NCBI RefSeq assembly: GCF_000247605.1
Contig: NC_016894.1
Span: 62,001-126,000 of the forward strand
Origin: Acetobacterium woodii DSM 1030
Lineage (GTDB): Bacteria > Bacillota > Clostridia > Eubacteriales > Eubacteriaceae
Direction of reading: 5' to 3'
Length of the DNA: 64,000 bases
Within the stretch, counting starts at the first letter, position 1. Each line of letters begins with the position of its first letter. Below the pieces are notes generated by a model. The model was not told where the DNA came from and did no database searches. It saw nothing but the letters and a program-made list of their open reading frames with translations. Shown piece by piece: positions 1 through 64,000 of this stretch. The position numbers and the translations under genes are program-made.

Positions 1-49
1 AATGCCCGCTGGTTTGACCATTGATTTTCTGACTGAGGCTGGATTTTAA
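1..49 (+). CDS. ribE: Riboflavin synthase alpha subunit, C-terminal end (partial)
   Basis: Only the last 15 codons lie in the window (frame starting at base 2, TAA at 47-49). They read PAGLTIDFLTEAGF-stop, which resembles the usual end of riboflavin synthase alpha (a LDFLxExGF-type tail). Position directly upstream of ribBA and ribH agrees with the common ribD-ribE-ribBA-ribH order. The call rests on a very short tail plus context, so the identity is probable rather than certain. Confidence 0.6.
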   Translation, partial: MPAGLTIDFLTEAGF

Positions 50-203
50 ATGAACGTTAATTTGCAAACTTGAGTTTGTCATAAGGAATAACTTAGTACC
101 GGCAATTGTTAGATCATGTTGGATGCATCAACAACAGCTTAATAATTGATCGGCACGGCAGTACGGGGTAAAACTTTATAAATTTAGAATAAGAGAGGGT
201 ACG

Positions 204-1406
204 ATGTTTAAATTTAATACCATTGAAGAAGCACTGGAAGATTTGCGAGCCGGAAAAATTATTATTGTGACTGATGATGATGACCGAGAAAATGAAGGCG
301 ACTTGGTTTGTGCGGCGGAATTTGCCACCACCGAAAATGTCAATTTTATGGCCATTTATGGAAAAGGGCTGATCTGTATGCCGATGAGCGAGAAATTGGT
401 TAAAAAATTAGCGGTTCCCCAAATGGTGATGGAGAATACTGATAATCATGCTACTGCTTTTACCGTGTCGATTGATCATGTTGATACGATCACTGGCATT
501 TCGGCCGCAGAACGTTCGGTCACCGCGATAAAATGTGTGGATGAGCAGGCCCGACCGGAAGATTTCCGTCGGCCCGGACATATGTTTCCACTGGTATCCC
601 GGGAAAATGGGGTTTTGGAACGAAACGGCCATACTGAGGCCACCGTCGATCTGATCAAGCTGGCCGGGCTGAAAGAATGTGGCCTCTGCTGCGAAATTAT
701 GCGGGAAGACGGCACCATGATGCGAACCCCGGAATTGATCGAATTTGCTCAAACCCATCAGATGAAATTCATTACCATCAAAGATCTGCAGAACTATCGC
801 AAACAAAATGACCAATTGGTGGAACCGGTGACAGTCACCCAAATGCCGACTAAATATGGCGCATTTATGGCCTATGGTTATATTAACAAGCTTAATGGTG
901 AACATCATATCGCCTTGGTTAAAGGTGATGTGACGGGTGATAATCCAGTATTGTGTCGGGTCCATTCCGAATGTTTGACGGGTGATGCCTTTGGTTCCAT
1001 CCGTTGTGATTGTGGTGATCAGTTTGGGGCAGCGATGACAGCCATTGAAAAAGAAGGTCGGGGGGTACTACTTTACATGCGTCAGGAAGGCCGGGGGATT
1101 GGACTGATCAATAAGCTTAAAGCCTATGCGCTTCAGGATCTGGGGATGGATACGGTGCAAGCCAATATTGAATTGGGATTCCCGGAAGACATGCGGGAAT
1201 ATTATATTGGGGCTCAGATTTTAAGAGACCTGGGTATAAAACAACTTCGATTACTAACCAATAATCCTAAAAAGATAGACGGCCTTTCGGCCTTCGGGCT
1301 GGAAATAGTAGAGCGGGTTCCGATCCAAATGGAAGCATCCAGCCATGATCTGTTTTATTTAAAGACCAAACAGGAAAAAATGGGTCATATTTTAAATTAT
1401 AACTAA
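204..1406 (+). CDS. ribBA: Bifunctional DHBP synthase / GTP cyclohydrolase II
   Basis: Supplies both precursors of riboflavin: 3,4-dihydroxy-2-butanone 4-phosphate from ribulose 5-phosphate (N-terminal half, about residues 1-200) and the pyrimidine from GTP (C-terminal half, about 205-400). The DHBP synthase acidic motif [11 protein letters not shown] is at residues 24-34, followed by RPGHMFPL and HTEATVDL. The cyclohydrolase zinc cysteines are Cys257, Cys268 and Cys270 in [18 protein letters not shown], and RQEGRGIGL starts at 293. At 400 aa the length is normal for RibBA fusions. AGAGAGGG precedes the ATG. It lies about 155 bp after ribE and 100 bp before ribH; that second gap carries a degenerate palindromic repeat. 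Confidence 0.97.
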
Positions 1407-1407
1407 A

Positions 1408-1492
1408 ACTTATCCGACCATGAGCTTTGCTGCCTAATTTATACGAAACTGGGCCTAAAGCTCACGGCATTTTCGCAATGACTTAAAAAATT
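1408..1492. repeat. Degenerate short copy of the palindromic MITE family
   Basis: The ribBA-ribH gap contains GAAACTGGGCCTAAAGCTCA followed by CGGCATTTTCGCAATGAC. This nearly matches one arm of the 169-bp element at 47.5 kb (GAAACTGGGCCCAAAGCTCA, then CGGCATTTTCGCAATTGCC). Upstream, CATGAGCTTTG is the inverted counterpart. The copy is about 85 bp, as if the centre of the hairpin had been deleted, and it lies inside the rib operon without interrupting a gene. Confidence 0.6.
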
Positions 1493-1510
1493 ATTAAAAG
1501 GAGAACCAAA

Positions 1511-1978
1511 ATGAATGTATATGAAGGACAATTAGTATCAAAAGGAATTAAAGTGGGGATTGTGGTGGCACGGTTTAATGAGTTTATTGGATCAAAGCTG
1601 TTGGGCGGAGCCATTGATGGCTTAAAGCGTCACGATGTGAAAGAAGCAGATATTGATGTCGCCTGGGTGCCGGGGGCCTTTGAAATTCCGCTGATTGCAG
1701 CAAAAATGGCCAAGTTGGGAAAATACGATGCCATCATTTGTCTGGGGGCGGTAATCAGAGGTTCCACCACCCATTATGATTATGTTTGCAGTGAGGTATC
1801 AAAAGGCGTAGCTCAGGTCGCCCTGCAGTCGGAAATACCCGTTATTTTTGGGGTGTTGACCACCGAAAACATTGAACAGGCGATTGAACGGGCCGGAACC
1901 AAGGCCGGAAATAAAGGTTATGATTGCGCCTTATCGGCCATTGAGATGGTGAATCTGATCAACGAAATCGAAAATTAA
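1511..1978 (+). CDS. ribH: 6,7-dimethyl-8-ribityllumazine synthase
   Basis: Condenses the pyrimidine and DHBP products of the RibBA pathway into 6,7-dimethyl-8-ribityllumazine, the substrate of riboflavin synthase. The 155-residue length and the motifs [10 protein letters not shown] (substrate pocket) and [21 protein letters not shown], with its catalytic histidine, are typical of lumazine synthases, which assemble into 60-mer or pentameric shells. The ribosome site AAAAGGAG lies 7 nt before ATG. It is the last gene of the riboflavin run; I see no clear terminator in the 180 bp after it. Confidence 0.97.
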
Positions 1979-2161
1979 AAAAGGACATGATCAAAACAAA
2001 AATTATCGGTCAGTACATACTAAGCGATTAATAATTGGAAAAGATGAAAAATTAAGCCCGCTCATCGTTTGAAACAAAACAGCTAAAATATGCATCAAAA
2101 CGAAAAATCATCGCGTTAGCGCCTTTTATGCGATATCATCTTAAACATAGGAGGAAAACGA

Positions 2162-2608
2162 ATGAAAATCATTTTTAAAACAGACCCCCAGATGGAAAAA
2201 AATACCGCCTTGATTTTTACACATCCCAACGAAAACGCTGTAAAAAATAAAATTGAAGCGCTGCTTGAGAAAAATCAAAAAAAAATCACCGCGATTAATG
2301 GGCTCAACAGCCGGAATATTCAAATTTCGATGGATTCAATTCTGGCCATTGAATCGGAGGAGCGAATGTGTAATTTGCGACTAAAAACGGGCGAGATGTA
2401 TTTGTATAAAAAGCGGTTGAAGGTTGCGGAAGCAGATTTTAGTGAGGATGGTTTCATCCGGATCAATAATCAGACGATGGTGAATATCCGGGAAGTCAAA
2501 GAATTTGTCAACACCACCAATGCCAGAATCGAAGTGACGTTGAGTGATGGCAGTCGATATTTTATCAGCAGATATTATATGAATGATTTTAGGAGGGCGT
2601 TATTATGA
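2162..2608 (+). CDS. LytTR-domain transcriptional regulator (no receiver domain)
   Basis: A 148-residue DNA-binding protein whose C-terminal ~100 residues form a LytTR domain: ILAIESEERMCNLRLKTGEMYLYKKRL, then FIRINNQTMVNIREVKEF, matching the family pattern of IxYIE...V.....Y....L followed by F.RiHRS.iVN...I. The N-terminal ~45 residues have no phospho-acceptor receiver domain. It starts behind AGGAGG and overlaps the next gene by 4 bp (ATGA). Stand-alone LytTR proteins encoded with a small membrane protein (for example HdrR/HdrM and BrsR/BrsM of Streptococcus) are restrained by that partner, which suggests the same here. Its target genes are not known. Confidence 0.88.
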   Translation: MKIIFKTDPQMEKNTALIFTHPNENAVKNKIEALLEKNQKKITAINGLNSRNIQISMDSILAIESEERMCNLRLKTGEMYLYKKRLKVAEADFSEDGFIRINNQTMVNIREVKEFVNTTNARIEVTLSDGSRYFISRYYMNDFRRALL

Positions 2609-3048
2609 TAAAAAATTTAAGAGCAGCGTTTTTTCAGGTATTTACGTTATCATTAATCTGGATTACAGTATTAATGACGGTATTTTTGAATGATCAGAGC
2701 ATTCGGATGACGTATCTTTGGAATGTTATCGGAATTGCGGCGATTTTGGGGCTGATGTTTGGGGTTCTCTACAGCGTTTTATGGAACTATCTGACACTTA
2801 AGCCGAGTATCAATATTCTGATTGCATCAGTTTTAAACATGCTTGGCGGTTTAACGGCAGTGCGGTTGTTTTCTTGGCAAATGTTTAATTTGATAGCACC
2901 ATGGATACCGGGGATGCTGATTTTGACCGTCATCCTTCATACCATTGCATTTTATCTTTATGCCCGGTTGGAGGCTCAAAAAAAAGCCGACGATTTGAAT
3001 GAATTGATAAAAAATAAAAAAGCGAATAACAGCGAGCGTAAAATTTAA
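2605..3048 (+). CDS. DUF3021 family membrane protein, partner of the LytTR regulator
   Basis: A 147-residue protein with four predicted membrane segments (about residues 12-28, 40-62, 70-92 and 99-118) and a charged, Lys-rich C-terminal tail (EAQKKADDLNELIKNKKANN). Length, topology and translational coupling to a stand-alone LytTR gene match the DUF3021 family. In related LytTR regulatory systems the membrane partner holds the regulator inactive; that role is inferred here. A hairpin just after the stop ends the unit. Confidence 0.8.
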   Translation: MIKNLRAAFFQVFTLSLIWITVLMTVFLNDQSIRMTYLWNVIGIAAILGLMFGVLYSVLWNYLTLKPSINILIASVLNMLGGLTAVRLFSWQMFNLIAPWIPGMLILTVILHTIAFYLYARLEAQKKADDLNELIKNKKANNSERKI

Positions 3049-3060
3049 GCAAAAGCGAAA

Positions 3061-3095
3061 CCCCCAGATGGAGTTTTAATCCTCCATCTGGGGGT
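3061..3095. terminator. Hairpin between convergent genes
   Basis: The arms CCCCCAGATGGA and TCCATCTGGGGG pair perfectly over 12 bp around a loop of about 10 nt. The hairpin lies between the stops of two convergent genes (3048 and 3104). The T-tract is poor on both sides, so termination is likely but not certain. Confidence 0.6.
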
Positions 3096-3103
3096 TGGCT
3101 AAT

Positions 3104-3733
3104 TTAAGCTAATTCGTCCAAACTGACGACGCCGTTTTGAAGGGCGAGTTCTTTTAATTCTTCATAAAGGCCGGCCATACTGGTGTAAAAATAGGGGTTC
3201 ACATAAAAAATTCCCACAAGACCCGCCGTTAAGCTACTTAGCAAAAACCATCCTAAAAAGCTTAAGGACATAATAAAAATATCACCTTTATAACCTTCGG
3301 TCATCCGCATCGAGATTCGAATGGCTTCGGTAGCGGGGACGTTAGGATATTCAGCCAAGATATAGGGGGTGAAAGAATAGGCGATGGCTTTGATAATACC
3401 GGGGATAACCAAAAGTAATGACCAGAGAAAAATAAATAATTCCATCCAAAGCATGCCGCCTAATTTTCGGCCATAACCGGAAAAACCAACTTTAAACATA
3501 TCTTCAATTGTTGGAGTCGGTGCATCCCCGCGGTAAATCCAAAGGGAAAAATACTGTAAACCAACCATCATTGGAGGGCCAATCAAAAGAGCCCCCAGTC
3601 CAGCAATAAATGCGGAAACGCCAGAAGCGGCACCAATTACGATAAAGGCTAAAATGGTCGCACCAACACAGATCCAGTAATTATCGGAAAAGTTCTGCTT
3701 GGCAATGAGTTTAATTTCTGGTCTCGTTTTCAT
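3104..3733 (-). CDS. DUF975 family integral membrane protein
   Basis: A 209-residue protein beginning MKTRPEIKLIAKQNFSDNYW, the characteristic amphipathic start of DUF975 proteins (an LK..AK..L..NYW pattern), followed by roughly five hydrophobic segments and an acidic C-terminus. The central IYRGDAPTPTIEDMFKVGFSGYGRKLGGMLW is also typical. The start is supported by AAAGGAG 7 nt upstream on the minus strand. The family has no established biochemical role; it is usually a monocistronic membrane protein in clostridia, as here. Confidence 0.85.
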   Translation of the reverse strand: MKTRPEIKLIAKQNFSDNYWICVGATILAFIVIGAASGVSAFIAGLGALLIGPPMMVGLQYFSLWIYRGDAPTPTIEDMFKVGFSGYGRKLGGMLWMELFIFLWSLLLVIPGIIKAIAYSFTPYILAEYPNVPATEAIRISMRMTEGYKGDIFIMSLSFLGWFLLSSLTAGLVGIFYVNPYFYTSMAGLYEELKELALQNGVVSLDELA

Positions 3734-3821
3734 AATAAACTCCTTTGTATTAAATTATATAATAACAATAATAAATCAGGTTAGCATATTTTTATCGTGA
3801 TTTATTATTGGAATTTAAACA

Positions 3822-4196
3822 TCAGGATTCCCAAAGAACAAAATAAACACCATCGTCTCGTTTTTGACCTTTACTCAGTTCAGCATGTCTTAAAACAACT
3901 AAGTCCGAACTGATTTCTTCAGCGCTAAGCCCGAATTTGGCAACAAATTGAGGAAGCGTGACACCATTACAGGCCTTTATATAGTCATAAAACTCTTTTT
4001 GACGTGGCGTTAAACCCTGGGTGCCAATATGTCCTGAACGCTGGCGATCAAGTTTAGCGCTAAGCACCGCACTGGGGTCACAGCTTTGCGTGAATTTATG
4101 TTGGCCGAGGGCGCAATCGTCACAAAAAATTTTACCTTTTACTTCATAAACTTCATCATCGTCAAGATCAACACCACAAGAAAAACATTGTTTCAT
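3822..4196 (-). CDS. Zinc-ribbon plus winged-helix protein, unknown function
   Basis: 124 residues. The N-terminus holds CFSCGVDLDDDEVYEVKG then FCDDCA, a CxxC-x19-CxxC zinc-ribbon or LIM-like finger. The C-terminal half (about residues 65-122), LTPRQKEFYDYIKACNGVTL then FGLSAEEISSDLVVLRHAEL, looks like a winged helix in which LTPRQKEF opens helix 1. AAGGAG precedes ATG. It is probably a cytoplasmic nucleic-acid-binding protein, but I cannot name a characterised homologue. It stands alone between two intergenic gaps. Confidence 0.6.
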   Translation of the reverse strand: MKQCFSCGVDLDDDEVYEVKGKIFCDDCALGQHKFTQSCDPSAVLSAKLDRQRSGHIGTQGLTPRQKEFYDYIKACNGVTLPQFVAKFGLSAEEISSDLVVLRHAELSKGQKRDDGVYFVLWES

Positions 4197-4221
4197 AATA
4201 AATCTCCTTATTTTGAATCAC

Positions 4222-4305
4222 GAGTAATTGCGAAAAGGTCATGAATCTTGTTGCTGACCGCTGAAAGCTAAGCATTTTGGGTGATTTTTGATTTCGCAAT
4301 AGCCG
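4222..4305. repeat. Degenerate short copy of the palindromic MITE family
   Basis: The 84-bp segment is bounded by AGTAATTGCGAAAA on the left and ATTTCGCAATAGCC on the right, near-inverted versions of the termini of the 169-bp elements at 47.5 and 52.4 kb (AGGTAATTGC and GCAATTGCCT). GCTGAAAGCTAAGCATTTTG inside is weakly like the arm. I see no flanking duplication. It sits in the 249-bp gap between the zinc-ribbon gene and the DUF1653 gene. Confidence 0.45.
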
Positions 4306-4445
4306 ATTGGATTGTCAACGGGAGCAATGACAGATTTTTGAGAGCGGTTAAATCAGTCCCGAATTTTTGTTGTTTTCTTAAGAATCTTCGTATATAATAT
4401 CACGATTTACGGGAAGAAGAAAGAAAAAAGTGAAAGCGTGATATT

Positions 4446-4691
4446 ATGGAACAGAAAACCATTAAACTTGGACGTTATCGGCATTTTAAAGGCAACGAAT
4501 ATGAAGTGATTGGCGTGGCAACACATAGTGAAACATTGGAGTTGATGGTGATTTATCGACCGTTGTACGGAGCTGGCACAATTTGGGTTCGGCCAGCAGT
4601 GATGTGGAATGAAACCATCGAACGTGATGGAAAAAGCCAGCAGCGTTTTGAATATATCGGAGAGGTAAAACCTAAATCGAATGAATTATAA
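4446..4691 (+). CDS. DUF1653 domain protein
   Basis: An 81-residue protein almost entirely made of a DUF1653 domain: YRHFKGNEYEVIGVATHSET, then VIYRPLYGAGTIWVRPAVMW and RFEYI. The family is widespread, small, cytoplasmic and of unknown function; the fold is SH3-like in related domains. A TATAAT at 4393-4398 could be its -10 box. Its end overlaps the next gene by 11 bp, so the two are probably translated together. Confidence 0.85.
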   Translation: MEQKTIKLGRYRHFKGNEYEVIGVATHSETLELMVIYRPLYGAGTIWVRPAVMWNETIERDGKSQQRFEYIGEVKPKSNEL

Positions 4692-5946
4692 TCTGAACGA
4701 AAAAAAACTGCTAAGTGATTTGAAGGGACTGCTACAAATTGATTCAACCAATGCCGATGCCGGAGCGATTATCCCGGAAGCACCCTTAGGTACAGGGATC
4801 AACAATGCCATTAACTATGTTCTGGCACTCGGGAAAAGTTTTGGTTTTAAAACAAAAAATTGCGATGGTTATTGTGGTTATATTGAAATGGGACAAGGTG
4901 AAGAAATGATTGGTATCCTTACCCATGTGGATACAGTTCCGGTGGGAACGGGCTGGTCGGTTAACCCTTTTGATCTGACGATTGACGGAGACAAAGCTTA
5001 TGGTCGGGGAACAATCGACGATAAAGGGCCAACCATGGTCGCCCTTTATGCGATGAAAGCGCTGGCTGAAAGCGGTGTTCCGATAAATAAACGGGTTCGG
5101 CTGATTATCGGTGGAGATGAAGAAGGCGAAGAGTGGCATTGCATGAATCACTATAAGTTGACGGAAGAACCGCCAACCTATGCTTTTTCACCCGATTCCG
5201 GATATCCGGCCATTTTTGCCGAAAAGGGAATCTTGAATGTCTGTATCAAAAAAAAGCTGGAGCCGACGATTCCGGAATTGGGCTTTTTTAGTGGCAGCCA
5301 GATTAATACGGTTCCCGATTATGCCAAGGCTATTGTCCGTGATACCGTTTATGAGAGTATCGGGAAGCCGGCCCATGCTTCACAACCGCAGGAAGGGATT
5401 AATGCGATGTTTCTGTTAACGCAGAAGTTAAGAACGTTGGGGGTGGAACATCCTTTTCTGGATCTCGTTGAGATTGCATCATCAGAAGGTTTGAATATTG
5501 ATGTTGAAGATGAAATATCGGGAAAATTGACCATAAACCCATCAATTGCTAATGTCAATCAGGATAAAGCGGTGTTAAAATGTGATATCCGATATCCCGT
5601 TACGATGAACGGAGCCGATATCCGTAATCGTATTGCTCAAGCGGTGCGTCCGCTGGGATTTGACGTTAACATTAATTATGATATGGCGCCATTACATCTT
5701 GATAAAGAAAGTTATCTGATTGAGGTGCTGCAAAAAATATACGAAGATTACACCGGGGATAAAAGCGGGCCTAAAGTTATTGGCGGCGGGACCTATGCCC
5801 GGGCCTTTGATAATGCCGTGGCTTTTGGGGGGCGTTTCCCGGAGGAACCGAACACCTGTCATCAGACCGACGAATACTGGAGTATTAAAAGTATGAGGAA
5901 AAATTTTGATATTATCGCGAAAGCATTGGAAAGTTTGGTACAATGA
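4681..5946 (+). CDS. pepV: M20-family dipeptidase, PepV-like (copy 1)
   Basis: A 421-residue zinc metallopeptidase of the M20 family, closest in pattern to PepV/Sapep dipeptidases that cleave short peptides in the cytoplasm. Metal-site motifs are visible: THVDTVPVG (ligand His plus the conserved Asp), GRGTIDDKGP (bridging Asp), GGDEEGEEW (catalytic Glu and ligand Glu), SPDSGYP (ligand Asp) and CHQTDEYW near the C-terminus (ligand His). The ATG lies inside the end of the DUF1653 gene. A clear paralogue follows immediately downstream. Confidence 0.88.
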   Translation: MNYNLNEKKLLSDLKGLLQIDSTNADAGAIIPEAPLGTGINNAINYVLALGKSFGFKTKNCDGYCGYIEMGQGEEMIGILTHVDTVPVGTGWSVNPFDLTIDGDKAYGRGTIDDKGPTMVALYAMKALAESGVPINKRVRLIIGGDEEGEEWHCMNHYKLTEEPPTYAFSPDSGYPAIFAEKGILNVCIKKKLEPTIPELGFFSGSQINTVPDYAKAIVRDTVYESIGKPAHASQPQEGINAMFLLTQKLRTLGVEHPFLDLVEIASSEGLNIDVEDEISGKLTINPSIANVNQDKAVLKCDIRYPVTMNGADIRNRIAQAVRPLGFDVNINYDMAPLHLDKESYLIEVLQKIYEDYTGDKSGPKVIGGGTYARAFDNAVAFGGRFPEEPNTCHQTDEYWSIKSMRKNFDIIAKALESLVQ

Positions 5947-6016
5947 AAACTGAACTCAAAACCACGATTGTTTAACCGTTGCAATTAACGATCAATACGA
6001 GGAAATGGAGATAAAA

Positions 6017-7282
6017 ATGACAATGCCTTTTAATCAGGAAGCATTATTGGATGCACTGCGGGGGTTATTAAAAATAAAGACCATCAATGGTAATGCCGGA
6101 GCAATTACGCCGGAAGCGCCATTGGGGATAAATATCAATGAGGCCATCAATTACGTTTTGGCGCTTGGTGAACGTTTCGGTTTTAAAACTAAAAACTGCG
6201 ATGGTTATTGTGGTTACTTAGAAATCGGAGAAGGTTCGGAAATGGTGGCCGCCATCACTCATATTGATACGGTCGAGGTTGGCGATGACTGGACAGTGCC
6301 ACCTTTTGATTTGACCATTGACGGAGATAAAATTTACGGGCGCGGAACGTTGGACGATAAAGGCCTCACGATGGTCGTTTTATTCGCCTTAAAAGCCCTC
6401 AAAGATGCCAAAATCCCGCTAAATAAACGGGTGCGTCTGATTATTGGCGGTGACGAAGAAGGCGGAAACTGGGCTTGTATGCAGCATTATAAAGAAACTG
6501 AAGAAATACCGCAATATTCTTTTTCACCGGATTCTGGTTATCCGGTTATTTTTGCCGAAAAAGGCATTCTGCATGTGACTTTTGAAAAAGAGCTGGAGCA
6601 GAATCAGCCGGTGCTGGAATTTAACAGCGGGAAACAGATAAATTCGGTGCCGGATTACGCTAAAGCAGTTTTTAATGGGCAGACTTATGAAGCCAAAGGT
6701 AAATCTGCGCATGCTTCGGAACCGCAAAAGGGTGACAATGCTCTGATTAAATTAGCCGACGAATTAAATGCGGCAGGAATTGATCATCCGCTTTTGAAAC
6801 TTCTTAAACGGGCAACACCGGAAGGTTTGGGGATTGCGTTTGCGGACGAGGTCTCGGGCGAATTGTCGTTAAATCCAGCGATTGTCCACGTCGATGCTAA
6901 AAAAGCGGTGCTGCGTTGCGATATTCGTTATCCGGTGACTTTAAAGGGACAAGTTATTCTTGAGGCCATCCAAAAAGCGACGGCCGATCTTGGTTTTAAC
7001 CTGGCAATGGATCATGAAACGTTGCCCTTGCATGTCGATCGGGACAGCTTTTTAGTTACTTCGCTGCAAAAGATATATGCCGACTATACCGGGGATCACT
7101 CGGGGCCGATTGTATCCGGTGGGGGAACTTATGCCAGAGCATTTAAAAATTCGGTCGCTTTTGGTGGGGTTTTTCCCGGCGAGGAAAATAGCTGTCATCA
7201 AACCGATGAATTCTGGAGTATTGAAAGTATGCGAAAGAATTTTGAGATTATTGTTAAAGCGTTGGAAGTATTGGCGCAATAA
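6017..7282 (+). CDS. pepV: M20-family dipeptidase, PepV-like (copy 2)
   Basis: About 421 residues and strongly similar along its whole length to the preceding gene, so it is a tandem duplicate. All metal-binding motifs are kept: THIDTVEVG, GRGTLDDKG, GGDEEGGNW, SPDSGYP and CHQTDEFW. I start it at 6017 because GGAG at 6007-6010 has good spacing to that ATG, whereas the in-frame ATG at 6005 has its only purine-rich site 2 nt away; alignment with copy 1 also favours 6017. It ends just before a strong hairpin that doubles as the BirA operator of the next operon. Confidence 0.88.
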   Translation: MTMPFNQEALLDALRGLLKIKTINGNAGAITPEAPLGININEAINYVLALGERFGFKTKNCDGYCGYLEIGEGSEMVAAITHIDTVEVGDDWTVPPFDLTIDGDKIYGRGTLDDKGLTMVVLFALKALKDAKIPLNKRVRLIIGGDEEGGNWACMQHYKETEEIPQYSFSPDSGYPVIFAEKGILHVTFEKELEQNQPVLEFNSGKQINSVPDYAKAVFNGQTYEAKGKSAHASEPQKGDNALIKLADELNAAGIDHPLLKLLKRATPEGLGIAFADEVSGELSLNPAIVHVDAKKAVLRCDIRYPVTLKGQVILEAIQKATADLGFNLAMDHETLPLHVDRDSFLVTSLQKIYADYTGDHSGPIVSGGGTYARAFKNSVAFGGVFPGEENSCHQTDEFWSIESMRKNFEIIVKALEVLAQ

Positions 7283-7290
7283 AGATAAAA

Positions 7291-7349
7291 TCCTATTGTC
7301 AACCAATTTATTTTTATTGGTTGACAATAGGATTTTTTTTAGTTAAAAT
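7291..7349 (+). promoter_or_regulatory. BirA-type operator and promoter of birA-bioY, overlapping a terminator hairpin
   Basis: The palindrome TTGTCAACC-N14-GGTTGACAA matches the known Firmicute BirA box (TTGTTAACC-N14/15-GGTTAACAA) at all but one position per half. Its right half contains TTGACA (7321-7326), which is 17 bp before TAAAAT (7344-7349), a good sigma-A promoter for the ATG at 7368. Repressor binding would therefore block the -35 box. The extended arms TCCTATTGTCAACCAAT and ATTGGTTGACAATAGGA, followed by T8, also form a strong intrinsic terminator for the peptidase genes upstream. Confidence 0.82.
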
Positions 7350-7367
7350 ACCAACAGAGGTGAAGAA

Positions 7368-8348
7368 ATGTCGACAAAACAAAAATTGTTAAAAATTTTG
7401 GAAGAAAATAGAGCAACGTATCTCTCGGGTGAAATGCTGGCCAGCACCTTGAATGTTTCGCGGTCTGCTATTTGGAAGGCCATCAAAGGATTAAAAGAAG
7501 AGGGGTATGAAATAGCGTCGACCACCAACAAAGGCTACCGGTTAAAAAGTGAATCGGATCTGATGTCGGTGGAAGGAATAACCCCTTGGCTTTCGCAAAA
7601 CAATCAGGCGCTTGAACTGCTCGTTTATAAAACCCTGGGTTCCACCAATCAGGAGGCCAAAAAACTGGCGCTTGAAGGGGCTAAAACCAAAACGGTGATT
7701 ATTTCTGAGGAACAAACTAAAGGCCGGGGCCGGATGGGCCGTTTATTTTATTCGCCGCCGAAAAGCGGGATTTATTTGAGTTTAGTGTTACGTCCTGACG
7801 TTGCCGCTCAGGATGCCGTGTTGTTAACCACCGGAGCAGCGGTAGGGGTTTGTCGGGCCATTAAAAAAGTGACCGGCATTGATACCCAAATTAAGTGGGT
7901 GAATGATATCTATTTGGGCGAGCGGAAAATTGTCGGGATTCTCACCGAAGCGGTGACCAATTTTGAAAACGGCCAGTTTGAGTTTGTGATCATCGGAATT
8001 GGCGTGAATTTTAAAATGCCGGAAACGGCGTTGCCGAAAGAACTGGAAGATATTGTTGGGGCTTTGTTTGTAGAAAAACCAGATGCTTTAACTCGTAATC
8101 GGCTGGCGGCGGAAATTATTAATGAAGTACTAAAAATTTGCGAGGATCTCACCAATCGGGATTTTCTGGCCGAATATAAAACCCAATCGATGGTTTTAGG
8201 TAAACAAATTAAGGTTTTTAGGAACAATGACTGGGAAGTGGCAACTGCCATCGATATCAGTAACGATGGCGGACTGATCATTAAAAATAATAAAGGCATA
8301 ATTGAAACCCTGAGTTCGGGAGAAATCAGTATTAGAAAATTAGAATAA
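7368..8348 (+). CDS. birA: Biotin operon repressor / biotin-protein ligase
   Basis: A 326-residue bifunctional protein. Residues ~1-65 form a winged helix (LSGEMLASTLNVSRSAIWKA, then GYEIASTTNKGYRL). The ligase core carries GRGRMGRLFYSP, the biotinyl-AMP loop, then KWVNDIYLGERKIVGILTEA, with the catalytic lysine region, and an SH3-like C-terminal domain (about 275-326). It makes biotinyl-5'-AMP, transfers biotin to carboxylase domains and, when loaded, represses biotin genes. The operator upstream suggests autoregulation together with bioY. GAGGTG precedes the ATG. Confidence 0.95.
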   Translation: MSTKQKLLKILEENRATYLSGEMLASTLNVSRSAIWKAIKGLKEEGYEIASTTNKGYRLKSESDLMSVEGITPWLSQNNQALELLVYKTLGSTNQEAKKLALEGAKTKTVIISEEQTKGRGRMGRLFYSPPKSGIYLSLVLRPDVAAQDAVLLTTGAAVGVCRAIKKVTGIDTQIKWVNDIYLGERKIVGILTEAVTNFENGQFEFVIIGIGVNFKMPETALPKELEDIVGALFVEKPDALTRNRLAAEIINEVLKICEDLTNRDFLAEYKTQSMVLGKQIKVFRNNDWEVATAIDISNDGGLIIKNNKGIIETLSSGEISIRKLE

Positions 8349-8360
8349 AGGATGGCTTTA

Positions 8361-8933
8361 ATGATTGAAAAAGATAAAATTGAGATAAGAACACTGGTGT
8401 TTGGCGGGATGTTTGTAGCCCTGATGGCAGTGGGTGCAGTTATTAAAATTCCGTTGCCGGGAATCCCCTTTTCCCTGCAAACATTGTTTGTTTTATTGGC
8501 CGGGCTTTTATTAGGCGCCAGAGGGGGGCTGATGGCGATGCTGGGATATATTTTAATTGGTCTGGCGGGACTGCCGGTATTCACTGGCGGTGGCGGTTTG
8601 ATGTATGTGTTTAAACCAAGTTTTGGTTATCTTATCGGTTTTGCGGTGGGCGCTTTTGTGACCGGAAAGGTGGCTGAAAAAAATACCGCCAATTCGACGC
8701 GGCAGATGTTTATTGCGGTTTTAGCCGGAACCGGTGCAATTTATGCATTTGGGCTGCCATGGTATTATTTTATTGCAAATTACTATTTAAATACACCGAT
8801 TGGCGCCACCGCCTTGGTGATGTCCGGGTTTGTAATGACCCTGCCCGGCGATTTAATCAAAATGGCATTGAGTATTTTTCTGGCTCAAAGACTGGCTCCT
8901 TTTGTGAGTGGTCTAAAAAGTAAAGAACGTTAA
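8361..8933 (+). CDS. bioY: Biotin transporter S component
   Basis: A six-helix membrane protein of about 190 residues with BioY motifs: KIPLPGIPFSLQTLFVLLAG, then LLGARGGLMAMLGYILIGLAGLPVFTGGGG and SFGYLIGFAVGAFVTG. It is the substrate-binding subunit of an ECF transporter; no EcfT or EcfA genes are nearby, so it probably uses a shared energising module. ATG 8361 is preferred over the in-frame ATG at 8352 because AAAGG (8346-8350) is only 1 nt from the latter. Co-transcribed with birA, it should be repressed when biotin is plentiful. Confidence 0.93.
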   Translation: MIEKDKIEIRTLVFGGMFVALMAVGAVIKIPLPGIPFSLQTLFVLLAGLLLGARGGLMAMLGYILIGLAGLPVFTGGGGLMYVFKPSFGYLIGFAVGAFVTGKVAEKNTANSTRQMFIAVLAGTGAIYAFGLPWYYFIANYYLNTPIGATALVMSGFVMTLPGDLIKMALSIFLAQRLAPFVSGLKSKER

Positions 8934-8960
8934 AGAAGCCCAATCAATAATGGGATAAAT

Positions 8961-9004
8961 AACCCCCTGCGGATGGATCTCAGATCAATTTGCAGGGGTT
9001 TTAA
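8961..9004. terminator. Intrinsic terminator between convergent bioY and the kinase gene
   Basis: AACCCCCTGC and GCAGGGGTT pair across a loop of about 22 nt and are followed by TTTT on the plus strand. The hairpin lies between the bioY stop and the stop of the minus-strand sensor kinase gene, so it may serve both. Confidence 0.75.
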
Positions 9005-9014
9005 GGTTTAGTGT

Positions 9015-10382
9015 TTAAGCGTGTGATTGCATAAAAAGAAGTGAAGCGATACATCCGCCAGTTGGTATGTTTTCAAAAATTGCTTTGCCGCCATGAATTT
9101 TCATGATTCGGCGAACAATCAGCAGACCAAGGCCATGATTTCCCAGGAGTAGTGGTTCGGAACTGGTATCTAAGTTATTAAGTAGTTCCGGCGGATAACC
9201 CTGGCCGTTGTCACGGACTTTGATCACCCACCCATCGATCGATTTGCCAGCAGATAGCTGGATCGTACAACCGGAGGGGTTGTGGCGGAGGCTGTTGTCG
9301 ATAAGGTTAGTCAGCGCCCGGTGGATGAGCGCTTTGTCACAATGCAAAATGGGGTCATTGGCAGCTTCGCTGACTTCGACGGAAAGGGTATAAGGGTCAT
9401 CCAAGCCGTTGTTCAGATAATCGACCGCGACATTGCGAACTAAGGCCGCGGGGGAAGTTTTGACCAGCTCAATTGGCTGGGCCTTATATTCCAGTTTGGA
9501 AGCCAGATTAAGATCGCTGATCAGCGATTTAATCCGCTGGCTTTGCTGACGGATAATTCGAACCTGATCCTGCTCGGCCGGTGGCAGATGGGGATTTTCT
9601 TCCAGTTCGCTGGCATAACCCATCACCATTGATAACGGCGTGCGAATATCATGTGAAACCCCAGCGATCCATTCGGTTCGGGCTTGATCCCGGTCGGATA
9701 ATTTTTTATCCTGTTGGTTTAAAATAACCGAGGTTTCATTAAGAATTCGGGCAACTTCGCCGGTAACCCCATTAACGGGCAGTTGCAGCAGTTTTTTTTG
9801 GGGGAGTTCGGTAATCCCATTATAAATCGGCTTGAGTTTGCGAAATAACCAAAGACCCATAAATAATGCCAGTGCCAGAGCGGTTAGAACGTTTAAGATA
9901 AAAAAACCAATAATATAACCGGGAACATGGGAAATGGTATCTTCGGTAGAGGTGATGTTATATTTCCAGATGCTGTTTTTAGGGTCCCCGGAAACCAGCA
10001 GTCCGTCCGGATGCGTCCAAACGGAGACCGGGTAATCATTTAAATACCAACGGGAAAATGATGCCACATCGGTTATGGTGTAATGTCTCGGGATATCTTC
10101 AGGTAGGTTTTGATCCCAGATCACATCGCCATCTTTATTTATTAGCATCGCCCAGGCATATTGTTCGGTCATTAGTTTTAGGGCGGCGCCGTTAAGTGAA
10201 TAAACCCCGTTGGTATTGATAAGTCCATCGGAAATATCGGAAATGGAATATTTATGGGTTTGATCCCCGGAATATTTTATCAACCAATTGAAGGTAAAAA
10301 CCATATTGATAAACACCAGCAACAGTGCGATTATAGCGGTCAGCAAAATTGACCGGGTAATGATTTTGCGCAGGCTTTTCAT
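9015..10382 (-). CDS. Membrane sensor histidine kinase
   Basis: 455 residues. An N-terminal membrane helix (about 12-32) and a second one (about 155-180) bracket an extracytoplasmic domain of roughly 120 residues; a linker is followed by the HisKA box GVSHDIRTPLSMVMGYASEL with the phospho-acceptor His, and an ATPase domain (NLIDNSLRHNP, VRDNGQGYP, GNHGLGLLIV). The start overlaps the end of the response-regulator gene by 4 bp. Adjacent to a divergent lantibiotic-type ABC exporter, it probably senses an antimicrobial peptide or cell-envelope damage, as CprK does in Clostridioides difficile; that specificity is inferred from context only. Confidence 0.9.
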   Translation of the reverse strand: MKSLRKIITRSILLTAIIALLLVFINMVFTFNWLIKYSGDQTHKYSISDISDGLINTNGVYSLNGAALKLMTEQYAWAMLINKDGDVIWDQNLPEDIPRHYTITDVASFSRWYLNDYPVSVWTHPDGLLVSGDPKNSIWKYNITSTEDTISHVPGYIIGFFILNVLTALALALFMGLWLFRKLKPIYNGITELPQKKLLQLPVNGVTGEVARILNETSVILNQQDKKLSDRDQARTEWIAGVSHDIRTPLSMVMGYASELEENPHLPPAEQDQVRIIRQQSQRIKSLISDLNLASKLEYKAQPIELVKTSPAALVRNVAVDYLNNGLDDPYTLSVEVSEAANDPILHCDKALIHRALTNLIDNSLRHNPSGCTIQLSAGKSIDGWVIKVRDNGQGYPPELLNNLDTSSEPLLLGNHGLGLLIVRRIMKIHGGKAIFENIPTGGCIASLLFMQSHA

Positions 10383-11098
10383 TGATTTGTTTCCTTACGC
10401 AGTTTATAACCCATCCCCCGAACCGTCAGCAGATATTGCGGTTGCGAGGGGTTTTTTTCGATTTTTTCCCGCAGGCGCCGGATATGAACCATTAAAGTAT
10501 TTTCGTAACCATAAAGATCATCATCCCAGGCGCTGCGACAAAGGCTGTCGGCCGTGACAATGTTACCCTGATTTTCCCAGAGTTTTTTAAGCAAGGCGTG
10601 TTCTTTGGCAGTTAACGTTTTTTCGCCGCTGCTGGTTTGAACAAGGCCGCTTTTGAAATTGATGGTGACATCGCCCAGGATCAACGTTTCATCGGGAACT
10701 GTTTGGATTGGGACGGGTTGGTAAACCCGTCTTAAGATAATGCTTAAACGCAGCACCAGTTCTCGGGGCAGAAAGGGTTTGGTGATATAATCATCGGCAC
10801 CTAAACCGAGACCAAGGAGTCGATTTTCATCTTCATCCCGCGCCGATAAAAAAAGCATTGGGACGTTGGAGTTTGTCCGAAGTTCCTGCATCAGCGAAAA
10901 ACCGTCACCATCAGGTAGCATTACATCCAAAATGACTCCATCAGGTTGTTCGGCGTGAAAATAGGCGCGGGCCTGCTGACAGTTGCCAGCCGTAATTACC
11001 TGAGAAAACCCGGCCTGATTCAAAATTCTTTTTAACATAATTAATAGTTCCGGTTCATCATCAACAACCAGAAGTTTGCATTCAAAAATTGTATTCAT
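10379..11098 (-). CDS. OmpR/PhoB-family response regulator
   Basis: 239 residues. The receiver domain (about 8-120) has LVVDDEPELL, phospho-acceptor Asp in GVILDVMLPDGDG, and KPF late in the domain (DDYITKPFLPRELV). The winged helix (about 140-235) ends TVRGMGYKLRKE, typical of OmpR-type effectors. GGAGAG precedes ATG. It is encoded just before, and translationally coupled to, the sensor kinase, and is divergent from the ABC exporter genes at 11.3 kb, which are its likely targets. Confidence 0.93.
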   Translation of the reverse strand: MNTIFECKLLVVDDEPELLIMLKRILNQAGFSQVITAGNCQQARAYFHAEQPDGVILDVMLPDGDGFSLMQELRTNSNVPMLFLSARDEDENRLLGLGLGADDYITKPFLPRELVLRLSIILRRVYQPVPIQTVPDETLILGDVTINFKSGLVQTSSGEKTLTAKEHALLKKLWENQGNIVTADSLCRSAWDDDLYGYENTLMVHIRRLREKIEKNPSQPQYLLTVRGMGYKLRKETNQ

Positions 11099-11309
11099 TC
11101 GTATCTCTCCTCGATTAATTATACATAAAAAAACGACGGAACCTAGTCACAGCAATCAAAATTAAGGTAAATGTAAGCCAGCAGACAAAATCATGTAAGG
11201 TTGATGGTCTATTATAAAAATATAAACAGTGAACGCCGAAATAAGCAACAAAGCTTAAGACTTTTAGGCGATTGCCGGGAATGATAAATGTGCGAAGGAG
11301 TGGATAGTT

Positions 11310-12224
11310 ATGAATCATATTATTGAGACCAAAGGTCTTAGCAAAAAATATGGAAACGTTCTGCGGGTGAAGGATGTTGATCTGATGGTTCCGGAAGGGG
11401 CGATCTATGGTTTTTTAGGACCGAATGGTGCGGGGAAATCGACGACGTTGAAAATGATCTTGGGTTTAGCCAAACCAACGGCGGGCGAAATTAAGGTTTT
11501 TGGAAAAAAAGTTACCGGCAAAAATCGATTGGAGAACTTGAAAGCGGTGGGATCACTGATTGAATCACCCAGTTATTATGGGCATTTAACCGGAGCCGAA
11601 AACCTGCAGATTTTTCAGACCTTACGTGGCGTTCCTAAAAAAAATATTGATGAAGTGTTAAAGATTGTCAGGCTGGATAAACAAAAGGATAAAAAAGTTA
11701 ACCAATATTCGTTAGGGATGAAACAGCGGTTGGGTTTTGCCAGTGCTTTGCTGGGGTACCCGAAGTTATTGATTTTAGATGAACCCACCAATGGACTGGA
11801 CCCGGCCGGGATTCAGGAAATGCGGGAGCTGATTCAATTGTTACCGAAAAAGTTTGGCATGACGATTGTGGTGTCCAGTCATTTGCTGAGTGAAATCGAT
11901 CAGTTGGCCACCCAAGTAGGGATTATCAGAGAAGGTGAGCTGGTTTATCAGGATAGTTTAACGCAGTTACATCAATATAGTCGAAAGCATCTGGCCGTTC
12001 GGACGACAAATAATGATCGAGCGCAATTATTTCTTAGTCAAAATCGTATTGCCTGGGAAACGCAGGAGGATTATCTGATTATTCCGCAACTCAAGGATCA
12101 GGCGATGGCAGAACTCAGTAAAGCATTGATCGAGAATGATGTCGGAATGGTTCGGATTGAAGAGCGTAAAAAAAGTTTGGAAGATATTTTTCTGGAACTG
12201 ACCGGAACGGCGGTGAGTTTATGA
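11310..12224 (+). CDS. ABC exporter ATPase, lantibiotic/bacitracin-resistance type
   Basis: 304 residues. Walker A GPNGAGKST at about 38-46, signature YSLGMKQRLGFASALLG, Walker B LLILDEPTNGLDPAG and the switch histidine in VVSSHLLSE. The C-terminal extension (about 215-304) is typical of BcrA/NukF/CprA-type ATPases. It energises the two membrane subunits that follow, to expel or detach a peptide antibiotic from the membrane. AAGGAG precedes ATG; the stop overlaps the next start (ATGA). Confidence 0.92.
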   Translation: MNHIIETKGLSKKYGNVLRVKDVDLMVPEGAIYGFLGPNGAGKSTTLKMILGLAKPTAGEIKVFGKKVTGKNRLENLKAVGSLIESPSYYGHLTGAENLQIFQTLRGVPKKNIDEVLKIVRLDKQKDKKVNQYSLGMKQRLGFASALLGYPKLLILDEPTNGLDPAGIQEMRELIQLLPKKFGMTIVVSSHLLSEIDQLATQVGIIREGELVYQDSLTQLHQYSRKHLAVRTTNNDRAQLFLSQNRIAWETQEDYLIIPQLKDQAMAELSKALIENDVGMVRIEERKKSLEDIFLELTGTAVSL

Positions 12225-12973
12225 GCACCGCAATCAAAATGGAAGCCTTAAAAACAAAAGGCCGTAAAGTATGGTTGGTAGTGGCCGTGATGATGGTGGT
12301 TCAACTGCTTTGGGCGGCTTGGTCGATCTCCCATAAAAATGCCGATGACCTGATTCAGGGATGGCAGTTTTTTCTCTATCAGTTTCCGATGCTCAATTGT
12401 ATTATCATGCCGGTGATTGCAGCGGTGGTGGCTTCCCGTCTATGTGATGTCGAACATAAGGGCCAAACGTTTAAGCTGTTAAAAACCATTGTTCCGGCCA
12501 ACCGGATCTTTGACGCCAAGTTTATCTGGGGCAGTCTCTATATGTTTGGGGCAGCCTTGGGACAACTGATTATTATGATCATTATGGGTCTGGTTTTGCA
12601 TTTTGGGGGACCGGTACCTTGGGGTGCTCTGGGGTGCTATCTGTTTTTTACCCTGATCGTGAGCCTGACAATTTATGTTTTTCAACAGGTGTTATCGCTG
12701 CTTTTTGTCAATCAGATGGTGCCGATGACGCTGGGACTTGTTGGTGGTTTTGTAGGTTTGTTTAGCATGTTTTTTCCCCCGAGTTTTCAAAAGTTCTTGT
12801 TGTGGAGCTACTATGGGGTATTGATGCAGGTTGGGATGAATTGGGATGCGACCACCCGGGTCGCCGATTTTTATTGGACCGCCGTTGATTGGCCGAGTCT
12901 GATTATGATTTTTGTTTTCTTGGGGTTGATCTATGGAATTGGCCGCAGTTTATTTATCAGCAGGGAGGTTTAA
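12221..12973 (+). CDS. ABC-2 permease subunit 1 (CprB/MutE-like)
   Basis: A 250-residue protein with six hydrophobic segments and a short cytoplasmic N-terminus (MSTAIKMEALKTKGRKVWLV), which is how EpiE/MutE-type lantibiotic-immunity permeases begin. CRLCDVEHKGQTFKLLKTIVP-like text around residues 71-92 (DVEHKGQTFKLL) is characteristic of that group. It is coupled to the ATPase gene by a 4-bp overlap and followed after 3 bp by the second permease, giving the usual A2BC-type transporter. Confidence 0.88.
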   Translation: MSTAIKMEALKTKGRKVWLVVAVMMVVQLLWAAWSISHKNADDLIQGWQFFLYQFPMLNCIIMPVIAAVVASRLCDVEHKGQTFKLLKTIVPANRIFDAKFIWGSLYMFGAALGQLIIMIIMGLVLHFGGPVPWGALGCYLFFTLIVSLTIYVFQQVLSLLFVNQMVPMTLGLVGGFVGLFSMFFPPSFQKFLLWSYYGVLMQVGMNWDATTRVADFYWTAVDWPSLIMIFVFLGLIYGIGRSLFISREV

Positions 12974-12976
12974 AGG

Positions 12977-13711
12977 ATGTTTTTACGTGTTTTAAAAGCA
13001 GAAATGATGAAGATGCGGCATAGCCCGGTTTGGTTGGCTTTTTTACTGATTCCGATTATTCCGGCTTTTATGGGAACTTTCAATTATTTGAATAATCTGG
13101 GGATTTTGGATAATCAATGGTACAGTCTCTGGACCCAGCATACCTTGTTTGCCTGTTATTTTTTCCTGCCGGTTTTGATTGGGATTTATTGTTCTTATCT
13201 TTTTCGGCTGGAACATATGAATCATAACTGGAATGCGATCATGACCGCACCGGTGCCGATTACGCAGTTGTTTTTAGCTAAACTCGTGATGGGGGGGCTG
13301 ATGGTGGTTTTGACCCAGATCTGGGTGGGGCTGTTATTTGTTTTTTCAGGATTATTAATCGGGATTTCGACACCAATTCCCGCGGATCTACCGATTTGGC
13401 TTTTCTTTGGGGCATTGGGCGGCATGGCGGTCTGTGCTCTGCAGCTTTGTTTATCGCTGGTGATTCGCAGTTTTGCGGTGCCGGTAGGGATTGCTTTAAT
13501 GGGCGGGATTGCCGGTTTGGCCTTGCTGTCGCAAGGTTATGGACTTTATTTTCCTTATGCCTTAATCACCCTGGGGATGCGGGCCAACGATCCGACGGCG
13601 CCAATGTTAGTGACAGGAATTCAATTTTTGCTTGCGAGTGTCATATTCACAGTTGGTTTTTGTTTATTTGCCATTGCTTGGTTAAAACAGCGGGATGTAA
13701 TAACCGGTTAG
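12977..13711 (+). CDS. ABC-2 permease subunit 2 (CprC/MutG-like)
   Basis: A 244-residue, six-segment membrane protein starting MFLRVLKAEMMKMRHSPVWL and containing RLEHMNHNWNAIMTAPVPI, the conserved cytoplasmic loop of EpiG/MutG-type immunity permeases. AGGAGG lies in the end of the previous gene. With the two upstream genes it completes a three-component exporter of the type that gives nisin or gallidermin tolerance in clostridia. No bacteriocin structural or modification gene is nearby, so this looks like resistance rather than producer immunity. Confidence 0.88.
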   Translation: MFLRVLKAEMMKMRHSPVWLAFLLIPIIPAFMGTFNYLNNLGILDNQWYSLWTQHTLFACYFFLPVLIGIYCSYLFRLEHMNHNWNAIMTAPVPITQLFLAKLVMGGLMVVLTQIWVGLLFVFSGLLIGISTPIPADLPIWLFFGALGGMAVCALQLCLSLVIRSFAVPVGIALMGGIAGLALLSQGYGLYFPYALITLGMRANDPTAPMLVTGIQFLLASVIFTVGFCLFAIAWLKQRDVITG

Positions 13712-13730
13712 CACTGTTTAAAAATTAAAA

Positions 13731-13766
13731 AAGTAGGCGATTGAAATTTTTTCAATCGCCTACTTG
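13731..13766. terminator. Bidirectional intrinsic terminator
   Basis: GTAGGCGATTGAA and TTCAATCGCCTAC form a 13-bp stem with a T-rich loop, flanked by A-rich sequence on the left. It separates the ABC exporter operon from the convergent alcohol dehydrogenase gene and can act in both directions. Confidence 0.75.
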
Positions 13767-13797
13767 CCGTTAGTCCATTTAGAAACAGGGGCAAGGT

Positions 13798-14955
13798 TTA
13801 GATTTTTTTAGTACTGGTGCCATAATAAGCCGCTTTGAAGATTTCTTGAACATCATTAGGGCATGAATCGCGGGGATTTGTCCCGGTGCAAGGATCATCA
13901 AAAGCATTTTTACTCATTCGTTCCAGGACCTCATTGAATTTTTCTTCGGTAATCTCAACTTCGGTGACTTCTTTTAAGGTTAAGGGAATACCAACTTGTT
14001 TATTGATCTTTTTAATTTCATCAGCCAGATTTTTGACCCCAATCAGTTTTTCAATTTCATCATAACGATCGCTTTCTTTGCGGTTGTAGTCAATGATATA
14101 AGGCATCAGAATGGCATTGGCCAAACCATGGGTAATCCCAAATTCGCCGCCGATCTTATGGGCTAAACTATGAACTAAACCCAACGATGAATTCGTGAAA
14201 GCCATACCGGCAATGGTTGAGGCATTATGCATATCCTGGCGGGCATTAAGATTTTCACCATCTTTATAGGCCACGGGTAATTGGCTAAATACCAGCTTAA
14301 TCGCTTCAATTGCCAGTGGCGAGGTATAGCTGGTGGCATTTTTGGAGACAAATGCTTCAATCGCATGCGCCAAGACATCCATACCAGTATGAGCAGTGAT
14401 ATGAGGGGGCATTTTGGAAGGAATCACAGCATCCAGAATGGCGATATCGGGAGTGATTTCATAGGAAACCAGCGGATATTTAATGTGATTTTCAGGGTCG
14501 GTAATAACCGAAAAGGCAGTGATCTCAGAAGCCGTTCCACTGGTTGAGGGGATAGCCACGAAATGGGCTTTTTTTCTTAATTCGGGAAAGATGCCGTTAA
14601 TTAAATCCTCGAATTTTGTGTCCGGGTATTCATAATAAATCCACATAATTTTGGCGGCATCAAGAGCCGAGCCACCGCCAATAGCGACAATCCAATCGGG
14701 TTTGAAAGTGATCATTTCGTTAGCGCCGCGAAGAACCGTTTCGATTGATGGATTGGGTTCTACGCCATCAATGATTGAGACCTCCATACCGGCTTTTTCT
14801 AACTGCTTTTTTGCTTCATCCAGGAAGCCGTATTTTTTCATTGAGCTACCGCCAGTTACCAGCGTTGCCTTTTGGCCTTTTAAAGTAGCTAAGTATTCAA
14901 TCGAATTTTCTCCAAAAACAATATCCTTTGGAACTCTAAACCATTGTAATGCCAT
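13798..14955 (-). CDS. Iron-containing alcohol dehydrogenase
   Basis: 385 residues, group III Fe-dependent alcohol dehydrogenase, interconverting an alcohol and an aldehyde with NAD(P)H in the cytoplasm. It shows GGGSALDAAKIMW (nucleotide loop), PSTSGTASEITAFSVITD, and likely iron ligands Asp (TPDIAILDA), His (DVLAHAIEAF), His (VHSLAHKIGG) and His (GITHGLANA). Its text is close to the C-terminal half of AdhE. I start it at 14955 because AGGAGG lies 7 nt upstream of that ATG; the longer reading frame begins 12 codons earlier without a site. It is a single gene ending at the bidirectional terminator. Confidence 0.93.
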   Translation of the reverse strand: MALQWFRVPKDIVFGENSIEYLATLKGQKATLVTGGSSMKKYGFLDEAKKQLEKAGMEVSIIDGVEPNPSIETVLRGANEMITFKPDWIVAIGGGSALDAAKIMWIYYEYPDTKFEDLINGIFPELRKKAHFVAIPSTSGTASEITAFSVITDPENHIKYPLVSYEITPDIAILDAVIPSKMPPHITAHTGMDVLAHAIEAFVSKNATSYTSPLAIEAIKLVFSQLPVAYKDGENLNARQDMHNASTIAGMAFTNSSLGLVHSLAHKIGGEFGITHGLANAILMPYIIDYNRKESDRYDEIEKLIGVKNLADEIKKINKQVGIPLTLKEVTEVEITEEKFNEVLERMSKNAFDDPCTGTNPRDSCPNDVQEIFKAAYYGTSTKKI

Positions 14956-15852
14956 AAAAAATTCCTCCTTGTTTTTTGTATGGGTAGGCAATAATTAAAT
15001 AATCGTGTTTTGTGAGAACCTAAATAAGGCACTCACGGCAATTTTAAAATCACCCATTTTCGAATTGGAACATGAAAAAGTTTTTGTTATCTGGTTTGAA
15101 TAGCAGATAATAAAACAACGATAAGAATAAACAATGCTTGATGTGAAACTAAATACTTGCATTGGATATAAATTATGAATTTAAAACTTTATTCGATCAA
15201 GTTCCTTTTTTAATTATACAATACAACCTTAGATAAACAAGGTAAATTACAGGTAAATATTTTAGAATTAAGTTTGTTTAAGTTCGATTATTGAGCAACA
15301 TAAGAAATTTTTACAAATGATTGTTAAAATTAACGGTTTGTAAATACGGCAAAGAAGGTTAAGGTTATGGACCCTTTCAAAACGATTTAGCTGGATCGGG
15401 TTGGCTTCTTGAGATAATTGGCGCAGGTCGAAAATTGATAGCGGTGTTGAATATTTATTTTCGAATTTAACGCTTTTTACAACAGTTGATCGTTGATTAG
15501 GGAAGAACTTATTAAGCATACGTCGATAATATTATGAAAAGGTGAAATAGTCGCTTTTATTAGCCGGCAGATGGGGTTATTTCGATCTGAGTAAATTTGA
15601 CAGACGAAGAGACCTTTACCTTTCCATATTAATACGTTACAATAGGTTGATCAGTGCGTTGTGAAAGAACCCAGACCTTAAAAAATAAATTAAAAATGCT
15701 GAACAATAAAATAATAAAAAAAGATTTTAAGATCACATGAAATTTTAAAGAAAATGAGGTAAAATCATTTAGAATTATTTATGTGTAAGCATAAAGCTAT
15801 TGCCGTCTGATTGAGAGACTCGGATGATAATAGAACAGAAGGAGACTAATTT
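14956..15852. other. Long AT-rich gap without a convincing gene
   Basis: About 900 bp. The left part holds the ribosome site and promoter of the alcohol dehydrogenase and a weak match to the palindromic repeat arm (CACTCACGGCAATTTTAAAA near 15032). An 83-codon minus-strand reading frame (15268-15519) has no ribosome site and ordinary intergenic composition; I do not call it. The right end holds GAAGGAG for the next gene. Confidence 0.5.
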
Positions 15853-17337
15853 ATGGATAGTTCAAGAAAATTTTTAATCATATCTGTCAGTGCGGCAGTG
15901 TTATTGATTATTTTAGTCAGTTGTACACTGGCTTATTCAGGGCGAGATAATACCTTAATGTCAGACAAAACGCTGAGTTTTGAAATCAATGGATTTAATG
16001 TTGAGTTGCCGCTTTCTGAAAATGATGCGGTTTATGATGCCGTCAGTTTAAGCAGCGTAACTGAAAACCGAATAAAACTACTGAATGAAGTTGGTGCGAC
16101 CGTAAAAATAAATGATCGCGGGATTGGCGCCGGAACAACCATGGATTTAAAGTTGGAGAGTCTTTCCGCTAACCAGTTAATCAAAATTCAGGTAAGTAAT
16201 GAAAAAGATCAACGGACCATTTATCTGAGGACCTTATCGGCTCAGCTGCCGAATATTATTGCCGCCGGTGAAAGCAGTTATGAGGGAAATTATTTTACCA
16301 CAATAGCAACCGGAGGCGCGGCATTATATGAACTAAATAATAAAGGGGAAGTGGTCTTTTATATTGCCAAATCTCCGGAGCGCGCCAATGGGGAATCCTA
16401 TCGGGATTTTAAAAAGCATGTTCTGGAAAATGGAACAGTCCGCTATAGTTATCAACGGGTAAACGGCGATAGCAATGGCATTGGTTATGCCACCGGCGAA
16501 CGGGTTATTTTGGATGATCAATATAAAGAAATAAAGACCATTACGCTGGCCCAAAGTGAACGGGCAAATGCCGGTGATCCGGTTGATGGTCGAGACTTTA
16601 TTTTAATTGATGATAATCATTATATCGTGGAAGCGTCGCAATTAGTATTGGCTCAAAACGTGCCAGCAGGTTTAGGTGCCAATGCGATGGGCGCGAAGGT
16701 GGTTAGAACGCTGATTCAGGAAGTAAAAGATGATCAGGTCGTTTTTGAATTTACCACCGACTCACATTCGGAGTTTTATGGACTAAGTGTGACCGATCAC
16801 GATTATAGTAATACGACTAGTCAGAACCCTGATTATTCCGGCTTTAATCGGATGATTATTGATCCCACCGACGATAATCTATTGGTGTCTTTTGGAAACC
16901 TGAATACCATTATGAAAATTAATCGTGAAAATGGCGATGTGATCTGGAAGTTATCAGGAAGTAGCGATGAATTTGGGATGTCAGCGGAACAAAAAACATC
17001 GGGACAAAGCGATTTGGCAATTACCAAAGAGGGATATCTGATTGTTTTTGACAACGCTTTAAGTACTGGTCAAACGCGTATTCAGAAAATTAAACTCGAT
17101 GAAGTCAATAAAAAAATATTGGATTATCAGGAATACAAGGTTGCCGGAAAAACTTCGCTGACGGATGGAAGCGCTCAGAAAATCGGTGACAACATCGAAG
17201 TTTATACGATTGGGTGGGGGTTGCTTAAAGACGGCAACGTTGCAATTTCCGAGATTGATTTTAATACCGGCAAAAAATTATTAGAAGTTACTTTACCGCA
17301 AGGGATTACTAATGATCGGGTCCGAAAAATTAAATAA
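15853..17337 (+). CDS. Arylsulfotransferase (ASST)-family surface lipoprotein
   Basis: 494 residues. The N-terminus is a membrane or signal segment with a possible lipobox, LVSC at residues 22-25. The rest resembles the ASST beta-propeller family: VTDHDYSN with a candidate active-site His, FNRMIIDPTDDNLLVSFGNL, then NRENGDVIWKLSGS, the classical I...TG.I.WxLGG-type signature. Family members move sulfuryl groups between phenolic acceptors, though many distant members are uncharacterised. AAGGAG precedes ATG. It is followed 13 bp later by an ArsC-like gene. The sulfotransferase activity is not proven by the sequence. Confidence 0.78.
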   Translation: MDSSRKFLIISVSAAVLLIILVSCTLAYSGRDNTLMSDKTLSFEINGFNVELPLSENDAVYDAVSLSSVTENRIKLLNEVGATVKINDRGIGAGTTMDLKLESLSANQLIKIQVSNEKDQRTIYLRTLSAQLPNIIAAGESSYEGNYFTTIATGGAALYELNNKGEVVFYIAKSPERANGESYRDFKKHVLENGTVRYSYQRVNGDSNGIGYATGERVILDDQYKEIKTITLAQSERANAGDPVDGRDFILIDDNHYIVEASQLVLAQNVPAGLGANAMGAKVVRTLIQEVKDDQVVFEFTTDSHSEFYGLSVTDHDYSNTTSQNPDYSGFNRMIIDPTDDNLLVSFGNLNTIMKINRENGDVIWKLSGSSDEFGMSAEQKTSGQSDLAITKEGYLIVFDNALSTGQTRIQKIKLDEVNKKILDYQEYKVAGKTSLTDGSAQKIGDNIEVYTIGWGLLKDGNVAISEIDFNTGKKLLEVTLPQGITNDRVRKIK

Positions 17338-17350
17338 ATTGAGGTAAGTT

Positions 17351-17722
17351 ATGAAACCAATATTTTTATGTTATCCAAAATGTTCAACATGCCAGAAAGC
17401 AAAAAAGTTTCTGGCCGAAAATGCAATCGAAGTGGAAGAACGGCATATTGTCGAAAACCGACCCCAAAAAGATGAATTGCTTAACTGGATGGAGCTTTAT
17501 CAGGGGGACCCTAAAAAATTTTTTAACACCAGTGGTTTAGTTTATCGGGAAATGGCCTTAAAAGACCAAGTCAAAACAATGACACGGGATCAAATGGCGG
17601 AAATATTAGCGACGAATGGAATGCTGGTGAAACGCCCATTGATTGTTTTGGCAGATCAGGTATTGATCGGATTTAAAGAAGAACAGTGGAAAACGGCATT
17701 TTTGACAAATAAGCCGGATTAA
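17351..17722 (+). CDS. ArsC/Spx-family thioredoxin-fold protein
   Basis: 123 residues of the ArsC/Spx/YffB superfamily. CSTCQKAKKFL supplies a CxxC at residues 11-14, followed by EERHIVENRPQKDEL, FFNTSGLVYREM and VKRPLIVL with the conserved Arg-Pro. It is more like the Spx/YffB branch than plasmid arsenate reductases, so the role may be redox or regulatory. GAGG lies 8 nt before ATG. No other arsenic genes are nearby. Confidence 0.85.
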   Translation: MKPIFLCYPKCSTCQKAKKFLAENAIEVEERHIVENRPQKDELLNWMELYQGDPKKFFNTSGLVYREMALKDQVKTMTRDQMAEILATNGMLVKRPLIVLADQVLIGFKEEQWKTAFLTNKPD

Positions 17723-17827
17723 TCAACAAAGTCGACGTTATTTTTTCCGATAAATCAATTGTATGGTGATAAACAATGGTCTATAATGAAATAAGGTTTA
17801 TTAATCGAATCCAAAGGAGAAAATGAA

Positions 17828-18028
17828 ATGTCACAAAAAACCATTGAAAAATTTAAAAAACAACCCGAATTAGATGGTGTAGAAATACTTGAAATGGAAT
17901 TGACCGAATATGCGTATCCCAAAAGCGGAACCGGTATTTGTCCTCAATGTGGCGGTAAGATGAATGGTGTTGGGCTTGACTGGGAATGTGAAGGTTGTGA
18001 CTTAAAACTTGTAGGTCCGATATTTTAA
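17828..18028 (+). CDS. Small zinc-ribbon protein
   Basis: 66 residues with CPQCGGKMNGVGLDWECEGCDLKLVG, two CxxC knuckles about 16 residues apart, which should bind one zinc or an iron-sulfur centre. The N-terminal 40 residues are charged and unlike any family I recognise. AAAGGAG precedes ATG. A terminator follows directly, so it is a separate transcription unit. Function unknown. Confidence 0.7.
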   Translation: MSQKTIEKFKKQPELDGVEILEMELTEYAYPKSGTGICPQCGGKMNGVGLDWECEGCDLKLVGPIF

Positions 18029-18050
18029 AAAAATAGACAATGAAACTGGA

Positions 18051-18093
18051 AAAAACACATTTCTCGGCATTGATTGTGAAAAATGTGTTTTTT
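18051..18093 (+). terminator. Intrinsic terminator after the zinc-ribbon gene
   Basis: AAAAACACATTT and AAATGTGTTTTTT pair over 12 bp around a loop of about 17 nt with a T-tract inside the right arm. The rest of the gap up to 18408 is AT-rich, with no reading frame that has a ribosome site until the radical SAM gene. Confidence 0.7.
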
Positions 18094-18408
18094 GTTTGGG
18101 GAGAAAAAGTTTCAACGGGATTGAATTGAGTAGGTTATTTCTTAAATAAATTCGAATTTCAAGGGGAATAATTTGTTTTATTCCTAGAAAATCATGTAAT
18201 TACGTGACATCAGGATTAAATATGTTAAAATATGGATAACTTTTTATAATAATTTGCTTAAATACAATAAAATGATTTGATTATTGGCGAATAGGCTTAG
18301 TTGTAATAAGAGCGTTTAATAATGGATAAATAAATGCTGAAAACTGGTGATAAATCGCCGGGCTATTTTCTAATAACCTAAACAAAACAACCCTTGGAGG
18401 AAAATAAA

Positions 18409-19002
18409 ATGACGATTACCTATGAATTAGGGAAATCTTTATATGTAAACATTACCAATCGGTGCAGCAATGCCTGTACCTTTTGCATCAGAAAAGCGGA
18501 ACCAACCATTAATGGTGTGGATGATCTTTGGCTGGAAAAAGAACCAACGCAAGAAGAAATATTGGAAGATATCTTAAAACGTGATTTAGACCAATACGAT
18601 GAACTTGTTTTTTGCGGTTATGGAGAACCGACCTATCGTTTGGACGAAATTTGTGCGATTGCCAAAGAAGTAAAAAAGGTTCATGCGATACCAATCCGGA
18701 TTAATACTAACGGACACGGCAACTTGATTTTTAAACGCGATATGACGCCGTTGTTAAAAGATGCGATTGATGTGGTTTCGATTAGCTTAAATGCCAAAAA
18801 TGAAAAAGAGTATAACGAATTATGTCGGCCTGTTTTCAAAGACGCTTATAAGGAATTGTTAGAATTCGCTCGACTGGCAGCAAGATATACGAAAGTGGTG
18901 TTAACAATTGTTGACATCTTACCACTCGAAGATCAGGAAACTTGTCGAAGAATCAGTGAGTCAGTAGGGGCGGAATTGCGAATTCGGTCATTGATTGAGT
19001 AA
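18409..19002 (+). CDS. Short radical SAM protein, TatD-associated type
   Basis: 197 residues. The 4Fe-4S/SAM motif CSNACTFC (CxxxCxxC) lies at about residues 18-25, followed by the GYGEPTYR motif (family GGEP-type) and INTNGHG. Length and order match the TatD-linked short radical SAM family, which lacks an auxiliary-cluster SPASM domain. The start is ATG 18409, with GGAGG 7 nt upstream; the in-frame TTG at 18394 precedes that site. No tatD gene is in the window. The next gene, 15 bp away, encodes a UPF0489 protein, so the two may act together. Substrate unknown. Confidence 0.82.
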   Translation: MTITYELGKSLYVNITNRCSNACTFCIRKAEPTINGVDDLWLEKEPTQEEILEDILKRDLDQYDELVFCGYGEPTYRLDEICAIAKEVKKVHAIPIRINTNGHGNLIFKRDMTPLLKDAIDVVSISLNAKNEKEYNELCRPVFKDAYKELLEFARLAARYTKVVLTIVDILPLEDQETCRRISESVGAELRIRSLIE

Positions 19003-19017
19003 AAATATTTGGTTGAA

Positions 19018-19743
19018 ATGAACGGTGATATGAGCGACAATAATTTGCGGCCCAGCCGTTTGAACATCAATGGAAAAGCGGTTTGGGTGGTAGATGATCA
19101 TCAATATGCCCTATTGATTTGGACCAAATTGTTTCTTGATAGACAAGCTTCACCCGTATTGTTAAGTATTGATTATCATCCCGACACCAATCCCCCTTTT
19201 TGGCTGTATGCTTATCAAAAAGCGATGGCCATTGATCCGGAGCGGGAAGTTGAATTGGTCGAAAAATTCCAGAAAAAAATGATGACCGGCATCAATCTTA
19301 ATGATTTAGACACCCTTCAGGCGGTGATGGCATCGATGCGAAATGATGAACAAATCAATACCGCCCTGGAATTAGGTATAATCAGTGATTATCATATGGT
19401 CAACTGTATGGAAAAACATGATTATTTAAGGGGGCATCATTATCTGGTGCCGGAAAATCAATTTGGTTGTCTTGATGACGTGATGTTTGAAAATATTGGT
19501 TTGCCGCTGGCAGAAATAAGCTCACACGATTTGATTTTGGATATTGATCTGGATTATTTTCGAAGTCGTGATAATTTTAATTTAGAGCTTAAGCAAAATA
19601 AGATTTTTTCGGATTTGGTTAAACAAGCAAAGATCATTACCATAGCACGATCTAAAAGCTATTTTGACTTTCTCAAAAAAGAAACGTTTACCATTGAAGA
19701 ATGTCAAGAACGCTTGATTAGGTTACTGACGGAAATCTGCTAA
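19018..19743 (+). CDS. UPF0489 family protein (arginase-like fold)
   Basis: About 241 residues. WVVDDHQYAL near the start, LLSIDYHPDTN and LILDIDLDYF late in the protein are the hallmark metal-ligand motifs (Asp-Asp-His, Asp-x-His, Asp-x-Asp-x-Asp) of UPF0489 proteins, which have an arginase/deacetylase fold. Some members (OspR-type) are peptide arginases that change Arg to Orn in ribosomal peptides. The start is uncertain: an in-frame TTG at 19009 and ATGs at 19018 and 19030 are possible, none with a strong ribosome site, so coupling to the radical SAM gene is likely. No precursor peptide is obvious nearby. Confidence 0.75.
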   Translation: MNGDMSDNNLRPSRLNINGKAVWVVDDHQYALLIWTKLFLDRQASPVLLSIDYHPDTNPPFWLYAYQKAMAIDPEREVELVEKFQKKMMTGINLNDLDTLQAVMASMRNDEQINTALELGIISDYHMVNCMEKHDYLRGHHYLVPENQFGCLDDVMFENIGLPLAEISSHDLILDIDLDYFRSRDNFNLELKQNKIFSDLVKQAKIITIARSKSYFDFLKKETFTIEECQERLIRLLTEIC

Positions 19744-19788
19744 AGTTAAAAATGAGACGGATCATTAAGTTAAATGGAGATAAGTGTG

Positions 19789-20586
19789 ATGGGGAAACAT
19801 AGTGAAGAAATCAGAGTGATCGATCTTCCAAAAGCACAATGCGAAAAACGTTTAATGAACTTTGAAATGAATCGCTATGAATTAAAAAATCATATTACCG
19901 AAAATGAAGAAAGTTTGATTGTTTTACAGTCGAAAATTATTTTTTCAGCCAATGGACAGCGAATTACAATGCGGCTGAAAAAACTGGCTGAAAACAAGAC
20001 GGAAGTGCAGATTCGTTCGGAACTGATTTCAAATATTCAGATCAATGATCGTGGGGTCAATAAAAAAAATATCAATACGATGTTTGGCTATCTTAATAAT
20101 ACATCTGTTCAGGAACTGGAAAAAGTCGCCGATGAAAATTTGCCTAAAACTAAAAAGAGTTTTTGGAATTGGGGCAAAAAAACATCAGACATTCGGTTAT
20201 CAATGATGGCCACCTATTTAGGGGGCTTTCGCGATTTTGAAAAAAGTATTAAAGGAACATTGGCGATTCATCATTCCGGGATCGATTTTTCAGTGCTGAG
20301 TCCTAAATTTACCATTTCTTTTTTAGACATCCAGGCGGTGAATATTGTTGCCGATATGGATATCTCACAAAATCCTGAGTGGCTGGCTTCTTTAGCAAAA
20401 GACGAAATTAGCGTAAATAAAACGACGAATGAAAAAGAAAAGAAAAATAAATTAGTGATCGATTACCAGAACGAATATGGACAAGCTTATTGCATTTTTC
20501 GCGCAGACGGTTCTTTTGAAGTCGAAAAAAGTTTATTAAAAGCTCAGGGACTTATTTTAGAAAAGATAAAAGAAAAAAACATTTGA
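19789..20586 (+). CDS. Hypothetical protein, cytoplasmic
   Basis: About 265 residues, no signal peptide or membrane segment. The N-terminal half is charged and beta-rich (VLQSKIIFSANGQRITMRLK); the C-terminal half (ATYLGGFRDFEKSIKGTLAI, then HHSGIDFSVLSPKFTISFLD) reads like a PH- or GRAM-like beta domain, but I cannot name a family. GGAG lies 9 nt before ATG 19789; an in-frame ATG at 19774 overlaps that site. Its stop codon overlaps the -35 box of the orphan 5S promoter. Confidence 0.6.
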   Translation: MGKHSEEIRVIDLPKAQCEKRLMNFEMNRYELKNHITENEESLIVLQSKIIFSANGQRITMRLKKLAENKTEVQIRSELISNIQINDRGVNKKNINTMFGYLNNTSVQELEKVADENLPKTKKSFWNWGKKTSDIRLSMMATYLGGFRDFEKSIKGTLAIHHSGIDFSVLSPKFTISFLDIQAVNIVADMDISQNPEWLASLAKDEISVNKTTNEKEKKNKLVIDYQNEYGQAYCIFRADGSFEVEKSLLKAQGLILEKIKEKNI

Positions 20587-20611
20587 CAAATAGAATTACA
20601 TCAAGTATACT
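20583..20611 (+). promoter_or_regulatory. rRNA-type promoter of the orphan 5S gene
   Basis: TTGACA (20583-20588) and TATACT (20606-20611) are separated by exactly 17 bp. The -10 region GTATACTAATGAGGTTG is nearly the same as that of rrn promoter P1 at 25966 (GTATACTAATGAAGTTG). The -35 box overlaps the stop of the upstream gene. The transcript would have a leader of about 190 nt before 5S. Confidence 0.85.
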
Positions 20612-20647
20612 AATGAGGTTGAAACAAATAATAATTGAATAAATAAA

Positions 20648-20800
20648 GCAAGTAGGAATAAGGATCATCTTTTTCTCTAAAAATATTTTATAAATACATG
20701 GATTATTTTTAGAGAAAAAGATGGACAGTTTAGCCGGTTTGACCGCTGACGCTCCTTCAAACCTATTTATTTCGGACAATTTTCAATTGCCAAAATAAAG
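20648..20800 (+). other. Structured 5S leader with a 20-bp hairpin (copy 1)
   Basis: CATCTTTTTCTCTAAAAATA (20665-20684) pairs perfectly with 20703-20722. It is followed by GGTTTGA...TCAAACC around CCGCTGACGCTCC. The same layout, with conserved flanks (CAAGTAGGAAYAAGGATC before, TAGCCGG after) but a different stem sequence, precedes the 5S gene of the rrn operon. Probably a processing or folding element of pre-5S RNA. Confidence 0.65.
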
Positions 20801-20808
20801 CTAAACAA

Positions 20809-20926
20809 GTCTCGCGACGATGGCGGAAGGGCCACACCTGTTCCCATACCGAACACAGAAGTAAAGTCTTCCAGCGCCGAAAGTACTTGGTGGGTAACTG
20901 CCTGGGAGGATAGGACGTTGCGGGAC
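20809..20926 (+). rRNA. rrf: 5S rRNA (orphan copy)
   Basis: 118 nt, apparently identical to the 5S gene at 31141-31258, with the canonical CCATACCGAACACAGAAGT core. The ends GTCTCGCGACG and CGTTGCGGGAC pair as helix I. There is no 16S or 23S gene beside it; it has its own rRNA-type promoter and is followed by a terminator-like hairpin. Boundaries are set by the helix I pairing and may be off by 1-2 nt. Confidence 0.93.
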
Positions 20927-20937
20927 TTTTATTTAAT

Positions 20938-21070
20938 GAAGCCGTGCAAAAAAATAGATTCATAATGAAAGATATAAGTTCACTTAATATCTTTCATTAT
21001 GAATCTATTTTTTTATGGGGCGAAGCCCCTAACGGAGGCGCAGCGATAGCGGAGACGGAGTTGCACGATT
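20938..21070 (+). repeat. Post-5S structured element (copy 1), including a terminator hairpin
   Basis: It begins with GAAGCCGTGCAA and ends near TTGCACG, an inverted terminal pair that is complete in copy 2 (GAAGCCGTGCAA...TTGCACGGCTTC). Inside are a long hairpin (20948-21014) around the central AAGTTCACTT, ending in T7 and so a likely terminator, then GGGGCGAAGCCCC and GGAGGCGCAGCGATAGCGGA. The middle of the stem differs completely from copy 2 yet stays paired. Confidence 0.7.
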
Positions 21071-21073
21071 TTG

Positions 21074-21205
21074 TCAATAAGTAGACGGAAGAGCTAGTGA
21101 AGGTGATTTCGTCGTTATTGAGGACGCTCCCAACCCAAAAATAAAGATAACACTAAGCCATCCTATTAACATTATCATGTACTTCTTTTGTTTGTCTTGT
21201 TTCAT
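21074..21205 (-). CDS. Small single-span membrane peptide (43 aa), unannotated type
   Basis: The minus strand encodes MKQDKQKKYMIMLIGWLSVI followed by FIFGLGASSITTKSPSLALP and STY. A basic N-terminus precedes one hydrophobic stretch (about residues 10-27) and a polar tail; it reads as a membrane or secreted micropeptide. GCGAGGA is 6 nt before ATG. About 40 bp further up lies TATAAT (21244-21249) preceded by the same 20-bp-period repeats found at three other promoters here. The 3' end abuts the post-5S element, so the tail may have been altered. Expression is inferred, not shown; a signal-peptide-derived pheromone is one possibility. Confidence 0.45.
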   Translation of the reverse strand: MKQDKQKKYMIMLIGWLSVIFIFGLGASSITTKSPSLALPSTY

Positions 21206-21243
21206 TCTTTCCTCGCTTATTTTAATTTTGATTATTGATAATA

Positions 21244-21303
21244 ATTATAGTAATTCAAGATTTAGAATCGAAAGTTGTTCACGAAGAAAATACGGCTTTC
21301 GCG
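21244..21303 (-). promoter_or_regulatory. LytTR-type repeat promoter A (for the 43-aa ORF)
   Basis: Read on the minus strand, CGCGAAA (21297-21303) and CGTGAAC (21277-21283) are spaced exactly 20 bp apart, and TATAAT (21244-21249) follows after 27 bp. There is no good -35 hexamer, as expected for an activator-dependent promoter. LytTR proteins bind pairs of ~9-bp direct repeats with about this period. Confidence 0.65.
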
Positions 21304-21373
21304 AAGAGGTTTTTTAGACAGTATTGATATCGGAGCCTACAAATTGATTAAATTGGGGTGATAATTTGGACAA

Positions 21374-21426
21374 AACAAAAAAAGGCTTCTGCATAACCGC
21401 TTGTTTCGCCGTTTTGCAAAAGCCTA
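21374..21426 (-). terminator. Intrinsic terminator of the lipoprotein gene
   Basis: On the minus strand AGGCTTTTGCAAAACGGC pairs with a downstream GGTTATGCAGAAGCCT, giving an imperfect stem that is followed by a run of T (seen as AAAAAAAA at 21368-21382 on the plus strand). It lies directly after the stop of the lipoprotein gene. Confidence 0.65.
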
Positions 21427-21437
21427 TTGTGACTTGC

Positions 21438-21848
21438 TTATTTAAATGTTGCAGTCGGACTGCCATTTTCAATTTTAAGAGTAATTTCTGAAATCGAGAA
21501 TAAATCGATATTTGACCATTCAACGGTTGCTCCAGTAGAGTCGGCAATCATTAAATCCCAGTATTGTTCTTCAACATCGGTGTCAAATGTAATTTCGGTT
21601 GAATTTCCGGTTGGCAGGGTATCGGTTGTTAAAATATCATCCCCCCAATTTGTTTCTCCAGTGGGTGAAACATAGATTGCATAAATTTCAATCCCGGTAT
21701 CATTAACGATTGTGAAATCTTGAGAATAAGTGGTTGCCGCATCTGAAGACGAAGAGTCTCCGGTCGAAGAGGAACCACCACACCCGGCGAAAATAAACAG
21801 GGATAAAACAAAAACGGCTAACAAACTAAGTAATTTCTTTTTTTTCAT
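21438..21848 (-). CDS. Small secreted lipoprotein
   Basis: 136 residues. The signal peptide MKKKKLLSLLAVFVLSLFIF ends in FAGC, a lipobox, followed by a Ser/Gly-rich linker and a compact beta-rich domain (FTIVNDTGIEIYAIYVSPTG, then NWGDDILTTDTLP). The text VNDTGxxIxxIYxSPxxxxxWGxDxL is typical of a small repeat domain seen in clostridial and cyanobacterial secreted proteins, of unknown function. AAGGAG supports ATG 21848; an upstream ATG in frame lacks a site. Promoter B with LytTR-type repeats is about 35 bp upstream. It is divergent from the AgrA-like regulator. Confidence 0.8.
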   Translation of the reverse strand: MKKKKLLSLLAVFVLSLFIFAGCGGSSSTGDSSSSDAATTYSQDFTIVNDTGIEIYAIYVSPTGETNWGDDILTTDTLPTGNSTEITFDTDVEEQYWDLMIADSTGATVEWSNIDLFSISEITLKIENGSPTATFK

Positions 21849-21883
21849 TTTTTTCTCCTTAAAGTTGAAGTTGTTATGCAATT

Positions 21884-21944
21884 ATGATAACAACAATCAG
21901 CGCTTAAAACAATTAAAACTCACGAGAGAAAATGACGTTTTGCG
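21884..21944 (-). promoter_or_regulatory. LytTR-type repeat promoter B (for the lipoprotein)
   Basis: On the minus strand, CGCAAAA (21938-21944) and CGTGAGT (21918-21924) are 20 bp apart, followed after 28 bp by TATCAT (21884-21889). This is the weakest of the four sites by sequence but has identical geometry and lies 36 bp from the lipoprotein start. It sits in the gap shared with the divergent AgrA-like regulator gene. Confidence 0.6.
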
Positions 21945-22029
21945 AAATAACTAGCTGCTTTAAAATTGAAATATTTGATACAATATGATAAAATAAAAAT
22001 ATATAGTCAATCAACAATTGGAGGGCATA

Positions 22030-22764
22030 ATGGTCTGGATTGGGGTATGCGAAGATGAAAAAGAACAGCAGGAGATAATTGGTGCTTATATAAAAAAATA
22101 TGCAGCAGTAAATTGTTGTGATTTTAACCTCTCTTTTTTTTGTTCGGCTGATGAATTTTGGGAACATTATCAGATTGGTACATTCGATATTATTTTTTTG
22201 GATATTTATTTAGCGGCGGCCAACGGAATTGAGATTGCAAAAAAGCTACGAAACTTAGGCGAGAAGTGCGCCATTGTATTTACGACATCAAGTAGAGATT
22301 ATGCGATCGAAGGGTTTGAGTTAAAGGCGCAACACTATTTAATAAAACCAATAACCGAAGAAAAAATTTTTGAAGCATTAGCACGTTGCCAGGAGTTATA
22401 TGGGGATGATTTAAAATACATTCGCATTACAAATGGAAAGCTTGAAGTTGATATCTATCTTAAAGATATCATTTATATCGAAGTTTTTAATAAGGTGTCG
22501 ATCATTCATACTGTCCGCGACGAAATAAAGACCTATATCCCATTAGCTCAATTGGAACAGCAATTAGGTGGGTCGCCCTTTTTACGTTGCCACCGCTGTA
22601 ATATTATAAATATGAACTTTGTAAAAGATTATACCTCTTCAGATTTTATAATGAAAAATGGCGATGTGGTAGCGATTCCGAGAAGCAAGAGTGTGGCTGT
22701 TCGACAGAAATATTTGAACTTCATTTTCACAAAAGTTAGAGGTGAAGATGATGTTAAACACTAA
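22030..22764 (+). CDS. AgrA/VirR-like LytTR response regulator
   Basis: 244 residues. The receiver domain (about 1-120) has the acidic pocket CEDEKE and phospho-acceptor Asp in FDIIFLDIYLAAANG. The LytTR domain (about 135-240) has KYIRITNGKLEVDIYLKDII, YIEVFNK, then FLRCHRCNIINMNFVK and AIPRSK. The start is ATG 22030 with GGAGG 5-9 nt upstream. The stop lies inside the start of the kinase gene. It is the natural candidate for binding the four repeat promoters nearby. Confidence 0.93.
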   Translation: MVWIGVCEDEKEQQEIIGAYIKKYAAVNCCDFNLSFFCSADEFWEHYQIGTFDIIFLDIYLAAANGIEIAKKLRNLGEKCAIVFTTSSRDYAIEGFELKAQHYLIKPITEEKIFEALARCQELYGDDLKYIRITNGKLEVDIYLKDIIYIEVFNKVSIIHTVRDEIKTYIPLAQLEQQLGGSPFLRCHRCNIINMNFVKDYTSSDFIMKNGDVVAIPRSKSVAVRQKYLNFIFTKVRGEDDVKH

Positions 22765-24094
22765 TTTGAATATTGTTTGGGGGATTTTTCTCTCTATTTG
22801 CCCTTATTTTGTTTTGGCATTCATACCGGTATGGGAGCAACTGCGATATTCAAAAAAAACAGTGGTGATGATTGGGCTGCTATGTATGCTTCTTAATACT
22901 GTTTCAGTTATTCTGATCATCACATGGTTACCCGATTGGAACAATTTGCGCTTTTTTCATAGTGCCTTTTTCTTATTAGTATATCTCGTGGTATATACGG
23001 TAATGGTACAGGGGACACCTTTAAAACTCATGTTTGTTGCCTTGCTGGTGAAAAGTTATGCTGATTTTATAGTCAATATGGCAAAGTTTTTTGAGATTTA
23101 TTACATTAATCACGTACTGAATCAAGTCTATGTGCATAGTTCGTATTCTTTTTATTTTAATCTATTTCAATGTTTGATTTTATTGATCAGCTATCCTTTG
23201 ATTTGGATTTTCTTCAGAAAAAAAATATCGCAGGTAATGCAGACAAATAACAAAGCCTGGCGATACTTATGGATTATTCCTTTGGTATATTATGTTATCA
23301 GCCTGGCCTTTGCGGCGATGGATTTTACGTTGATCGCGCAATGGCAATTTTTATTATTTAATATCGCATCGTTTTTGGGATTTAACCTCATCTATTATGT
23401 TGTTATCGAAATGTTGGAACAATCAGAAAAGAATGTTTTTTTGACTGCGAACAATGAGCTGATTAAGCAGCAGTTGGTATATCAGTCCGATTATTACAAA
23501 AAATTTGGAGCGTGTATTGAAGAAACAAGAAAAGGTGAACATGATTTAAGACACCATCTGAATACTGTCCTGGGATTGATTCAACAAAAGAATAATGAGA
23601 AAGTTGAACAATACATAGCTGAGTTGTTGGGAAATCGATTGAGTATTTCAGATGTTTTATATTGTCGAAATGATGCGGTTAATGCTATCTTAGGTTATTA
23701 TGTCAATGCCTGCAAACAAGAAGGCATTGATTTTTCAATTGCAACAAAAGTACCCAACGATTTAGAAATAGACGAAACGGATTTATGTGTTATATTTGGA
23801 AACATTCTGGAAAATGCTTTGGAAGCCTGTCGAAAAATAACAAATGCAAATAAATTTATAAAAATATCATCCCAGTTTTTAAATAATAAGTTATATATTA
23901 CCGTGGACAATAGTTTTGAAGGGCCGTTGAAATTAAAGAATGGCATCTACCTATCCCAGAAAAGAGAAGCGGAAGCTGGGATTGGGATGTTATCAGTAAT
24001 GGGGATGGCGAAAAAATATAGTGGGGAAGCCTCTTTTCAGGTAGTTGATAAGACTTTTTGCGTATCGATTTTTTTGAATAATAAATCAAATTGA
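22751..24094 (+). CDS. AgrC-like membrane histidine kinase (HPK10 type)
   Basis: About 447 residues. Six or seven hydrophobic segments fill residues ~5-230, then a dimerisation helix with the phospho-acceptor His in HDLRHHLNTVLGLIQQ, and a GHKL ATPase domain with NILENALEACRK and GIGMLSVMGMAKKY. This is the layout of peptide-sensing AgrC/ComD-type kinases. ATG 22751 is preferred, 7 nt after AGAGGTG; GTG 22742 is also in frame. No agrB/agrD pair is visible around it, so the signal is unknown. Confidence 0.9.
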   Translation: MLNTNLNIVWGIFLSICPYFVLAFIPVWEQLRYSKKTVVMIGLLCMLLNTVSVILIITWLPDWNNLRFFHSAFFLLVYLVVYTVMVQGTPLKLMFVALLVKSYADFIVNMAKFFEIYYINHVLNQVYVHSSYSFYFNLFQCLILLISYPLIWIFFRKKISQVMQTNNKAWRYLWIIPLVYYVISLAFAAMDFTLIAQWQFLLFNIASFLGFNLIYYVVIEMLEQSEKNVFLTANNELIKQQLVYQSDYYKKFGACIEETRKGEHDLRHHLNTVLGLIQQKNNEKVEQYIAELLGNRLSISDVLYCRNDAVNAILGYYVNACKQEGIDFSIATKVPNDLEIDETDLCVIFGNILENALEACRKITNANKFIKISSQFLNNKLYITVDNSFEGPLKLKNGIYLSQKREAEAGIGMLSVMGMAKKYSGEASFQVVDKTFCVSIFLNNKSN

Positions 24095-24102
24095 GAAACA
24101 GT

Positions 24103-24140
24103 TCCAGAGCAGTGAAAAAGTGATTTTTTTACTGCTCTGG
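24103..24140. terminator. Bidirectional intrinsic terminator
   Basis: CCAGAGCAGT (24103-24112) and ACTGCTCTGG (24131-24140) form the stem base, extended by AAAA/TTTT pairing. It lies between the kinase gene and the convergent gene at 24215. Confidence 0.75.
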
Positions 24141-24214
24141 ACATATTATAATCGAACGGGGGCTTGGTCGACTTGATAGAGCCGTTATAAAGATGATTTT
24201 TTGATTTCAAGCAG

Positions 24215-24619
24215 CTAGTTCAACAGCCCTTTTAGTTCGCACAGTTTTGTCAGTTCATTACCAACGATACGTGTCAGTTGATTCAAATCAATGTTTTCAC
24301 CGTTTAATGCATTATACCAACCGCCAGTTACGGCATCACCAACGGTTTCTTTGAGGATACCGCCAACACCGCTGTAGACTTTTGTGATAGTAACAGTGGT
24401 TCCGCTGAGTGCTACCTGGATGACATATTTATCAACTGGTGGAAATTTGATGCAACGCATCATGCCTTTCCCGGTTAGTTGCGGTTCGCCACAAGGGTAG
24501 GTCCCTTCTCTCATCACCTCGTAGAGATCATCATAGGTTAACTTTTTATTGAGCTTCACCTTGTCATAGCTTTTGATCATATCTTTGCTTCCTTGTTTGA
24601 ATTTATCAAATAATCCCAT
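24215..24619 (-). CDS. Hypothetical protein, 134 aa
   Basis: Begins MGLFDKFKQGSKDMIKSYDK, an amphipathic helix, and continues with a compact alpha/beta domain (GTYPCGEPQLTGKGMMRCIK, VIQVALSGTTVTITKVYSG). No signal peptide or clear membrane span; GVGGILKETVGDAVTGGWYN is glycine-rich. I do not recognise a family. GAAGGAG precedes ATG. Its upstream region holds promoter C with LytTR-type repeats, linking it by regulation to the lipoprotein and the surface protein. Confidence 0.7.
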   Translation of the reverse strand: MGLFDKFKQGSKDMIKSYDKVKLNKKLTYDDLYEVMREGTYPCGEPQLTGKGMMRCIKFPPVDKYVIQVALSGTTVTITKVYSGVGGILKETVGDAVTGGWYNALNGENIDLNQLTRIVGNELTKLCELKGLLN

Positions 24620-24681
24620 TGCAAATTCTCCTTCATATAAAGTCTTTTGGATAGTTTGACCATCCTTTTTAGTCTAACAAG

Positions 24682-24742
24682 ATTCTATCAAGATCATTGA
24701 TGAAGTTCAATTACCGTTCACGTCGAAAAATCATTGTTCACG
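24682..24742 (-). promoter_or_regulatory. LytTR-type repeat promoter C (for the 24.2-kb gene)
   Basis: On the minus strand, CGTGAAC (24736-24742) and CGTGAAC (24716-24722) are identical 7-mers 20 bp apart; TAGAAT (24682-24687) follows after 28 bp, 63 bp from the ATG. The plus-strand reading CCGTTCACG and TTGTTCACG resembles the published VirR/AgrA half-site pattern. Confidence 0.68.
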
Positions 24743-24918
24743 AAATTTGAGTCTAAAGAATTGAAAGAAAACGCAACTGAATCAAATTTGAGATTTAAAA
24801 CGAGACGTCAAAATAAGGATAAAAATAATATTAGTAAACTGATTAATTAAAGCATACTACGGTATAATTAAAAATAATAATCACGATACGATAATTAAAA
24901 AGAAAGCAGGTATAGTTA

Positions 24919-25761
24919 ATGAAAGAAAGAAAAGTTACCCAAGTTATTCAAGGGATGAAGGCAGTGGACGGCGCTGGGGTTCATTTGACCCGGGTTTTAT
25001 CGCATCAAACAGTAAAAGATTTTGATCCTTTTCTGATGCTTGATTCTTTTGACTCCGAAAATCCTCAGGATTATATTAAAGGATTTCCAATGCACCCGCA
25101 TCGGGGCATTGAAACAGTTACTTATCTGGTGAAAGGACTGATTGAACATCAGGACAGCCTGGGAAATAAAGGTGTTATTGAGTCCGGTTGTTCGCAATGG
25201 ATGACCGGGGGCAGCGGAATTTTGCATCAGGAAATGCCTCAGGCCTGCGAAAGAATGTTGGGTTTTCAGTTATGGCTGAATTTGCCGAAGTCTGAAAAAA
25301 TGACAAAACCCAAATATTTTGAAATCAGAAGTGAAAATATTCCGTTATATAAAGGAAATGGATTTTCTGTTGGGGTGATATCAGGAGCCTATGAGTCCAT
25401 TAAAGGCGCTGAACCACATCATATTCAGGCGACAATTTTAGATGTTAGTGTTGAAGCCGGACAATCGGTTGAAATACCGACTCAAAAAGGGGAAACCGTA
25501 TTTGTGTTTTTAATAGAAGGTCAAGCAGTAGTATCGGGAAACTTATATCAGGAAAAATCAGCGCTCCTGTTTGATGAAGGCGATTTAATTAAAGTAAAAG
25601 CCAATGATAAAGGCCTTCGCTTTGCCATGTTTTCAGCACCGCCACTTCATGAATCGGTGGCTTGGGGCGGACCCATCGTCATGAATACCGAAGCGGAATT
25701 AAGACAAGCCTTTGCCGAATTAGAAGAAGGAACCTTTATAAAAGAGCAACCGAAACTTTAA
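24919..25761 (+). CDS. Pirin family protein (cupin)
   Basis: 280 residues. FPMHPHRGIETVTYLVKGLI carries the N-terminal cupin metal ligands (HPHRGIET), with HQDSLGNKG, WMTGGSGILHQEMP and FQLWLNLP following in the order of pirins. The C-terminal cupin ends with SAPPLHESVAWGGPIVMNT. Bacterial pirins are iron-binding cytoplasmic proteins; some have quercetinase activity, but the physiological role is usually unknown. GCAGG is a modest ribosome site. It stands alone upstream of the rrn operon. Confidence 0.93.
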   Translation: MKERKVTQVIQGMKAVDGAGVHLTRVLSHQTVKDFDPFLMLDSFDSENPQDYIKGFPMHPHRGIETVTYLVKGLIEHQDSLGNKGVIESGCSQWMTGGSGILHQEMPQACERMLGFQLWLNLPKSEKMTKPKYFEIRSENIPLYKGNGFSVGVISGAYESIKGAEPHHIQATILDVSVEAGQSVEIPTQKGETVFVFLIEGQAVVSGNLYQEKSALLFDEGDLIKVKANDKGLRFAMFSAPPLHESVAWGGPIVMNTEAELRQAFAELEEGTFIKEQPKL

Positions 25762-25942
25762 CTAAAGCTATCACTGCAAATAAAGGATCTTGAATCATTA
25801 TGAAATGTGGTAGGTAGAAATAAAATTGGAGGGGTCTGACCATTTATCAGTGTGAATAAAGCGTTAAAAGTCCGTAATCAGCGGGAGTTAAAGCGGATTA
25901 CGGGCAAAAATGAAAAAAGTTAATAAAAAGATGAAAAAGGAG

Positions 25943-25971
25943 TTGACAGGAAGGCTGAAAGCGCGTATACT
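25943..25971 (+). promoter_or_regulatory. rrn promoter P1
   Basis: TTGACA (25943-25948) and TATACT (25966-25971) with a 17-bp spacer, a near-perfect sigma-A promoter about 330 bp upstream of 16S. The downstream text CTAATGAAGTTG is shared with the orphan 5S promoter. Confidence 0.88.
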
Positions 25972-26050
25972 AATGAAGTTGTCTCGAACAGGGGCGACGG
26001 TCACACAGCTGAATCACTGAAATGAACTTAAAAGAATTTCAAAAAACAGC

Positions 26051-26079
26051 TTGACAACATGAAGAAACAACGATATAAT
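26051..26079 (+). promoter_or_regulatory. rrn promoter P2
   Basis: TTGACA (26051-26056) and TATAAT (26074-26079) with a 17-bp spacer: a perfect consensus. It lies 108 bp after P1, giving the tandem arrangement usual for rRNA operons. Confidence 0.9.
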
Positions 26080-26123
26080 AGAAAAGCTTCTTCGGTCGGG
26101 AAACGATTGCAGAGCGGCGGTCA

Positions 26124-26144
26124 TAGAAAAGAGAATAGTACCAT
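26124..26144 (+). other. 5' half of the pre-16S processing stem
   Basis: AAAAGAGAATAGTACCAT (26127-26144) is complementary to ATGGTACTATTTTCTTTT just after 16S (27844-27861), with one mismatch. The long helix closing the 16S precursor is the standard RNase III substrate. Confidence 0.75.
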
Positions 26145-26300
26145 AAAACCTGTAAAACAGCCAAAACATCCGTAAGGATGGAGGCGGCTAAAATAGAAAC
26201 AGAGAGATGCACTCTTAAAAACATTAACTCGGTAGAGGATAAATTACAGTTATTCAAATGAGACAGCATTTAAAAGCCAAACGGCTTTAAATACAAACTT

Positions 26301-30897
<4,597 letters not shown>

Positions 30898-30989
30898 AGA
30901 TTTTATACACTATGCTGTTTCGAGTGATCGATTTGTCCGATTGATTTGTCGGATTTTTGATAGATCATGAAAAACAACTGAATAAACAT

Positions 30990-31140
30990 AGACAAGTAGG
31001 AACAAGGATCATCAATTGCTGTAAAAATTTTTTAAAAGAAAATGGATAATTTTTACAACAATTGATGGACCATTTAGCCGGATCAACCGCTAACGCTCCT
31101 TTGAACCTATTTGTTTTTTAGCAAAAACAAAGCTAAATGA
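30990..31140 (+). other. 23S-5S spacer with hairpin (copy 2 of the 5S leader)
   Basis: ATCAATTGCTGTAAAAATT (31011-31029) pairs with 31048-31066 except at one position. Flanks CAAGTAGGAACAAGGATC and TAGCCGGATCAACCGC are nearly the same as in the orphan 5S leader, while the stem is different. It probably guides release or folding of 5S precursor RNA. Confidence 0.65.
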
Positions 31141-31258
31141 GTCTCGCGACGATGGCGGAAGGGCCACACCTGTTCCCATACCGAACACAGAAGTAAAGTC
31201 TTCCAGCGCCGAAAGTACTTGGTGGGTAACTGCCTGGGAGGATAGGACGTTGCGGGAC
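31141..31258 (+). rRNA. rrf: 5S rRNA (rrn operon copy)
   Basis: 118 nt, same sequence as the orphan copy at 20.8 kb. Helix I ends GTCTCGCGACG and CGTTGCGGGAC pair. It is the last gene of the 16S-23S-5S operon and is followed 10 nt later by the post-5S structured element. Confidence 0.95.
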
Positions 31259-31268
31259 TTTTTTTAAT

Positions 31269-31400
31269 GAAGCCGTGCAAAAAAATAGATAGATAAGTAT
31301 TGATTAAGTTCACTTAAATCAATACTTATCTATCTATTTTTTTATGGGGCGAAGCCCCTAACGGAGGCGTAGTGAAACGGAGACGGAGTTGCACGGCTTC
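31269..31400 (+). repeat. Post-5S structured element (copy 2, complete)
   Basis: 132 bp with perfect 12-bp inverted ends GAAGCCGTGCAA and TTGCACGGCTTC. The long hairpin 31279-31345 (ATAGATAGATAAGTATTGAT and its complement around AAGTTCACTT) ends with T7 and should terminate the rrn operon. GGGGCGAAGCCCC follows. Compared with copy 1, loop, flanks and GC hairpin are conserved while the stem centre is replaced by a different paired sequence. Confidence 0.75.
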
Positions 31401-31482
31401 ATGAAACGGCAGTGTATTTACACGCCATCTGGCGACTGACGCGACGGAGGCGTAGCGTTAGCTACGCCTCCGTGTCGCATGA
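31298..31482 (+). repeat. 185-bp unit, first copy of a tandem duplication
   Basis: Bases 31298-31482 recur at 31512-31696, an offset of 214 bp. The unit includes the 3' half of the terminator hairpin, GGGGCGAAGCCCC, the right terminal repeat, ATTTACACGCCATCTGGCGA and the hairpin GCGACGGAGGCGTAGC/GCTACGCCTCCGTGTCGC. In this copy the last hairpin is almost perfect. Confidence 0.75.
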
Positions 31483-31511
31483 ACGAGTAAAACGGTAGTG
31501 AATTAACGAGA

Positions 31512-31696
31512 TATTGATTAAGTTCACTTAAATCAATACTTATCTATCTATTTTTTTATGGGGCGAAGCCCCTAACGGAGGCGCAGTGAAACGGAGACGG
31601 AGTTGCACGGCTTCATGAAACGGCGGTGCATTTACACGCCATCTGGCGACTGACGCGACGGAAGCGCAGCGTTAGCTACGCCGCAGTGTCGCATGA
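31512..31696 (+). repeat. 185-bp unit, second copy of the tandem duplication
   Basis: It nearly matches 31298-31482. It lacks the left arm of the long hairpin, so the terminator here would have only the apical stem, and its final hairpin has decayed (GCGACGGAAGCGCAGC against GCTACGCCGCAGTGTCGC). No reading frame runs through either copy. Confidence 0.75.
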
Positions 31697-31723
31697 TTAA
31701 TGGCAAAAAGGGAAAAAGCATTT

Positions 31724-31784
31724 CGTGAATAAGCGAATTTCTTCGTGAATAGATGTTTGAATATAGTTTGTAAGCTGTTATAAT
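31724..31784 (+). promoter_or_regulatory. LytTR-type repeat promoter D (for the surface protein)
   Basis: CGTGAAT (31724-31730) and CGTGAAT (31744-31750) are identical and 20 bp apart; TATAAT (31779-31784) follows after 28 bp. The start codon is 78 bp further on. Orientation and spacing match promoters A to C. Confidence 0.7.
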
Positions 31785-31861
31785 CTATAATTGTTGATAG
31801 AAAATATCATAAAAAACGCTATGATCGCATTAGATAGTGCCATATGCACAAGGAGTATAAC

Positions 31862-34800
31862 ATGAAAAAATTGATATTTGCATTATTTCTTTTCTGTTTG
31901 ATCAGTCCGATTCATGCAGTCGTTGCTGCACCTGTCGATAACACCTTAACGGTTCTTTCACGGGGACATATTCAGGATTTAGGTGATTTTCCTCAGGATG
32001 GCTCATGGGTGGAAAGTCCTGAGCGCATCGGTACTGTTGGGCAAAGCAAGCGGATTGAAGGTTTTGAGATAAAGCCCGGCATAAATCTGCCATCGGATAT
32101 ACAGATCTACTACAACGTTCATGTTCAGAACAGAGGCTGGCTCTATGATGAAGAAAATCCCACCACTTGGGCTAAAAATGGCGAATATGCTGGAACCCGG
32201 GGAGAATCGTTGCGGATTGAAGCGATTAAAATTGTGATACTTGACGCATCTGGCAACAAAGCCACGGGTTACCATATTTATTATCAGGGACATGTTCAGA
32301 ACGTTGGGGACTTGCCGGCTGATTCAGAGAAGTGGATCAAGGATGGCGAAACATTGGGAACTGTCGGCAGTTCACTGCGCCTGGAAGCGTTGAAGCTTGA
32401 GATCATCAGAGATACTTCAAATGACGTCGATTTAAGTGCTTATAATGGCTTGACTAAAAAGATTGAAAGTTTCAATGAAGCAGATTATACCAAAGAATCT
32501 TGGGCTAAACTCCAAATGGCGATAAAACAAAATGTCGTCACTGGTAAGAATACCCAGAAAGAAGTTGATGCAGCAGTAAAAATGGTTGAAACAGCGATTG
32601 CTCAGCTCGAGAATTTGACTACATCCACCGTTTATGACAAAGCAGGTACCTATGGGCCGGCAAGCGGTATGGAAACCATCAATCAGGACGTGATTATTAC
32701 ATCCCGAGATGTGACCCTCCAAAACCTGAAAGTTGAGGGCGATTTGATTATTGACGAAGCCGTTGGCGATGGGAATGTGACCTTGAACAATATTAACGTA
32801 TCCGGAGAGTTGCGGGTGCGTGGTGGTGGTCAGAATAGTATCCATATCAATGGCGGGGATTATTCAAAAATTCTGGTAGAGCAGGCGCCGGATGGCGGGG
32901 TGCGGATTGTGGCCACTAATCTGCAAGGCGTTCCGGTTGTGCTCAGTGAGGATGCCGCTGGGGAAACCCTGATTTTAGAAGGCAGCTTTGATTCAGTGAC
33001 CGTTTCGGCACCGGATGTAGTGATTAAAACCCAAGGTCAGACCAGTATAAAAACTTTCGATGTCGATGCCATTGCCCAAAATGCGGCCATCAATTTGGGT
33101 GCCAACACCCAGGTAACAAACCTGTCCTTATCAGCTCCGGCCCAGGTAACCGGGACGGGAACCGTAGATAAAGCCGAGATTGCATCAGACAACGTCAGTT
33201 TTGAAAAAGCGCCTGTTTACTATGATGTCGATCCCAAAGTGGCGGTGCCGCCGGTGATTCCCACGCCGCAGCCAGAGCCTACACCGCAACCTGGTGGCGG
33301 CTATACGCCGCCCAGTAAAATCACTCTGAGTGTTAACGCTAATAGCCTGCCAGCCATTGCCCCAAAAACTTACGATGGCACTACCGCTGTTTATGACAGC
33401 GCCAATGTGAAAATATCAGCTTACCCCATTGACGCTGCTGGCATTACCGGGATTGTTTCCGGCGATGACGTATCAGTTTTAGCAACGGCCAATTATAACA
33501 ATAAAAACGCCGGCACCGATAAAACCGTCACCTATACCTACAGCCTCTCGGGTGCGCAGGCCGATAAGTACAGCTTGTCGGGAACGACAAAAATTGAGAA
33601 CTGCATTATTACTCAAAAACAGCTAAGCCAGCCTCCAATTCCAACTGTTACCAAGGTATTTGACGGCAGCACCACCCAAGATACCACGCTTACTGATAAT
33701 ATTGGGCAGGTTGCCACGGATGCCCTGACCATTACTCAAACGGCTACCTACCAGAATAGTCCCGGGAGTACCAAGGATGCCATCGAAGTGGGCAACGGCA
33801 AAAAGGTTAATTGCACCTATCAGTTAAGCGGTGCGGATGCATCCAACTATATGGCACCAACAGCTCAAACGGGAACCGGTAGCGTCACCCCAAAAATACT
33901 CAATTTCTCTTGGGCAAATAACTTTAAAGAAAAGTATGGCGAAGTGGCAAAAAACAAGAGCTATGACGGCAATACGAAGGTCTTAGATGGTAAGGGAAAT
34001 TACATTAGTGTGACTACTAGCGTTAATTTTGACACCGGTGTTGCCGGTGACACGGCAATTGTTGTGACCGCCGTCGCCAGCTATGACAATAAAAATGCCG
34101 GCAGTGACAAAACCATCACGATAACCTATATCATCGCTGGTTCGGATTCATCGTCACGCTACCAGATTGCCCCAGAAACGATTAATCAGGCCAGTATTGC
34201 TAAACGGCAGATGACGGTGGCTGAGGCAAATGTTCCCAAACCGATGGCCAAAATCTATGACGGCACCACGGTTGTTTTTGATAATACCAGCCCAATATCA
34301 AATAAAGTAGTAACTCCGGACAATGCGATTTCAGCTGATAAAGTGACGCTTGTAGCCAATGCCAGTTATGTCAATGCCGATGCGGAGGTAAACAAGCCGG
34401 TGACCATCAGTTATAAGTTGACCGAGGGGGCGGAGAATTATCTGCCCCCGAAGAATACCACGGCAGCCGCTACGATTACGCCGCTGGCTCTGAACACCAA
34501 AGTGATACCAACCCTGGCGAAAGAATATGACGGAACCAGCGCTGCGACGGTAAATTTGGCGTTTACAGCAAGCGATCCAACAATCGTTGAGCTTATTAAA
34601 CAGAATCAGATTAGACTTGACGTAACCTCTGCGGTTTATAAAGGCAGCAATGGTGCAGAAATCAGCGCCGTCGGCAGCGGTTACACCATTACCTACGCAT
34701 ATAAACTAAGTGGAGATAATGCGAGGAATTTTGCCCTTGTTGGTGCAGAAACCAGCGGTGTGATTAGCGGGATGGTAAAGGATGGCAGCATCATCCCAAA

Positions 34801-36223
34801 AACCCTGACCATCACTCCACCCAGTATTAAAACTTTCCGGGACTACGATGGTACGTCCAATGTTTACGACACCAGTGGAAACTCAATCGCCTCCTCATAC
34901 CCCATTGAGCCGGCACAAATTACCGGGGTGGCCGATCAAGACAGTATCGCTGTGATAGCTAACATGACTGGTGCTGGCAAAGATGCAGGAACTCAACAGA
35001 TCACTATCACTTATAGTTGGTTAAACAGCGCTGACGCAAATTATCTGCTGCCTACTCCCCAGCTCATCACGGTTACGATCAACCCGTTACCACTGACAGT
35101 TGCCGCCAATAATGTGCCAGCGGTAGATGCAACCAAAAAATATGATGGCACCACGGCAACCAATGTGATTAATAAATCTGTTGCAGTCAGCGGGGTATTG
35201 TCTGACGATACGACTAAAGTCAGCGCCACCGCTACCGCCACTTATACCGATAAAAGCGTTGGCAGCGCCAAGGCCATCACCATCATATACAGCCTGACTG
35301 GTGATGCGGCTAAAAATTATCAGGTTCCGGCTGAAGATACGACTAAAAAAGCGGCAATTACCCCGAGAATTCTGGGTTATAGCAATATCGTTTTGAATAC
35401 GGTAAAAAAAGCGGATAAAACCAGCGAGGTTAATGTTGTTTCAGCAGAAGTCGATCCTACAAAAGCTACTTCAGGAACCGACGGGGTCGTTTACAACTCC
35501 GGCGATGAAGACAAGCTGACGCTCAGCTGCAGCGCTAATTATTATGACGGCGATAATAAAACCAGTACAATCGGCTCGCATCCGATCATACTCTCTGGAA
35601 CTCTGTCTGGTGACGAGGCTGGCAATTACGTGATGATTGATAATTACACATACGGAAATGGTGAGATTCTTGCAGACAATGCGGTAATCACGGCAACATA
35701 TAATGGCATATGGAGTAGCTGGAGCAGTGCTGGAGCGATCTTAACTCCACCAACCGGCGTGTCAAATTTTACACTCTTTTATAAAGACAGCAGCAACTAT
35801 TACGGGATGGGCAGCGACGGAAAAATCTACCAGGCGACGAATTTAACGAACTGGAGTCAGTACACCAGTAGCTCTGTAGTGGGTAGTGATAATTTATCAA
35901 CCAGCAACCATCTAATTGGGATTGACGCTAATGGCAACCCGTTGGCAATTGATGCTGGCGGCAAGTTGTATATTTGGGTCAATGGATGGGGAGTGGATGG
36001 AACAGTACCCAACGTGTCAAATCCGATTAATCCCACCTATTATTCTGATGGATCTAACCAATATCTGATTTATCAGGATGCTGTCGGGATGGTTTATCAG
36101 ACGAATTTAGCGTATGGCAGTCCAGCCTCAATTGCCAATCAGCCTATCCCGACCCTGCTCACTGGCTTCAGTCATACTCTGTTGGTCTATAACGGTACGG
36201 CCCCAACAATCTACGCCTACTAG
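31862..36223 (+). CDS. Large secreted surface protein with ChW, FIVAR-like, beta-helix and YDG repeats
   Basis: 1453 residues. Signal peptide at 1-23 (MKKLIFALFLFCLISPIHAV). Three clostridial hydrophobic-W (ChW) repeats follow to about 165 (HIQDLGDF, HVQNRGWL and HVQNVGDLP, each followed by G..G..G.S.R.E). Next are a FIVAR-like helical unit (about 190-255), a beta-helix-like region (to about 440), a Pro linker (PTPQPEPTPQPGGG), then at least seven YDG-type repeats (KTYDGTTAVYD, KVFDGST, KSYDGNT, KIYDGTT, KEYDGTS, RDYDGTS, KKYDGTT) and a C-terminal Trp/Tyr-rich domain. No LPxTG or SLH motif, so ChW repeats may anchor it. AAGGAG precedes ATG 31862. Likely an adhesin or matrix protein. Confidence 0.9.
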   Translation: MKKLIFALFLFCLISPIHAVVAAPVDNTLTVLSRGHIQDLGDFPQDGSWVESPERIGTVGQSKRIEGFEIKPGINLPSDIQIYYNVHVQNRGWLYDEENPTTWAKNGEYAGTRGESLRIEAIKIVILDASGNKATGYHIYYQGHVQNVGDLPADSEKWIKDGETLGTVGSSLRLEALKLEIIRDTSNDVDLSAYNGLTKKIESFNEADYTKESWAKLQMAIKQNVVTGKNTQKEVDAAVKMVETAIAQLENLTTSTVYDKAGTYGPASGMETINQDVIITSRDVTLQNLKVEGDLIIDEAVGDGNVTLNNINVSGELRVRGGGQNSIHINGGDYSKILVEQAPDGGVRIVATNLQGVPVVLSEDAAGETLILEGSFDSVTVSAPDVVIKTQGQTSIKTFDVDAIAQNAAINLGANTQVTNLSLSAPAQVTGTGTVDKAEIASDNVSFEKAPVYYDVDPKVAVPPVIPTPQPEPTPQPGGGYTPPSKITLSVNANSLPAIAPKTYDGTTAVYDSANVKISAYPIDAAGITGIVSGDDVSVLATANYNNKNAGTDKTVTYTYSLSGAQADKYSLSGTTKIENCIITQKQLSQPPIPTVTKVFDGSTTQDTTLTDNIGQVATDALTITQTATYQNSPGSTKDAIEVGNGKKVNCTYQLSGADASNYMAPTAQTGTGSVTPKILNFSWANNFKEKYGEVAKNKSYDGNTKVLDGKGNYISVTTSVNFDTGVAGDTAIVVTAVASYDNKNAGSDKTITITYIIAGSDSSSRYQIAPETINQASIAKRQMTVAEANVPKPMAKIYDGTTVVFDNTSPISNKVVTPDNAISADKVTLVANASYVNADAEVNKPVTISYKLTEGAENYLPPKNTTAAATITPLALNTKVIPTLAKEYDGTSAATVNLAFTASDPTIVELIKQNQIRLDVTSAVYKGSNGAEISAVGSGYTITYAYKLSGDNARNFALVGAETSGVISGMVKDGSIIPKTLTITPPSIKTFRDYDGTSNVYDTSGNSIASSYPIEPAQITGVADQDSIAVIANMTGAGKDAGTQQITITYSWLNSADANYLLPTPQLITVTINPLPLTVAANNVPAVDATKKYDGTTATNVINKSVAVSGVLSDDTTKVSATATATYTDKSVGSAKAITIIYSLTGDAAKNYQVPAEDTTKKAAITPRILGYSNIVLNTVKKADKTSEVNVVSAEVDPTKATSGTDGVVYNSGDEDKLTLSCSANYYDGDNKTSTIGSHPIILSGTLSGDEAGNYVMIDNYTYGNGEILADNAVITATYNGIWSSWSSAGAILTPPTGVSNFTLFYKDSSNYYGMGSDGKIYQATNLTNWSQYTSSSVVGSDNLSTSNHLIGIDANGNPLAIDAGGKLYIWVNGWGVDGTVPNVSNPINPTYYSDGSNQYLIYQDAVGMVYQTNLAYGSPASIANQPIPTLLTGFSHTLLVYNGTAPTIYAY

Positions 36224-36251
36224 CCAGTCTTCTTCTTTTCTGAAAAAGTAC

Positions 36252-36286
36252 AAAACCCCTGATTTCCAATGAAATCGGGGGTTTCA
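36252..36286 (+). terminator. Intrinsic terminator of the surface-protein gene
   Basis: AAACCCCTGATTT and AAATCGGGGGTTT pair around a short loop (CCAATG). The hairpin lies 30 bp after the stop; the T-tract is short. Confidence 0.7.
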
Positions 36287-36540
36287 GACTGTAGCCAAAG
36301 GTCAGGAAAACCTGGCCTTTTATACTTTTTTTGAAAACGAAAAAATTTATTCCAAGCTTCATAGAATCAGAAAAGGCCTGATGCAAAAACAGAACAATGA
36401 TAAAGAGAAGGACTACATTGATACTCTGATAGATGCTTCAGTTGGTGAAAAACCGCTTCTATATTGCGCTTGAAAATCAATGTTTATATTTGTATTTTTT
36501 TATGGGGCGAAGCCCCTAACGGAGGCGCAGTGATAGGCGA
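36285..36540 (+). other. Possible gene remnant plus fragment of the post-5S repeat
   Basis: An open frame from about 36285 to TGA 36473 reads VAKGQENLAFYTFFENEKIY and continues SKLHRIRKGLMQKQNNDKEK to the stop. It looks coding but has no start with a ribosome site, so it may be the tail of a lost gene. From 36491 to about 36533, TTTTTTTATGGGGCGAAGCC CC plus TAACGGAGGCGCAGTG repeats the core of the post-5S element. The rest of the gap to 36731 is AT-rich promoter DNA. Confidence 0.4.
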
Positions 36541-36731
36541 ATAAGCTACTTTTAATGATTCAGGCCGACTTTGTCATATCTGCGTATTTTACTTTGATTA
36601 GAATTTATTGTATCATATCATATATTGGTGTTGGTTAGAAAAATGAAGCATTATTTTGTGAGAGTGAAGAAATTATCTGGAGCTCTAATGACTTGATTCA
36701 GTAATAAAAAGCGAAGTAAGAAGGAAAGAAA

Positions 36732-37898
36732 ATGTTAAATATAATTCTGCTGGGTTTGGTTAGTTTTTTTTCAGATATCAGTGCGGAAATGGTTTATCCG
36801 TTGATTCCTCTGTATCTGACATCTGTATTTGGGGCGACCCCTGCTCTTGTCGGAATCATTGAAGGAATGGCAGAAAGTGTTGCCAGCTTATTAAAGGTGT
36901 ACAGTGGTTACATTTCGGATAAGTATAAACAAAAAAAGATTTTGGCTTTTGGCGGCTATTCAACAGGGATTATTTATAAAATAGCGCTGTTGATGGCATC
37001 ATCATGGGCAGGAATTTTGGTTGCCAGAGTGGTGGATCGGATCGGAAAAGGAATTCGAACAGCCCCCAGAGATGTTTTAGTCTGTGAAAGTGCGGATTTA
37101 AATAAAATGGGGAAGGCTTTTGGTGTTCATAAGGCTCTTGACATGGCGGGGTCTGCTCTGGGGATCTTAATCGCTTTTATCCTTTTATCAAAAGTAGATG
37201 GAAACTTTGACTATAAAACATTATTTGCCATCTCTATCATTCCGGCAGCAATTGGACTGGTAATCTTATTGTTGGTAAAAGAAAAAAAAGAACACCGGGA
37301 ATTCAAGGTGAAAGAACCTTTCTGGAAAAAGATAAAAGATTTGGATAAAAATTTAAAGCTTTATTTGATCGTGACGTTTATTTTTACACTGGGCAATTCA
37401 TCCAATGCTTTTTTAATCCTCAGGGGGAAGAGTCTAGGTTTAACCGATGCGAATGTGATTCTGCTTTATTTTATTTATAATGTATCAGCATCGATGTTTT
37501 CTGTGCCTTTTGGTCATCTGTCAGATAAATTCGGAAGGAAAAAGATTCTGGTTTTAGGATATATCACTTTTTCTCTTGTTTATTTCGGATTTGCTTTTGT
37601 AACAAATTCAGAGGTATTGGTGATACTGTTTATCATTTATGGTCTTTATACGGCTATGACAGCCGGTGTTGAACGGGCTTTAATCTCAGAAATTTCACCA
37701 GTTAATTTAAAAGGAACGATGCTGGGGCTACAAGCGACCATTGTAGGAATTGCTCTATTGCCAGCCAGTATTATGGCCGGATTATTATGGAACGTCTTTG
37801 GAGTATCGGCACCATTTATATTCGGGGCCGGACTTTCACTGATAGCAGCCGGTATGTTGATTTTTCTGATGAACCGAACCCAAAAACAAACGATATAA
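36732..37898 (+). CDS. Major facilitator superfamily transporter
   Basis: 388 residues with about twelve hydrophobic segments in two halves. The MFS loop signatures are visible: GYISDKYKQKKILAFGGY after helix 2 and GHLSDKFGRKKILVLGY in the second half, plus RVVDRIGKGIRTAPRDVL in loop 4-5. The last of these (DRxGKGIRxxPRD) is typical of a drug/efflux-like MFS subgroup of unknown substrate. AGAAGGAAAG precedes ATG. It is a single-gene unit ending at the terminator at 37.95 kb. Confidence 0.9.
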   Translation: MLNIILLGLVSFFSDISAEMVYPLIPLYLTSVFGATPALVGIIEGMAESVASLLKVYSGYISDKYKQKKILAFGGYSTGIIYKIALLMASSWAGILVARVVDRIGKGIRTAPRDVLVCESADLNKMGKAFGVHKALDMAGSALGILIAFILLSKVDGNFDYKTLFAISIIPAAIGLVILLLVKEKKEHREFKVKEPFWKKIKDLDKNLKLYLIVTFIFTLGNSSNAFLILRGKSLGLTDANVILLYFIYNVSASMFSVPFGHLSDKFGRKKILVLGYITFSLVYFGFAFVTNSEVLVILFIIYGLYTAMTAGVERALISEISPVNLKGTMLGLQATIVGIALLPASIMAGLLWNVFGVSAPFIFGAGLSLIAAGMLIFLMNRTQKQTI

Positions 37899-37944
37899 AA
37901 ATTGAGTGGTGAGTGTATATCGAAAAAACAGTAGTCTTAATTAA

Positions 37945-37994
37945 AAAACGAAGAGAGAAAACCCCTGAGTTCCTGGGTTTTCTCTCTTCGTTTT
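37945..37994. terminator. Strong bidirectional terminator
   Basis: AAAACGAAGAGAGAAAACCC pairs perfectly with GGGTTTTCTCTCTTCGTTTT (20 bp) around CTGAGTTCCT. It lies between the MFS gene and the convergent queT gene, with T or A runs on both sides. Confidence 0.88.
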
Positions 37995-38001
37995 ATTATC
38001 A

Positions 38002-38502
38002 TCATTTGAAATTATGAGAAAAAATACTTCGGCGTTTGTCCAGGGCAAAATATAAAACTGAACCCAAAACAACACAGGAGATCACCTCGCCGATTCCAAC
38101 CGTTGCCATCATTACGGGGATCGGTAAGGGGACACCATAACTGAATTTTAAAATAAACGGCACGACAATCATATTAGCAACCACTGGGGGGAATGTGACC
38201 AAAAGTGGGTATTTGTGATTTCTTAGTTGATAACTGAGAACGGCAGCAAGAAGGGTTGCCAGGCTTCCAAAGATAATATCAATCACGGTGCATCCGGTCA
38301 AGAGATTACTTAATAGGCAGCCGAGAAAAAGACCTGGTATCGCGGCTGGGGTAAAAGCAGGCAGGATACAGAGCATTTCGGAGAGTCGAATTTGTATTTC
38401 GCCACTGGCCAAGCCCATTGCATTGGCAAGGAAGGTCAAAACGACATACATCGCAGCGATAACGGCCGCTTGGGTAATAAAGATTACACTGATTTTTTGC
38501 AT
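38002..38502 (-). CDS. queT: QueT family ECF S component (queuosine precursor uptake)
   Basis: 166 residues, five or six membrane segments. EIQIRLSEMLCILPAFTPAA and IPGLFLGCLLSNLLTGCTVI match the QueT family pattern (QIRxSEAxxxLPxFxPAAIPGLxxGCxxxN). QueT proteins are predicted S components importing queuosine precursors such as preQ1 through a shared ECF module. AAAGGAG lies about 8 nt before ATG. The leader contains a small preQ1-I-like fold and the promoter is flanked by two operator-like palindromes, both annotated separately. Confidence 0.88.
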   Translation of the reverse strand: MQKISVIFITQAAVIAAMYVVLTFLANAMGLASGEIQIRLSEMLCILPAFTPAAIPGLFLGCLLSNLLTGCTVIDIIFGSLATLLAAVLSYQLRNHKYPLLVTFPPVVANMIVVPFILKFSYGVPLPIPVMMATVGIGEVISCVVLGSVLYFALDKRRSIFSHNFK

Positions 38503-38560
38503 AAAAAAAACTCCTTTAGTTTTGTTTTACGTGTGGAAGGTCACGAACACACGAAGAAAT
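38503..38560 (-). promoter_or_regulatory. Candidate preQ1-I-like riboswitch in the queT leader
   Basis: On the minus strand CGTGTG-(12-nt loop)-CACACG is followed by an A-rich tail TAAAACAAAACTAAAGGAG that merges with the Shine-Dalgarno. A short stem with a 12-nt loop beginning TTC and an A-rich tail ending in CTAAGG-like text is the preQ1-I pattern. Loop CCTT could pair with AAGG of the ribosome site. The loop does not match the classical consensus in full, so this is a candidate. Confidence 0.45.
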
Positions 38561-38595
38561 AGATTAACATTAAAAATAATCTTGATCACTTTAAC

Positions 38596-38649
38596 TATAC
38601 CGGATATGACGACAAATTGCAAGAAAAAATAGTTATCATATCCGGTATA
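38596..38649 (-). promoter_or_regulatory. queT promoter flanked by paired operator-like palindromes
   Basis: TATACCGGATATGA (38596-38609) and its exact inverse TCATATCCGGTATA (38636-38649) are separated by 26 bp; each half is itself nearly palindromic. On the minus strand TTGCAA and TATAGT with a 17-bp spacer form a promoter whose -10 box overlaps the proximal copy. Two dimer sites bracketing a promoter suggest a repressor, identity unknown. Confidence 0.6.
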
Positions 38650-38713
38650 ATGTTTAAAAGGAAAACTTAGAATTTTTTAGGTAGCGTTTTAGCTTTGAAA
38701 AAAGAAATAGCGG

Positions 38714-40069
38714 TCAAAGTAAACTTTTTTTGAAAAGATCATAATCCTGGTAAACCTGTTGAGAATAGGACTGACACCAGTCATAAACAGCATGATCAAA
38801 ACCGTCGCTATCGCCTAAATAGCCATTAATCCAATTGCTATAGGGACTTTGGACATGGGCGCGGGCCAGAGATAATCCGCAATTGGCGACATATTGTTTA
38901 AAGGTTTCAAAATCCAATTCGGCGAGATCAACCGATCCTTTCATGTCGCGAAACTGACGGACATAGAAATCCAGTCCTTCAGCAGTTGAAAAATAGCCCA
39001 GAAACGGGTCGGAGGTGGCTTGAAGAATCTGTTGATGACTAACGACCCGATAACCGTTGCCTAAACTATGTGTCATTGTATCGGGGGTGGTAAAGTTTTT
39101 TTGATTATACGCAGCGATAACCGATTGATTAGCCTGCTTGATCTGTAAGACCAAATGGCTTTTGTCTTCGCAGGTTAGGACCAGAAGGTAACATTGGGTT
39201 CCGATGCTACCAACCCCGACGACACGTCTGGCGACATCAGTCAAAACGTGTTGCGATAAAAGCAGTTTAATATCGGGACGAACAGTATCAAGATATTGTC
39301 GGAAAGACAATTCAACCGCATCAATAAGTTTAGGATTGAGGTGCGTTGTAATGGGGGGATTTTCGATGAAGATTCGGCGACCAAATTGATCGGTTTCGGT
39401 CATTTTTGAGATGACCTGCTTAGAAGTGTGGGTTTTAGCTTTATGAATGATCTTTTCAACTTCTTCCTGAGAAGTGTTGGAAAAGCTTTTGAGAAAAAGT
39501 TCTTCATCACCAATAATAAAGTAACGTTCAAGGGAGGTCATATTCGACAGGAGATCAAGACCTTTTCGGTAGAAGGAAGCAGCATGGAGAGCCGCGAGCT
39601 TGATTTTTTTATCATCAAAGCCGACATCATGGGCACTGAGAATAATGCTGGTAATTAGCCGTTTTAAATCCCATTCCCAGGGTCCTGGGGCAGCTTCATC
39701 AAAGTCATTGAGGTCAAAAATTAACCGCCGTTCGGGAGACGCATAGAATCCGAAGTTGCCAATATGGGCATCGCCGCAGCTGATTACATGGATTCCTGAC
39801 TGGGCTTGATAGGATAAATCATGAGCCATTAACAGGGCGGTTCCGCGAAAAAAAGAAAAGGGCGAGGCGGCCATTTTTTTGCGACGCACGGGAATCAATT
39901 CAGGGATACGAAAATGATTCTGACTTTCAATCATGGCAACCGGATCACGATCCACGGCATGAAAAACGGCCTGTTTTGAGAAAGGAATCTTTGCTCGAAC
40001 CTCGCGGCCGCTGTTGCGATTCATTTTAGAAGTGGGAATTTGCTGATTTTTCGTTAAACCGACGATCAT
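38714..40069 (-). CDS. DUF2252 family protein (kinase-like fold)
   Basis: 451 residues. FSFFRGTALLMAHDL and VISCGDAHIGNFGFYASPER, then FDLNDFDEAAPGPWEWDLKR are the defining DUF2252 motifs; the GDxHxxNF and DxNDFDE segments resemble the catalytic and metal-binding loops of aminoglycoside-phosphotransferase-like kinases. The family has no settled substrate. The reading frame starts MIVGLTKNQQIPTSKMNRNS; GGAGGTTAAG just upstream supports that ATG. It is a single gene on the minus strand; queT follows on the same strand after its own promoter. Confidence 0.88.
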   Translation of the reverse strand: MIVGLTKNQQIPTSKMNRNSGREVRAKIPFSKQAVFHAVDRDPVAMIESQNHFRIPELIPVRRKKMAASPFSFFRGTALLMAHDLSYQAQSGIHVISCGDAHIGNFGFYASPERRLIFDLNDFDEAAPGPWEWDLKRLITSIILSAHDVGFDDKKIKLAALHAASFYRKGLDLLSNMTSLERYFIIGDEELFLKSFSNTSQEEVEKIIHKAKTHTSKQVISKMTETDQFGRRIFIENPPITTHLNPKLIDAVELSFRQYLDTVRPDIKLLLSQHVLTDVARRVVGVGSIGTQCYLLVLTCEDKSHLVLQIKQANQSVIAAYNQKNFTTPDTMTHSLGNGYRVVSHQQILQATSDPFLGYFSTAEGLDFYVRQFRDMKGSVDLAELDFETFKQYVANCGLSLARAHVQSPYSNWINGYLGDSDGFDHAVYDWCQSYSQQVYQDYDLFKKSLL

Positions 40070-40370
40070 TACTTAACCTCCTAGTTTGTAACATAAAAAA
40101 CCCCATTAGTGATCAATAAAAGAAATACTAAAAACAGCTTACACTTGATGATGCAATTCATTTTAGCACGATTAATAAAGCTTGCATAGTACCAAGGATT
40201 CGTTTTTATCGCCCGAATAAACATTGATTTATTTTGCTTGATTTAGTATGATTATAGCAATGCTGAAAATAAAAACAAATCGGTCGAAAATGATGACGTC
40301 GAAAGAGCTTTCTATTTTTATTTGATTCAGGTGATTGGAAAATAAACCGACAAGGACGAAGGATAAGTAG
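40070..40370. other. Intergenic promoter region, no gene seen
   Basis: About 300 bp between divergent DUF2252 and cysteine synthase genes. AT-rich with no reading frame that has a ribosome site. GAAGGATAAG at the right end is the ribosome site of cysK. Confidence 0.5.
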
Positions 40371-41378
40371 ATGGAAAATGAAGATAAATTTAGTGAATTA
40401 GAAAAAATGATTGGCAACACACCATTATTAAAAATAAATTTTCGATACCAGGGTGCGGTTAGAACGATTTATGCCAAAGCCGAGCACTATAACTTAACCG
40501 GAAGTATTAAGGATCGCGTCGCTTTGCATATTCTCAAAAAAGCCTATGAAAAAGGTGAAATTCATCAAGGGGAAACGATTGTCGAAGCAACAAGTGGAAA
40601 CACGGGGATTGCCTTTACCGCGGTGGGAACATGTTTAGGACATCCGGTGGTAATTTATATGCCAGATTGGATGAGTGACGAACGAAAAAATCTGATTCGC
40701 AGTTATGGTGGAGAGGTGCGGTTAGTCTCCAAAGAAGAAGGCGGCTTTTTAGGAAGCATTGCGCAATGCGGTGCATTAGCGGCAAAAGGAAAGGCCTTTT
40801 TACCTTGTCAGTTTTCCAATGAAGAAAATACGCGGGCTCAATATGAACGGACAGCCCCGGAAATAGACGTCCAGTTAGCGGCTTTTCAGGTGAAACCGCA
40901 GGCCTTGGTGGCGGGAGTGGGAACCGGCGGAACGATCATGGGATTAGGACGGTATTTTAAAGAAAAAAACCCCGAAATTAAAGTTTATCCGATGGAACCA
41001 GCCAGTTCGCCAACGATGTCTACCGGTTATAAGGTTGGCAGTCACCGAATTCAGGGAATTTCCGATGAATTTGTACCAGATTTGATAAAATTAGACGAAT
41101 TGGATGACATTATTTCAGTTGATGATGGGGATGCCATCATCATGGCACAGAAACTCTCTAAAGAACTGGGATTAGGGGTGGGAATTTCATCAGGGGCTAA
41201 TTTTATCGCGGCGATTATTGCCCAGGACTTATTGGAAGATCCTAACGCAGTGGTGGTGACGGTTTTTGCCGATGATAATAAAAAGTACCTCAGTACTGAT
41301 TATGTTAAGGAAGAATTGGTAAAATCAGAGTATCTATCCACGGATGTTGAACTTTTAGATTTCGAAGTACGTAAATAA
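40371..41378 (+). CDS. cysK: Cysteine synthase (O-acetylserine sulfhydrylase)
   Basis: 335 residues, PLP-dependent fold type [14 protein letters not shown] holds the Schiff-base lysine, [15 protein letters not shown] the substrate/phosphate loop, and [20 protein letters not shown] the PLP-phosphate loop; [12 protein letters not shown] follows. It makes cysteine from O-acetylserine and sulfide. The SxSIKDR region reads NLTGSIKDR, a small variation from the usual PxxSxKDR, so another beta-replacement substrate is possible. It is monocistronic, followed by a palindromic repeat. Confidence 0.9.
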
Positions 41379-41391
41379 AAAGGTTTAGAAC

Positions 41392-41550
41392 CGTAACATT
41401 GGTAAATCGAAGTTACTGCGAGCTTTATGATCAGGTTTGGACGAAACAATTTTTACACAGTTCGCCCCCACGTTGCAAAATTGTTTGGAAAAACTGAAAC
41501 TAAGGCCACGATTGTTTGATGTTTGTACGCCTTGCAATGACCTCACAATA
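41392..41550. repeat. Diverged full-length copy of the palindromic MITE family
   Basis: The gap between cysK and mgsA contains, in order, GCGAGCTTTATGATCAGGTT, GACGAAACAATTTTTACACAG, TTCGCCCCCACGTTGCAAAA, TTGTTTGG and ACGATTGTTTGATG. These align in the orientation of the 52.4-kb copy (GAGCTTTGGGCCCAGTTTCG, ACGAAACAATTTCTACACGG, TTCGCCGACACGTTACGAAA). The copy is much decayed. Confidence 0.65.
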
Positions 41551-41577
41551 ATATAATGAAAGGGAGTGGAAAAAACA

Positions 41578-42054
41578 ATGGAAACAGATTATATGGATGT
41601 AACAATTGAAAAAAAGAAAAAAATTGCTTTGATTGCTCACGATGGCAAAAAAACAGAATTGTTGGATTGGGCCAGCCGTAATAAGGAAATATTGCAGAAT
41701 CATTTTTTATGCGGTACTGGGACGACCGGGAGCCTGATCCAGGAAAAAACAGGTTTGCCGGTACAAATTTTTAAAAGCGGTCCGTTAGGTGGCGATCAAC
41801 AAATTGGGGCGCGGATTGTTGATGGAAAAATTGATATGCTGATCTTTATTTGGGATCCGATGGAGGCGCAACCGCATGATCCGGATATTAAGGCGTTGTT
41901 GCGAATTGCAACAGTGTATGACATCCCGATTGCCAATAATTTGGCAACAGCGGACTTTATTATTCATTCACGGTTTATGAATGAGGAATATATTCATCCG
42001 ATTGAAGATTATAATAAGCAAATGAAAAAAAGAATGGAAATTTTATTGAAATAG
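41578..42054 (+). CDS. mgsA: Methylglyoxal synthase
   Basis: 158 residues. Converts dihydroxyacetone phosphate to methylglyoxal and phosphate, a bypass used under phosphate limitation or sugar overload. KKIALIAHDGKKTELLDWA, CGTGTTGSLIQEKTGL, SGPLGGDQQIGARI (catalytic Asp in GDQQ) and IFIWDPMEAQPHDPDIKALL are diagnostic. I use ATG 41578, as GTG 41566 overlaps the AGGGAG ribosome site. It is followed after 12 bp by the TSCPD gene. Confidence 0.96.
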   Translation: METDYMDVTIEKKKKIALIAHDGKKTELLDWASRNKEILQNHFLCGTGTTGSLIQEKTGLPVQIFKSGPLGGDQQIGARIVDGKIDMLIFIWDPMEAQPHDPDIKALLRIATVYDIPIANNLATADFIIHSRFMNEEYIHPIEDYNKQMKKRMEILLK

Positions 42055-42066
42055 AAAGAGGACAAA

Positions 42067-42321
42067 ATGACAGTTTCTTACATACCCCAGGGAGTCTGTC
42101 CCCGGGAAATTAAATTCGATTTGAATGACAAAACAATCGAAAACCTCGCTTTTGTTGGCGGGTGTGACGGTAATTTAAAAGCATTAACATTAATGATTAA
42201 TGGAAAATCAGCAGATGAAGTAATCCATTTGTTTAAAGGCCAGACCTGCGGAAAAAAGCCGACATCCTGCATGGATCAACTGGTGATCGCCTTAGAAGAA
42301 GCTCAACAGGAGCTGAAATGA
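42067..42321 (+). CDS. TSCPD-domain protein (TIGR03905 type)
   Basis: 84 residues. VCPREIKFDLNDKTIENLAF, then GGCDGNLKALTLMING and GQTCGKKPTSCMDQLVIAL match the small TSCPD proteins, a domain shared with the C-terminus of some ribonucleotide reductases; conserved cysteines (C10, C35, C60, C67) suggest metal binding. AGAGGAC precedes ATG. Function unknown. It overlaps ywbE-like gene by 4 bp and is likely co-transcribed with mgsA. Confidence 0.88.
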   Translation: MTVSYIPQGVCPREIKFDLNDKTIENLAFVGGCDGNLKALTLMINGKSADEVIHLFKGQTCGKKPTSCMDQLVIALEEAQQELK

Positions 42322-42521
42322 ACGGACAAAAAAGAAGTGATGTTCAGGTTGGCGCTAAAGTTGAGATTATTTTAAAGGCTGATCAGCGAACCGGAAAACG
42401 GACGACGGGGCGGGTGGCAAAGCTGCTCACGAAAAGTCCCAATCATCCACATGGAATTAAGGTGATGCTTGCGGATGGACAGGTTGGTCGAGTTGCGAAA
42501 ATATATGAAGATGAAAATTAA
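42318..42521 (+). CDS. YwbE family protein (DUF2196)
   Basis: 67 residues, RSDVQVGAKVEIILKADQRT then GRVAKLLTKSPNHPHGIKVM and GQVGRVAKIY, the complete YwbE pattern. It is a small basic protein with a KOW-like beta barrel, probably binding nucleic acid; its role is unknown. Its start overlaps the TSCPD stop (ATGA), and a terminator follows about 35 bp after its stop. Confidence 0.9.
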   Translation: MNGQKRSDVQVGAKVEIILKADQRTGKRTTGRVAKLLTKSPNHPHGIKVMLADGQVGRVAKIYEDEN

Positions 42522-42554
42522 ATGCAACTAAACGAATGCTAAAAAGTAGGTTAG

Positions 42555-42586
42555 AAAGAGATAAGAAATTATCTCTTTTTTTTGTT
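42555..42586 (+). terminator. Intrinsic terminator after the mgsA-TSCPD-ywbE run
   Basis: AAAGAGATAA and TTATCTCTTT form a 10-bp stem around GAAA, followed by T-rich sequence (TTTTTG). Confidence 0.8.
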
Positions 42587-42640
42587 GAGAATTCTTAGTG
42601 CGGTAATTACTTTTTATGATAAGAGGGAGAGAGGACGTGC

Positions 42641-42669
42641 TTGACATAAAATAAAGCGTATTGTACAAT
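42641..42669 (+). promoter_or_regulatory. Promoter of the metal/cofactor uptake operon
   Basis: TTGACA (42641-42646) and TACAAT (42664-42669) with a 17-bp spacer. The -10 box lies in the perfect palindrome ATTGTACAAT (42660-42669), a possible repressor site. No cobalamin riboswitch fits in the short leader that follows. Confidence 0.7.
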
Positions 42670-42767
42670 ATAAAACATGATAAAACAATGTAAAAACGAA
42701 TTAAAATGAGTTGCTATAAAGATGGAAACTTCTCTAGTAATGGTAAACTTTGAAGAGGCGGCGGTAA

Positions 42768-43796
42768 ATGAATGAAATAAAAAAAACTTCGAAAAGATAC
42801 TACGATTCAGTCATTATCGGTTTGATTATTTTGCTGGTTGCTTGCTTTGTTATCTCTTTTTCGTTGGGAAAATATCCTATTTCACCAAACGAGTTGTTTT
42901 CGATTTTTCTTTCCCGGGTTTTTCCGATCGAACAAACGTGGACAGATCAGCAAGCGGTGATTCTTTATAATGTCAGAATGCCACGAATTGTTCTTTCGGT
43001 GCTTGTTGGCTGTTGTCTTTCAGCAGCCGGAGCAGCTTATCAGGGAATATTTAGAAATCCACTCGTTTCTTCCGATATTGTTGGGGCGTCATCGGGGGCC
43101 GCTTTTGGGGCCGCGCTTGCAATATTAATGTCGATTGGTAATTTCGGGATCTCTATTTCGGCTTTTTTATTTAGTATTTTAGCGGTATTAACGGTTTACT
43201 TCTTAAGCAAAAAAGTCAAAACAAATCCGGTTTTAGGGTTAGTATTGGCAGGAATTATGGTCAGTTCGTTATTTAATTCGGCGACGTCTTTTTTAAAGTT
43301 GGTGGCTGATCCCAATGAACAGCTTCCGGCGATAACCTATTGGCTGATGGGGAGTTTTTCGGGAGCCAAGCTAAAAGATATTCAATTAGCAATCATTCCC
43401 ATGGCAATTGGACTGATTCCACTTTTTATGCTGCGTTGGAAAATAAATATTCTAACAATGGGTGATGATGAAGCACGCACGATGGGTGTAGATACCCAAA
43501 AAACCAGGGCAGTCATTGTTATTGCGGCAACCCTTGTTACGGCAGCCAGCATTGCCGTATCGGGGATGATTGGTTGGATTGGTCTGGTGATTCCGCATTT
43601 ATCGCGGATGTTAGTCGGCAGTGATTATCGACGGTTAATGCCGGTATCAATGTTGATGGGAGCTTCGTTTCTATTGATTGTGGATAATGTTTCGCGATTG
43701 ATAACCAGTTCGGAGATCCCTATTGGTATTTTGACATCATTTATTGGCGCACCATTCTTCTTTTATCTGATCTCCAGAGAGGGTGAAAAATTTTGA
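42768..43796 (+). CDS. FecCD-family ABC permease (iron-chelate/cobalamin type)
   Basis: 342 residues, about nine or ten membrane helices. MPRIVLSVLVGCCLSAAGAAYQGIFRNPLVS and GWIGLVIPHLSRMLVGSDYR are the family signatures; the latter contains the cytoplasmic coupling loop to the ATPase. Such permeases import siderophores, haem, corrinoids or other metal chelates with a binding protein. It is the first gene of the run, and its end overlaps the ATPase gene by 4 bp. Confidence 0.93.
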   Translation: MNEIKKTSKRYYDSVIIGLIILLVACFVISFSLGKYPISPNELFSIFLSRVFPIEQTWTDQQAVILYNVRMPRIVLSVLVGCCLSAAGAAYQGIFRNPLVSSDIVGASSGAAFGAALAILMSIGNFGISISAFLFSILAVLTVYFLSKKVKTNPVLGLVLAGIMVSSLFNSATSFLKLVADPNEQLPAITYWLMGSFSGAKLKDIQLAIIPMAIGLIPLFMLRWKINILTMGDDEARTMGVDTQKTRAVIVIAATLVTAASIAVSGMIGWIGLVIPHLSRMLVGSDYRRLMPVSMLMGASFLLIVDNVSRLITSSEIPIGILTSFIGAPFFFYLISREGEKF

Positions 43797-44590
43797 GTCT
43801 GAAAATCGAAAATATGAGTTATGCTTACGGTGACCATAAGGTGTTGGATAAGATTAATTTTGAGATACCATCGGGCGCTTTAACCTGCATTTTAGGAGCG
43901 AATGGGATTGGCAAGAGCACCCTTTTTCGGTGTATCTTACGTTTAAACGATGATTATACGGGTCATTGTTATTTAAACGGCCTCGATGCTAAGTTGTTAT
44001 CAATTCAAGAACTGGCCAAGCAGATTGCATATATTCCGCAATCACATGCGCCGGCATTTAATTATAAGGTGATTGAGATTGTGCTAATGAGTACGACGGC
44101 ACAAATGGGTAATTTTAAAGGTCCGGGTGATAAAGAAAAAAAAGTCGCAATGGAAGCTTTGGAGCGGGTGGGTATGGCTGCTTTTGCCGAGCAGGGTTAT
44201 ACCCAAATCAGTGGTGGCGAACGCCAGCTGGTTTTAATTGCCAGGGCGTTAGCACAACAAACAAAGATTATTATTATGGATGAACCGACATCAAATTTAG
44301 ATTATGGAAATCAGATTCGGATATTATCGAAAGTTAAACAATTGACAAGAGAGGGTTATACGATTATTCAGTCGACCCACCATCCCGATCAGGCTTTTAT
44401 GTACGCCGATGAAGTGATTGTGTTGGAAAAAGGTAATCTTATTCATCATGGAACTCCGAAAGAGATTATCTCAGAGCCGATGATTCAGAAAATTTATCAC
44501 ATTAACGTCGAAATTAATTCACTTTATGACGATTTGGTTCGGGTTACGATACCAATTGACGAGATTACAAACCAACTGGGTTGTAAATAA
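43793..44590 (+). CDS. FepC/BtuD-like ABC ATPase
   Basis: 265 residues. Walker A GANGIGKST at about 36-44, Q-loop YIPQSHAP, signature ISGGERQLVLIARAL, Walker B IIIMDEPTSNLD, switch His in QSTHHPDQ. Start coupled to the permease gene (GAGGGTGAAAA just upstream; TTG at 43793 is the probable initiator). It energises the importer formed with its neighbours. Confidence 0.93.
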   Translation: MSLKIENMSYAYGDHKVLDKINFEIPSGALTCILGANGIGKSTLFRCILRLNDDYTGHCYLNGLDAKLLSIQELAKQIAYIPQSHAPAFNYKVIEIVLMSTTAQMGNFKGPGDKEKKVAMEALERVGMAAFAEQGYTQISGGERQLVLIARALAQQTKIIIMDEPTSNLDYGNQIRILSKVKQLTREGYTIIQSTHHPDQAFMYADEVIVLEKGNLIHHGTPKEIISEPMIQKIYHINVEINSLYDDLVRVTIPIDEITNQLGCK

Positions 44591-44608
44591 AAAATGAGGA
44601 GGAAAATA

Positions 44609-45691
44609 ATGAAAAGAACAGGTAAGTGGTTATTAGGCGTAGTGCTGATTTGTGCGATGCTGATTTCCGGATTGGCGACGGGTTGTACGACTCAAAAAAC
44701 TGAAAAGGCGGATTCTAATGAAACCGTTTCGTTTACCGATTCAGCGGGAAGAACAGTTGAGATTCCCAAAAATATCGAGCGGATTGCGCCTTCAGGGGCA
44801 TTGGCGCAGCAAATTTTATTAACCGTAGCACCTGATAAACTCGTTGGGTTATCGGGAAAAATTACCGACAGTCAGGCTAAATATTTAGGTGATGAGTATG
44901 CGGCTTTGCCAGTATTTGGACAGTTTTACGGATCGGGCGATTTGAATATGGAAGCATTGGCAGCCGCGAAACCACAGGTGGTGATTGATATCGGGGAACC
45001 GAAAAAAACGGTGGTTGAAGATATGGACGGAATTCAGGAACAAATCGGTATTCCCACCATTTTTATCGAAGCAAAAATGGATACGATGGATCAAGCCTAT
45101 AAAACTTTAGGAGAAATCCTTGGCGTGGAAGACCAGGGAAATAAACTTTCGGAATATTGTGCCGGCGTTTACAAAGATGTAACCGAAAAAATGGCAACAA
45201 TTCCAGAAGATCAACGGGTCAGTTTTGCTTACCTGCAAGGTGATGCCGGTTTAGATGCGATTGCTAAAGGCTCGTATCATGCTGAAGTGATGGACATGAT
45301 TGGAAATAATGTGGTGGCCATCGATAATCCGACCAGTAAAGGTACCGGGGATACGATTTCGCAAGAGCAATTGGCGCAGTGGAATCCCAGTGTTATTATT
45401 TTTGGACCAAATAGTATCTATGCAACCGCAAGCAGCGATCCTTTTTTTGCAACGATGTCGGCGATTCAAACCAATAAATATTATGAAGTGCCAAATAACC
45501 CCTATAACTGGATGGGAATGCCGCCATCGGTTAATCGTTACTTAGGAATGCAGTGGATGGCTAATATGCTGTATCCGGATGTTTTTAAATATGATATGTA
45601 TAAGGTAACCAAAGAATATTATGACTTATTCTATCATTATGATTTAAGTCAAGCAGACTATCAGGAACTGACTAAAAATGCTATTAAATAA
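44609..45691 (+). CDS. Substrate-binding lipoprotein of the chelate importer
   Basis: 360 residues. Signal peptide with lipobox LATGC (lipidated Cys at about 27), then a class III binding fold: VSFTDSAGRTVEIPKNIERI, the typical start of FecB/BtuF-type proteins, and IIFGPNSIYATASSDPFF-type C-lobe text. The ligand cannot be told from sequence. The start is ATG 44609, behind AGGAGG; the in-frame ATG at 44594 precedes that site. Confidence 0.92.
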   Translation: MKRTGKWLLGVVLICAMLISGLATGCTTQKTEKADSNETVSFTDSAGRTVEIPKNIERIAPSGALAQQILLTVAPDKLVGLSGKITDSQAKYLGDEYAALPVFGQFYGSGDLNMEALAAAKPQVVIDIGEPKKTVVEDMDGIQEQIGIPTIFIEAKMDTMDQAYKTLGEILGVEDQGNKLSEYCAGVYKDVTEKMATIPEDQRVSFAYLQGDAGLDAIAKGSYHAEVMDMIGNNVVAIDNPTSKGTGDTISQEQLAQWNPSVIIFGPNSIYATASSDPFFATMSAIQTNKYYEVPNNPYNWMGMPPSVNRYLGMQWMANMLYPDVFKYDMYKVTKEYYDLFYHYDLSQADYQELTKNAIK

Positions 45692-45724
45692 GCTTGGACC
45701 GAAGACCGATCGGCAGGTAACAGG

Positions 45725-46684
45725 ATGCAAACTGAAAATCAATTAATCAGCCCTTATGATTTTCTGGTTCAACAGGGTTTTAAACTTTCGGCAAAAAACC
45801 AATCACTGGAGACGTATATTGAATCGTTGGATCAAGACGAGTTGGAAGATATGGGAACCAATAAAGCGCTGTTAATGGACAGCTATGCAGCACTACAGAA
45901 AGCACGGCATGAAGATTACGAAATAAAAGTCAAGTCGATTCTGATTAAAGGCGGATATAACAAAGCGGGCCAAAAAGAAGAATTTGATATTTTATTGGAA
46001 CCGGGAGAAATGGTCGCCATTGTCGGTCCCACCGGATCAGGAAAAAGCCGCTTGTTAGCGGATATCGAGTGGTTGGCTCAAAGCGATACCCCAACTGGTC
46101 GGGTTATTCTGATCAATGGGATCTTACCGGATGAATCTAAACGATATAGCATCGATGATAAATTAATTTCGCAATTATCGCAGAATATGAATTTTGTGAT
46201 GGATGCCAGTGTTGAGGAGTTTATCAGGATGCATGCCGAAAGCCGTAAGATTGAGGAAGTTGACGCATTGATTGAAAAAGTGATCAGTGAAGCCAACACC
46301 CTGGCTGGCGAACCGTTTATGAAAGAAACGCCATTAACCGCTTTAAGCGGGGGGCAATCGCGCGCTTTAATGATTGTTGATGTGGCTTTTTTATGCAAGT
46401 CTCCGATTGTCCTCATTGATGAGATTGAAAATGCCGGGATTGACCGGCGGAAGGCAATGGAGTTGCTGGTTAAAGCGGAAAAAATAATTTTAATTGCGAC
46501 CCATGATCCGGTATTGGCACTGATGGCCAAACGTCGTCTGGTGATAAAAAATGGCGGCATTCATCAAGTTATTGAATGTGATGAAAGTGAAAAAAAGATA
46601 TTAACAGCGTTGGAAAAAATGGAAGAAAAAATGTTGGCAGTTCGCCACGCATTAAGAACCGGCGCGAAGGTAACGCTCGGGTAG
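45725..46684 (+). CDS. Cytosolic ABC-type ATPase, unknown role in the uptake operon
   Basis: 319 residues. An unusual N-terminal ~85 residues (ISPYDFLVQQGFKLSAKNQS, SYAALQKARHEDYEIKVKSI) precede an ABC domain: Walker A GPTGSGKSR, signature LSGGQSRALMI, Walker B IVLIDEIENAG, switch His in LIATHDP. The Walker B end ENAGIDRR departs from the DEPTxGLD of transporters, and the transporter already has its own ATPase, so this may drive a separate step such as metal or cofactor handling. Follows the binding protein by 33 bp. Confidence 0.8.
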   Translation: MQTENQLISPYDFLVQQGFKLSAKNQSLETYIESLDQDELEDMGTNKALLMDSYAALQKARHEDYEIKVKSILIKGGYNKAGQKEEFDILLEPGEMVAIVGPTGSGKSRLLADIEWLAQSDTPTGRVILINGILPDESKRYSIDDKLISQLSQNMNFVMDASVEEFIRMHAESRKIEEVDALIEKVISEANTLAGEPFMKETPLTALSGGQSRALMIVDVAFLCKSPIVLIDEIENAGIDRRKAMELLVKAEKIILIATHDPVLALMAKRRLVIKNGGIHQVIECDESEKKILTALEKMEEKMLAVRHALRTGAKVTLG

Positions 46685-46712
46685 TAGAAATTTAAGAAAG
46701 GTGGTGGAAGAG

Positions 46713-47396
46713 ATGCGATTAATTACGGTGTCAGGACCGCCATCATCGGGAAAAACAAGCATTATAGAAAAAACAATTCAAGTGCTTAAAAAACAAGCAA
46801 TTGAAATAGCTGTTATTAAGTTCGATTGTTTATCGACAGCCGATGAAATCATCTATGAAAAAAAGGGAATTAAAACTAAACTGGGTTTATCTGGAAGTTT
46901 ATGTCCTGATCATTATTTTGTCAATAATATTGACGCCTGTTTTCAATGGGGACTAAAGGAGCACATAGAGGTGCTCATTACCGAGAGTGCTGGGCTTTGC
47001 AATCGCTGCTCACCCCATATTAAAGCGGTTTTATCGGTTTGCGTTATTGATAATCTCAGTGGTTGTCAGACCCCTAAAAAAATCGGCCCAATGCTTAAAT
47101 TTGCCGATATTGTGGTCATTACCAAAGGTGATATCGTATCGCAGGCAGAACGGGAAGTGTTTGCCTATAATGTCAAGAAGGTTAATCCCCAAGCCACAAT
47201 CATTCATATTAATGGGATCACCGGGCAAGGCGCGGCGGAGCTGGCAAAATTATTTCTAAAAGCCAATGATTACAATTCGCTTGATGAAAAAAAATTGCGT
47301 TTTACGATGCCGGCAGCATTATGTTCTTATTGTTTGGGCGAAACGATGATTGGCAAAGATTATCATATTGGTAATGTAAAAAATATGCAGTTATAA
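46713..47396 (+). CDS. G3E-like GTPase with cysteine pairs (putative metallochaperone)
   Basis: About 227 residues. P-loop SGPPSSGKTS at about 6-15, a switch-region ESAGLCNRCSPHI with CxxC, G4-like ITKGD (TKxD), and a C-terminal CSYCLGE CxxC. The order resembles HypB/UreG/CooC-type nickel GTPases and CobW proteins. I infer that it delivers or inserts a metal or cofactor brought in by the adjacent importer. ATG 46713 follows AAAGGTGG; GTG codons at 46701 are in frame but overlap that site. A strong terminator follows. Confidence 0.78.
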   Translation: MRLITVSGPPSSGKTSIIEKTIQVLKKQAIEIAVIKFDCLSTADEIIYEKKGIKTKLGLSGSLCPDHYFVNNIDACFQWGLKEHIEVLITESAGLCNRCSPHIKAVLSVCVIDNLSGCQTPKKIGPMLKFADIVVITKGDIVSQAEREVFAYNVKKVNPQATIIHINGITGQGAAELAKLFLKANDYNSLDEKKLRFTMPAALCSYCLGETMIGKDYHIGNVKNMQL

Positions 47397-47421
47397 TGAA
47401 AAAAACAAAATAGTTGATCAT

Positions 47422-47468
47422 AAAAGGGGAATCAGTTGCAAAGGCGCAACCACTGAATCCCCTTTTTA
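47422..47468 (+). terminator. Strong intrinsic terminator after the GTPase gene
   Basis: AAAAGGGGATTCAGT-type arms: AAAAGGGGAATCAGT and ACTGAATCCCCTTTTT pair over about 14 bp around a GTTGCAAAGGCGCAAC loop that forms its own small stem. Confidence 0.85.
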
Positions 47469-47659
47469 TGTATTAGTTTAGGTAATTGCAAAATTAAAAA
47501 ACATCGAACAACGGTTGCTTTGGGTGCAGTTTTCACAAACAATTTTGTAACGTGTAGGCGAACAGTTCATCGAACTGTCCGCCGTACCGTGTAGAAATTG
47601 TTTCGTGCGAAACTGGGCCCAAAGCTCACGGCATTTTCGCAATTGCCTATGTATTAGTT
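47467..47659 (+). mobile_element. 169-bp palindromic MITE-like element with 12-bp target duplication (copy A)
   Basis: The element (about 47479-47647) has ends TAGGTAATTGC and GCAATTGCCTA and folds as one long imperfect hairpin centred on GAACAGTTCATCGAACTGTC. It is flanked by the perfect direct repeat TATGTATTAGTT at 47467-47478 and 47648-47659. The 52.4-kb copy is nearly the same sequence in opposite orientation with a different flanking repeat. It carries no reading frame, so it would need a transposase supplied elsewhere. Confidence 0.82.
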
Positions 47660-47675
47660 AAAAAGGAGGATGAGA

Positions 47676-48278
47676 ATGTCAGCAAAAGAATTTAGTCAGA
47701 TTTCAAGAAATATTTTTTATCCGATTTATCCAGTGATTGCCGATCAAATATTAAAAAAAGGTGTCCGCCAAGGATGTTGTCTTGATGTCGGCAGTGGTCC
47801 GGGTTATTTGGGTTTGGCAATCGCCAGGCAAACGCAAATGCAAGTGTGTTTGTTTGATATCAATGAAGAGGCCTTGGAAATAGCTAAACAAAATATCAGA
47901 GCGGCGGCGCTGGAAGAACGTGTTTATGTTGAACAAGGAAATGTTGAAGCTTTGCCATATCCGGATAATGCCTTTAATTTGGTCACAAGCCGAGGATCGC
48001 TTTTTTTCTGGACGGATCAGGTTAAAGGCATTAACGAAATATTCAGGGTGCTAAAACCTGGTGGGATGGCTTATCTGGGCAATGGTTTTGGCAATCGGGA
48101 ATTAAAAAAAGCCATTGATGAAAAGATGTTATCGATTGATGACAAGTGGTTAATAAAAGCGGCGAAACGCCTTAATACCAAGGAAAATTATCAGGCGGTC
48201 ATGAATCAAACGAAGGTTAATGAATTTAAAATAAAAGCGGATGAATCCGGGTTATGGATTTCGTTCCATAAAAAATAG
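47676..48278 (+). CDS. Class I SAM-dependent methyltransferase
   Basis: 200 residues. LDVGSGPGYLGLAIA is motif I, LFDINEEALEIAKQN motif II, and LPYPDNAFNLVTSRGSLFFW motif IV/V, as in UbiE/Methyltransf_11 proteins; IFRVLKPGGMAYLGNG follows. The substrate is unknown. ATG 47676 lies 6 nt after AGGAGG. It is separated from the importer run by a terminator and the MITE, and it is followed after 22 bp by the binding-protein homologue. Confidence 0.88.
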   Translation: MSAKEFSQISRNIFYPIYPVIADQILKKGVRQGCCLDVGSGPGYLGLAIARQTQMQVCLFDINEEALEIAKQNIRAAALEERVYVEQGNVEALPYPDNAFNLVTSRGSLFFWTDQVKGINEIFRVLKPGGMAYLGNGFGNRELKKAIDEKMLSIDDKWLIKAAKRLNTKENYQAVMNQTKVNEFKIKADESGLWISFHKK

Positions 48279-48300
48279 AAACAGTACCAGGAGGAGAAAA

Positions 48301-49347
48301 ATGAACCCTTATCAAGCGGTAATTGACTCAGCAGATTTTTATAAAGAAGGATGGATTAATATTATGTCTATTCCTTCATGTCCAATTAAAGTGGAAACAA
48401 CAGCAGCGATTAAAGCGTTTGCCGAAAAGTACAATAAATCCCATGACATAAAAATACATTATCCGATGGCTGATTCAGAAAATGCCAAAACTTATATTGA
48501 AGCCTTGGAGTGGGTTGAAGATCCAGCCAGATACCCGGATATCGTTCTTTTTTGCGATTTTAAAAGTTGTTTTACGCCTAATTTTAAGCGATTTCAAGCA
48601 GCCGGTCTTTATACCGATGTGTTAAAAAATAAAAGACCACATCCTTTTTATGAAAAATTTGACTATCAAGATCCCAAGGAGACGTATTCGATGTTGGGAG
48701 CAAGTTTTCCGGTGATTGTTGTTGATAAGAGTATTGATCCGGATTTGCCTGTGCCCAAAAGTTTTAAAGACCTCTTGGACCCGATTTATGAAAAAAAAGT
48801 ATCCATTCATGGTCATGGTGCGTTTTCGTGCGACATGTCAGTGGTCATGAATATTTATCAACAATATGGGAAAGAAGCAGTCCTGACCTTTGCAAAATCG
48901 ATCAAAGAATTAAGACATTTTTCACAAGTGGTTAAAGAGGCGGGAAAAGGAAAAAAAGATTTGCCGCCGATTGGGATTATTCCAGAAATGTTTAAAAACA
49001 TGATCCGGAACAAAGATAAAGTTGAGATAATCTGGCCGGAAGACGGCGCGCCATTGTTTCCGTTATTTATGACGGTTAAAAAAGAAAAAGTTGAACGGGC
49101 GAAAGAATTGATTGATTATTTAACCGGTCCGGAAATTGGTCAATTCTGGGCAAATTCCTATTTTGCGGCCTTTAATGGCGACGTTGATAATAAACCGTAC
49201 GACGATAAACCGGTTCGTTTTATCGGCTGGGATTTTATCTATGATCAGGATATTTTGGCTTTTAAAGAAGCACTACAAGGTGAAGTGATTGAAATTATCA
49301 GCGGTTGCCCCGTTGATCAGCAAAAGAAAATGAAACTAATCTGTTAA
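48301..49347 (+). CDS. Periplasmic-binding-protein-like protein without signal peptide
   Basis: 348 residues of an extracellular solute-binding-protein type II fold (INIMSIPSCPIKVETTAAIK, FPVIVVDKSIDPDLPVPKSF then DLLDPIYEKKVSIHGHGAFS, and LTGPEIGQFWANSYFAA), as in iron or polyamine binding proteins. The N-terminus MNPYQAVIDSADFYKEGWIN is not hydrophobic and starts right after CAGGAGGAG, so no secretion signal is encoded. It probably works in the cytoplasm. Co-transcribed with the methyltransferase; a role in the uptake system is inferred from position. Confidence 0.8.
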   Translation: MNPYQAVIDSADFYKEGWINIMSIPSCPIKVETTAAIKAFAEKYNKSHDIKIHYPMADSENAKTYIEALEWVEDPARYPDIVLFCDFKSCFTPNFKRFQAAGLYTDVLKNKRPHPFYEKFDYQDPKETYSMLGASFPVIVVDKSIDPDLPVPKSFKDLLDPIYEKKVSIHGHGAFSCDMSVVMNIYQQYGKEAVLTFAKSIKELRHFSQVVKEAGKGKKDLPPIGIIPEMFKNMIRNKDKVEIIWPEDGAPLFPLFMTVKKEKVERAKELIDYLTGPEIGQFWANSYFAAFNGDVDNKPYDDKPVRFIGWDFIYDQDILAFKEALQGEVIEIISGCPVDQQKKMKLIC

Positions 49348-49383
49348 AAATAGTTTAAATTAATTACGACTGAAAGTGCAAAA

Positions 49384-49420
49384 AAAGATCGATTGGATTT
49401 AAAAAATCGATCTTTTTAGT
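49384..49420. terminator. Intrinsic terminator between convergent genes
   Basis: AAAAAGATCGATT and AATCGATCTTTTT pair over 13 bp around a loop of about 10 nt, ending with T-tracts on both strands. Confidence 0.8.
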
Positions 49421-49422
49421 TG

Positions 49423-49965
49423 TTAAGGTTGAACGGGAATCAGTTTTTCGCCAAAGCTTTTGATAAAATCATCAAAATGGTCGGGGCCCAAAAGCAGCGT
49501 GCGGTTGGGGGTTTCTACCAATATCGCGGTGTTGCCGTTTGTGAATACGGCGGCTTCGGTGCCGTTTTGCAACTTAAAAATACCTTCCCGATAATTCCGG
49601 TTTTCGGTACCAACGACTTTTGATGCGATGGCATATTCGGTTTGATCCAAACTGACGATTTTGGCCGAAAGAATATCTGCTTCCGGATACGTCTCAAAGG
49701 TAAAACCAGTCGGCAGTCGGAGGGCGAGTTCGGTGTCCTTAACCGTGACACCGGCAACCAACGGAACGACAACAAAAATACCCAGGATTAAAACCAGAAC
49801 GAGACCGCCGATGGTCATTTCTTTAATGGCATTGCGCCGTAGGTCTTTGTCGGAATTGTAGGTTTTAAAGGTATAAATGGCTTTGGCGAGAAGAAGTCCG
49901 GCTAAGGCCAAAAGACCAAAAAAAAGTGGATTAAGCGTGCTTAAAAGAGAAATGGAATAAGTCAT
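49423..49965 (-). CDS. Membrane protein with a PH-like domain
   Basis: About 180 residues. Two hydrophobic segments (LNPLFFGLLALAGLLLAKAI and MTIGGLVLVLILGIFVVVPL) are followed by a beta-rich domain: LRLPTGFTFETYPEADILSA, then GIFKLQNGTEAAVFTNGNTAI and LLLGPDHFDDFIKSF, which reads like bacterial PH domains. Function unknown. The start is uncertain: no strong ribosome site is near ATG 49965, and a TTG nine codons earlier is the alternative. Confidence 0.6.
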   Translation of the reverse strand: MTYSISLLSTLNPLFFGLLALAGLLLAKAIYTFKTYNSDKDLRRNAIKEMTIGGLVLVLILGIFVVVPLVAGVTVKDTELALRLPTGFTFETYPEADILSAKIVSLDQTEYAIASKVVGTENRNYREGIFKLQNGTEAAVFTNGNTAILVETPNRTLLLGPDHFDDFIKSFGEKLIPVQP

Positions 49966-50023
49966 GTTTTCATAAACCACGGTTCTGACCAAGCACAGAA
50001 CCGTTACCCTTCGTTAAATTGAT

Positions 50024-50509
50024 TTATTTGTTTTTTTCAAAGTGAGAAAGTTCCAGACTGAGTTCAGAGGGGACTTTCTTTTTTATTTGGCCAATTTGGA
50101 CACTATAATAATAGTAATTATAATATTCAATGATGGAAAAAAGATATAGGATCAAGCCGAAAAAATTCATGGTCATAAAAAACTGATCGGGTTGAAATAG
50201 CACCAGATAAAGTGCGTAGAGCGGATAGATGGCAAATAACAGCAGATCCAATTTTTTGAGCAATAAAAAAAGCGGCATCACCCAGTCCATCGGGGTATAA
50301 GGGGAATCCATCTGCTGATAACGGTAATACCAGTAACCGGCACTTTGGAGAACAATAAAGATAAGGACACCACCAGGTAAAAGCAGACGTAGATCCAAAG
50401 GTTGACCGGTCGAGTCAGTCAGAAGATACATCAGCGTGCCACAGACCAGAGCAGTAACCAATTCGCTCATATATAAACGATGGATTTCTTTTTTTGTTTT
50501 TTCGGTCAT
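50024..50509 (-). CDS. Hypothetical membrane protein
   Basis: 161 residues, four hydrophobic segments (about 17-37, 45-65, 80-105 and 110-135) and a charged cytoplasmic tail ending SLELSHFEKNK. IIEYYNYYYYSVQIGQ is a Tyr-rich stretch. I recognise no family. AAGGAGC is 9 nt upstream of ATG 50509, inside the end of the previous gene (4-bp gap), so it is probably co-transcribed with the TVP38/TMEM64 gene. Confidence 0.65.
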   Translation of the reverse strand: MTEKTKKEIHRLYMSELVTALVCGTLMYLLTDSTGQPLDLRLLLPGGVLIFIVLQSAGYWYYRYQQMDSPYTPMDWVMPLFLLLKKLDLLLFAIYPLYALYLVLFQPDQFFMTMNFFGLILYLFSIIEYYNYYYYSVQIGQIKKKVPSELSLELSHFEKNK

Positions 50510-50513
50510 TTGA

Positions 50514-51146
50514 TTAAAGCTCCTTGTCATTTTTTTTTGAATCAGGAAGTTTTTCAGAATCTATTTTATTGTGCGAGATAAAATCATCCAATCGTTTCCG
50601 GTTAAAATAAAGGACCGCAATGAGAACAATATAAATAACCAGTGCCACAATGAACTGGGTGGGGGTATCATCCATGATCCCGGCTCCAATCATGGTGTTA
50701 ATAAAAACACTGGGGGTTCGGGCCAATAAAACAATGATTACAAAAGTTTTTAATGGCATGGTTGAGAGACCCGCAACAAAACAAAGCATATCATCGGGGA
50801 ACAGCGGAAAAATAAAAATCAGAAAAAGAACGATGTTAAGCTTGGATTCTTTAATATGATCATATTTTTCAACCAGTTCCGGGGAAACGAACTTTAGGAC
50901 AAAAGGGCGACCAAAACGCTTGGCTAAGACAAAAACAATGGTTGAACCAAGCAGGGTTCCGGTGGCACTTAACAAAAAACCCTCAAATGTGCCAAAAAGT
51001 GCGCCTCCGACTAAACCAACGGTGCCGCCGGGAATGGGGGCAATGATGATTTGAAGCAGTTGTAGGATAAAAAAAGCCAACGGTGTCCAAATGCCAAATT
51101 GTAAAAGAAAGCTCTGCAAGGTGTCTAATGTCGAAAAAATTTCCAT
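50514..51146 (-). CDS. TVP38/TMEM64 (VTT domain) family membrane protein
   Basis: 210 residues. PIPGGTVGLVGGALFGTFEG with GTLLGSTIVFVLAKRFGRPF is the VTT/SNARE-associated signature, followed by FPLFPDDMLCFVAGLSTMP. Related DedA/TVP38 proteins are membrane lipid scramblases or transporters supporting envelope homeostasis. GAGGT precedes ATG. First gene of a two-gene minus-strand unit. Confidence 0.9.
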   Translation of the reverse strand: MEIFSTLDTLQSFLLQFGIWTPLAFFILQLLQIIIAPIPGGTVGLVGGALFGTFEGFLLSATGTLLGSTIVFVLAKRFGRPFVLKFVSPELVEKYDHIKESKLNIVLFLIFIFPLFPDDMLCFVAGLSTMPLKTFVIIVLLARTPSVFINTMIGAGIMDDTPTQFIVALVIYIVLIAVLYFNRKRLDDFISHNKIDSEKLPDSKKNDKEL

Positions 51147-51284
51147 TTCTTACCTCAATATCTTTTAATCATTTTAACATAAAACAAGCAGACCGACATC
51201 ATCTTTTACAGATCTGTCAGTAGTAAAATATTAATTTAAGAAATGGTTAAAGCGTAGTTAAGCACGGTTACGTTGGTTGGCATC

Positions 51285-52328
51285 TTAATATTTTTCAGTC
51301 TCAAAAGTGCTCCAGGGGATTGCGACGGGAACACCATGGTTAATGATTGCATCAACATGCATAAGCAAGGGAAAATCAGCCAGTTTAACCATATTGCGTT
51401 CGGCAAGGCGTCGAACCCAATGGGCAGTGCGGGTAGCAATCACGATCGATTCCAGCGTAACACCTTCCAGTTCCGCCATCGCTTCTTCAAAAGTGAAACC
51501 TCGGCCCAGCAGGGTGCCGATCTTTCGGGTTCGCCCGCCAAAAATGGTAACATACAAATCCCCGGCCCCATAGATAATATTTTCTTCACCGCCGTTAACG
51601 AGTTTTAGCAGGTGTTTCATTTCTTTGATGCTTTGGCCAAAGAGCGCGGCTTGGGAATTATAATGTTCTTTACCATCGCCATTTGGACCAAGCGCTAGAC
51701 CAATTGCCAGCGAAACCCCCAGCGCGTAGGCGTTTTTGAGTGCAACCGCACATTCAACACCGACCACATCGCGGGAAAGACTGATGTGATAATAGTCGGT
51801 TGCAAAAATTTTCTTGAAACGTTTTAGTATTTCCATATCGATACCACAAAAGGCGACAGTCGAATGATCCTTGTCTGCCAATTCATAACTGGTACAAGGT
51901 CCGCCGATGGCATTGATGGACAACTTTTTCCCGGCCGGGAGTTTACTGGCAAAATAATCGGGGTAGGTGATCATCGTGCCATCCTCTTGATCAATCATAC
52001 CTTTAGTTACGGATAGCAGCGGAACGGTATCCGGAATCAGCGGCAAAATTTGTTCGGCAAACCAATCGACCCCAAAGCTGCTGACCCCGCAAAGTACGGC
52101 ATTAGTGCCGTCCAGAGCCAGTTCTACATCGTCAATCTGATAATATGTCATGCCTTCATGGGGCAGCTGGCGTTTTAGGGTCGGGTGAAATCCCGTTAGT
52201 TCGGCGGAATCAATAATATCCCGATCCAGAGGGGTTCCCACCAGGCGGACTTCATGGCCGTTTTCGGTGGCTGGAAAAGACAAGGCCGAAGCCATTTGTC
52301 CGGCACCGATAAAGGTAATAATACTCAT
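51285..52328 (-). CDS. NAD-dependent glycerol-3-phosphate dehydrogenase-like protein
   Basis: 347 residues. N-terminal Rossmann motif TFIGAGQMASAL, then SVTKGM, INAIGGPCTSYELADKDHST, VECAVALKNAYALGVSLAIG with the catalytic Lys, and GAGDLYVTIFGGRTRKIGTL are typical of GpsA. Differences such as GVSSFGVDWF for the usual PS...R suggest a related substrate, possibly another polyol phosphate. I start at ATG 52328, behind AGGAG; the longer frame extends into the palindromic MITE. It lies downstream of rpiR on the same strand. Confidence 0.82.
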   Translation of the reverse strand: MSIITFIGAGQMASALSFPATENGHEVRLVGTPLDRDIIDSAELTGFHPTLKRQLPHEGMTYYQIDDVELALDGTNAVLCGVSSFGVDWFAEQILPLIPDTVPLLSVTKGMIDQEDGTMITYPDYFASKLPAGKKLSINAIGGPCTSYELADKDHSTVAFCGIDMEILKRFKKIFATDYYHISLSRDVVGVECAVALKNAYALGVSLAIGLALGPNGDGKEHYNSQAALFGQSIKEMKHLLKLVNGGEENIIYGAGDLYVTIFGGRTRKIGTLLGRGFTFEEAMAELEGVTLESIVIATRTAHWVRRLAERNMVKLADFPLLMHVDAIINHGVPVAIPWSTFETEKY

Positions 52329-52347
52329 GATAAAACTCCTTTCATAT

Positions 52348-52539
52348 TTAGAAAAATTAGGTAATTGTGAAACTGCCATGAGCTTTGGGCCCAGTTTCGC
52401 ACGAAACAATTTCTACACGGTACAGCGGACAGTTCGATGAACTGTTCGCCGACACGTTACGAAATCGTTTGTGGAAACTGCACCCGAAGCAACCGTTGTT
52501 CGATGTTTTTTAATTTCGCAAACGCCTATTAGAAAAATT
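52348..52539 (-). mobile_element. 169-bp palindromic MITE-like element with 11-bp target duplication (copy B)
   Basis: Reverse complement of copy A with only scattered differences over the whole 169 bp (52359-52527). It is flanked by the direct repeat TTAGAAAAATT at 52348-52358 and 52529-52539. It lies between the RpiR and GpsA-like genes, whose predicted start is just 20 bp away, so it supplies part of that gene's upstream region. Confidence 0.82.
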
Positions 52540-52579
52540 GTAGATAAGTGCGAAATTAAAAAATCGCACGACGGTTGGA

Positions 52580-53425
52580 TCAGGTTTTGTTTAGACCAAC
52601 AGCATCCCGGGAATCAGAAAGGGCAGCAAAGAAAACCGATTCATTTCGCATAAAGGCGCTCAGGTATAGAATATCGATAATGGTTAACTGGACAATGCGA
52701 GAGGCCATCGCTTCGGAATGGTATTTTTTGTCGTTGGTGGAGCTGGATAAAAAGATATCGGCTTGTTGCGCCAGGGTGGAATTCTCAAAACTGGACAGCG
52801 CGATAATCTTGGCTTTATTTTTTTGGGCAATCGCGACGGTGTTTAAAACTTCAAGGCTTTCACCGGTGTGGGAAACCGCAAACAACACATCATCGGCCGA
52901 GGCATGGGAAGCGATAATGTTCATAAAATGGGGGTCCGGGTAGCTACAGACATTCAGTCCGATTTTCCCAAATTTATGCATGGCATCCATGGAGATAGAA
53001 GCCGAGGCACCAACGCCAAAAAACAGCACGCGTTTGGCCGCCAGTAAAATATTTAAGGCCGTTTCAATGGCTTCATCTTTCAAAGAATGCTCCAGATCAT
53101 TGATCGCGGTAATGGTATGGCCGATCACCTTTTTTTTAATGGTATTGATGTTGTCATCACTCAAAATTTCTTCGATGATACTTTCCGAAGGCGTCTCTGA
53201 AAATTCCTTGGCGAGATTGATCCGAAAAATCTGATAGGAACTGTAATTCAGTTTTTTTAGCAGCCGCATGACGGTCGTTTCGCTGGTATGGCATTTTTTA
53301 GCCAGTTCCGTGATGGAAAGCAGCGATACGGTATCGGGATGGTCTAAGATATAATTGGCTATGACCTTTTGGGTGCTTGAAAACAAATTATATTTGGTGC
53401 GTATTTCTGTTAACAGTGACGTCAA
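52580..53425 (-). CDS. RpiR-family regulator (HTH plus SIS domain)
   Basis: 281 residues. The N-terminal HTH_6 domain (about 1-77): KVIANYILDHPDTVSLLSIT then CHTSETTVMRLLKKL. The C-terminal SIS sugar-isomerase domain (about 120-260): ILLAAKRVLFFGVGASASIS, and DDVLFAVSHTGESLEVLNTV. Such regulators sense a phosphosugar. It is divergent from the dehydrogenase-kinase-deoC run and separated from it by 236 bp carrying a promoter and palindromes, so it probably controls that run and itself. Confidence 0.92.
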   Translation of the reverse strand: MTSLLTEIRTKYNLFSSTQKVIANYILDHPDTVSLLSITELAKKCHTSETTVMRLLKKLNYSSYQIFRINLAKEFSETPSESIIEEILSDDNINTIKKKVIGHTITAINDLEHSLKDEAIETALNILLAAKRVLFFGVGASASISMDAMHKFGKIGLNVCSYPDPHFMNIIASHASADDVLFAVSHTGESLEVLNTVAIAQKNKAKIIALSSFENSTLAQQADIFLSSSTNDKKYHSEAMASRIVQLTIIDILYLSAFMRNESVFFAALSDSRDAVGLNKT

Positions 53426-53526
53426 TGAGGAGCCTCCAATCTATTTTATACGATCATTATACGTCAAAATAAAGGGAATGACAATTGTTGTAAAGTCAAT
53501 AACGTTAAAAATTAACGCAAAGAGTG

Positions 53527-53604
53527 TTGACAGCGTTTAATGATGGTGATAGAATGAGTTTAAATTAAACGGTTGTATTAATATGACCGTTAATTTTAAA
53601 CGGT
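53527..53604 (+). promoter_or_regulatory. Promoter and candidate RpiR operators of the sugar/polyol operon
   Basis: TTGACA (53527-53532) and TAGAAT (53550-53555) with a 17-bp spacer. Downstream lies the near-palindrome ACCGTTAATTTTAAACGGT (53586-53604) and a partial copy TTTAAATTAAACGGTT at 53562-53577, plus AACGTTAAAAATTAACG at 53502. Repeated AACGG/CCGTT arms around the promoter suggest repressor binding. Confidence 0.65.
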
Positions 53605-53661
53605 ATAGTTTCAGGAACAAAAGATGGTAAATAAGTTAAACGTTTCATTAAGGAGGAAAAG

Positions 53662-54714
53662 ATGAAAGCGGTATGTATGTATAAACCAGGTGATTTGCGT
53701 GTAGAAGAAGTCGATTTGCCCGTGGTGCAAGCCGACGAGGTCATGGTGAAAGTCCGGGCCGTGGGTCTTTGCGGTTCCGATATTCCTCGGGCTTTGGTCT
53801 ATGGCGCCCATGTTTCGCCGATTATTATCGGACACGAATTTTCCGGCGAAATTACCGAATTGGGTGCGCAAATAAAAAATTTCAAAGTTGGAGACCGGGT
53901 AGTGGTACCACCGCTGATTCCCTGTTTTGAATGTGAATGGTGTCAAAAGGGTATTTATTCACTGTGCGAACATTATGATTATTATGGATCACGACGAAAT
54001 GGTGCTCTGGCTGAATATGTCGCGGTTAAAGAAGGTAATCTGCTGAAAGTGCCGGACAATGTTTCTTACGAAGATGCGGCAACCATTGATCCTTGTGCAA
54101 ACGCTTATCATGGTCTGACCCGGGCTAATTTTCAGGCCGGGGATTCGGTTTGTGTGGTTGGAACCGGACCGATTGGTTTATTTGCCGCTCAATACGCAAA
54201 ACTGGCGGGAGCATCGCAGGTGATCGCGGTCGATGTTTGGGATGAAAAATTAGTGATCGCCAAAAAAGTCGGTGCTGACGTCACCATTAATTCGTTAAAA
54301 GAAGATGCCGTCGAAGCGGTTAAAAAAGCGACTAATGGGAAAGGGGCCAACATCGTGATCGATTTTTCCGGCGTTCCCATGGCACAGAAACAATGTCTTT
54401 TAATGGCCAGTAAAATGGGCCGGGTGGTTTATCTGGGAATCTCTCATAAGGGTCTCGAGCTCAGCGAAAAAGAACTGGATACGCTGATGCGCAGTCAACT
54501 AAGCCTGATTGGCTCCTGGAATTCGTTTACCAAACCTTATCCCGGGGAAGACTGGACCGAATCGCTAAAAATGTTTGCCGAAAAAGGTATGACGGCGAAA
54601 GACATTATCAGCCATCGTTTGCCGCTTGATGAAGTACCGAATGTTTTTGCTGAAATAGCCAAGGGGGGCTATTTTTACAATAAAATAATGTTTTATCCAT
54701 GGGGGGAGAATTAA
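53662..54714 (+). CDS. Zinc-dependent polyol (phosphate) dehydrogenase, GatD/sorbitol-DH-like
   Basis: 350 residues of the medium-chain dehydrogenase family. GLCGSDIPR and GHEFSGEI give the catalytic-zinc site, PCFECEWCQKGIYSLCEH the structural-zinc cysteines, and VVGTGPIGLFAAQYAKLAGA with AVDVWDEK the NAD site. GSDIPRALVYGAHVSPIIIG resembles galactitol-1-phosphate 5-dehydrogenases, so the substrate is a polyol or polyol phosphate. AGGAGG precedes ATG. The kinase gene starts at the next base after its stop. Confidence 0.88.
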   Translation: MKAVCMYKPGDLRVEEVDLPVVQADEVMVKVRAVGLCGSDIPRALVYGAHVSPIIIGHEFSGEITELGAQIKNFKVGDRVVVPPLIPCFECEWCQKGIYSLCEHYDYYGSRRNGALAEYVAVKEGNLLKVPDNVSYEDAATIDPCANAYHGLTRANFQAGDSVCVVGTGPIGLFAAQYAKLAGASQVIAVDVWDEKLVIAKKVGADVTINSLKEDAVEAVKKATNGKGANIVIDFSGVPMAQKQCLLMASKMGRVVYLGISHKGLELSEKELDTLMRSQLSLIGSWNSFTKPYPGEDWTESLKMFAEKGMTAKDIISHRLPLDEVPNVFAEIAKGGYFYNKIMFYPWGEN

Positions 54715-56220
54715 ATGAATAAGGCAATGTATTTTATGGGTGTTGACACCGGAACACAGAGTGTCAGAGTTGTGATTACTGATATCAACGGAAGTGTTAT
54801 TGCTGGGGACGAACAGGTTTATGAAACGTTTTACCCACAGGCCGGTTGGGCCCAACAGAAACCGACCGACTGGTGGCGTTGTTTTAACGAAGCGGTAAAA
54901 AATGTGATGTCATCACTGACAAAAGAAATCCGCCATAATATTCAGGCCGTCAGTGTTTGTTCGACGTCATCAACCGTTATTCCTATTGATGAAAAAGGGA
55001 ATCCCTTAACGGATGCCATCATGTGGATGGATACCCGAGCCAAAAAAGAAATGAAAGCCATTAACGCGACCAAACACCCGGTTTTAGCATACAGCGGTGG
55101 CGAAGATTCGGTGGAATGGATGATTCCCAAAGTGTTGTGGATTAAAAACAACCAAAAGGATATCTATGCCAAGAGCTATAAAATCATCGAACAACTGGAT
55201 TGGATGAACTATCAGTTATGTGGCGTTTATGCCACCTCCATTTGTAATGCCACCTGTAAATGGAATTACGTCGAATGTGAAGGCGGCTGGAATGGCGAAT
55301 TTTTTAAACAAATTGGGTTGCCGGATTATGCTGAAAAATTGGTATTGGATGTTAAACATGTCGGCGATTTTATTGGGACTATTAATCGTGAATTTGCCGA
55401 TCATTATGATATCAATCGCGAAATGAAGGTGGTTCAAGGCGGGATTGACGCCCATATTGGGATGCTTGGTTTAGGGGTTGCCAAAGAAGGCAAACTGGCC
55501 ATGATCATGGGCACCAGTTTTGTACAGTTGGCTTTTGCCGAAAAGAAATTAAATCTGGCCGGGATCTGGGGCCCATACAATAATGCCATTGTTCCCGATC
55601 AATGGTTGTTGGAAGGCGGTCAGATTTCCGCCGGATCGATCATCAAATGGTTCATGCGGGAATTCGATATCAGCAGCCACGATAATCCCTATGTTTATAT
55701 GAATGAACAGGTGGCTAATATACCAGCTGGCGCGGAAGGATTAGTGGCCCTTGATTTTTTCCAGGGAAATCGAACGCCATATAAAGACGCTAACGCTAAA
55801 GGCGTGATTTATGGCTTGACGCTTAGCCATACCAAAGCCCATATTTATCGGGCCTTATTGGAATCGGTGGCCCTGGGAACCAAAAATATTATTGATAACT
55901 TTGAAGCTCAGGGGTGCCCGATTAACATTATAGTCGGTTGCGGCGGGGTTACCAAGGATGCGACCTGGATGCAAATTATTGCGGATGTCACCGGAAAACC
56001 AATTGTCGTCACGGAAGATGCCAGTGCCAGTGTCTTGGGCTGTGCCATTGTCGCCGCGGTTGGGGCCGGCGCCTACGAAAGCTTTGAGGCGGCCACCAAA
56101 GGGATGGTCAAGGAAGCCTACTCGGTGCAACCCAATAAAGAACTTTATCAAACCTATCAGGGCGTATTTAACACCTATACCGAAATCTACGAAAAGCTAA
56201 AAGACACGATGGCCAAATAA
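54715..56220 (+). CDS. FGGY-family carbohydrate kinase (xylulokinase-like)
   Basis: 501 residues. GVDTGTQSVRVVITDINGSV is the N-terminal phosphate-1 loop, WMDTRAKKEM and VVQGGIDAHIGMLGLGVAKE are the sugar and phosphate-2 regions, and VGCGGVTKDATWMQIIADVT is the C-terminal FGGY signature. It phosphorylates a ketose or polyol with ATP; the exact sugar is unclear. GGGGGGAG lies at the end of the dehydrogenase gene. The two genes act in series if the dehydrogenase makes the kinase substrate. Confidence 0.9.
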   Translation: MNKAMYFMGVDTGTQSVRVVITDINGSVIAGDEQVYETFYPQAGWAQQKPTDWWRCFNEAVKNVMSSLTKEIRHNIQAVSVCSTSSTVIPIDEKGNPLTDAIMWMDTRAKKEMKAINATKHPVLAYSGGEDSVEWMIPKVLWIKNNQKDIYAKSYKIIEQLDWMNYQLCGVYATSICNATCKWNYVECEGGWNGEFFKQIGLPDYAEKLVLDVKHVGDFIGTINREFADHYDINREMKVVQGGIDAHIGMLGLGVAKEGKLAMIMGTSFVQLAFAEKKLNLAGIWGPYNNAIVPDQWLLEGGQISAGSIIKWFMREFDISSHDNPYVYMNEQVANIPAGAEGLVALDFFQGNRTPYKDANAKGVIYGLTLSHTKAHIYRALLESVALGTKNIIDNFEAQGCPINIIVGCGGVTKDATWMQIIADVTGKPIVVTEDASASVLGCAIVAAVGAGAYESFEAATKGMVKEAYSVQPNKELYQTYQGVFNTYTEIYEKLKDTMAK

Positions 56221-56318
56221 CAGCGCATTAATTTAAAATAGGTAGCCAAGCAACGATCGTCGGCACAATTAAAATCAGCAAGAAGACCGATTGATTTACG
56301 AAAATTAGGAGAAAGAAA

Positions 56319-56984
56319 ATGACAAATAAGGAAATTTTAAGCCATATTGACCACACCCTGTTAAAACAATTTGCCACCTGGGAGGAAATCAAGGTGATCT
56401 GCGAGGATGCAATTGAATACCAGACGGCATCGGTGTGTATTCCTCCGGCTTATGTGAAAAAAATTAAAAAAACTTACGGCGACAAACTGAATATCTGTAC
56501 CGTTATTGGGTTTCCTTTGGGTTATAATACCACGGCGACCAAGGTTTTTGAAGCCGTTGATGCGGTGAAAAATGGCGCTTCAGAAATTGATATGGTGATT
56601 AATATTACGGCACTCAAAAACAAAGATTATGATCTGGTTCAAAATGAAATTGCGGAAATTAAAAAAGCCATTGGCGCTAAGATCTTAAAAGTGATTGTTG
56701 AAACGTGTTTTTTAACAGCAGCCGAAAAGGTGAAGGTTTGCGAACTGGTTACCAATGCCGGGGCAGATTATATTAAAACGTCAACCGGTTTTGGAACGGC
56801 TGGGGCAACGATTGAAGATATCCGCTTATTTAAAGCCCATATTGGTCCAAATGTAAAAATGAAAGCAGCCGGTGGGGTTAAAACGGTGGATGATCTGATT
56901 GCTTTTATTAATGAAGGTTGCGCTCGGATTGGAACCAGTTCAGCAGTTAAGCTGTTAAAAGGCGAAGCTGTTAGTGGTTACTAA
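56319..56984 (+). CDS. deoC: Deoxyribose-phosphate aldolase
   Basis: 221 residues. IDHTLLKQFATWEEI opens the class I aldolase barrel; KILKVIVETCFL holds one catalytic Lys and AGADYIKTSTGFGTAGAT the Schiff-base Lys; VKMKAAGGVK follows. It cleaves 2-deoxyribose 5-phosphate to glyceraldehyde 3-phosphate and acetaldehyde. AGGAGAAAG precedes ATG. It lies 98 bp after the FGGY kinase, probably in the same unit, which suggests a deoxy-sugar or related pathway. Confidence 0.96.
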   Translation: MTNKEILSHIDHTLLKQFATWEEIKVICEDAIEYQTASVCIPPAYVKKIKKTYGDKLNICTVIGFPLGYNTTATKVFEAVDAVKNGASEIDMVINITALKNKDYDLVQNEIAEIKKAIGAKILKVIVETCFLTAAEKVKVCELVTNAGADYIKTSTGFGTAGATIEDIRLFKAHIGPNVKMKAAGGVKTVDDLIAFINEGCARIGTSSAVKLLKGEAVSGY

Positions 56985-57022
56985 AAAAGCAAAAATCAAT
57001 TAGTTTTATCATAATTAAACAG

Positions 57023-57073
57023 AAAAAGGACTTTTCAAAGCAGTTTTAGGCTGTTTTGGTAAAGTCCTTTTTT
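57023..57073. terminator. Bidirectional intrinsic terminator
   Basis: AAAAAGGACTTT and AAAGTCCTTTTT pair over 12 bp; the loop contains a further small stem (AAGCAGTTTTAGGCTGTTTT). It separates deoC from the convergent ABC permease gene. Confidence 0.82.
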
Positions 57074-57092
57074 AAATGCAATGCCAACATTA

Positions 57093-57890
57093 TTAAGTCG
57101 CCAAATCGCGTTGGTTAAAGGCAATAAAGGTCAAGGCCGTAAAAATTAGCGACAGCAGTAATAAAATTGCGGCGGAAGGCGCGGCAATTTGTCCATCAAG
57201 CATCAGATTAGCAGCGTTAAAGGACTTAAACGGGGTCAGATACTTTAGAAAATCGAGTTTGTTGTATAAATCCACGGCGATTGAAATCAGAAAAAAGACC
57301 ATAATAAAAGTGGCTGATAGTGAAGTTGCACGTTTCGTGTTTTTTAATAGTGAACCCAAAAAGGTCCCTAAAGTCAAAAAGAATAATTGCAGGATAAATA
57401 AAGCCAGCATGGTTAAAGAAACTTTAGAAAAGAGACTATTGCCATTATTATGTTGGGCAATAAAAAACAATGAGGCGACTAAAGTAATCATATTAAAAAT
57501 CAAAATATTAATCACACCGGCGAATAACTTAGGGAGAATGACTTGAAAGCGTCTGATCGGTTTGGTATAGATGAAATCGGCACAATGGTCACGTTCTTCT
57601 TTGGAGACGATAACAGCCCCAAGCATGGTGGCATGAATAGCGGCTAAAAGCATAAAATATAAAAAGAAAACCGAATAAAAACCCGCCACCTTGGAAATAT
57701 CAACCGTGCCAATTCCAAAAACGACCAGCATTTCTTTGGGAAAGCTCGAAAATAAAGCGGTGACATCGACTTTAGAATCAGAAAAACCCTGATATTTCAT
57801 CATCCCGGCATAGATAATAAATACTTGCGCTAAACACCAGATAATTAAGGATTTGATAGTTGCTTTTAGTTCTTTTAGTAAGATATTCAT
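57093..57890 (-). CDS. ABC-2 type permease subunit (second)
   Basis: 265 residues with six hydrophobic segments and a short N-terminal amphipathic start (MNILLKELKATIKSLIIWCL). KEERDHCADFIYTKPIRRFQVILPKLFAGV is the cytoplasmic coupling loop seen in this ABC-2 group, and the preceding gene has the same pattern, so the two permeases are paralogues forming a heterodimer. GGAGG precedes ATG. Last gene of the three-gene exporter; substrate unknown. Confidence 0.87.
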   Translation of the reverse strand: MNILLKELKATIKSLIIWCLAQVFIIYAGMMKYQGFSDSKVDVTALFSSFPKEMLVVFGIGTVDISKVAGFYSVFFLYFMLLAAIHATMLGAVIVSKEERDHCADFIYTKPIRRFQVILPKLFAGVINILIFNMITLVASLFFIAQHNNGNSLFSKVSLTMLALFILQLFFLTLGTFLGSLLKNTKRATSLSATFIMVFFLISIAVDLYNKLDFLKYLTPFKSFNAANLMLDGQIAAPSAAILLLLSLIFTALTFIAFNQRDLAT

Positions 57891-57909
57891 AACGGGCCTC
57901 CTTGATTAT

Positions 57910-58707
57910 TTAGATGGATGGTAAATCTTTTTTAGAAAAAATTTTAAAAGTCAGGAAGATAAAAAGCCCAACTAAAATAAACCAGAGAAATAAATACAGC
58001 GAATCATAATTCATATTTTTGGTTATTTCAGAAAGACTAAAATAACCAAAAGGCGAGATCAATCCCAATTTTACGTCGTTTAACGTTTCATTCATTAAAA
58101 AGATAATGTAAAAAATAAAAACCACGCCCATGCTAATCGGAAGGACCGTGCGGATCCGTCTTAAAAAAACAGAGATAAACAAACCTAAACTGGCAAAGAA
58201 AATTTGAATAAATAATAAACTAAAGGTAATCAGCACAAAAAGTTCAACATTATAGGTATCTGTCGTAAGTAGCGTAATCGTGATCAGCGCGACTAAAAAG
58301 ATAACGGCGTTGGTAATTAGAATTTGAATTAAAACAGCTAACATTTTCATCGCAATAATTTGATTTCGGCTGACGGGTTTAACAAAAAGAAAGTCGCCGG
58401 TTTTTTCTCTTACTTCCGCAGAGAGAATGGAAACGCCCATATTCATGGCTTGGACGGCGCCAGCCAATAAAATATAGGTATAAGGAAATTGATAAAAACT
58501 GAGAATGCTGCCAAGATCGAGATTGTCAACACCAACTGCCCGTTGGAATTCAATGGGGAAACTCTCAAAAACTTTTTGGAAATCGGCCATTTGATCAGAA
58601 ATAGCCGGATAAATCAGCATAAATAAAATTAAGATGCCAGTCAGGGAGAGGCACCAGAGAATCAGCGATTTTCGGCCCATCCGGAGTTCCTGTTCGAGCA
58701 TGTTCAT
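57910..58707 (-). CDS. ABC-2 type permease subunit (first)
   Basis: 265 residues, six hydrophobic segments; starts MNMLEQELRMGRKSLILWCL and contains AEVREKTGDFLFVKPVSRNQIIAMKML, parallel to the loop of the following paralogue. AAAGGAGG precedes ATG and the ATPase stop is 2 bp away. With that ATPase and the next permease it makes a complete exporter. Confidence 0.87.
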   Translation of the reverse strand: MNMLEQELRMGRKSLILWCLSLTGILILFMLIYPAISDQMADFQKVFESFPIEFQRAVGVDNLDLGSILSFYQFPYTYILLAGAVQAMNMGVSILSAEVREKTGDFLFVKPVSRNQIIAMKMLAVLIQILITNAVIFLVALITITLLTTDTYNVELFVLITFSLLFIQIFFASLGLFISVFLRRIRTVLPISMGVVFIFYIIFLMNETLNDVKLGLISPFGYFSLSEITKNMNYDSLYLFLWFILVGLFIFLTFKIFSKKDLPSI

Positions 58708-58709
58708 GG

Positions 58710-59594
58710 CTAATCCTCCTTTTGGTAATAATGTATAAAAATTTCCTCAAGACTGGGTTCTTCAATCAGAATATTTAGCAATGATTGACCTTGAAGGCGT
58801 TCAATCACACGATTGATATCACCTTTATATAAAAAATGCAGGACGTTTTTATCAACGGTCAAATTCGTGATACCCTCAAGATTGAAGTGCTGAACATCAA
58901 TGACACCCTGGTATTCAAGGGTGAATTTTTTATAATTGTGTTTTTGCATGTTCCGGATATTTTCAACTTTTATAATCGTCCCATCTTTAATAATCGCGAC
59001 GCGGCTGCATAATTTTTGGACTTCCGAAAGAATATGGGAAGAAAACAAAATGGTTGCACCGTTTTTATTTTCGGTTTGAATCAGCTCAAAGAATTTCTGC
59101 TGCATTAAGGGATCAAGACCGCCAGTGGGTTCATCCAGAATAATCAACCGGGGTTCATGAAGGAGACCTTGAACAATGCCAACTTTTTTTTTGTTGCCAT
59201 AGGATAAGTCATCAATACGTTTGGTTAAATCCAGATCCATCATTTCAGCGAGACTCTGTATCCGCGTATAATCGACATGATCGTAAAAACTGGCAGAGTA
59301 TTTAAGCACTTCAAGGACTTTCATATGTTCATAATAAAAAACTTCAGAAGGCAGATAACCAATATCGCGCCTGATTTCATTACCATATTTAAAACAATCT
59401 TTGCCAAAAATTGTTGCCGAGCCACTGGTGGGATGGATAAGCGACAGGAGGGTCCGAATCGTGGTTGATTTTCCGGCGCCGTTAGGGCCGATAAATCCGA
59501 AAATTTCACCTTCTTCGACAGAAAAAGTGACGTTTTCAATGCCACGATGTTTACCATAATATTTAGTTAGCTGATTGATTTCAATCACATTCAT
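58710..59594 (-). CDS. ABC exporter ATPase (YtrB/CcmA-like)
   Basis: 294 residues. Walker A GPNGAGKST at about 36-44, signature LSYGNKKKVGIVQGLLHEP, Walker B LIILDEPTGGLDPLM, switch His in FSSHILSE. The C-terminal tail (about 215-294) is typical of exporters of the drug/YtrB type. GAAGGAG precedes ATG. No GntR regulator is encoded next to it, unlike ytr operons. Confidence 0.9.
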   Translation of the reverse strand: MNVIEINQLTKYYGKHRGIENVTFSVEEGEIFGFIGPNGAGKSTTIRTLLSLIHPTSGSATIFGKDCFKYGNEIRRDIGYLPSEVFYYEHMKVLEVLKYSASFYDHVDYTRIQSLAEMMDLDLTKRIDDLSYGNKKKVGIVQGLLHEPRLIILDEPTGGLDPLMQQKFFELIQTENKNGATILFSSHILSEVQKLCSRVAIIKDGTIIKVENIRNMQKHNYKKFTLEYQGVIDVQHFNLEGITNLTVDKNVLHFLYKGDINRVIERLQGQSLLNILIEEPSLEEIFIHYYQKED

Positions 59595-59929
59595 GAGAGC
59601 TCTCCTTCTTCCAAATAGTGTCAGTTAGTACTTTTAATAGCTAGTTATTATTTTACCCCGAATACTGATTAAATAAACAAGTTTCAATGATTTCAGCGTA
59701 TTTTTGAGATGTTTCGAAAAAGGAACGATATTTTTGTGATGATTGTTATTTATGACAAGATAAAATAAAAATTATAGTTTTTATGATAAAAGATAGGAAT
59801 TTATTTAATAGTGTTATATAATAATGAAATTGAGAGCAGTTAGTAAACCATTACATTGCAATAAAGATCGTTTTAACGCTTTTTTTTACAATGCAAAATC
59901 AATTCATGTTGAGATGAGGTGATAAAAAA
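59595..59929. other. Divergent promoter region, no gene seen
   Basis: About 335 bp, very AT-rich, between the ABC ATPase and the GGDEF/HD-GYP gene. TATAAT at 59817-59822 may be the -10 box for the right-hand gene. No reading frame of interest. Confidence 0.5.
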
Positions 59930-62359
59930 ATGGATCCGGTAGCGATGCTTAATCTATTAGTGACTGGACTTATTATCGCAATAGCAATTCTCTTAGTATT
60001 ATTGAATCAACGCAATAAAAGTTTAGAACAAAAAAAGGAAGAAATAAAATATATCAGAGATACGCGGGATGCTTTTCTTGATGAAGATAATCGGGTTGTT
60101 TATTTAAAAGATGAAAACCTGCACTATTTGTTTATCAATAAAGCCGGAGAAAAACATTGTAAAAAACCAGTATCAGAAATAATTGGGCAGGATGATCGGA
60201 TATTTGACATGAATGTCTTCGGGACGGACAATATCAAAATAGATCAACAGGTTATTAAGAATAAAGAGCCGATTATTTACGAAGAAAGATATCATCAACG
60301 ATTTTATAAAATTGCGAAATTTCCAGTAAAATTAAAAGCGGAAAAAATCGGGGTTGGCGCTTTTGTGCGAGAAATTACGTTCGAAGAAAAATTGATAAAA
60401 AAACAGGAGCGGGTGCTTTTTCGAAATAGGATTCTCGTTAATGTCCTGAGTAAACATTTTCGGAATGATAAAAAACAACTGGATTATGTTTTACATGAAG
60501 CATTAAAATTGACCGGAAGCAACCAGGGTTTTATCTGTCTATATGATGAAGAAAAAGCCGAATTGACCTTATATGCGTGGTCAAAAGGACTAATAAATGA
60601 AGCTGCCGAAGCCGCCCCCAAGAAAACCTATCAATTGGCAGACGTTGGTTTATGGGGTGAAGCGGTCAGACAACGAAAAGCGTTTATCATGAATAAACCC
60701 CTAAAGGAAAACGCTATTCAAAGGGAACTTTCGGGGGAAGCGTTAATTACTGGAAACTTTATGGCAGTTCCCTTGTTTATGGATGGAAAAATTAGTGCCG
60801 TTGCGGTATTTTCAGATAAAAACGGCGACTATGATACGGAAGAGGTTGATGAGATTTCCGTTTTATTAAATGGGGTATTAACCAGTATTGAAAGGCATCA
60901 TATTCAGGAAAAATTATTTAAGGAACGGAGTAAATATCTTCAGACACTGATTTCAATTGGCGATGGGGTGATGATTGTTGATACCACTGGGAAAATAGAG
61001 ATGCTGAACAAAGTCGCCCAGCGACTGACGGGGTGGTCAAATGAAATGGCAAAAGGCCGCTACTATAAAGATGTTTTTGTGTTATCCCATGAAGACGGTG
61101 ATCAGGAAATTCAAGATCCGATTGCCAGAGCGATAGCGACAGACCGGATTCAGGAGCTTGAAAATCATGCGCTCCTGACCGCCAAAAATGGATCAATTTT
61201 TTATCTGGAAGATAGTGCCGCACCAATTAAAGATGAACAAGGAAAAACAGTTGGGATTGTGCTGGTTTTCAGAGACGTTTCTGAGAAAAAGGCGCAACGA
61301 AAAGAGATTGAATACCTGAGTTTTCATGATGCTTTAACCGGACTTTATAATCGCCGTTTTTTCGAAGAAGAAATACGACGGTTGGATACATTTAGGAATT
61401 TACCGATTTCGATTATTATGGGCGATGTAAATGGTTTAAAATTGACCAATGATATCTTTGGACACGCCTATGGAGATAATTTTTTAAAAGAAATCGCCAG
61501 AGTTATGCGTAAAATATGCCGGGAAGATGATATCATTGCTCGCTGGGGAGGGGATGAATTTGTTATTTTGCTCCCCAAAACGACCATTCAACAAGCTAAA
61601 CAAATTAAAGAGCGGATCAAAATCGAATTTGCTAAAGCTGGCGTAAAAGTGATAAAAGGAAATATTTCGTTAGGGTGTGATGTAAAAAATAATGACAATC
61701 AAGACATTATGGATTGTCTTGAAATTGCCGAAGAAAAAATGTATGCCGCTAAAATTTTGGAGCGGGACGATTTTAAAAGCTCAACGCTGGATTCAATCGT
61801 CACCAGCCTTAAAAGTGAAAGTCCGTGGGAAGAAGAACACGCTCAGCGGGTCAGCAAATGGTGTTATGATTTAGGCGTGTGGATGGAACTCTCGCATGTC
61901 AAGGTTAGAAAGCTGAAGCTGGCCGGTTATTTTCATGATATTGGGAAAATTGTATTAGAAAAAAAATTACTGATTCATAATGGCGAATTTAGTAATGAAG
62001 AACGCAACGAAATCAAGAAACATCCAATTATGGGGTATCGTATTCTCAATGCTTTTGATGATACCATGTCGTTAGCCGATGCCGTTTTGTATCATCACGA
62101 AAGATGGGACGGCAGCGGTTATCCGGAAGGGTTAAAAGGGGAAGAAATTCCTTTTTTGGCAAGAGTGGTTGCAATTGCCGATTATTATGATTGGCTGTGT
62201 TATGATTTCGATGAGGCAGTTCAGAAAGTAAATCAAAAGTCATTGGCCGATTTGGAAAAAACAGATGGTTTATTTGATCCCGAAATTGTTCGGGAATTTA
62301 TAAAAATGATCGAAAATTCATCGTTAGAAAACAGTCTTTATAACGTGGTTATGGATTAG
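59930..62359 (+). CDS. Membrane PAS-GAF-PAS-GGDEF-HD-GYP c-di-GMP signalling protein
   Basis: 809 residues. One N-terminal membrane helix (about 5-25), a PAS domain (about 45-150), GAF (about 170-320), PAS (about 330-455), GGDEF (about 460-615) and HD-GYP (about 630-800). RWGGDEFVIL is intact, as is the inhibitory RxxD (REDD) five residues before it. The HD-GYP core HDIGK and HHERWDGSGYP are intact. It could therefore both make and degrade cyclic di-GMP, with the two PAS and one GAF domains as sensors. GAGGTG precedes ATG. Confidence 0.93.
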   Translation: MDPVAMLNLLVTGLIIAIAILLVLLNQRNKSLEQKKEEIKYIRDTRDAFLDEDNRVVYLKDENLHYLFINKAGEKHCKKPVSEIIGQDDRIFDMNVFGTDNIKIDQQVIKNKEPIIYEERYHQRFYKIAKFPVKLKAEKIGVGAFVREITFEEKLIKKQERVLFRNRILVNVLSKHFRNDKKQLDYVLHEALKLTGSNQGFICLYDEEKAELTLYAWSKGLINEAAEAAPKKTYQLADVGLWGEAVRQRKAFIMNKPLKENAIQRELSGEALITGNFMAVPLFMDGKISAVAVFSDKNGDYDTEEVDEISVLLNGVLTSIERHHIQEKLFKERSKYLQTLISIGDGVMIVDTTGKIEMLNKVAQRLTGWSNEMAKGRYYKDVFVLSHEDGDQEIQDPIARAIATDRIQELENHALLTAKNGSIFYLEDSAAPIKDEQGKTVGIVLVFRDVSEKKAQRKEIEYLSFHDALTGLYNRRFFEEEIRRLDTFRNLPISIIMGDVNGLKLTNDIFGHAYGDNFLKEIARVMRKICREDDIIARWGGDEFVILLPKTTIQQAKQIKERIKIEFAKAGVKVIKGNISLGCDVKNNDNQDIMDCLEIAEEKMYAAKILERDDFKSSTLDSIVTSLKSESPWEEEHAQRVSKWCYDLGVWMELSHVKVRKLKLAGYFHDIGKIVLEKKLLIHNGEFSNEERNEIKKHPIMGYRILNAFDDTMSLADAVLYHHERWDGSGYPEGLKGEEIPFLARVVAIADYYDWLCYDFDEAVQKVNQKSLADLEKTDGLFDPEIVREFIKMIENSSLENSLYNVVMD

Positions 62360-62383
62360 TTGACCGACTGAGATAAGCTAACT

Positions 62384-62434
62384 AAAAAGCCATTGGCACC
62401 GATGCTTTGAATGCGTGGGGCCGCTGGCTTTTTT
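62384..62434. terminator. Intrinsic terminator between convergent genes
   Basis: AAAAAGCCA and TGGCTTTTTT pair at the base, with inner TTGGC/GCCGC partial pairing, and a T-tract on the plus strand. It follows the signalling gene and precedes the end of the minus-strand kinase gene. Confidence 0.7.
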
Positions 62435-62465
62435 GTTTGTGCGTGAACGTATCGTAGCAAAACGA

Positions 62466-63683
62466 TTATAAAATCACAATAAATTTTGCCCAGTGGTTGA
62501 TTTCACTTTTCACTTTTATTTTTCCCCGATGGTCATCAACAATCGCTTTGGCAATGGCGAGGCCAAGACCATAGCCACCAGTGTTTTTGGAACGAGAATC
62601 ATCATAGCGGTAGAAACGCTCAAATATTTTGGCTTTCTGATCTTCGGGAATACCAAGTCCCGTGTTGAAGACTTCGAGATGAATCTTGTCGCCGATCTTT
62701 TTGAGGGAAACTGTGACAAGGCCATTATCGTCGGCATGTTTGATAGCATTATCAATTAAGATGGCAATAACTTGTTTGATTTTATTTATATCACCGCTAT
62801 AAAAGATGCCGTCTTCTATGTTTAACTGATAGTTTTTGTGTTCTTCAAAAGCAGTGCTTTCAAAGGTGAGTGCAATACTTTCGACACTGGTACTTAAATT
62901 AAAGGACGAAAACACACAAGCAGTATCATGACTATTTAATTTTGCCATCGTGAGGAGATCATTGACCAGTATATTCATTCGGGTTGCTTCTGATTGAATG
63001 TACGAAAGATATTTGTTTTTACCGATATCCTCAGCCAGAACATCGGCATTGACCGTAATTACCGAAAGCGGTGTTTTTAATTCGTGACTGGCATCAGAAA
63101 CAAACCGTTTTTGCTTTTCAAACGCTTCTTCTACCGGTTTAACCATGAGATTGGCCAGAAATAGTGAAACAAAAAAAAGAATAAACAACGTGATACCACC
63201 AATTATCAGAGAAGTCGTCATGAGTTGGTCAGTGAGGGCATTGGAGATCCGTTGATCGGCGAAAACCAGCAGTTTGCCATAGGGTTTTTCAACAATCAGA
63301 TATTGATAACCATTAAGAGCACCAGCGCTTTTTCCAGTTGTCAAAATCTGATTTACCAGGGTGACTATATCTTCGGATGAATCAGATGGTTCGTTGTTGC
63401 GGCTAACCGAAAAAAGATTAGTAGTAGGGTTAACTTTAACCGAAAAGGTTTTTTCTCGTTCAAAAACACCTGGGGGAAGCGGATTCGGATTTGCACCATT
63501 TGGAGTGGGCGTATTAGGGGGGATTTGACCGTCATTTTCGACTAAGGCTGATAAAAGCGTTGAGATCTGATGTTCATTGGATTGATAGTTAAAGTAGTTA
63601 ATCGCGGCAATAATGATCAGAAAAACCATCGATAAAATAATCATAATGGTTGTCACAAAGCGGATTTTCAGTTTTTTAATCAT
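62466..63683 (-). CDS. Membrane sensor histidine kinase
   Basis: 405 residues. Membrane helices at about 8-28 and 155-180 bracket an extracytoplasmic sensor with a Pro/Asn-rich stretch (PPNTPTPNGANPNPLPPG). HisKA box FVSDASHELKTPLSVITVNA holds the phospho-acceptor His; ATPase motifs are VIAILIDNAIKHADDNG, VFNTGLGIPEDQKAKIFERF and GYGLGLAIAKAI. The end is slightly shortened after the last ATPase strand. Transcribed after the response regulator gene, with 6 bp between. Confidence 0.92.
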   Translation of the reverse strand: MIKKLKIRFVTTIMIILSMVFLIIIAAINYFNYQSNEHQISTLLSALVENDGQIPPNTPTPNGANPNPLPPGVFEREKTFSVKVNPTTNLFSVSRNNEPSDSSEDIVTLVNQILTTGKSAGALNGYQYLIVEKPYGKLLVFADQRISNALTDQLMTTSLIIGGITLFILFFVSLFLANLMVKPVEEAFEKQKRFVSDASHELKTPLSVITVNADVLAEDIGKNKYLSYIQSEATRMNILVNDLLTMAKLNSHDTACVFSSFNLSTSVESIALTFESTAFEEHKNYQLNIEDGIFYSGDINKIKQVIAILIDNAIKHADDNGLVTVSLKKIGDKIHLEVFNTGLGIPEDQKAKIFERFYRYDDSRSKNTGGYGLGLAIAKAIVDDHRGKIKVKSEINHWAKFIVIL

Positions 63684-63689
63684 AATTGG

Positions 63690-64000
63690 TCACTCACTAT
63701 CTGGCATTTCTAAAAAATAACCGATTCCGCGGTTAACCTTTATTTGAAGCAGTGATCCAATGAAGGTTATTTTTTTCCGTAAAAATGAAATATAAACTTC
63801 GACGTTGTTGTATTCAACCTCGGTATCAAATCCCCAGACCTTTTCAATTAATTGTTCTTTAGAAATAATCTGCTTGGGGTTGAGCATCAGTGTTTCCAAA
63901 AGCAAAAATTCTTTTAAGCCAAGTTTAACGGAAGCATCACCACAGTGAATTTCCCGGGTTTTTTGTCGTAATGTTAAATCGCCCCAAGTGGGATCTTGGG
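63690..64000 (-). CDS. OmpR/PhoB-family response regulator, C-terminal part (cut by the window end)
   Basis: The minus-strand frame is open to the window edge and encodes DPTWGDLTLRQKTREIHCGD, then KLGLKEFLLLETLMLNPKQI, ISKEQLIEKVWGFDTEVEYN, NVEVYISFLRKKITFIGSLL and VNRGIGYFLEMPDSE. This is a winged-helix effector domain of the OmpR/PhoB class; the receiver domain lies beyond base 64000. It pairs with the kinase encoded immediately downstream. Confidence 0.9.
   Translation of the reverse strand, partial: QDPTWGDLTLRQKTREIHCGDASVKLGLKEFLLLETLMLNPKQIISKEQLIEKVWGFDTEVEYNNVEVYISFLRKKITFIGSLLQIKVNRGIGYFLEMPDSE

What the first reader, a model, noticed from the sequence alone, without database searches (positions are those of the whole stretch)
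21244..31784. Four promoters with one architecture: 20-bp-period CGTGAA repeats and a fixed distance to the -10 box, around an AgrA-like regulator
Direct observation: pairs of near-identical heptamers (CGTGAAC/CGTGAAT, weaker in B) occur at 21277/21297, 21918/21938, 24716/24736 and 31724/31744, always exactly 20 bp apart, in the same orientation relative to the next gene, and followed after 27, 28, 28 and 28 bp by TATAAT, TATCAT, TAGAAT and TATAAT. None has a good -35 box. Known: LytTR activators bind two direct half-sites about two helical turns apart next to weak promoters. Inference: the AgrA-like protein at 22030-22764 controls a regulon made of a 43-aa membrane peptide, a lipoprotein, an unknown protein and a giant ChW/YDG surface protein, even though the rrn operon now lies inside the cluster.
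Basis: partly seen in the sequence, partly recalled or inferred. Interest (0 to 1): 0.78.

Follow-up and report, generated by a model that had tools for sequence, protein, structure and literature searches.

The report
Shared control switch for surface-protein genes
Four genes beside a sensor-regulator pair in an acetate-producing bacterium carry the same on-switch sequence, and related species carry that switch in front of the same kinds of gene even where these lie far apart, which points to a small shared control circuit for cell-surface proteins.

Summary
In the 4.04-Mb genome, a site model built only from other genomes' promoters ranks sites B, C, D and A first (E 1.8e-11 to 1.2e-3; fifth hit 0.089). 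In 19 genomes of the genus (Acetobacterium), a 73-position model (two TCGYGAAY boxes, 20-bp period, T-tract, TTG at -35, extended -10) gives 37 hits at E<=4.3e-4. All 37 precede one of four gene families: a lipoprotein (13), a small protein C (12), a ChW/YDG surface protein (8), a second ChW/YDG protein (4). Targets can lie far from the regulator; in G013 lipoprotein, C, ChW protein, regulator and kinase form one cluster behind one site. Best explanation: the LytTR regulator (22030-22764), paired with the neighbouring GHKL kinase, binds the boxes just upstream of a weak -35 and activates these promoters; its own promoter looks ordinary. Binding and activation are inferred. Corrections: the '43-aa membrane peptide' is probably the signal-peptide stub of a broken ChW gene, and this genome has four sites, not many. 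Against: complete genome G010 keeps two sites without this regulator or kinase. A new member of a known kind.

The parts
21244..21303 (-). Site A: boxes CGCGAAA 21297-21303 and CGTGAAC 21277-21283, -10 TATAAT 21244-21249; promoter of the 43-aa ORF
   Evidence: held-out genome model E 1.2e-3
21074..21205 (-). 43-aa ORF: probable signal-peptide stub of a broken ChW/YDG surface-protein gene (ChW2)
   Evidence: local DNA alignments to the start of ChW2 in L055, L084 and L155, ending after about 24 codons or fewer
21438..21848 (-). lipoprotein, 136 aa, mature part predicted all-beta; target of site B
   Evidence: orthologue in 13 of 19 genus genomes, 13 of 13 with a site; model mean pLDDT 75; lipobox read by eye
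21884..21944 (-). Site B: boxes CGCAAAA 21938-21944 and CGTGAGT 21918-21924, -10 TATCAT 21884-21889 with TG
   Evidence: held-out model E 1.8e-11
21966..21994 (+). Promoter of the regulator gene: TTGAAA-17 bp-TAAAAT, without a box pair facing it
   Evidence: same TTGnnn-17-TAnAAT form in 11 of 13 upstream regions, window included
22030..22764 (+). LytTR response regulator, 244 aa; presumed activator
   Evidence: Pfam PF00072 + PF04397; D58 and FLRCHRC invariant in 13 sequences, window included
22748..24094 (+). GHKL sensor kinase, 448 aa, about six hydrophobic segments
   Evidence: PF14501; hydropathy; orthologue (>=55% identity, two of them fragments) in 16 of 19 genus genomes
24215..24619 (-). 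Gene C: 134-aa protein without a Pfam or NCBIfam match; target of site C
   Evidence: found in 14 of 40 family genomes, all 14 in this genus
24682..24742 (-). Site C: boxes CGTGAAC 24736-24742 and 24716-24722, -10 TAGAAT 24682-24687 with TG
   Evidence: held-out model E 6.2e-9
31724..31784 (+). Site D: boxes CGTGAAT 31724-31730 and 31744-31750, -10 TATAAT 31779-31784 with TG
   Evidence: held-out model E 9.7e-6
31844..36223 (+). ChW/YDG surface protein, 1459 aa from the first ATG (the ATG six codons later is a likelier start); target of site D
   Evidence: PF07538 three stretches, PF18657 six stretches

Best explanation
This is the regulon of a LytTR/GHKL two-component system of Acetobacterium. 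The kinase (22748-24094) senses an unknown envelope or extracellular signal and phosphorylates the regulator (22030-22764). The regulator binds, probably as a head-to-tail dimer on one DNA face, two TCGYGAAY boxes with a 20-bp period; the promoter-proximal box ends 5 bp before a weak -35 (TTGnnn), which is followed by an extended -10 (TGnTAnnAT). There it recruits RNA polymerase and switches on a lipoprotein, a genus-specific small protein (C) and a ChW/YDG wall protein, plus a second ChW gene that is here reduced to a stub. Regulator and kinase are made from an ordinary promoter. Shown: the sites, their architecture, their restriction to four gene families in the genus, and the clustering with the regulator. 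Inferred: that this regulator is the binder, dimer binding, activation, phosphorylation control, and the signal.
For: Held-out model: the top four places in 4.04 Mb are the four sites. Genus scan: 37 hits at E<=4.3e-4, 37 of 37 before the same four gene families; 13 of the 37 were not in the training set. Lipoprotein: 13 of 13 orthologues have the site. Gene C: 12 of 14 have their own; one is second in the G013 cluster and one (G002) has an altered 5' end. Distance: in single-contig G002 the ChW target lies about 967 kb from regulator and lipoprotein; in draft genomes G004, G016 and G018 targets are on other contigs. In G013 lipoprotein-C-ChW-regulator-kinase are consecutive on one strand behind one site. 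Site B stands between divergent lipoprotein and regulator genes in 11 of the 13 genomes with the lipoprotein. Best -10 at 27-28 bp in 36 of 37 sites, 5.3% at random positions; in the 14 target hits found by the box pattern alone it is 14 of 14. In G016 the lipoprotein is gone and what remains of the site has decayed (one box changed, spacer one base shorter than in G017, -10 side missing) while the regulator promoter beside it keeps its form. FLRCHRC and D58 invariant in 13 sequences. Known LytTR repeats (9-bp units, 11-13 bp between, 4-11 bp before the -35 in S. mutans) have the same layout (PMC6193735, passages).
Against: G010, a single-contig genome rated 99% complete, has two sites (gene C and a broken ChW2) but no regulator, kinase or lipoprotein orthologue. 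G012 (85% complete) has regulator and kinase but no detected site; it also lacks lipoprotein and C, and the N-terminal part of its ChW gene was not found there. Kinase against sites in 19 genomes gives only p=0.05. Genus-wide the box pattern alone gave 17 hits against 11 reversed controls, so it is the place of the hits, not their number, that speaks. In G021, of another genus, a box-like stretch (model E 0.0011; matrix score 26.3, as high as some accepted sites) stands 218 bp before an unrelated ORF. ChW relatives close to D, e.g. the 77% one in G004, lack the site. The boxes do not match the classical LytTR consensus (recalled) and are nearly palindromic (TTCGCGAA), so their orientation is open. 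Six other LytTR domains exist in the genome. R1 and R2 include the -10 region. No binding or expression data.
Confidence: 0.76

Rival explanations
1. Another DNA-binding protein (another LytTR regulator, or an HTH dimer reading the near-palindromic TTCGYGAA boxes) controls these promoters; the neighbouring LytTR pair is linked by chance or is only one of several inputs.
For: G010 keeps two good sites without this regulator; six other LytTR domains in the genome; boxes are almost palindromic.
Against: Site B lies between lipoprotein and regulator in 11 of 13 genomes; targets and regulator cluster in G013 and in the window; G001 and G007 lack regulator, kinase, sites, lipoprotein and C together; a 20-22-bp direct-repeat layout is described for LytTR proteins.
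Confidence: 0.17
2. The regulator represses rather than activates these promoters.
For: LytTR proteins can repress: AgrA at bsaA, from a site immediately downstream of the promoter (passage in PMC4227749).
Against: The boxes lie wholly upstream of the -35 at a fixed distance, and the -35 is only TTGnnn; repressor sites usually overlap the core promoter (general knowledge).
Confidence: 0.12
3. The repeats are chance, or only the shared ancestry of duplicated promoters without regulatory meaning.
For: Bare heptamer pairs are at chance level in the window; 17 pattern hits against 11 controls in the genus.
Against: 37 of 37 model hits stand before four gene families in 16 genomes; conserved columns concentrate in boxes, T-tract, TTG and -10; decay of the site in G016 after loss of its gene.
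Confidence: 0.02

Closest known systems
Staphylococcus aureus AgrA at agr P2/P3
   Same: receiver-LytTR regulator; dimer on direct repeats upstream of promoters with a suboptimal core, repeats centred at about -60 (PMC4227749, passages). Here the pair would centre near -54 if the -10 ends at -7 (my calculation).
   Different: no AgrB/AgrD gene recognised beside the pair (AgrB not searched for); box sequence differs; spacer here is 17 bp with extended -10, agr P2 and P3 have 18 and 20 bp; regulator far below NCBIfam's AgrA cut-off
Streptococcus mutans HdrRM/BrsRM-type LytTR regulatory systems
   Same: 9-bp direct repeats separated mostly by 12 bp (11 or 13 in a minority), 4-11 bp upstream of the -35; HdrR promoter with an extended -10 (PMC6193735, passages)
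   Different: those use a membrane inhibitor protein and are autoregulated; here a receiver domain and a kinase exist, and the regulator's own promoter has no box pair facing it
Other LytTR regulators next to ChW proteins in the genus (e.g. L108 in G010)
   Same: ChW protein, LytTR regulator and a 464-aa ORF in a row
   Different: regulator 35% identical; no site of the present type found in L108

Membership tests
LytTR-controlled direct-repeat promoter | regulator with a LytTR domain | tested here: met
   PF04397 56.6 bits, cut-off 22.6
LytTR-controlled direct-repeat promoter | two direct boxes with a period of 20-22 bp just upstream of the -35 | tested here: met
   period 20 at all 37 sites (the matrix is ungapped, so partly by construction); box ends 5 bp before TTGnnn; comparison values from PMC6193735 passages
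LytTR-controlled direct-repeat promoter | conserved LytTR motif FhRhHRS | tested here: inconclusive
   FLRCHRC, invariant in 13 sequences; the last S is C; motif as given in PMC4227749 (passage)
LytTR-controlled direct-repeat promoter | classical box consensus with a GTT core (recalled) | tested here: not met
   boxes read TCGYGAAY, compared by eye; PMC6193735 reports low sequence conservation of such repeats, so LytTR binding is not excluded
LytTR-controlled direct-repeat promoter | demonstrated binding of the regulator | not testable with these tools
   needs EMSA or footprint
Agr quorum-sensing system | AgrA equivalog score | tested here: not met
   33.6 bits against a cut-off of 400
Agr quorum-sensing system | GHKL kinase beside the regulator | tested here: met
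   PF14501
Agr quorum-sensing system | AgrB and AgrD genes | not tested
   none recognised among the neighbouring ORFs that I read; no search for AgrB or AgrD was run

The most novel reading that the evidence does not exclude
A regulon caught in the act of dispersal: an operon (lipoprotein-C-ChW-regulator-kinase, as in G013) broke up within one genus, and each fragment that moved away carried or acquired its own copy of the same 61-bp two-box promoter, so that operon linkage was replaced by operator linkage; sites decay when their gene is lost (G016), and orphaned sites persist for a while when the regulator is lost (G010). The boxes would also be a LytTR recognition sequence of a new, near-palindromic type.
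Probability: 0.35. Interest if true: 0.6.

Novelty: new member of a known kind. Interest (0 to 1): 0.5.

Why it matters
It gives a two-component system of model acetogens a likely operator and a target set. I saw no report of this in six searches that bear on it (listings only, in an open-access library that lacks most subscription papers). It makes predictions for giant ChW/YDG surface proteins, whose control is, to my knowledge, little studied, and offers a compact natural series (cluster, dispersal, gene loss with site decay, regulator loss) for how an operon may turn into a regulon.

Tried and rejected
Bare heptamer-pair statistics are at chance level and are not used as evidence. Site search beyond the genus (21 of its 40 genomes lie outside the genus): best 5.6e-4 (G024, no matrix hit above 12 in L087/L109) and 0.0011 (G021, before an unrelated ORF); with gene C absent from those 21 the regulon looks limited to this genus. 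ChW paralogues as further targets: of eight upstream regions fetched (L147-L153, L157), one, G014's L147, showed a weak site (matrix score 22.7) and seven none; the ChW family as a whole is not in the regulon. Structure of gene C: mean pLDDT 60, not searched. Lipoprotein model (pLDDT 75): no PDB match at E<=0.001; best 2mca, E 1.4e-3; weaker beta-rich matches, some to toxin domains, are below threshold and carry no meaning. PMC6222199 concerns an OmpR-type regulator (passages). A crude search for other 20-22-bp repeats at three other loci gave nothing convincing. The R1 hits beyond E 4.3e-4 (0.002 and worse, mostly partial matches) were not followed up.
Full report
WHERE. The window is G000:C1:62001-126000 of a 4,044,777-bp single-contig genome. 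The size equals that of Acetobacterium woodii DSM 1030 (recalled). Nine named records hold gene C relatives, among them A. tundrae, A. paludosum, A. wieringae and A. dehalogenans; equal contig lengths tie these to G015, G005, G016 and G004.

THE OBSERVATION. All four box pairs, their 20-bp period, orientation and the 27/28/28/28-bp distance to the -10 boxes are there. C and D have identical boxes; A (CGCGAAA/CGTGAAC) and B (CGCAAAA/CGTGAGT) are weaker. Heptamer pairs of this looseness alone are at chance level in the window (13 found, 13.6 expected). With the pattern TTCGTGAAY-N11-TTCGTGAAY and up to 2 mismatches the whole genome has 3 hits, D, A and C, against 1 reversed control. The nine further hits with 3 mismatches are at background (12 in all against 10 controls).

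TEST ACROSS THE GENUS. The same pattern (<=2 mismatches) in 19 genus genomes gave 17 hits in 10 genomes, against 11 reversed controls. By number this is little; by place it is not: 14 of the 17 stand before the lipoprotein, gene C, a ChW gene or the stub, and 3 (L048, L054, L056) do not. A sequence-only model R1 of 24 aligned sites including the -10 then gave 37 hits at E<=4.3e-4 (150 candidates scored per genome): 13 before the lipoprotein, 12 before gene C, 8 before the ChW/YDG giant, 4 before a second ChW/YDG gene (ChW2, including site A). Genes were assigned from downstream ORFs and orthologue coordinates. 13 of the 37 were not used in building R1, and all 13 fall into the same four families. 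The next hits (E 0.002 and worse) I did not follow. A second model R2, built from 31 sites with none from this genome, finds here B (1.8e-11), C (6.2e-9), D (9.7e-6), A (1.2e-3), then 0.089. Orthologous promoters share descent and the first seeds came from the window, so this is a held-out test of place, not an independent discovery.

ARCHITECTURE. The same 37 sites: boxes TCGYGAAY, a T-tract before the second box, best -10 at 28 bp (33) or 27 bp (3); in one (L086) the best lies at 33 bp, though TAAACT stands at 28. Random positions give 27/28 in 5.3%. R1 includes the -10, which favours this count; the 14 target hits found by the boxes alone have it 14 of 14 times. TTG starts where a -35 with a 17-bp spacer would start in 27 of 37, and TG precedes the -10 in 28 of 37. 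So the -35 is half kept rather than absent. If the -10 ends at -7, the boxes centre near -64 and -44.

REGULATOR. 22030-22764 has a receiver and a LytTR domain; D58, T86, K106 and FLRCHRC are invariant in 13 sequences (window and 12 relatives of 52-83% identity). The kinase has a GHKL ATPase domain and about six hydrophobic segments. Neither reaches an NCBIfam cut-off in the rows shown (25 of 67 rows shown for the regulator). The regulator's own promoter is TTGAAA-17-TAAAAT at 21966-21994, with the same form in 11 of 13 regions and no box pair facing it, although a protein on site B would sit upstream of it too.

LINKING SITES TO REGULATOR. Site B stands between divergent lipoprotein and regulator genes in 11 of 13 genomes with the lipoprotein; in G006 both lie near contig ends, and in G013 lipoprotein, C, ChW giant, regulator and kinase follow each other on one strand, with one site, before the lipoprotein. 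In G012 a ChW gene without its usual N-terminal part precedes regulator and kinase in similar surroundings, without lipoprotein and C. In single-contig G002 the ChW target lies about 967 kb from the regulator. G001 and G007 lack regulator orthologue, kinase, sites, lipoprotein and C. In G011 no regulator orthologue was found, but kinase pieces begin at a contig start. G016 has lost the lipoprotein; what remains of its site has degenerated (one box changed, spacer one base shorter than in its near relative G017, -10 side gone), while the regulator promoter in the same gap keeps its form. Against: G010 has two sites and no regulator or kinase orthologue. Kinase against sites in 19 genomes: 15 both, 1 kinase only (G012), 1 site only (G010), 2 neither; Fisher p=0.05. 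Few genomes lack the system, so this test is weak. In 21 family genomes outside the genus there is no gene C, the best site hits are 5.6e-4 and 0.0011, and kinase relatives in the listing are at most 32% identical. The 0.0011 hit (G021) has box-like sequence with a matrix score of 26.3 before an unrelated ORF, a reminder that isolated matches occur.

TARGETS. Lipoprotein: 136 aa, mature part predicted all-beta; no significant solved relative. Gene C: no Pfam or NCBIfam match, found in 14 of 40 family genomes, all of this genus; 12 of the 14 have their own site, G013's is inside the cluster, and G002's has an altered 5' end and no site in L158. ChW giant: ChW and YDG repeats. The genome has 11 matches to its N-terminal part, itself included, and other ChW genes examined mostly lack the site, so only part of the ChW family is in the regulon. 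The 43-aa ORF: a 90-bp DNA alignment with ChW2 of G018 (L055) covers its ribosome-binding site and first 24 codons; shorter or gapped alignments exist with L084 and L155; beyond that there is no homology. The ORF ends just before an intergenic repeat that recurs near 31549-31610. ChW2 is also broken in G009 (a draft, so an assembly error is possible) and G010. I read the ORF as a stub; a short exported peptide cannot be excluded.

MECHANISM. LytTR activators are described as binding direct repeats about two turns apart just upstream of the -35 (PMC6193735 and PMC4227749, passages seen). The present layout (9-bp boxes 11 bp apart, ending 5 bp before the -35, weak -35, extended -10) fits activation by contact with RNA polymerase. 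Activation, phosphorylation and the signal are inferred. The gene set (lipoprotein, wall-binding giant) suggests an envelope or surface-remodelling response.

NOVELTY. A LytTR two-component regulon is a known kind. This member, its operator and its targets did not appear in six searches of the open library (listings and starts of abstracts only). The one paper naming both A. woodii and LytTR (PMC12044746) was seen as a listing only. After rechecking I lowered the main confidence slightly (0.78 to 0.76) because the genus-wide pattern control is 11, not negligible, and because of the G021 match.

Noticed in passing
2162-3048: A short LytTR protein (148 aa, PF04397) directly followed by a 147-aa protein without a Pfam match that looks hydrophobic: resembles an HdrRM-type LytTR regulatory system.
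   Followed up: partly
20810-20926: A 5S rRNA gene without 16S or 23S beside it in the window, next to the ChW2 stub; a full rrn operon is at 26300-31258. This may mark an rRNA-mediated rearrangement.
   Followed up: no
21008-21070 and 31549-31610: Similar GC-rich intergenic stretches (GGGGCGAAGCCCCTAACGGAGGCGCAG...) follow both 5S genes; a long inverted repeat at about 20948-21015 looks like a two-way terminator.
   Followed up: no
L108:211-4420 (G010:C1:2434000-2440000): Another ChW protein directly before a different LytTR regulator and a 464-aa ORF; some other ChW matches in the genus also lie close to regulator matches.
   Followed up: partly
L148 (G004:C20:1500-4500): The closest relative of the window's ChW giant (77% over its N-terminal part) shows no site of this type but follows a kinase with a receiver domain and a receiver/Trans_reg_C regulator: possible change of regulator between paralogues.
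   Followed up: partly
L155 and L154: ChW2 genes broken in G010 and G009 behind conserved promoters; with the window's stub, 3 of the 4 copies found behind a site are broken.
   Followed up: partly
24919-25761: Pirin-like protein (recalled from its HPHRGIETVTY stretch, not searched), divergent from gene C with site C lying between them.
   Followed up: no
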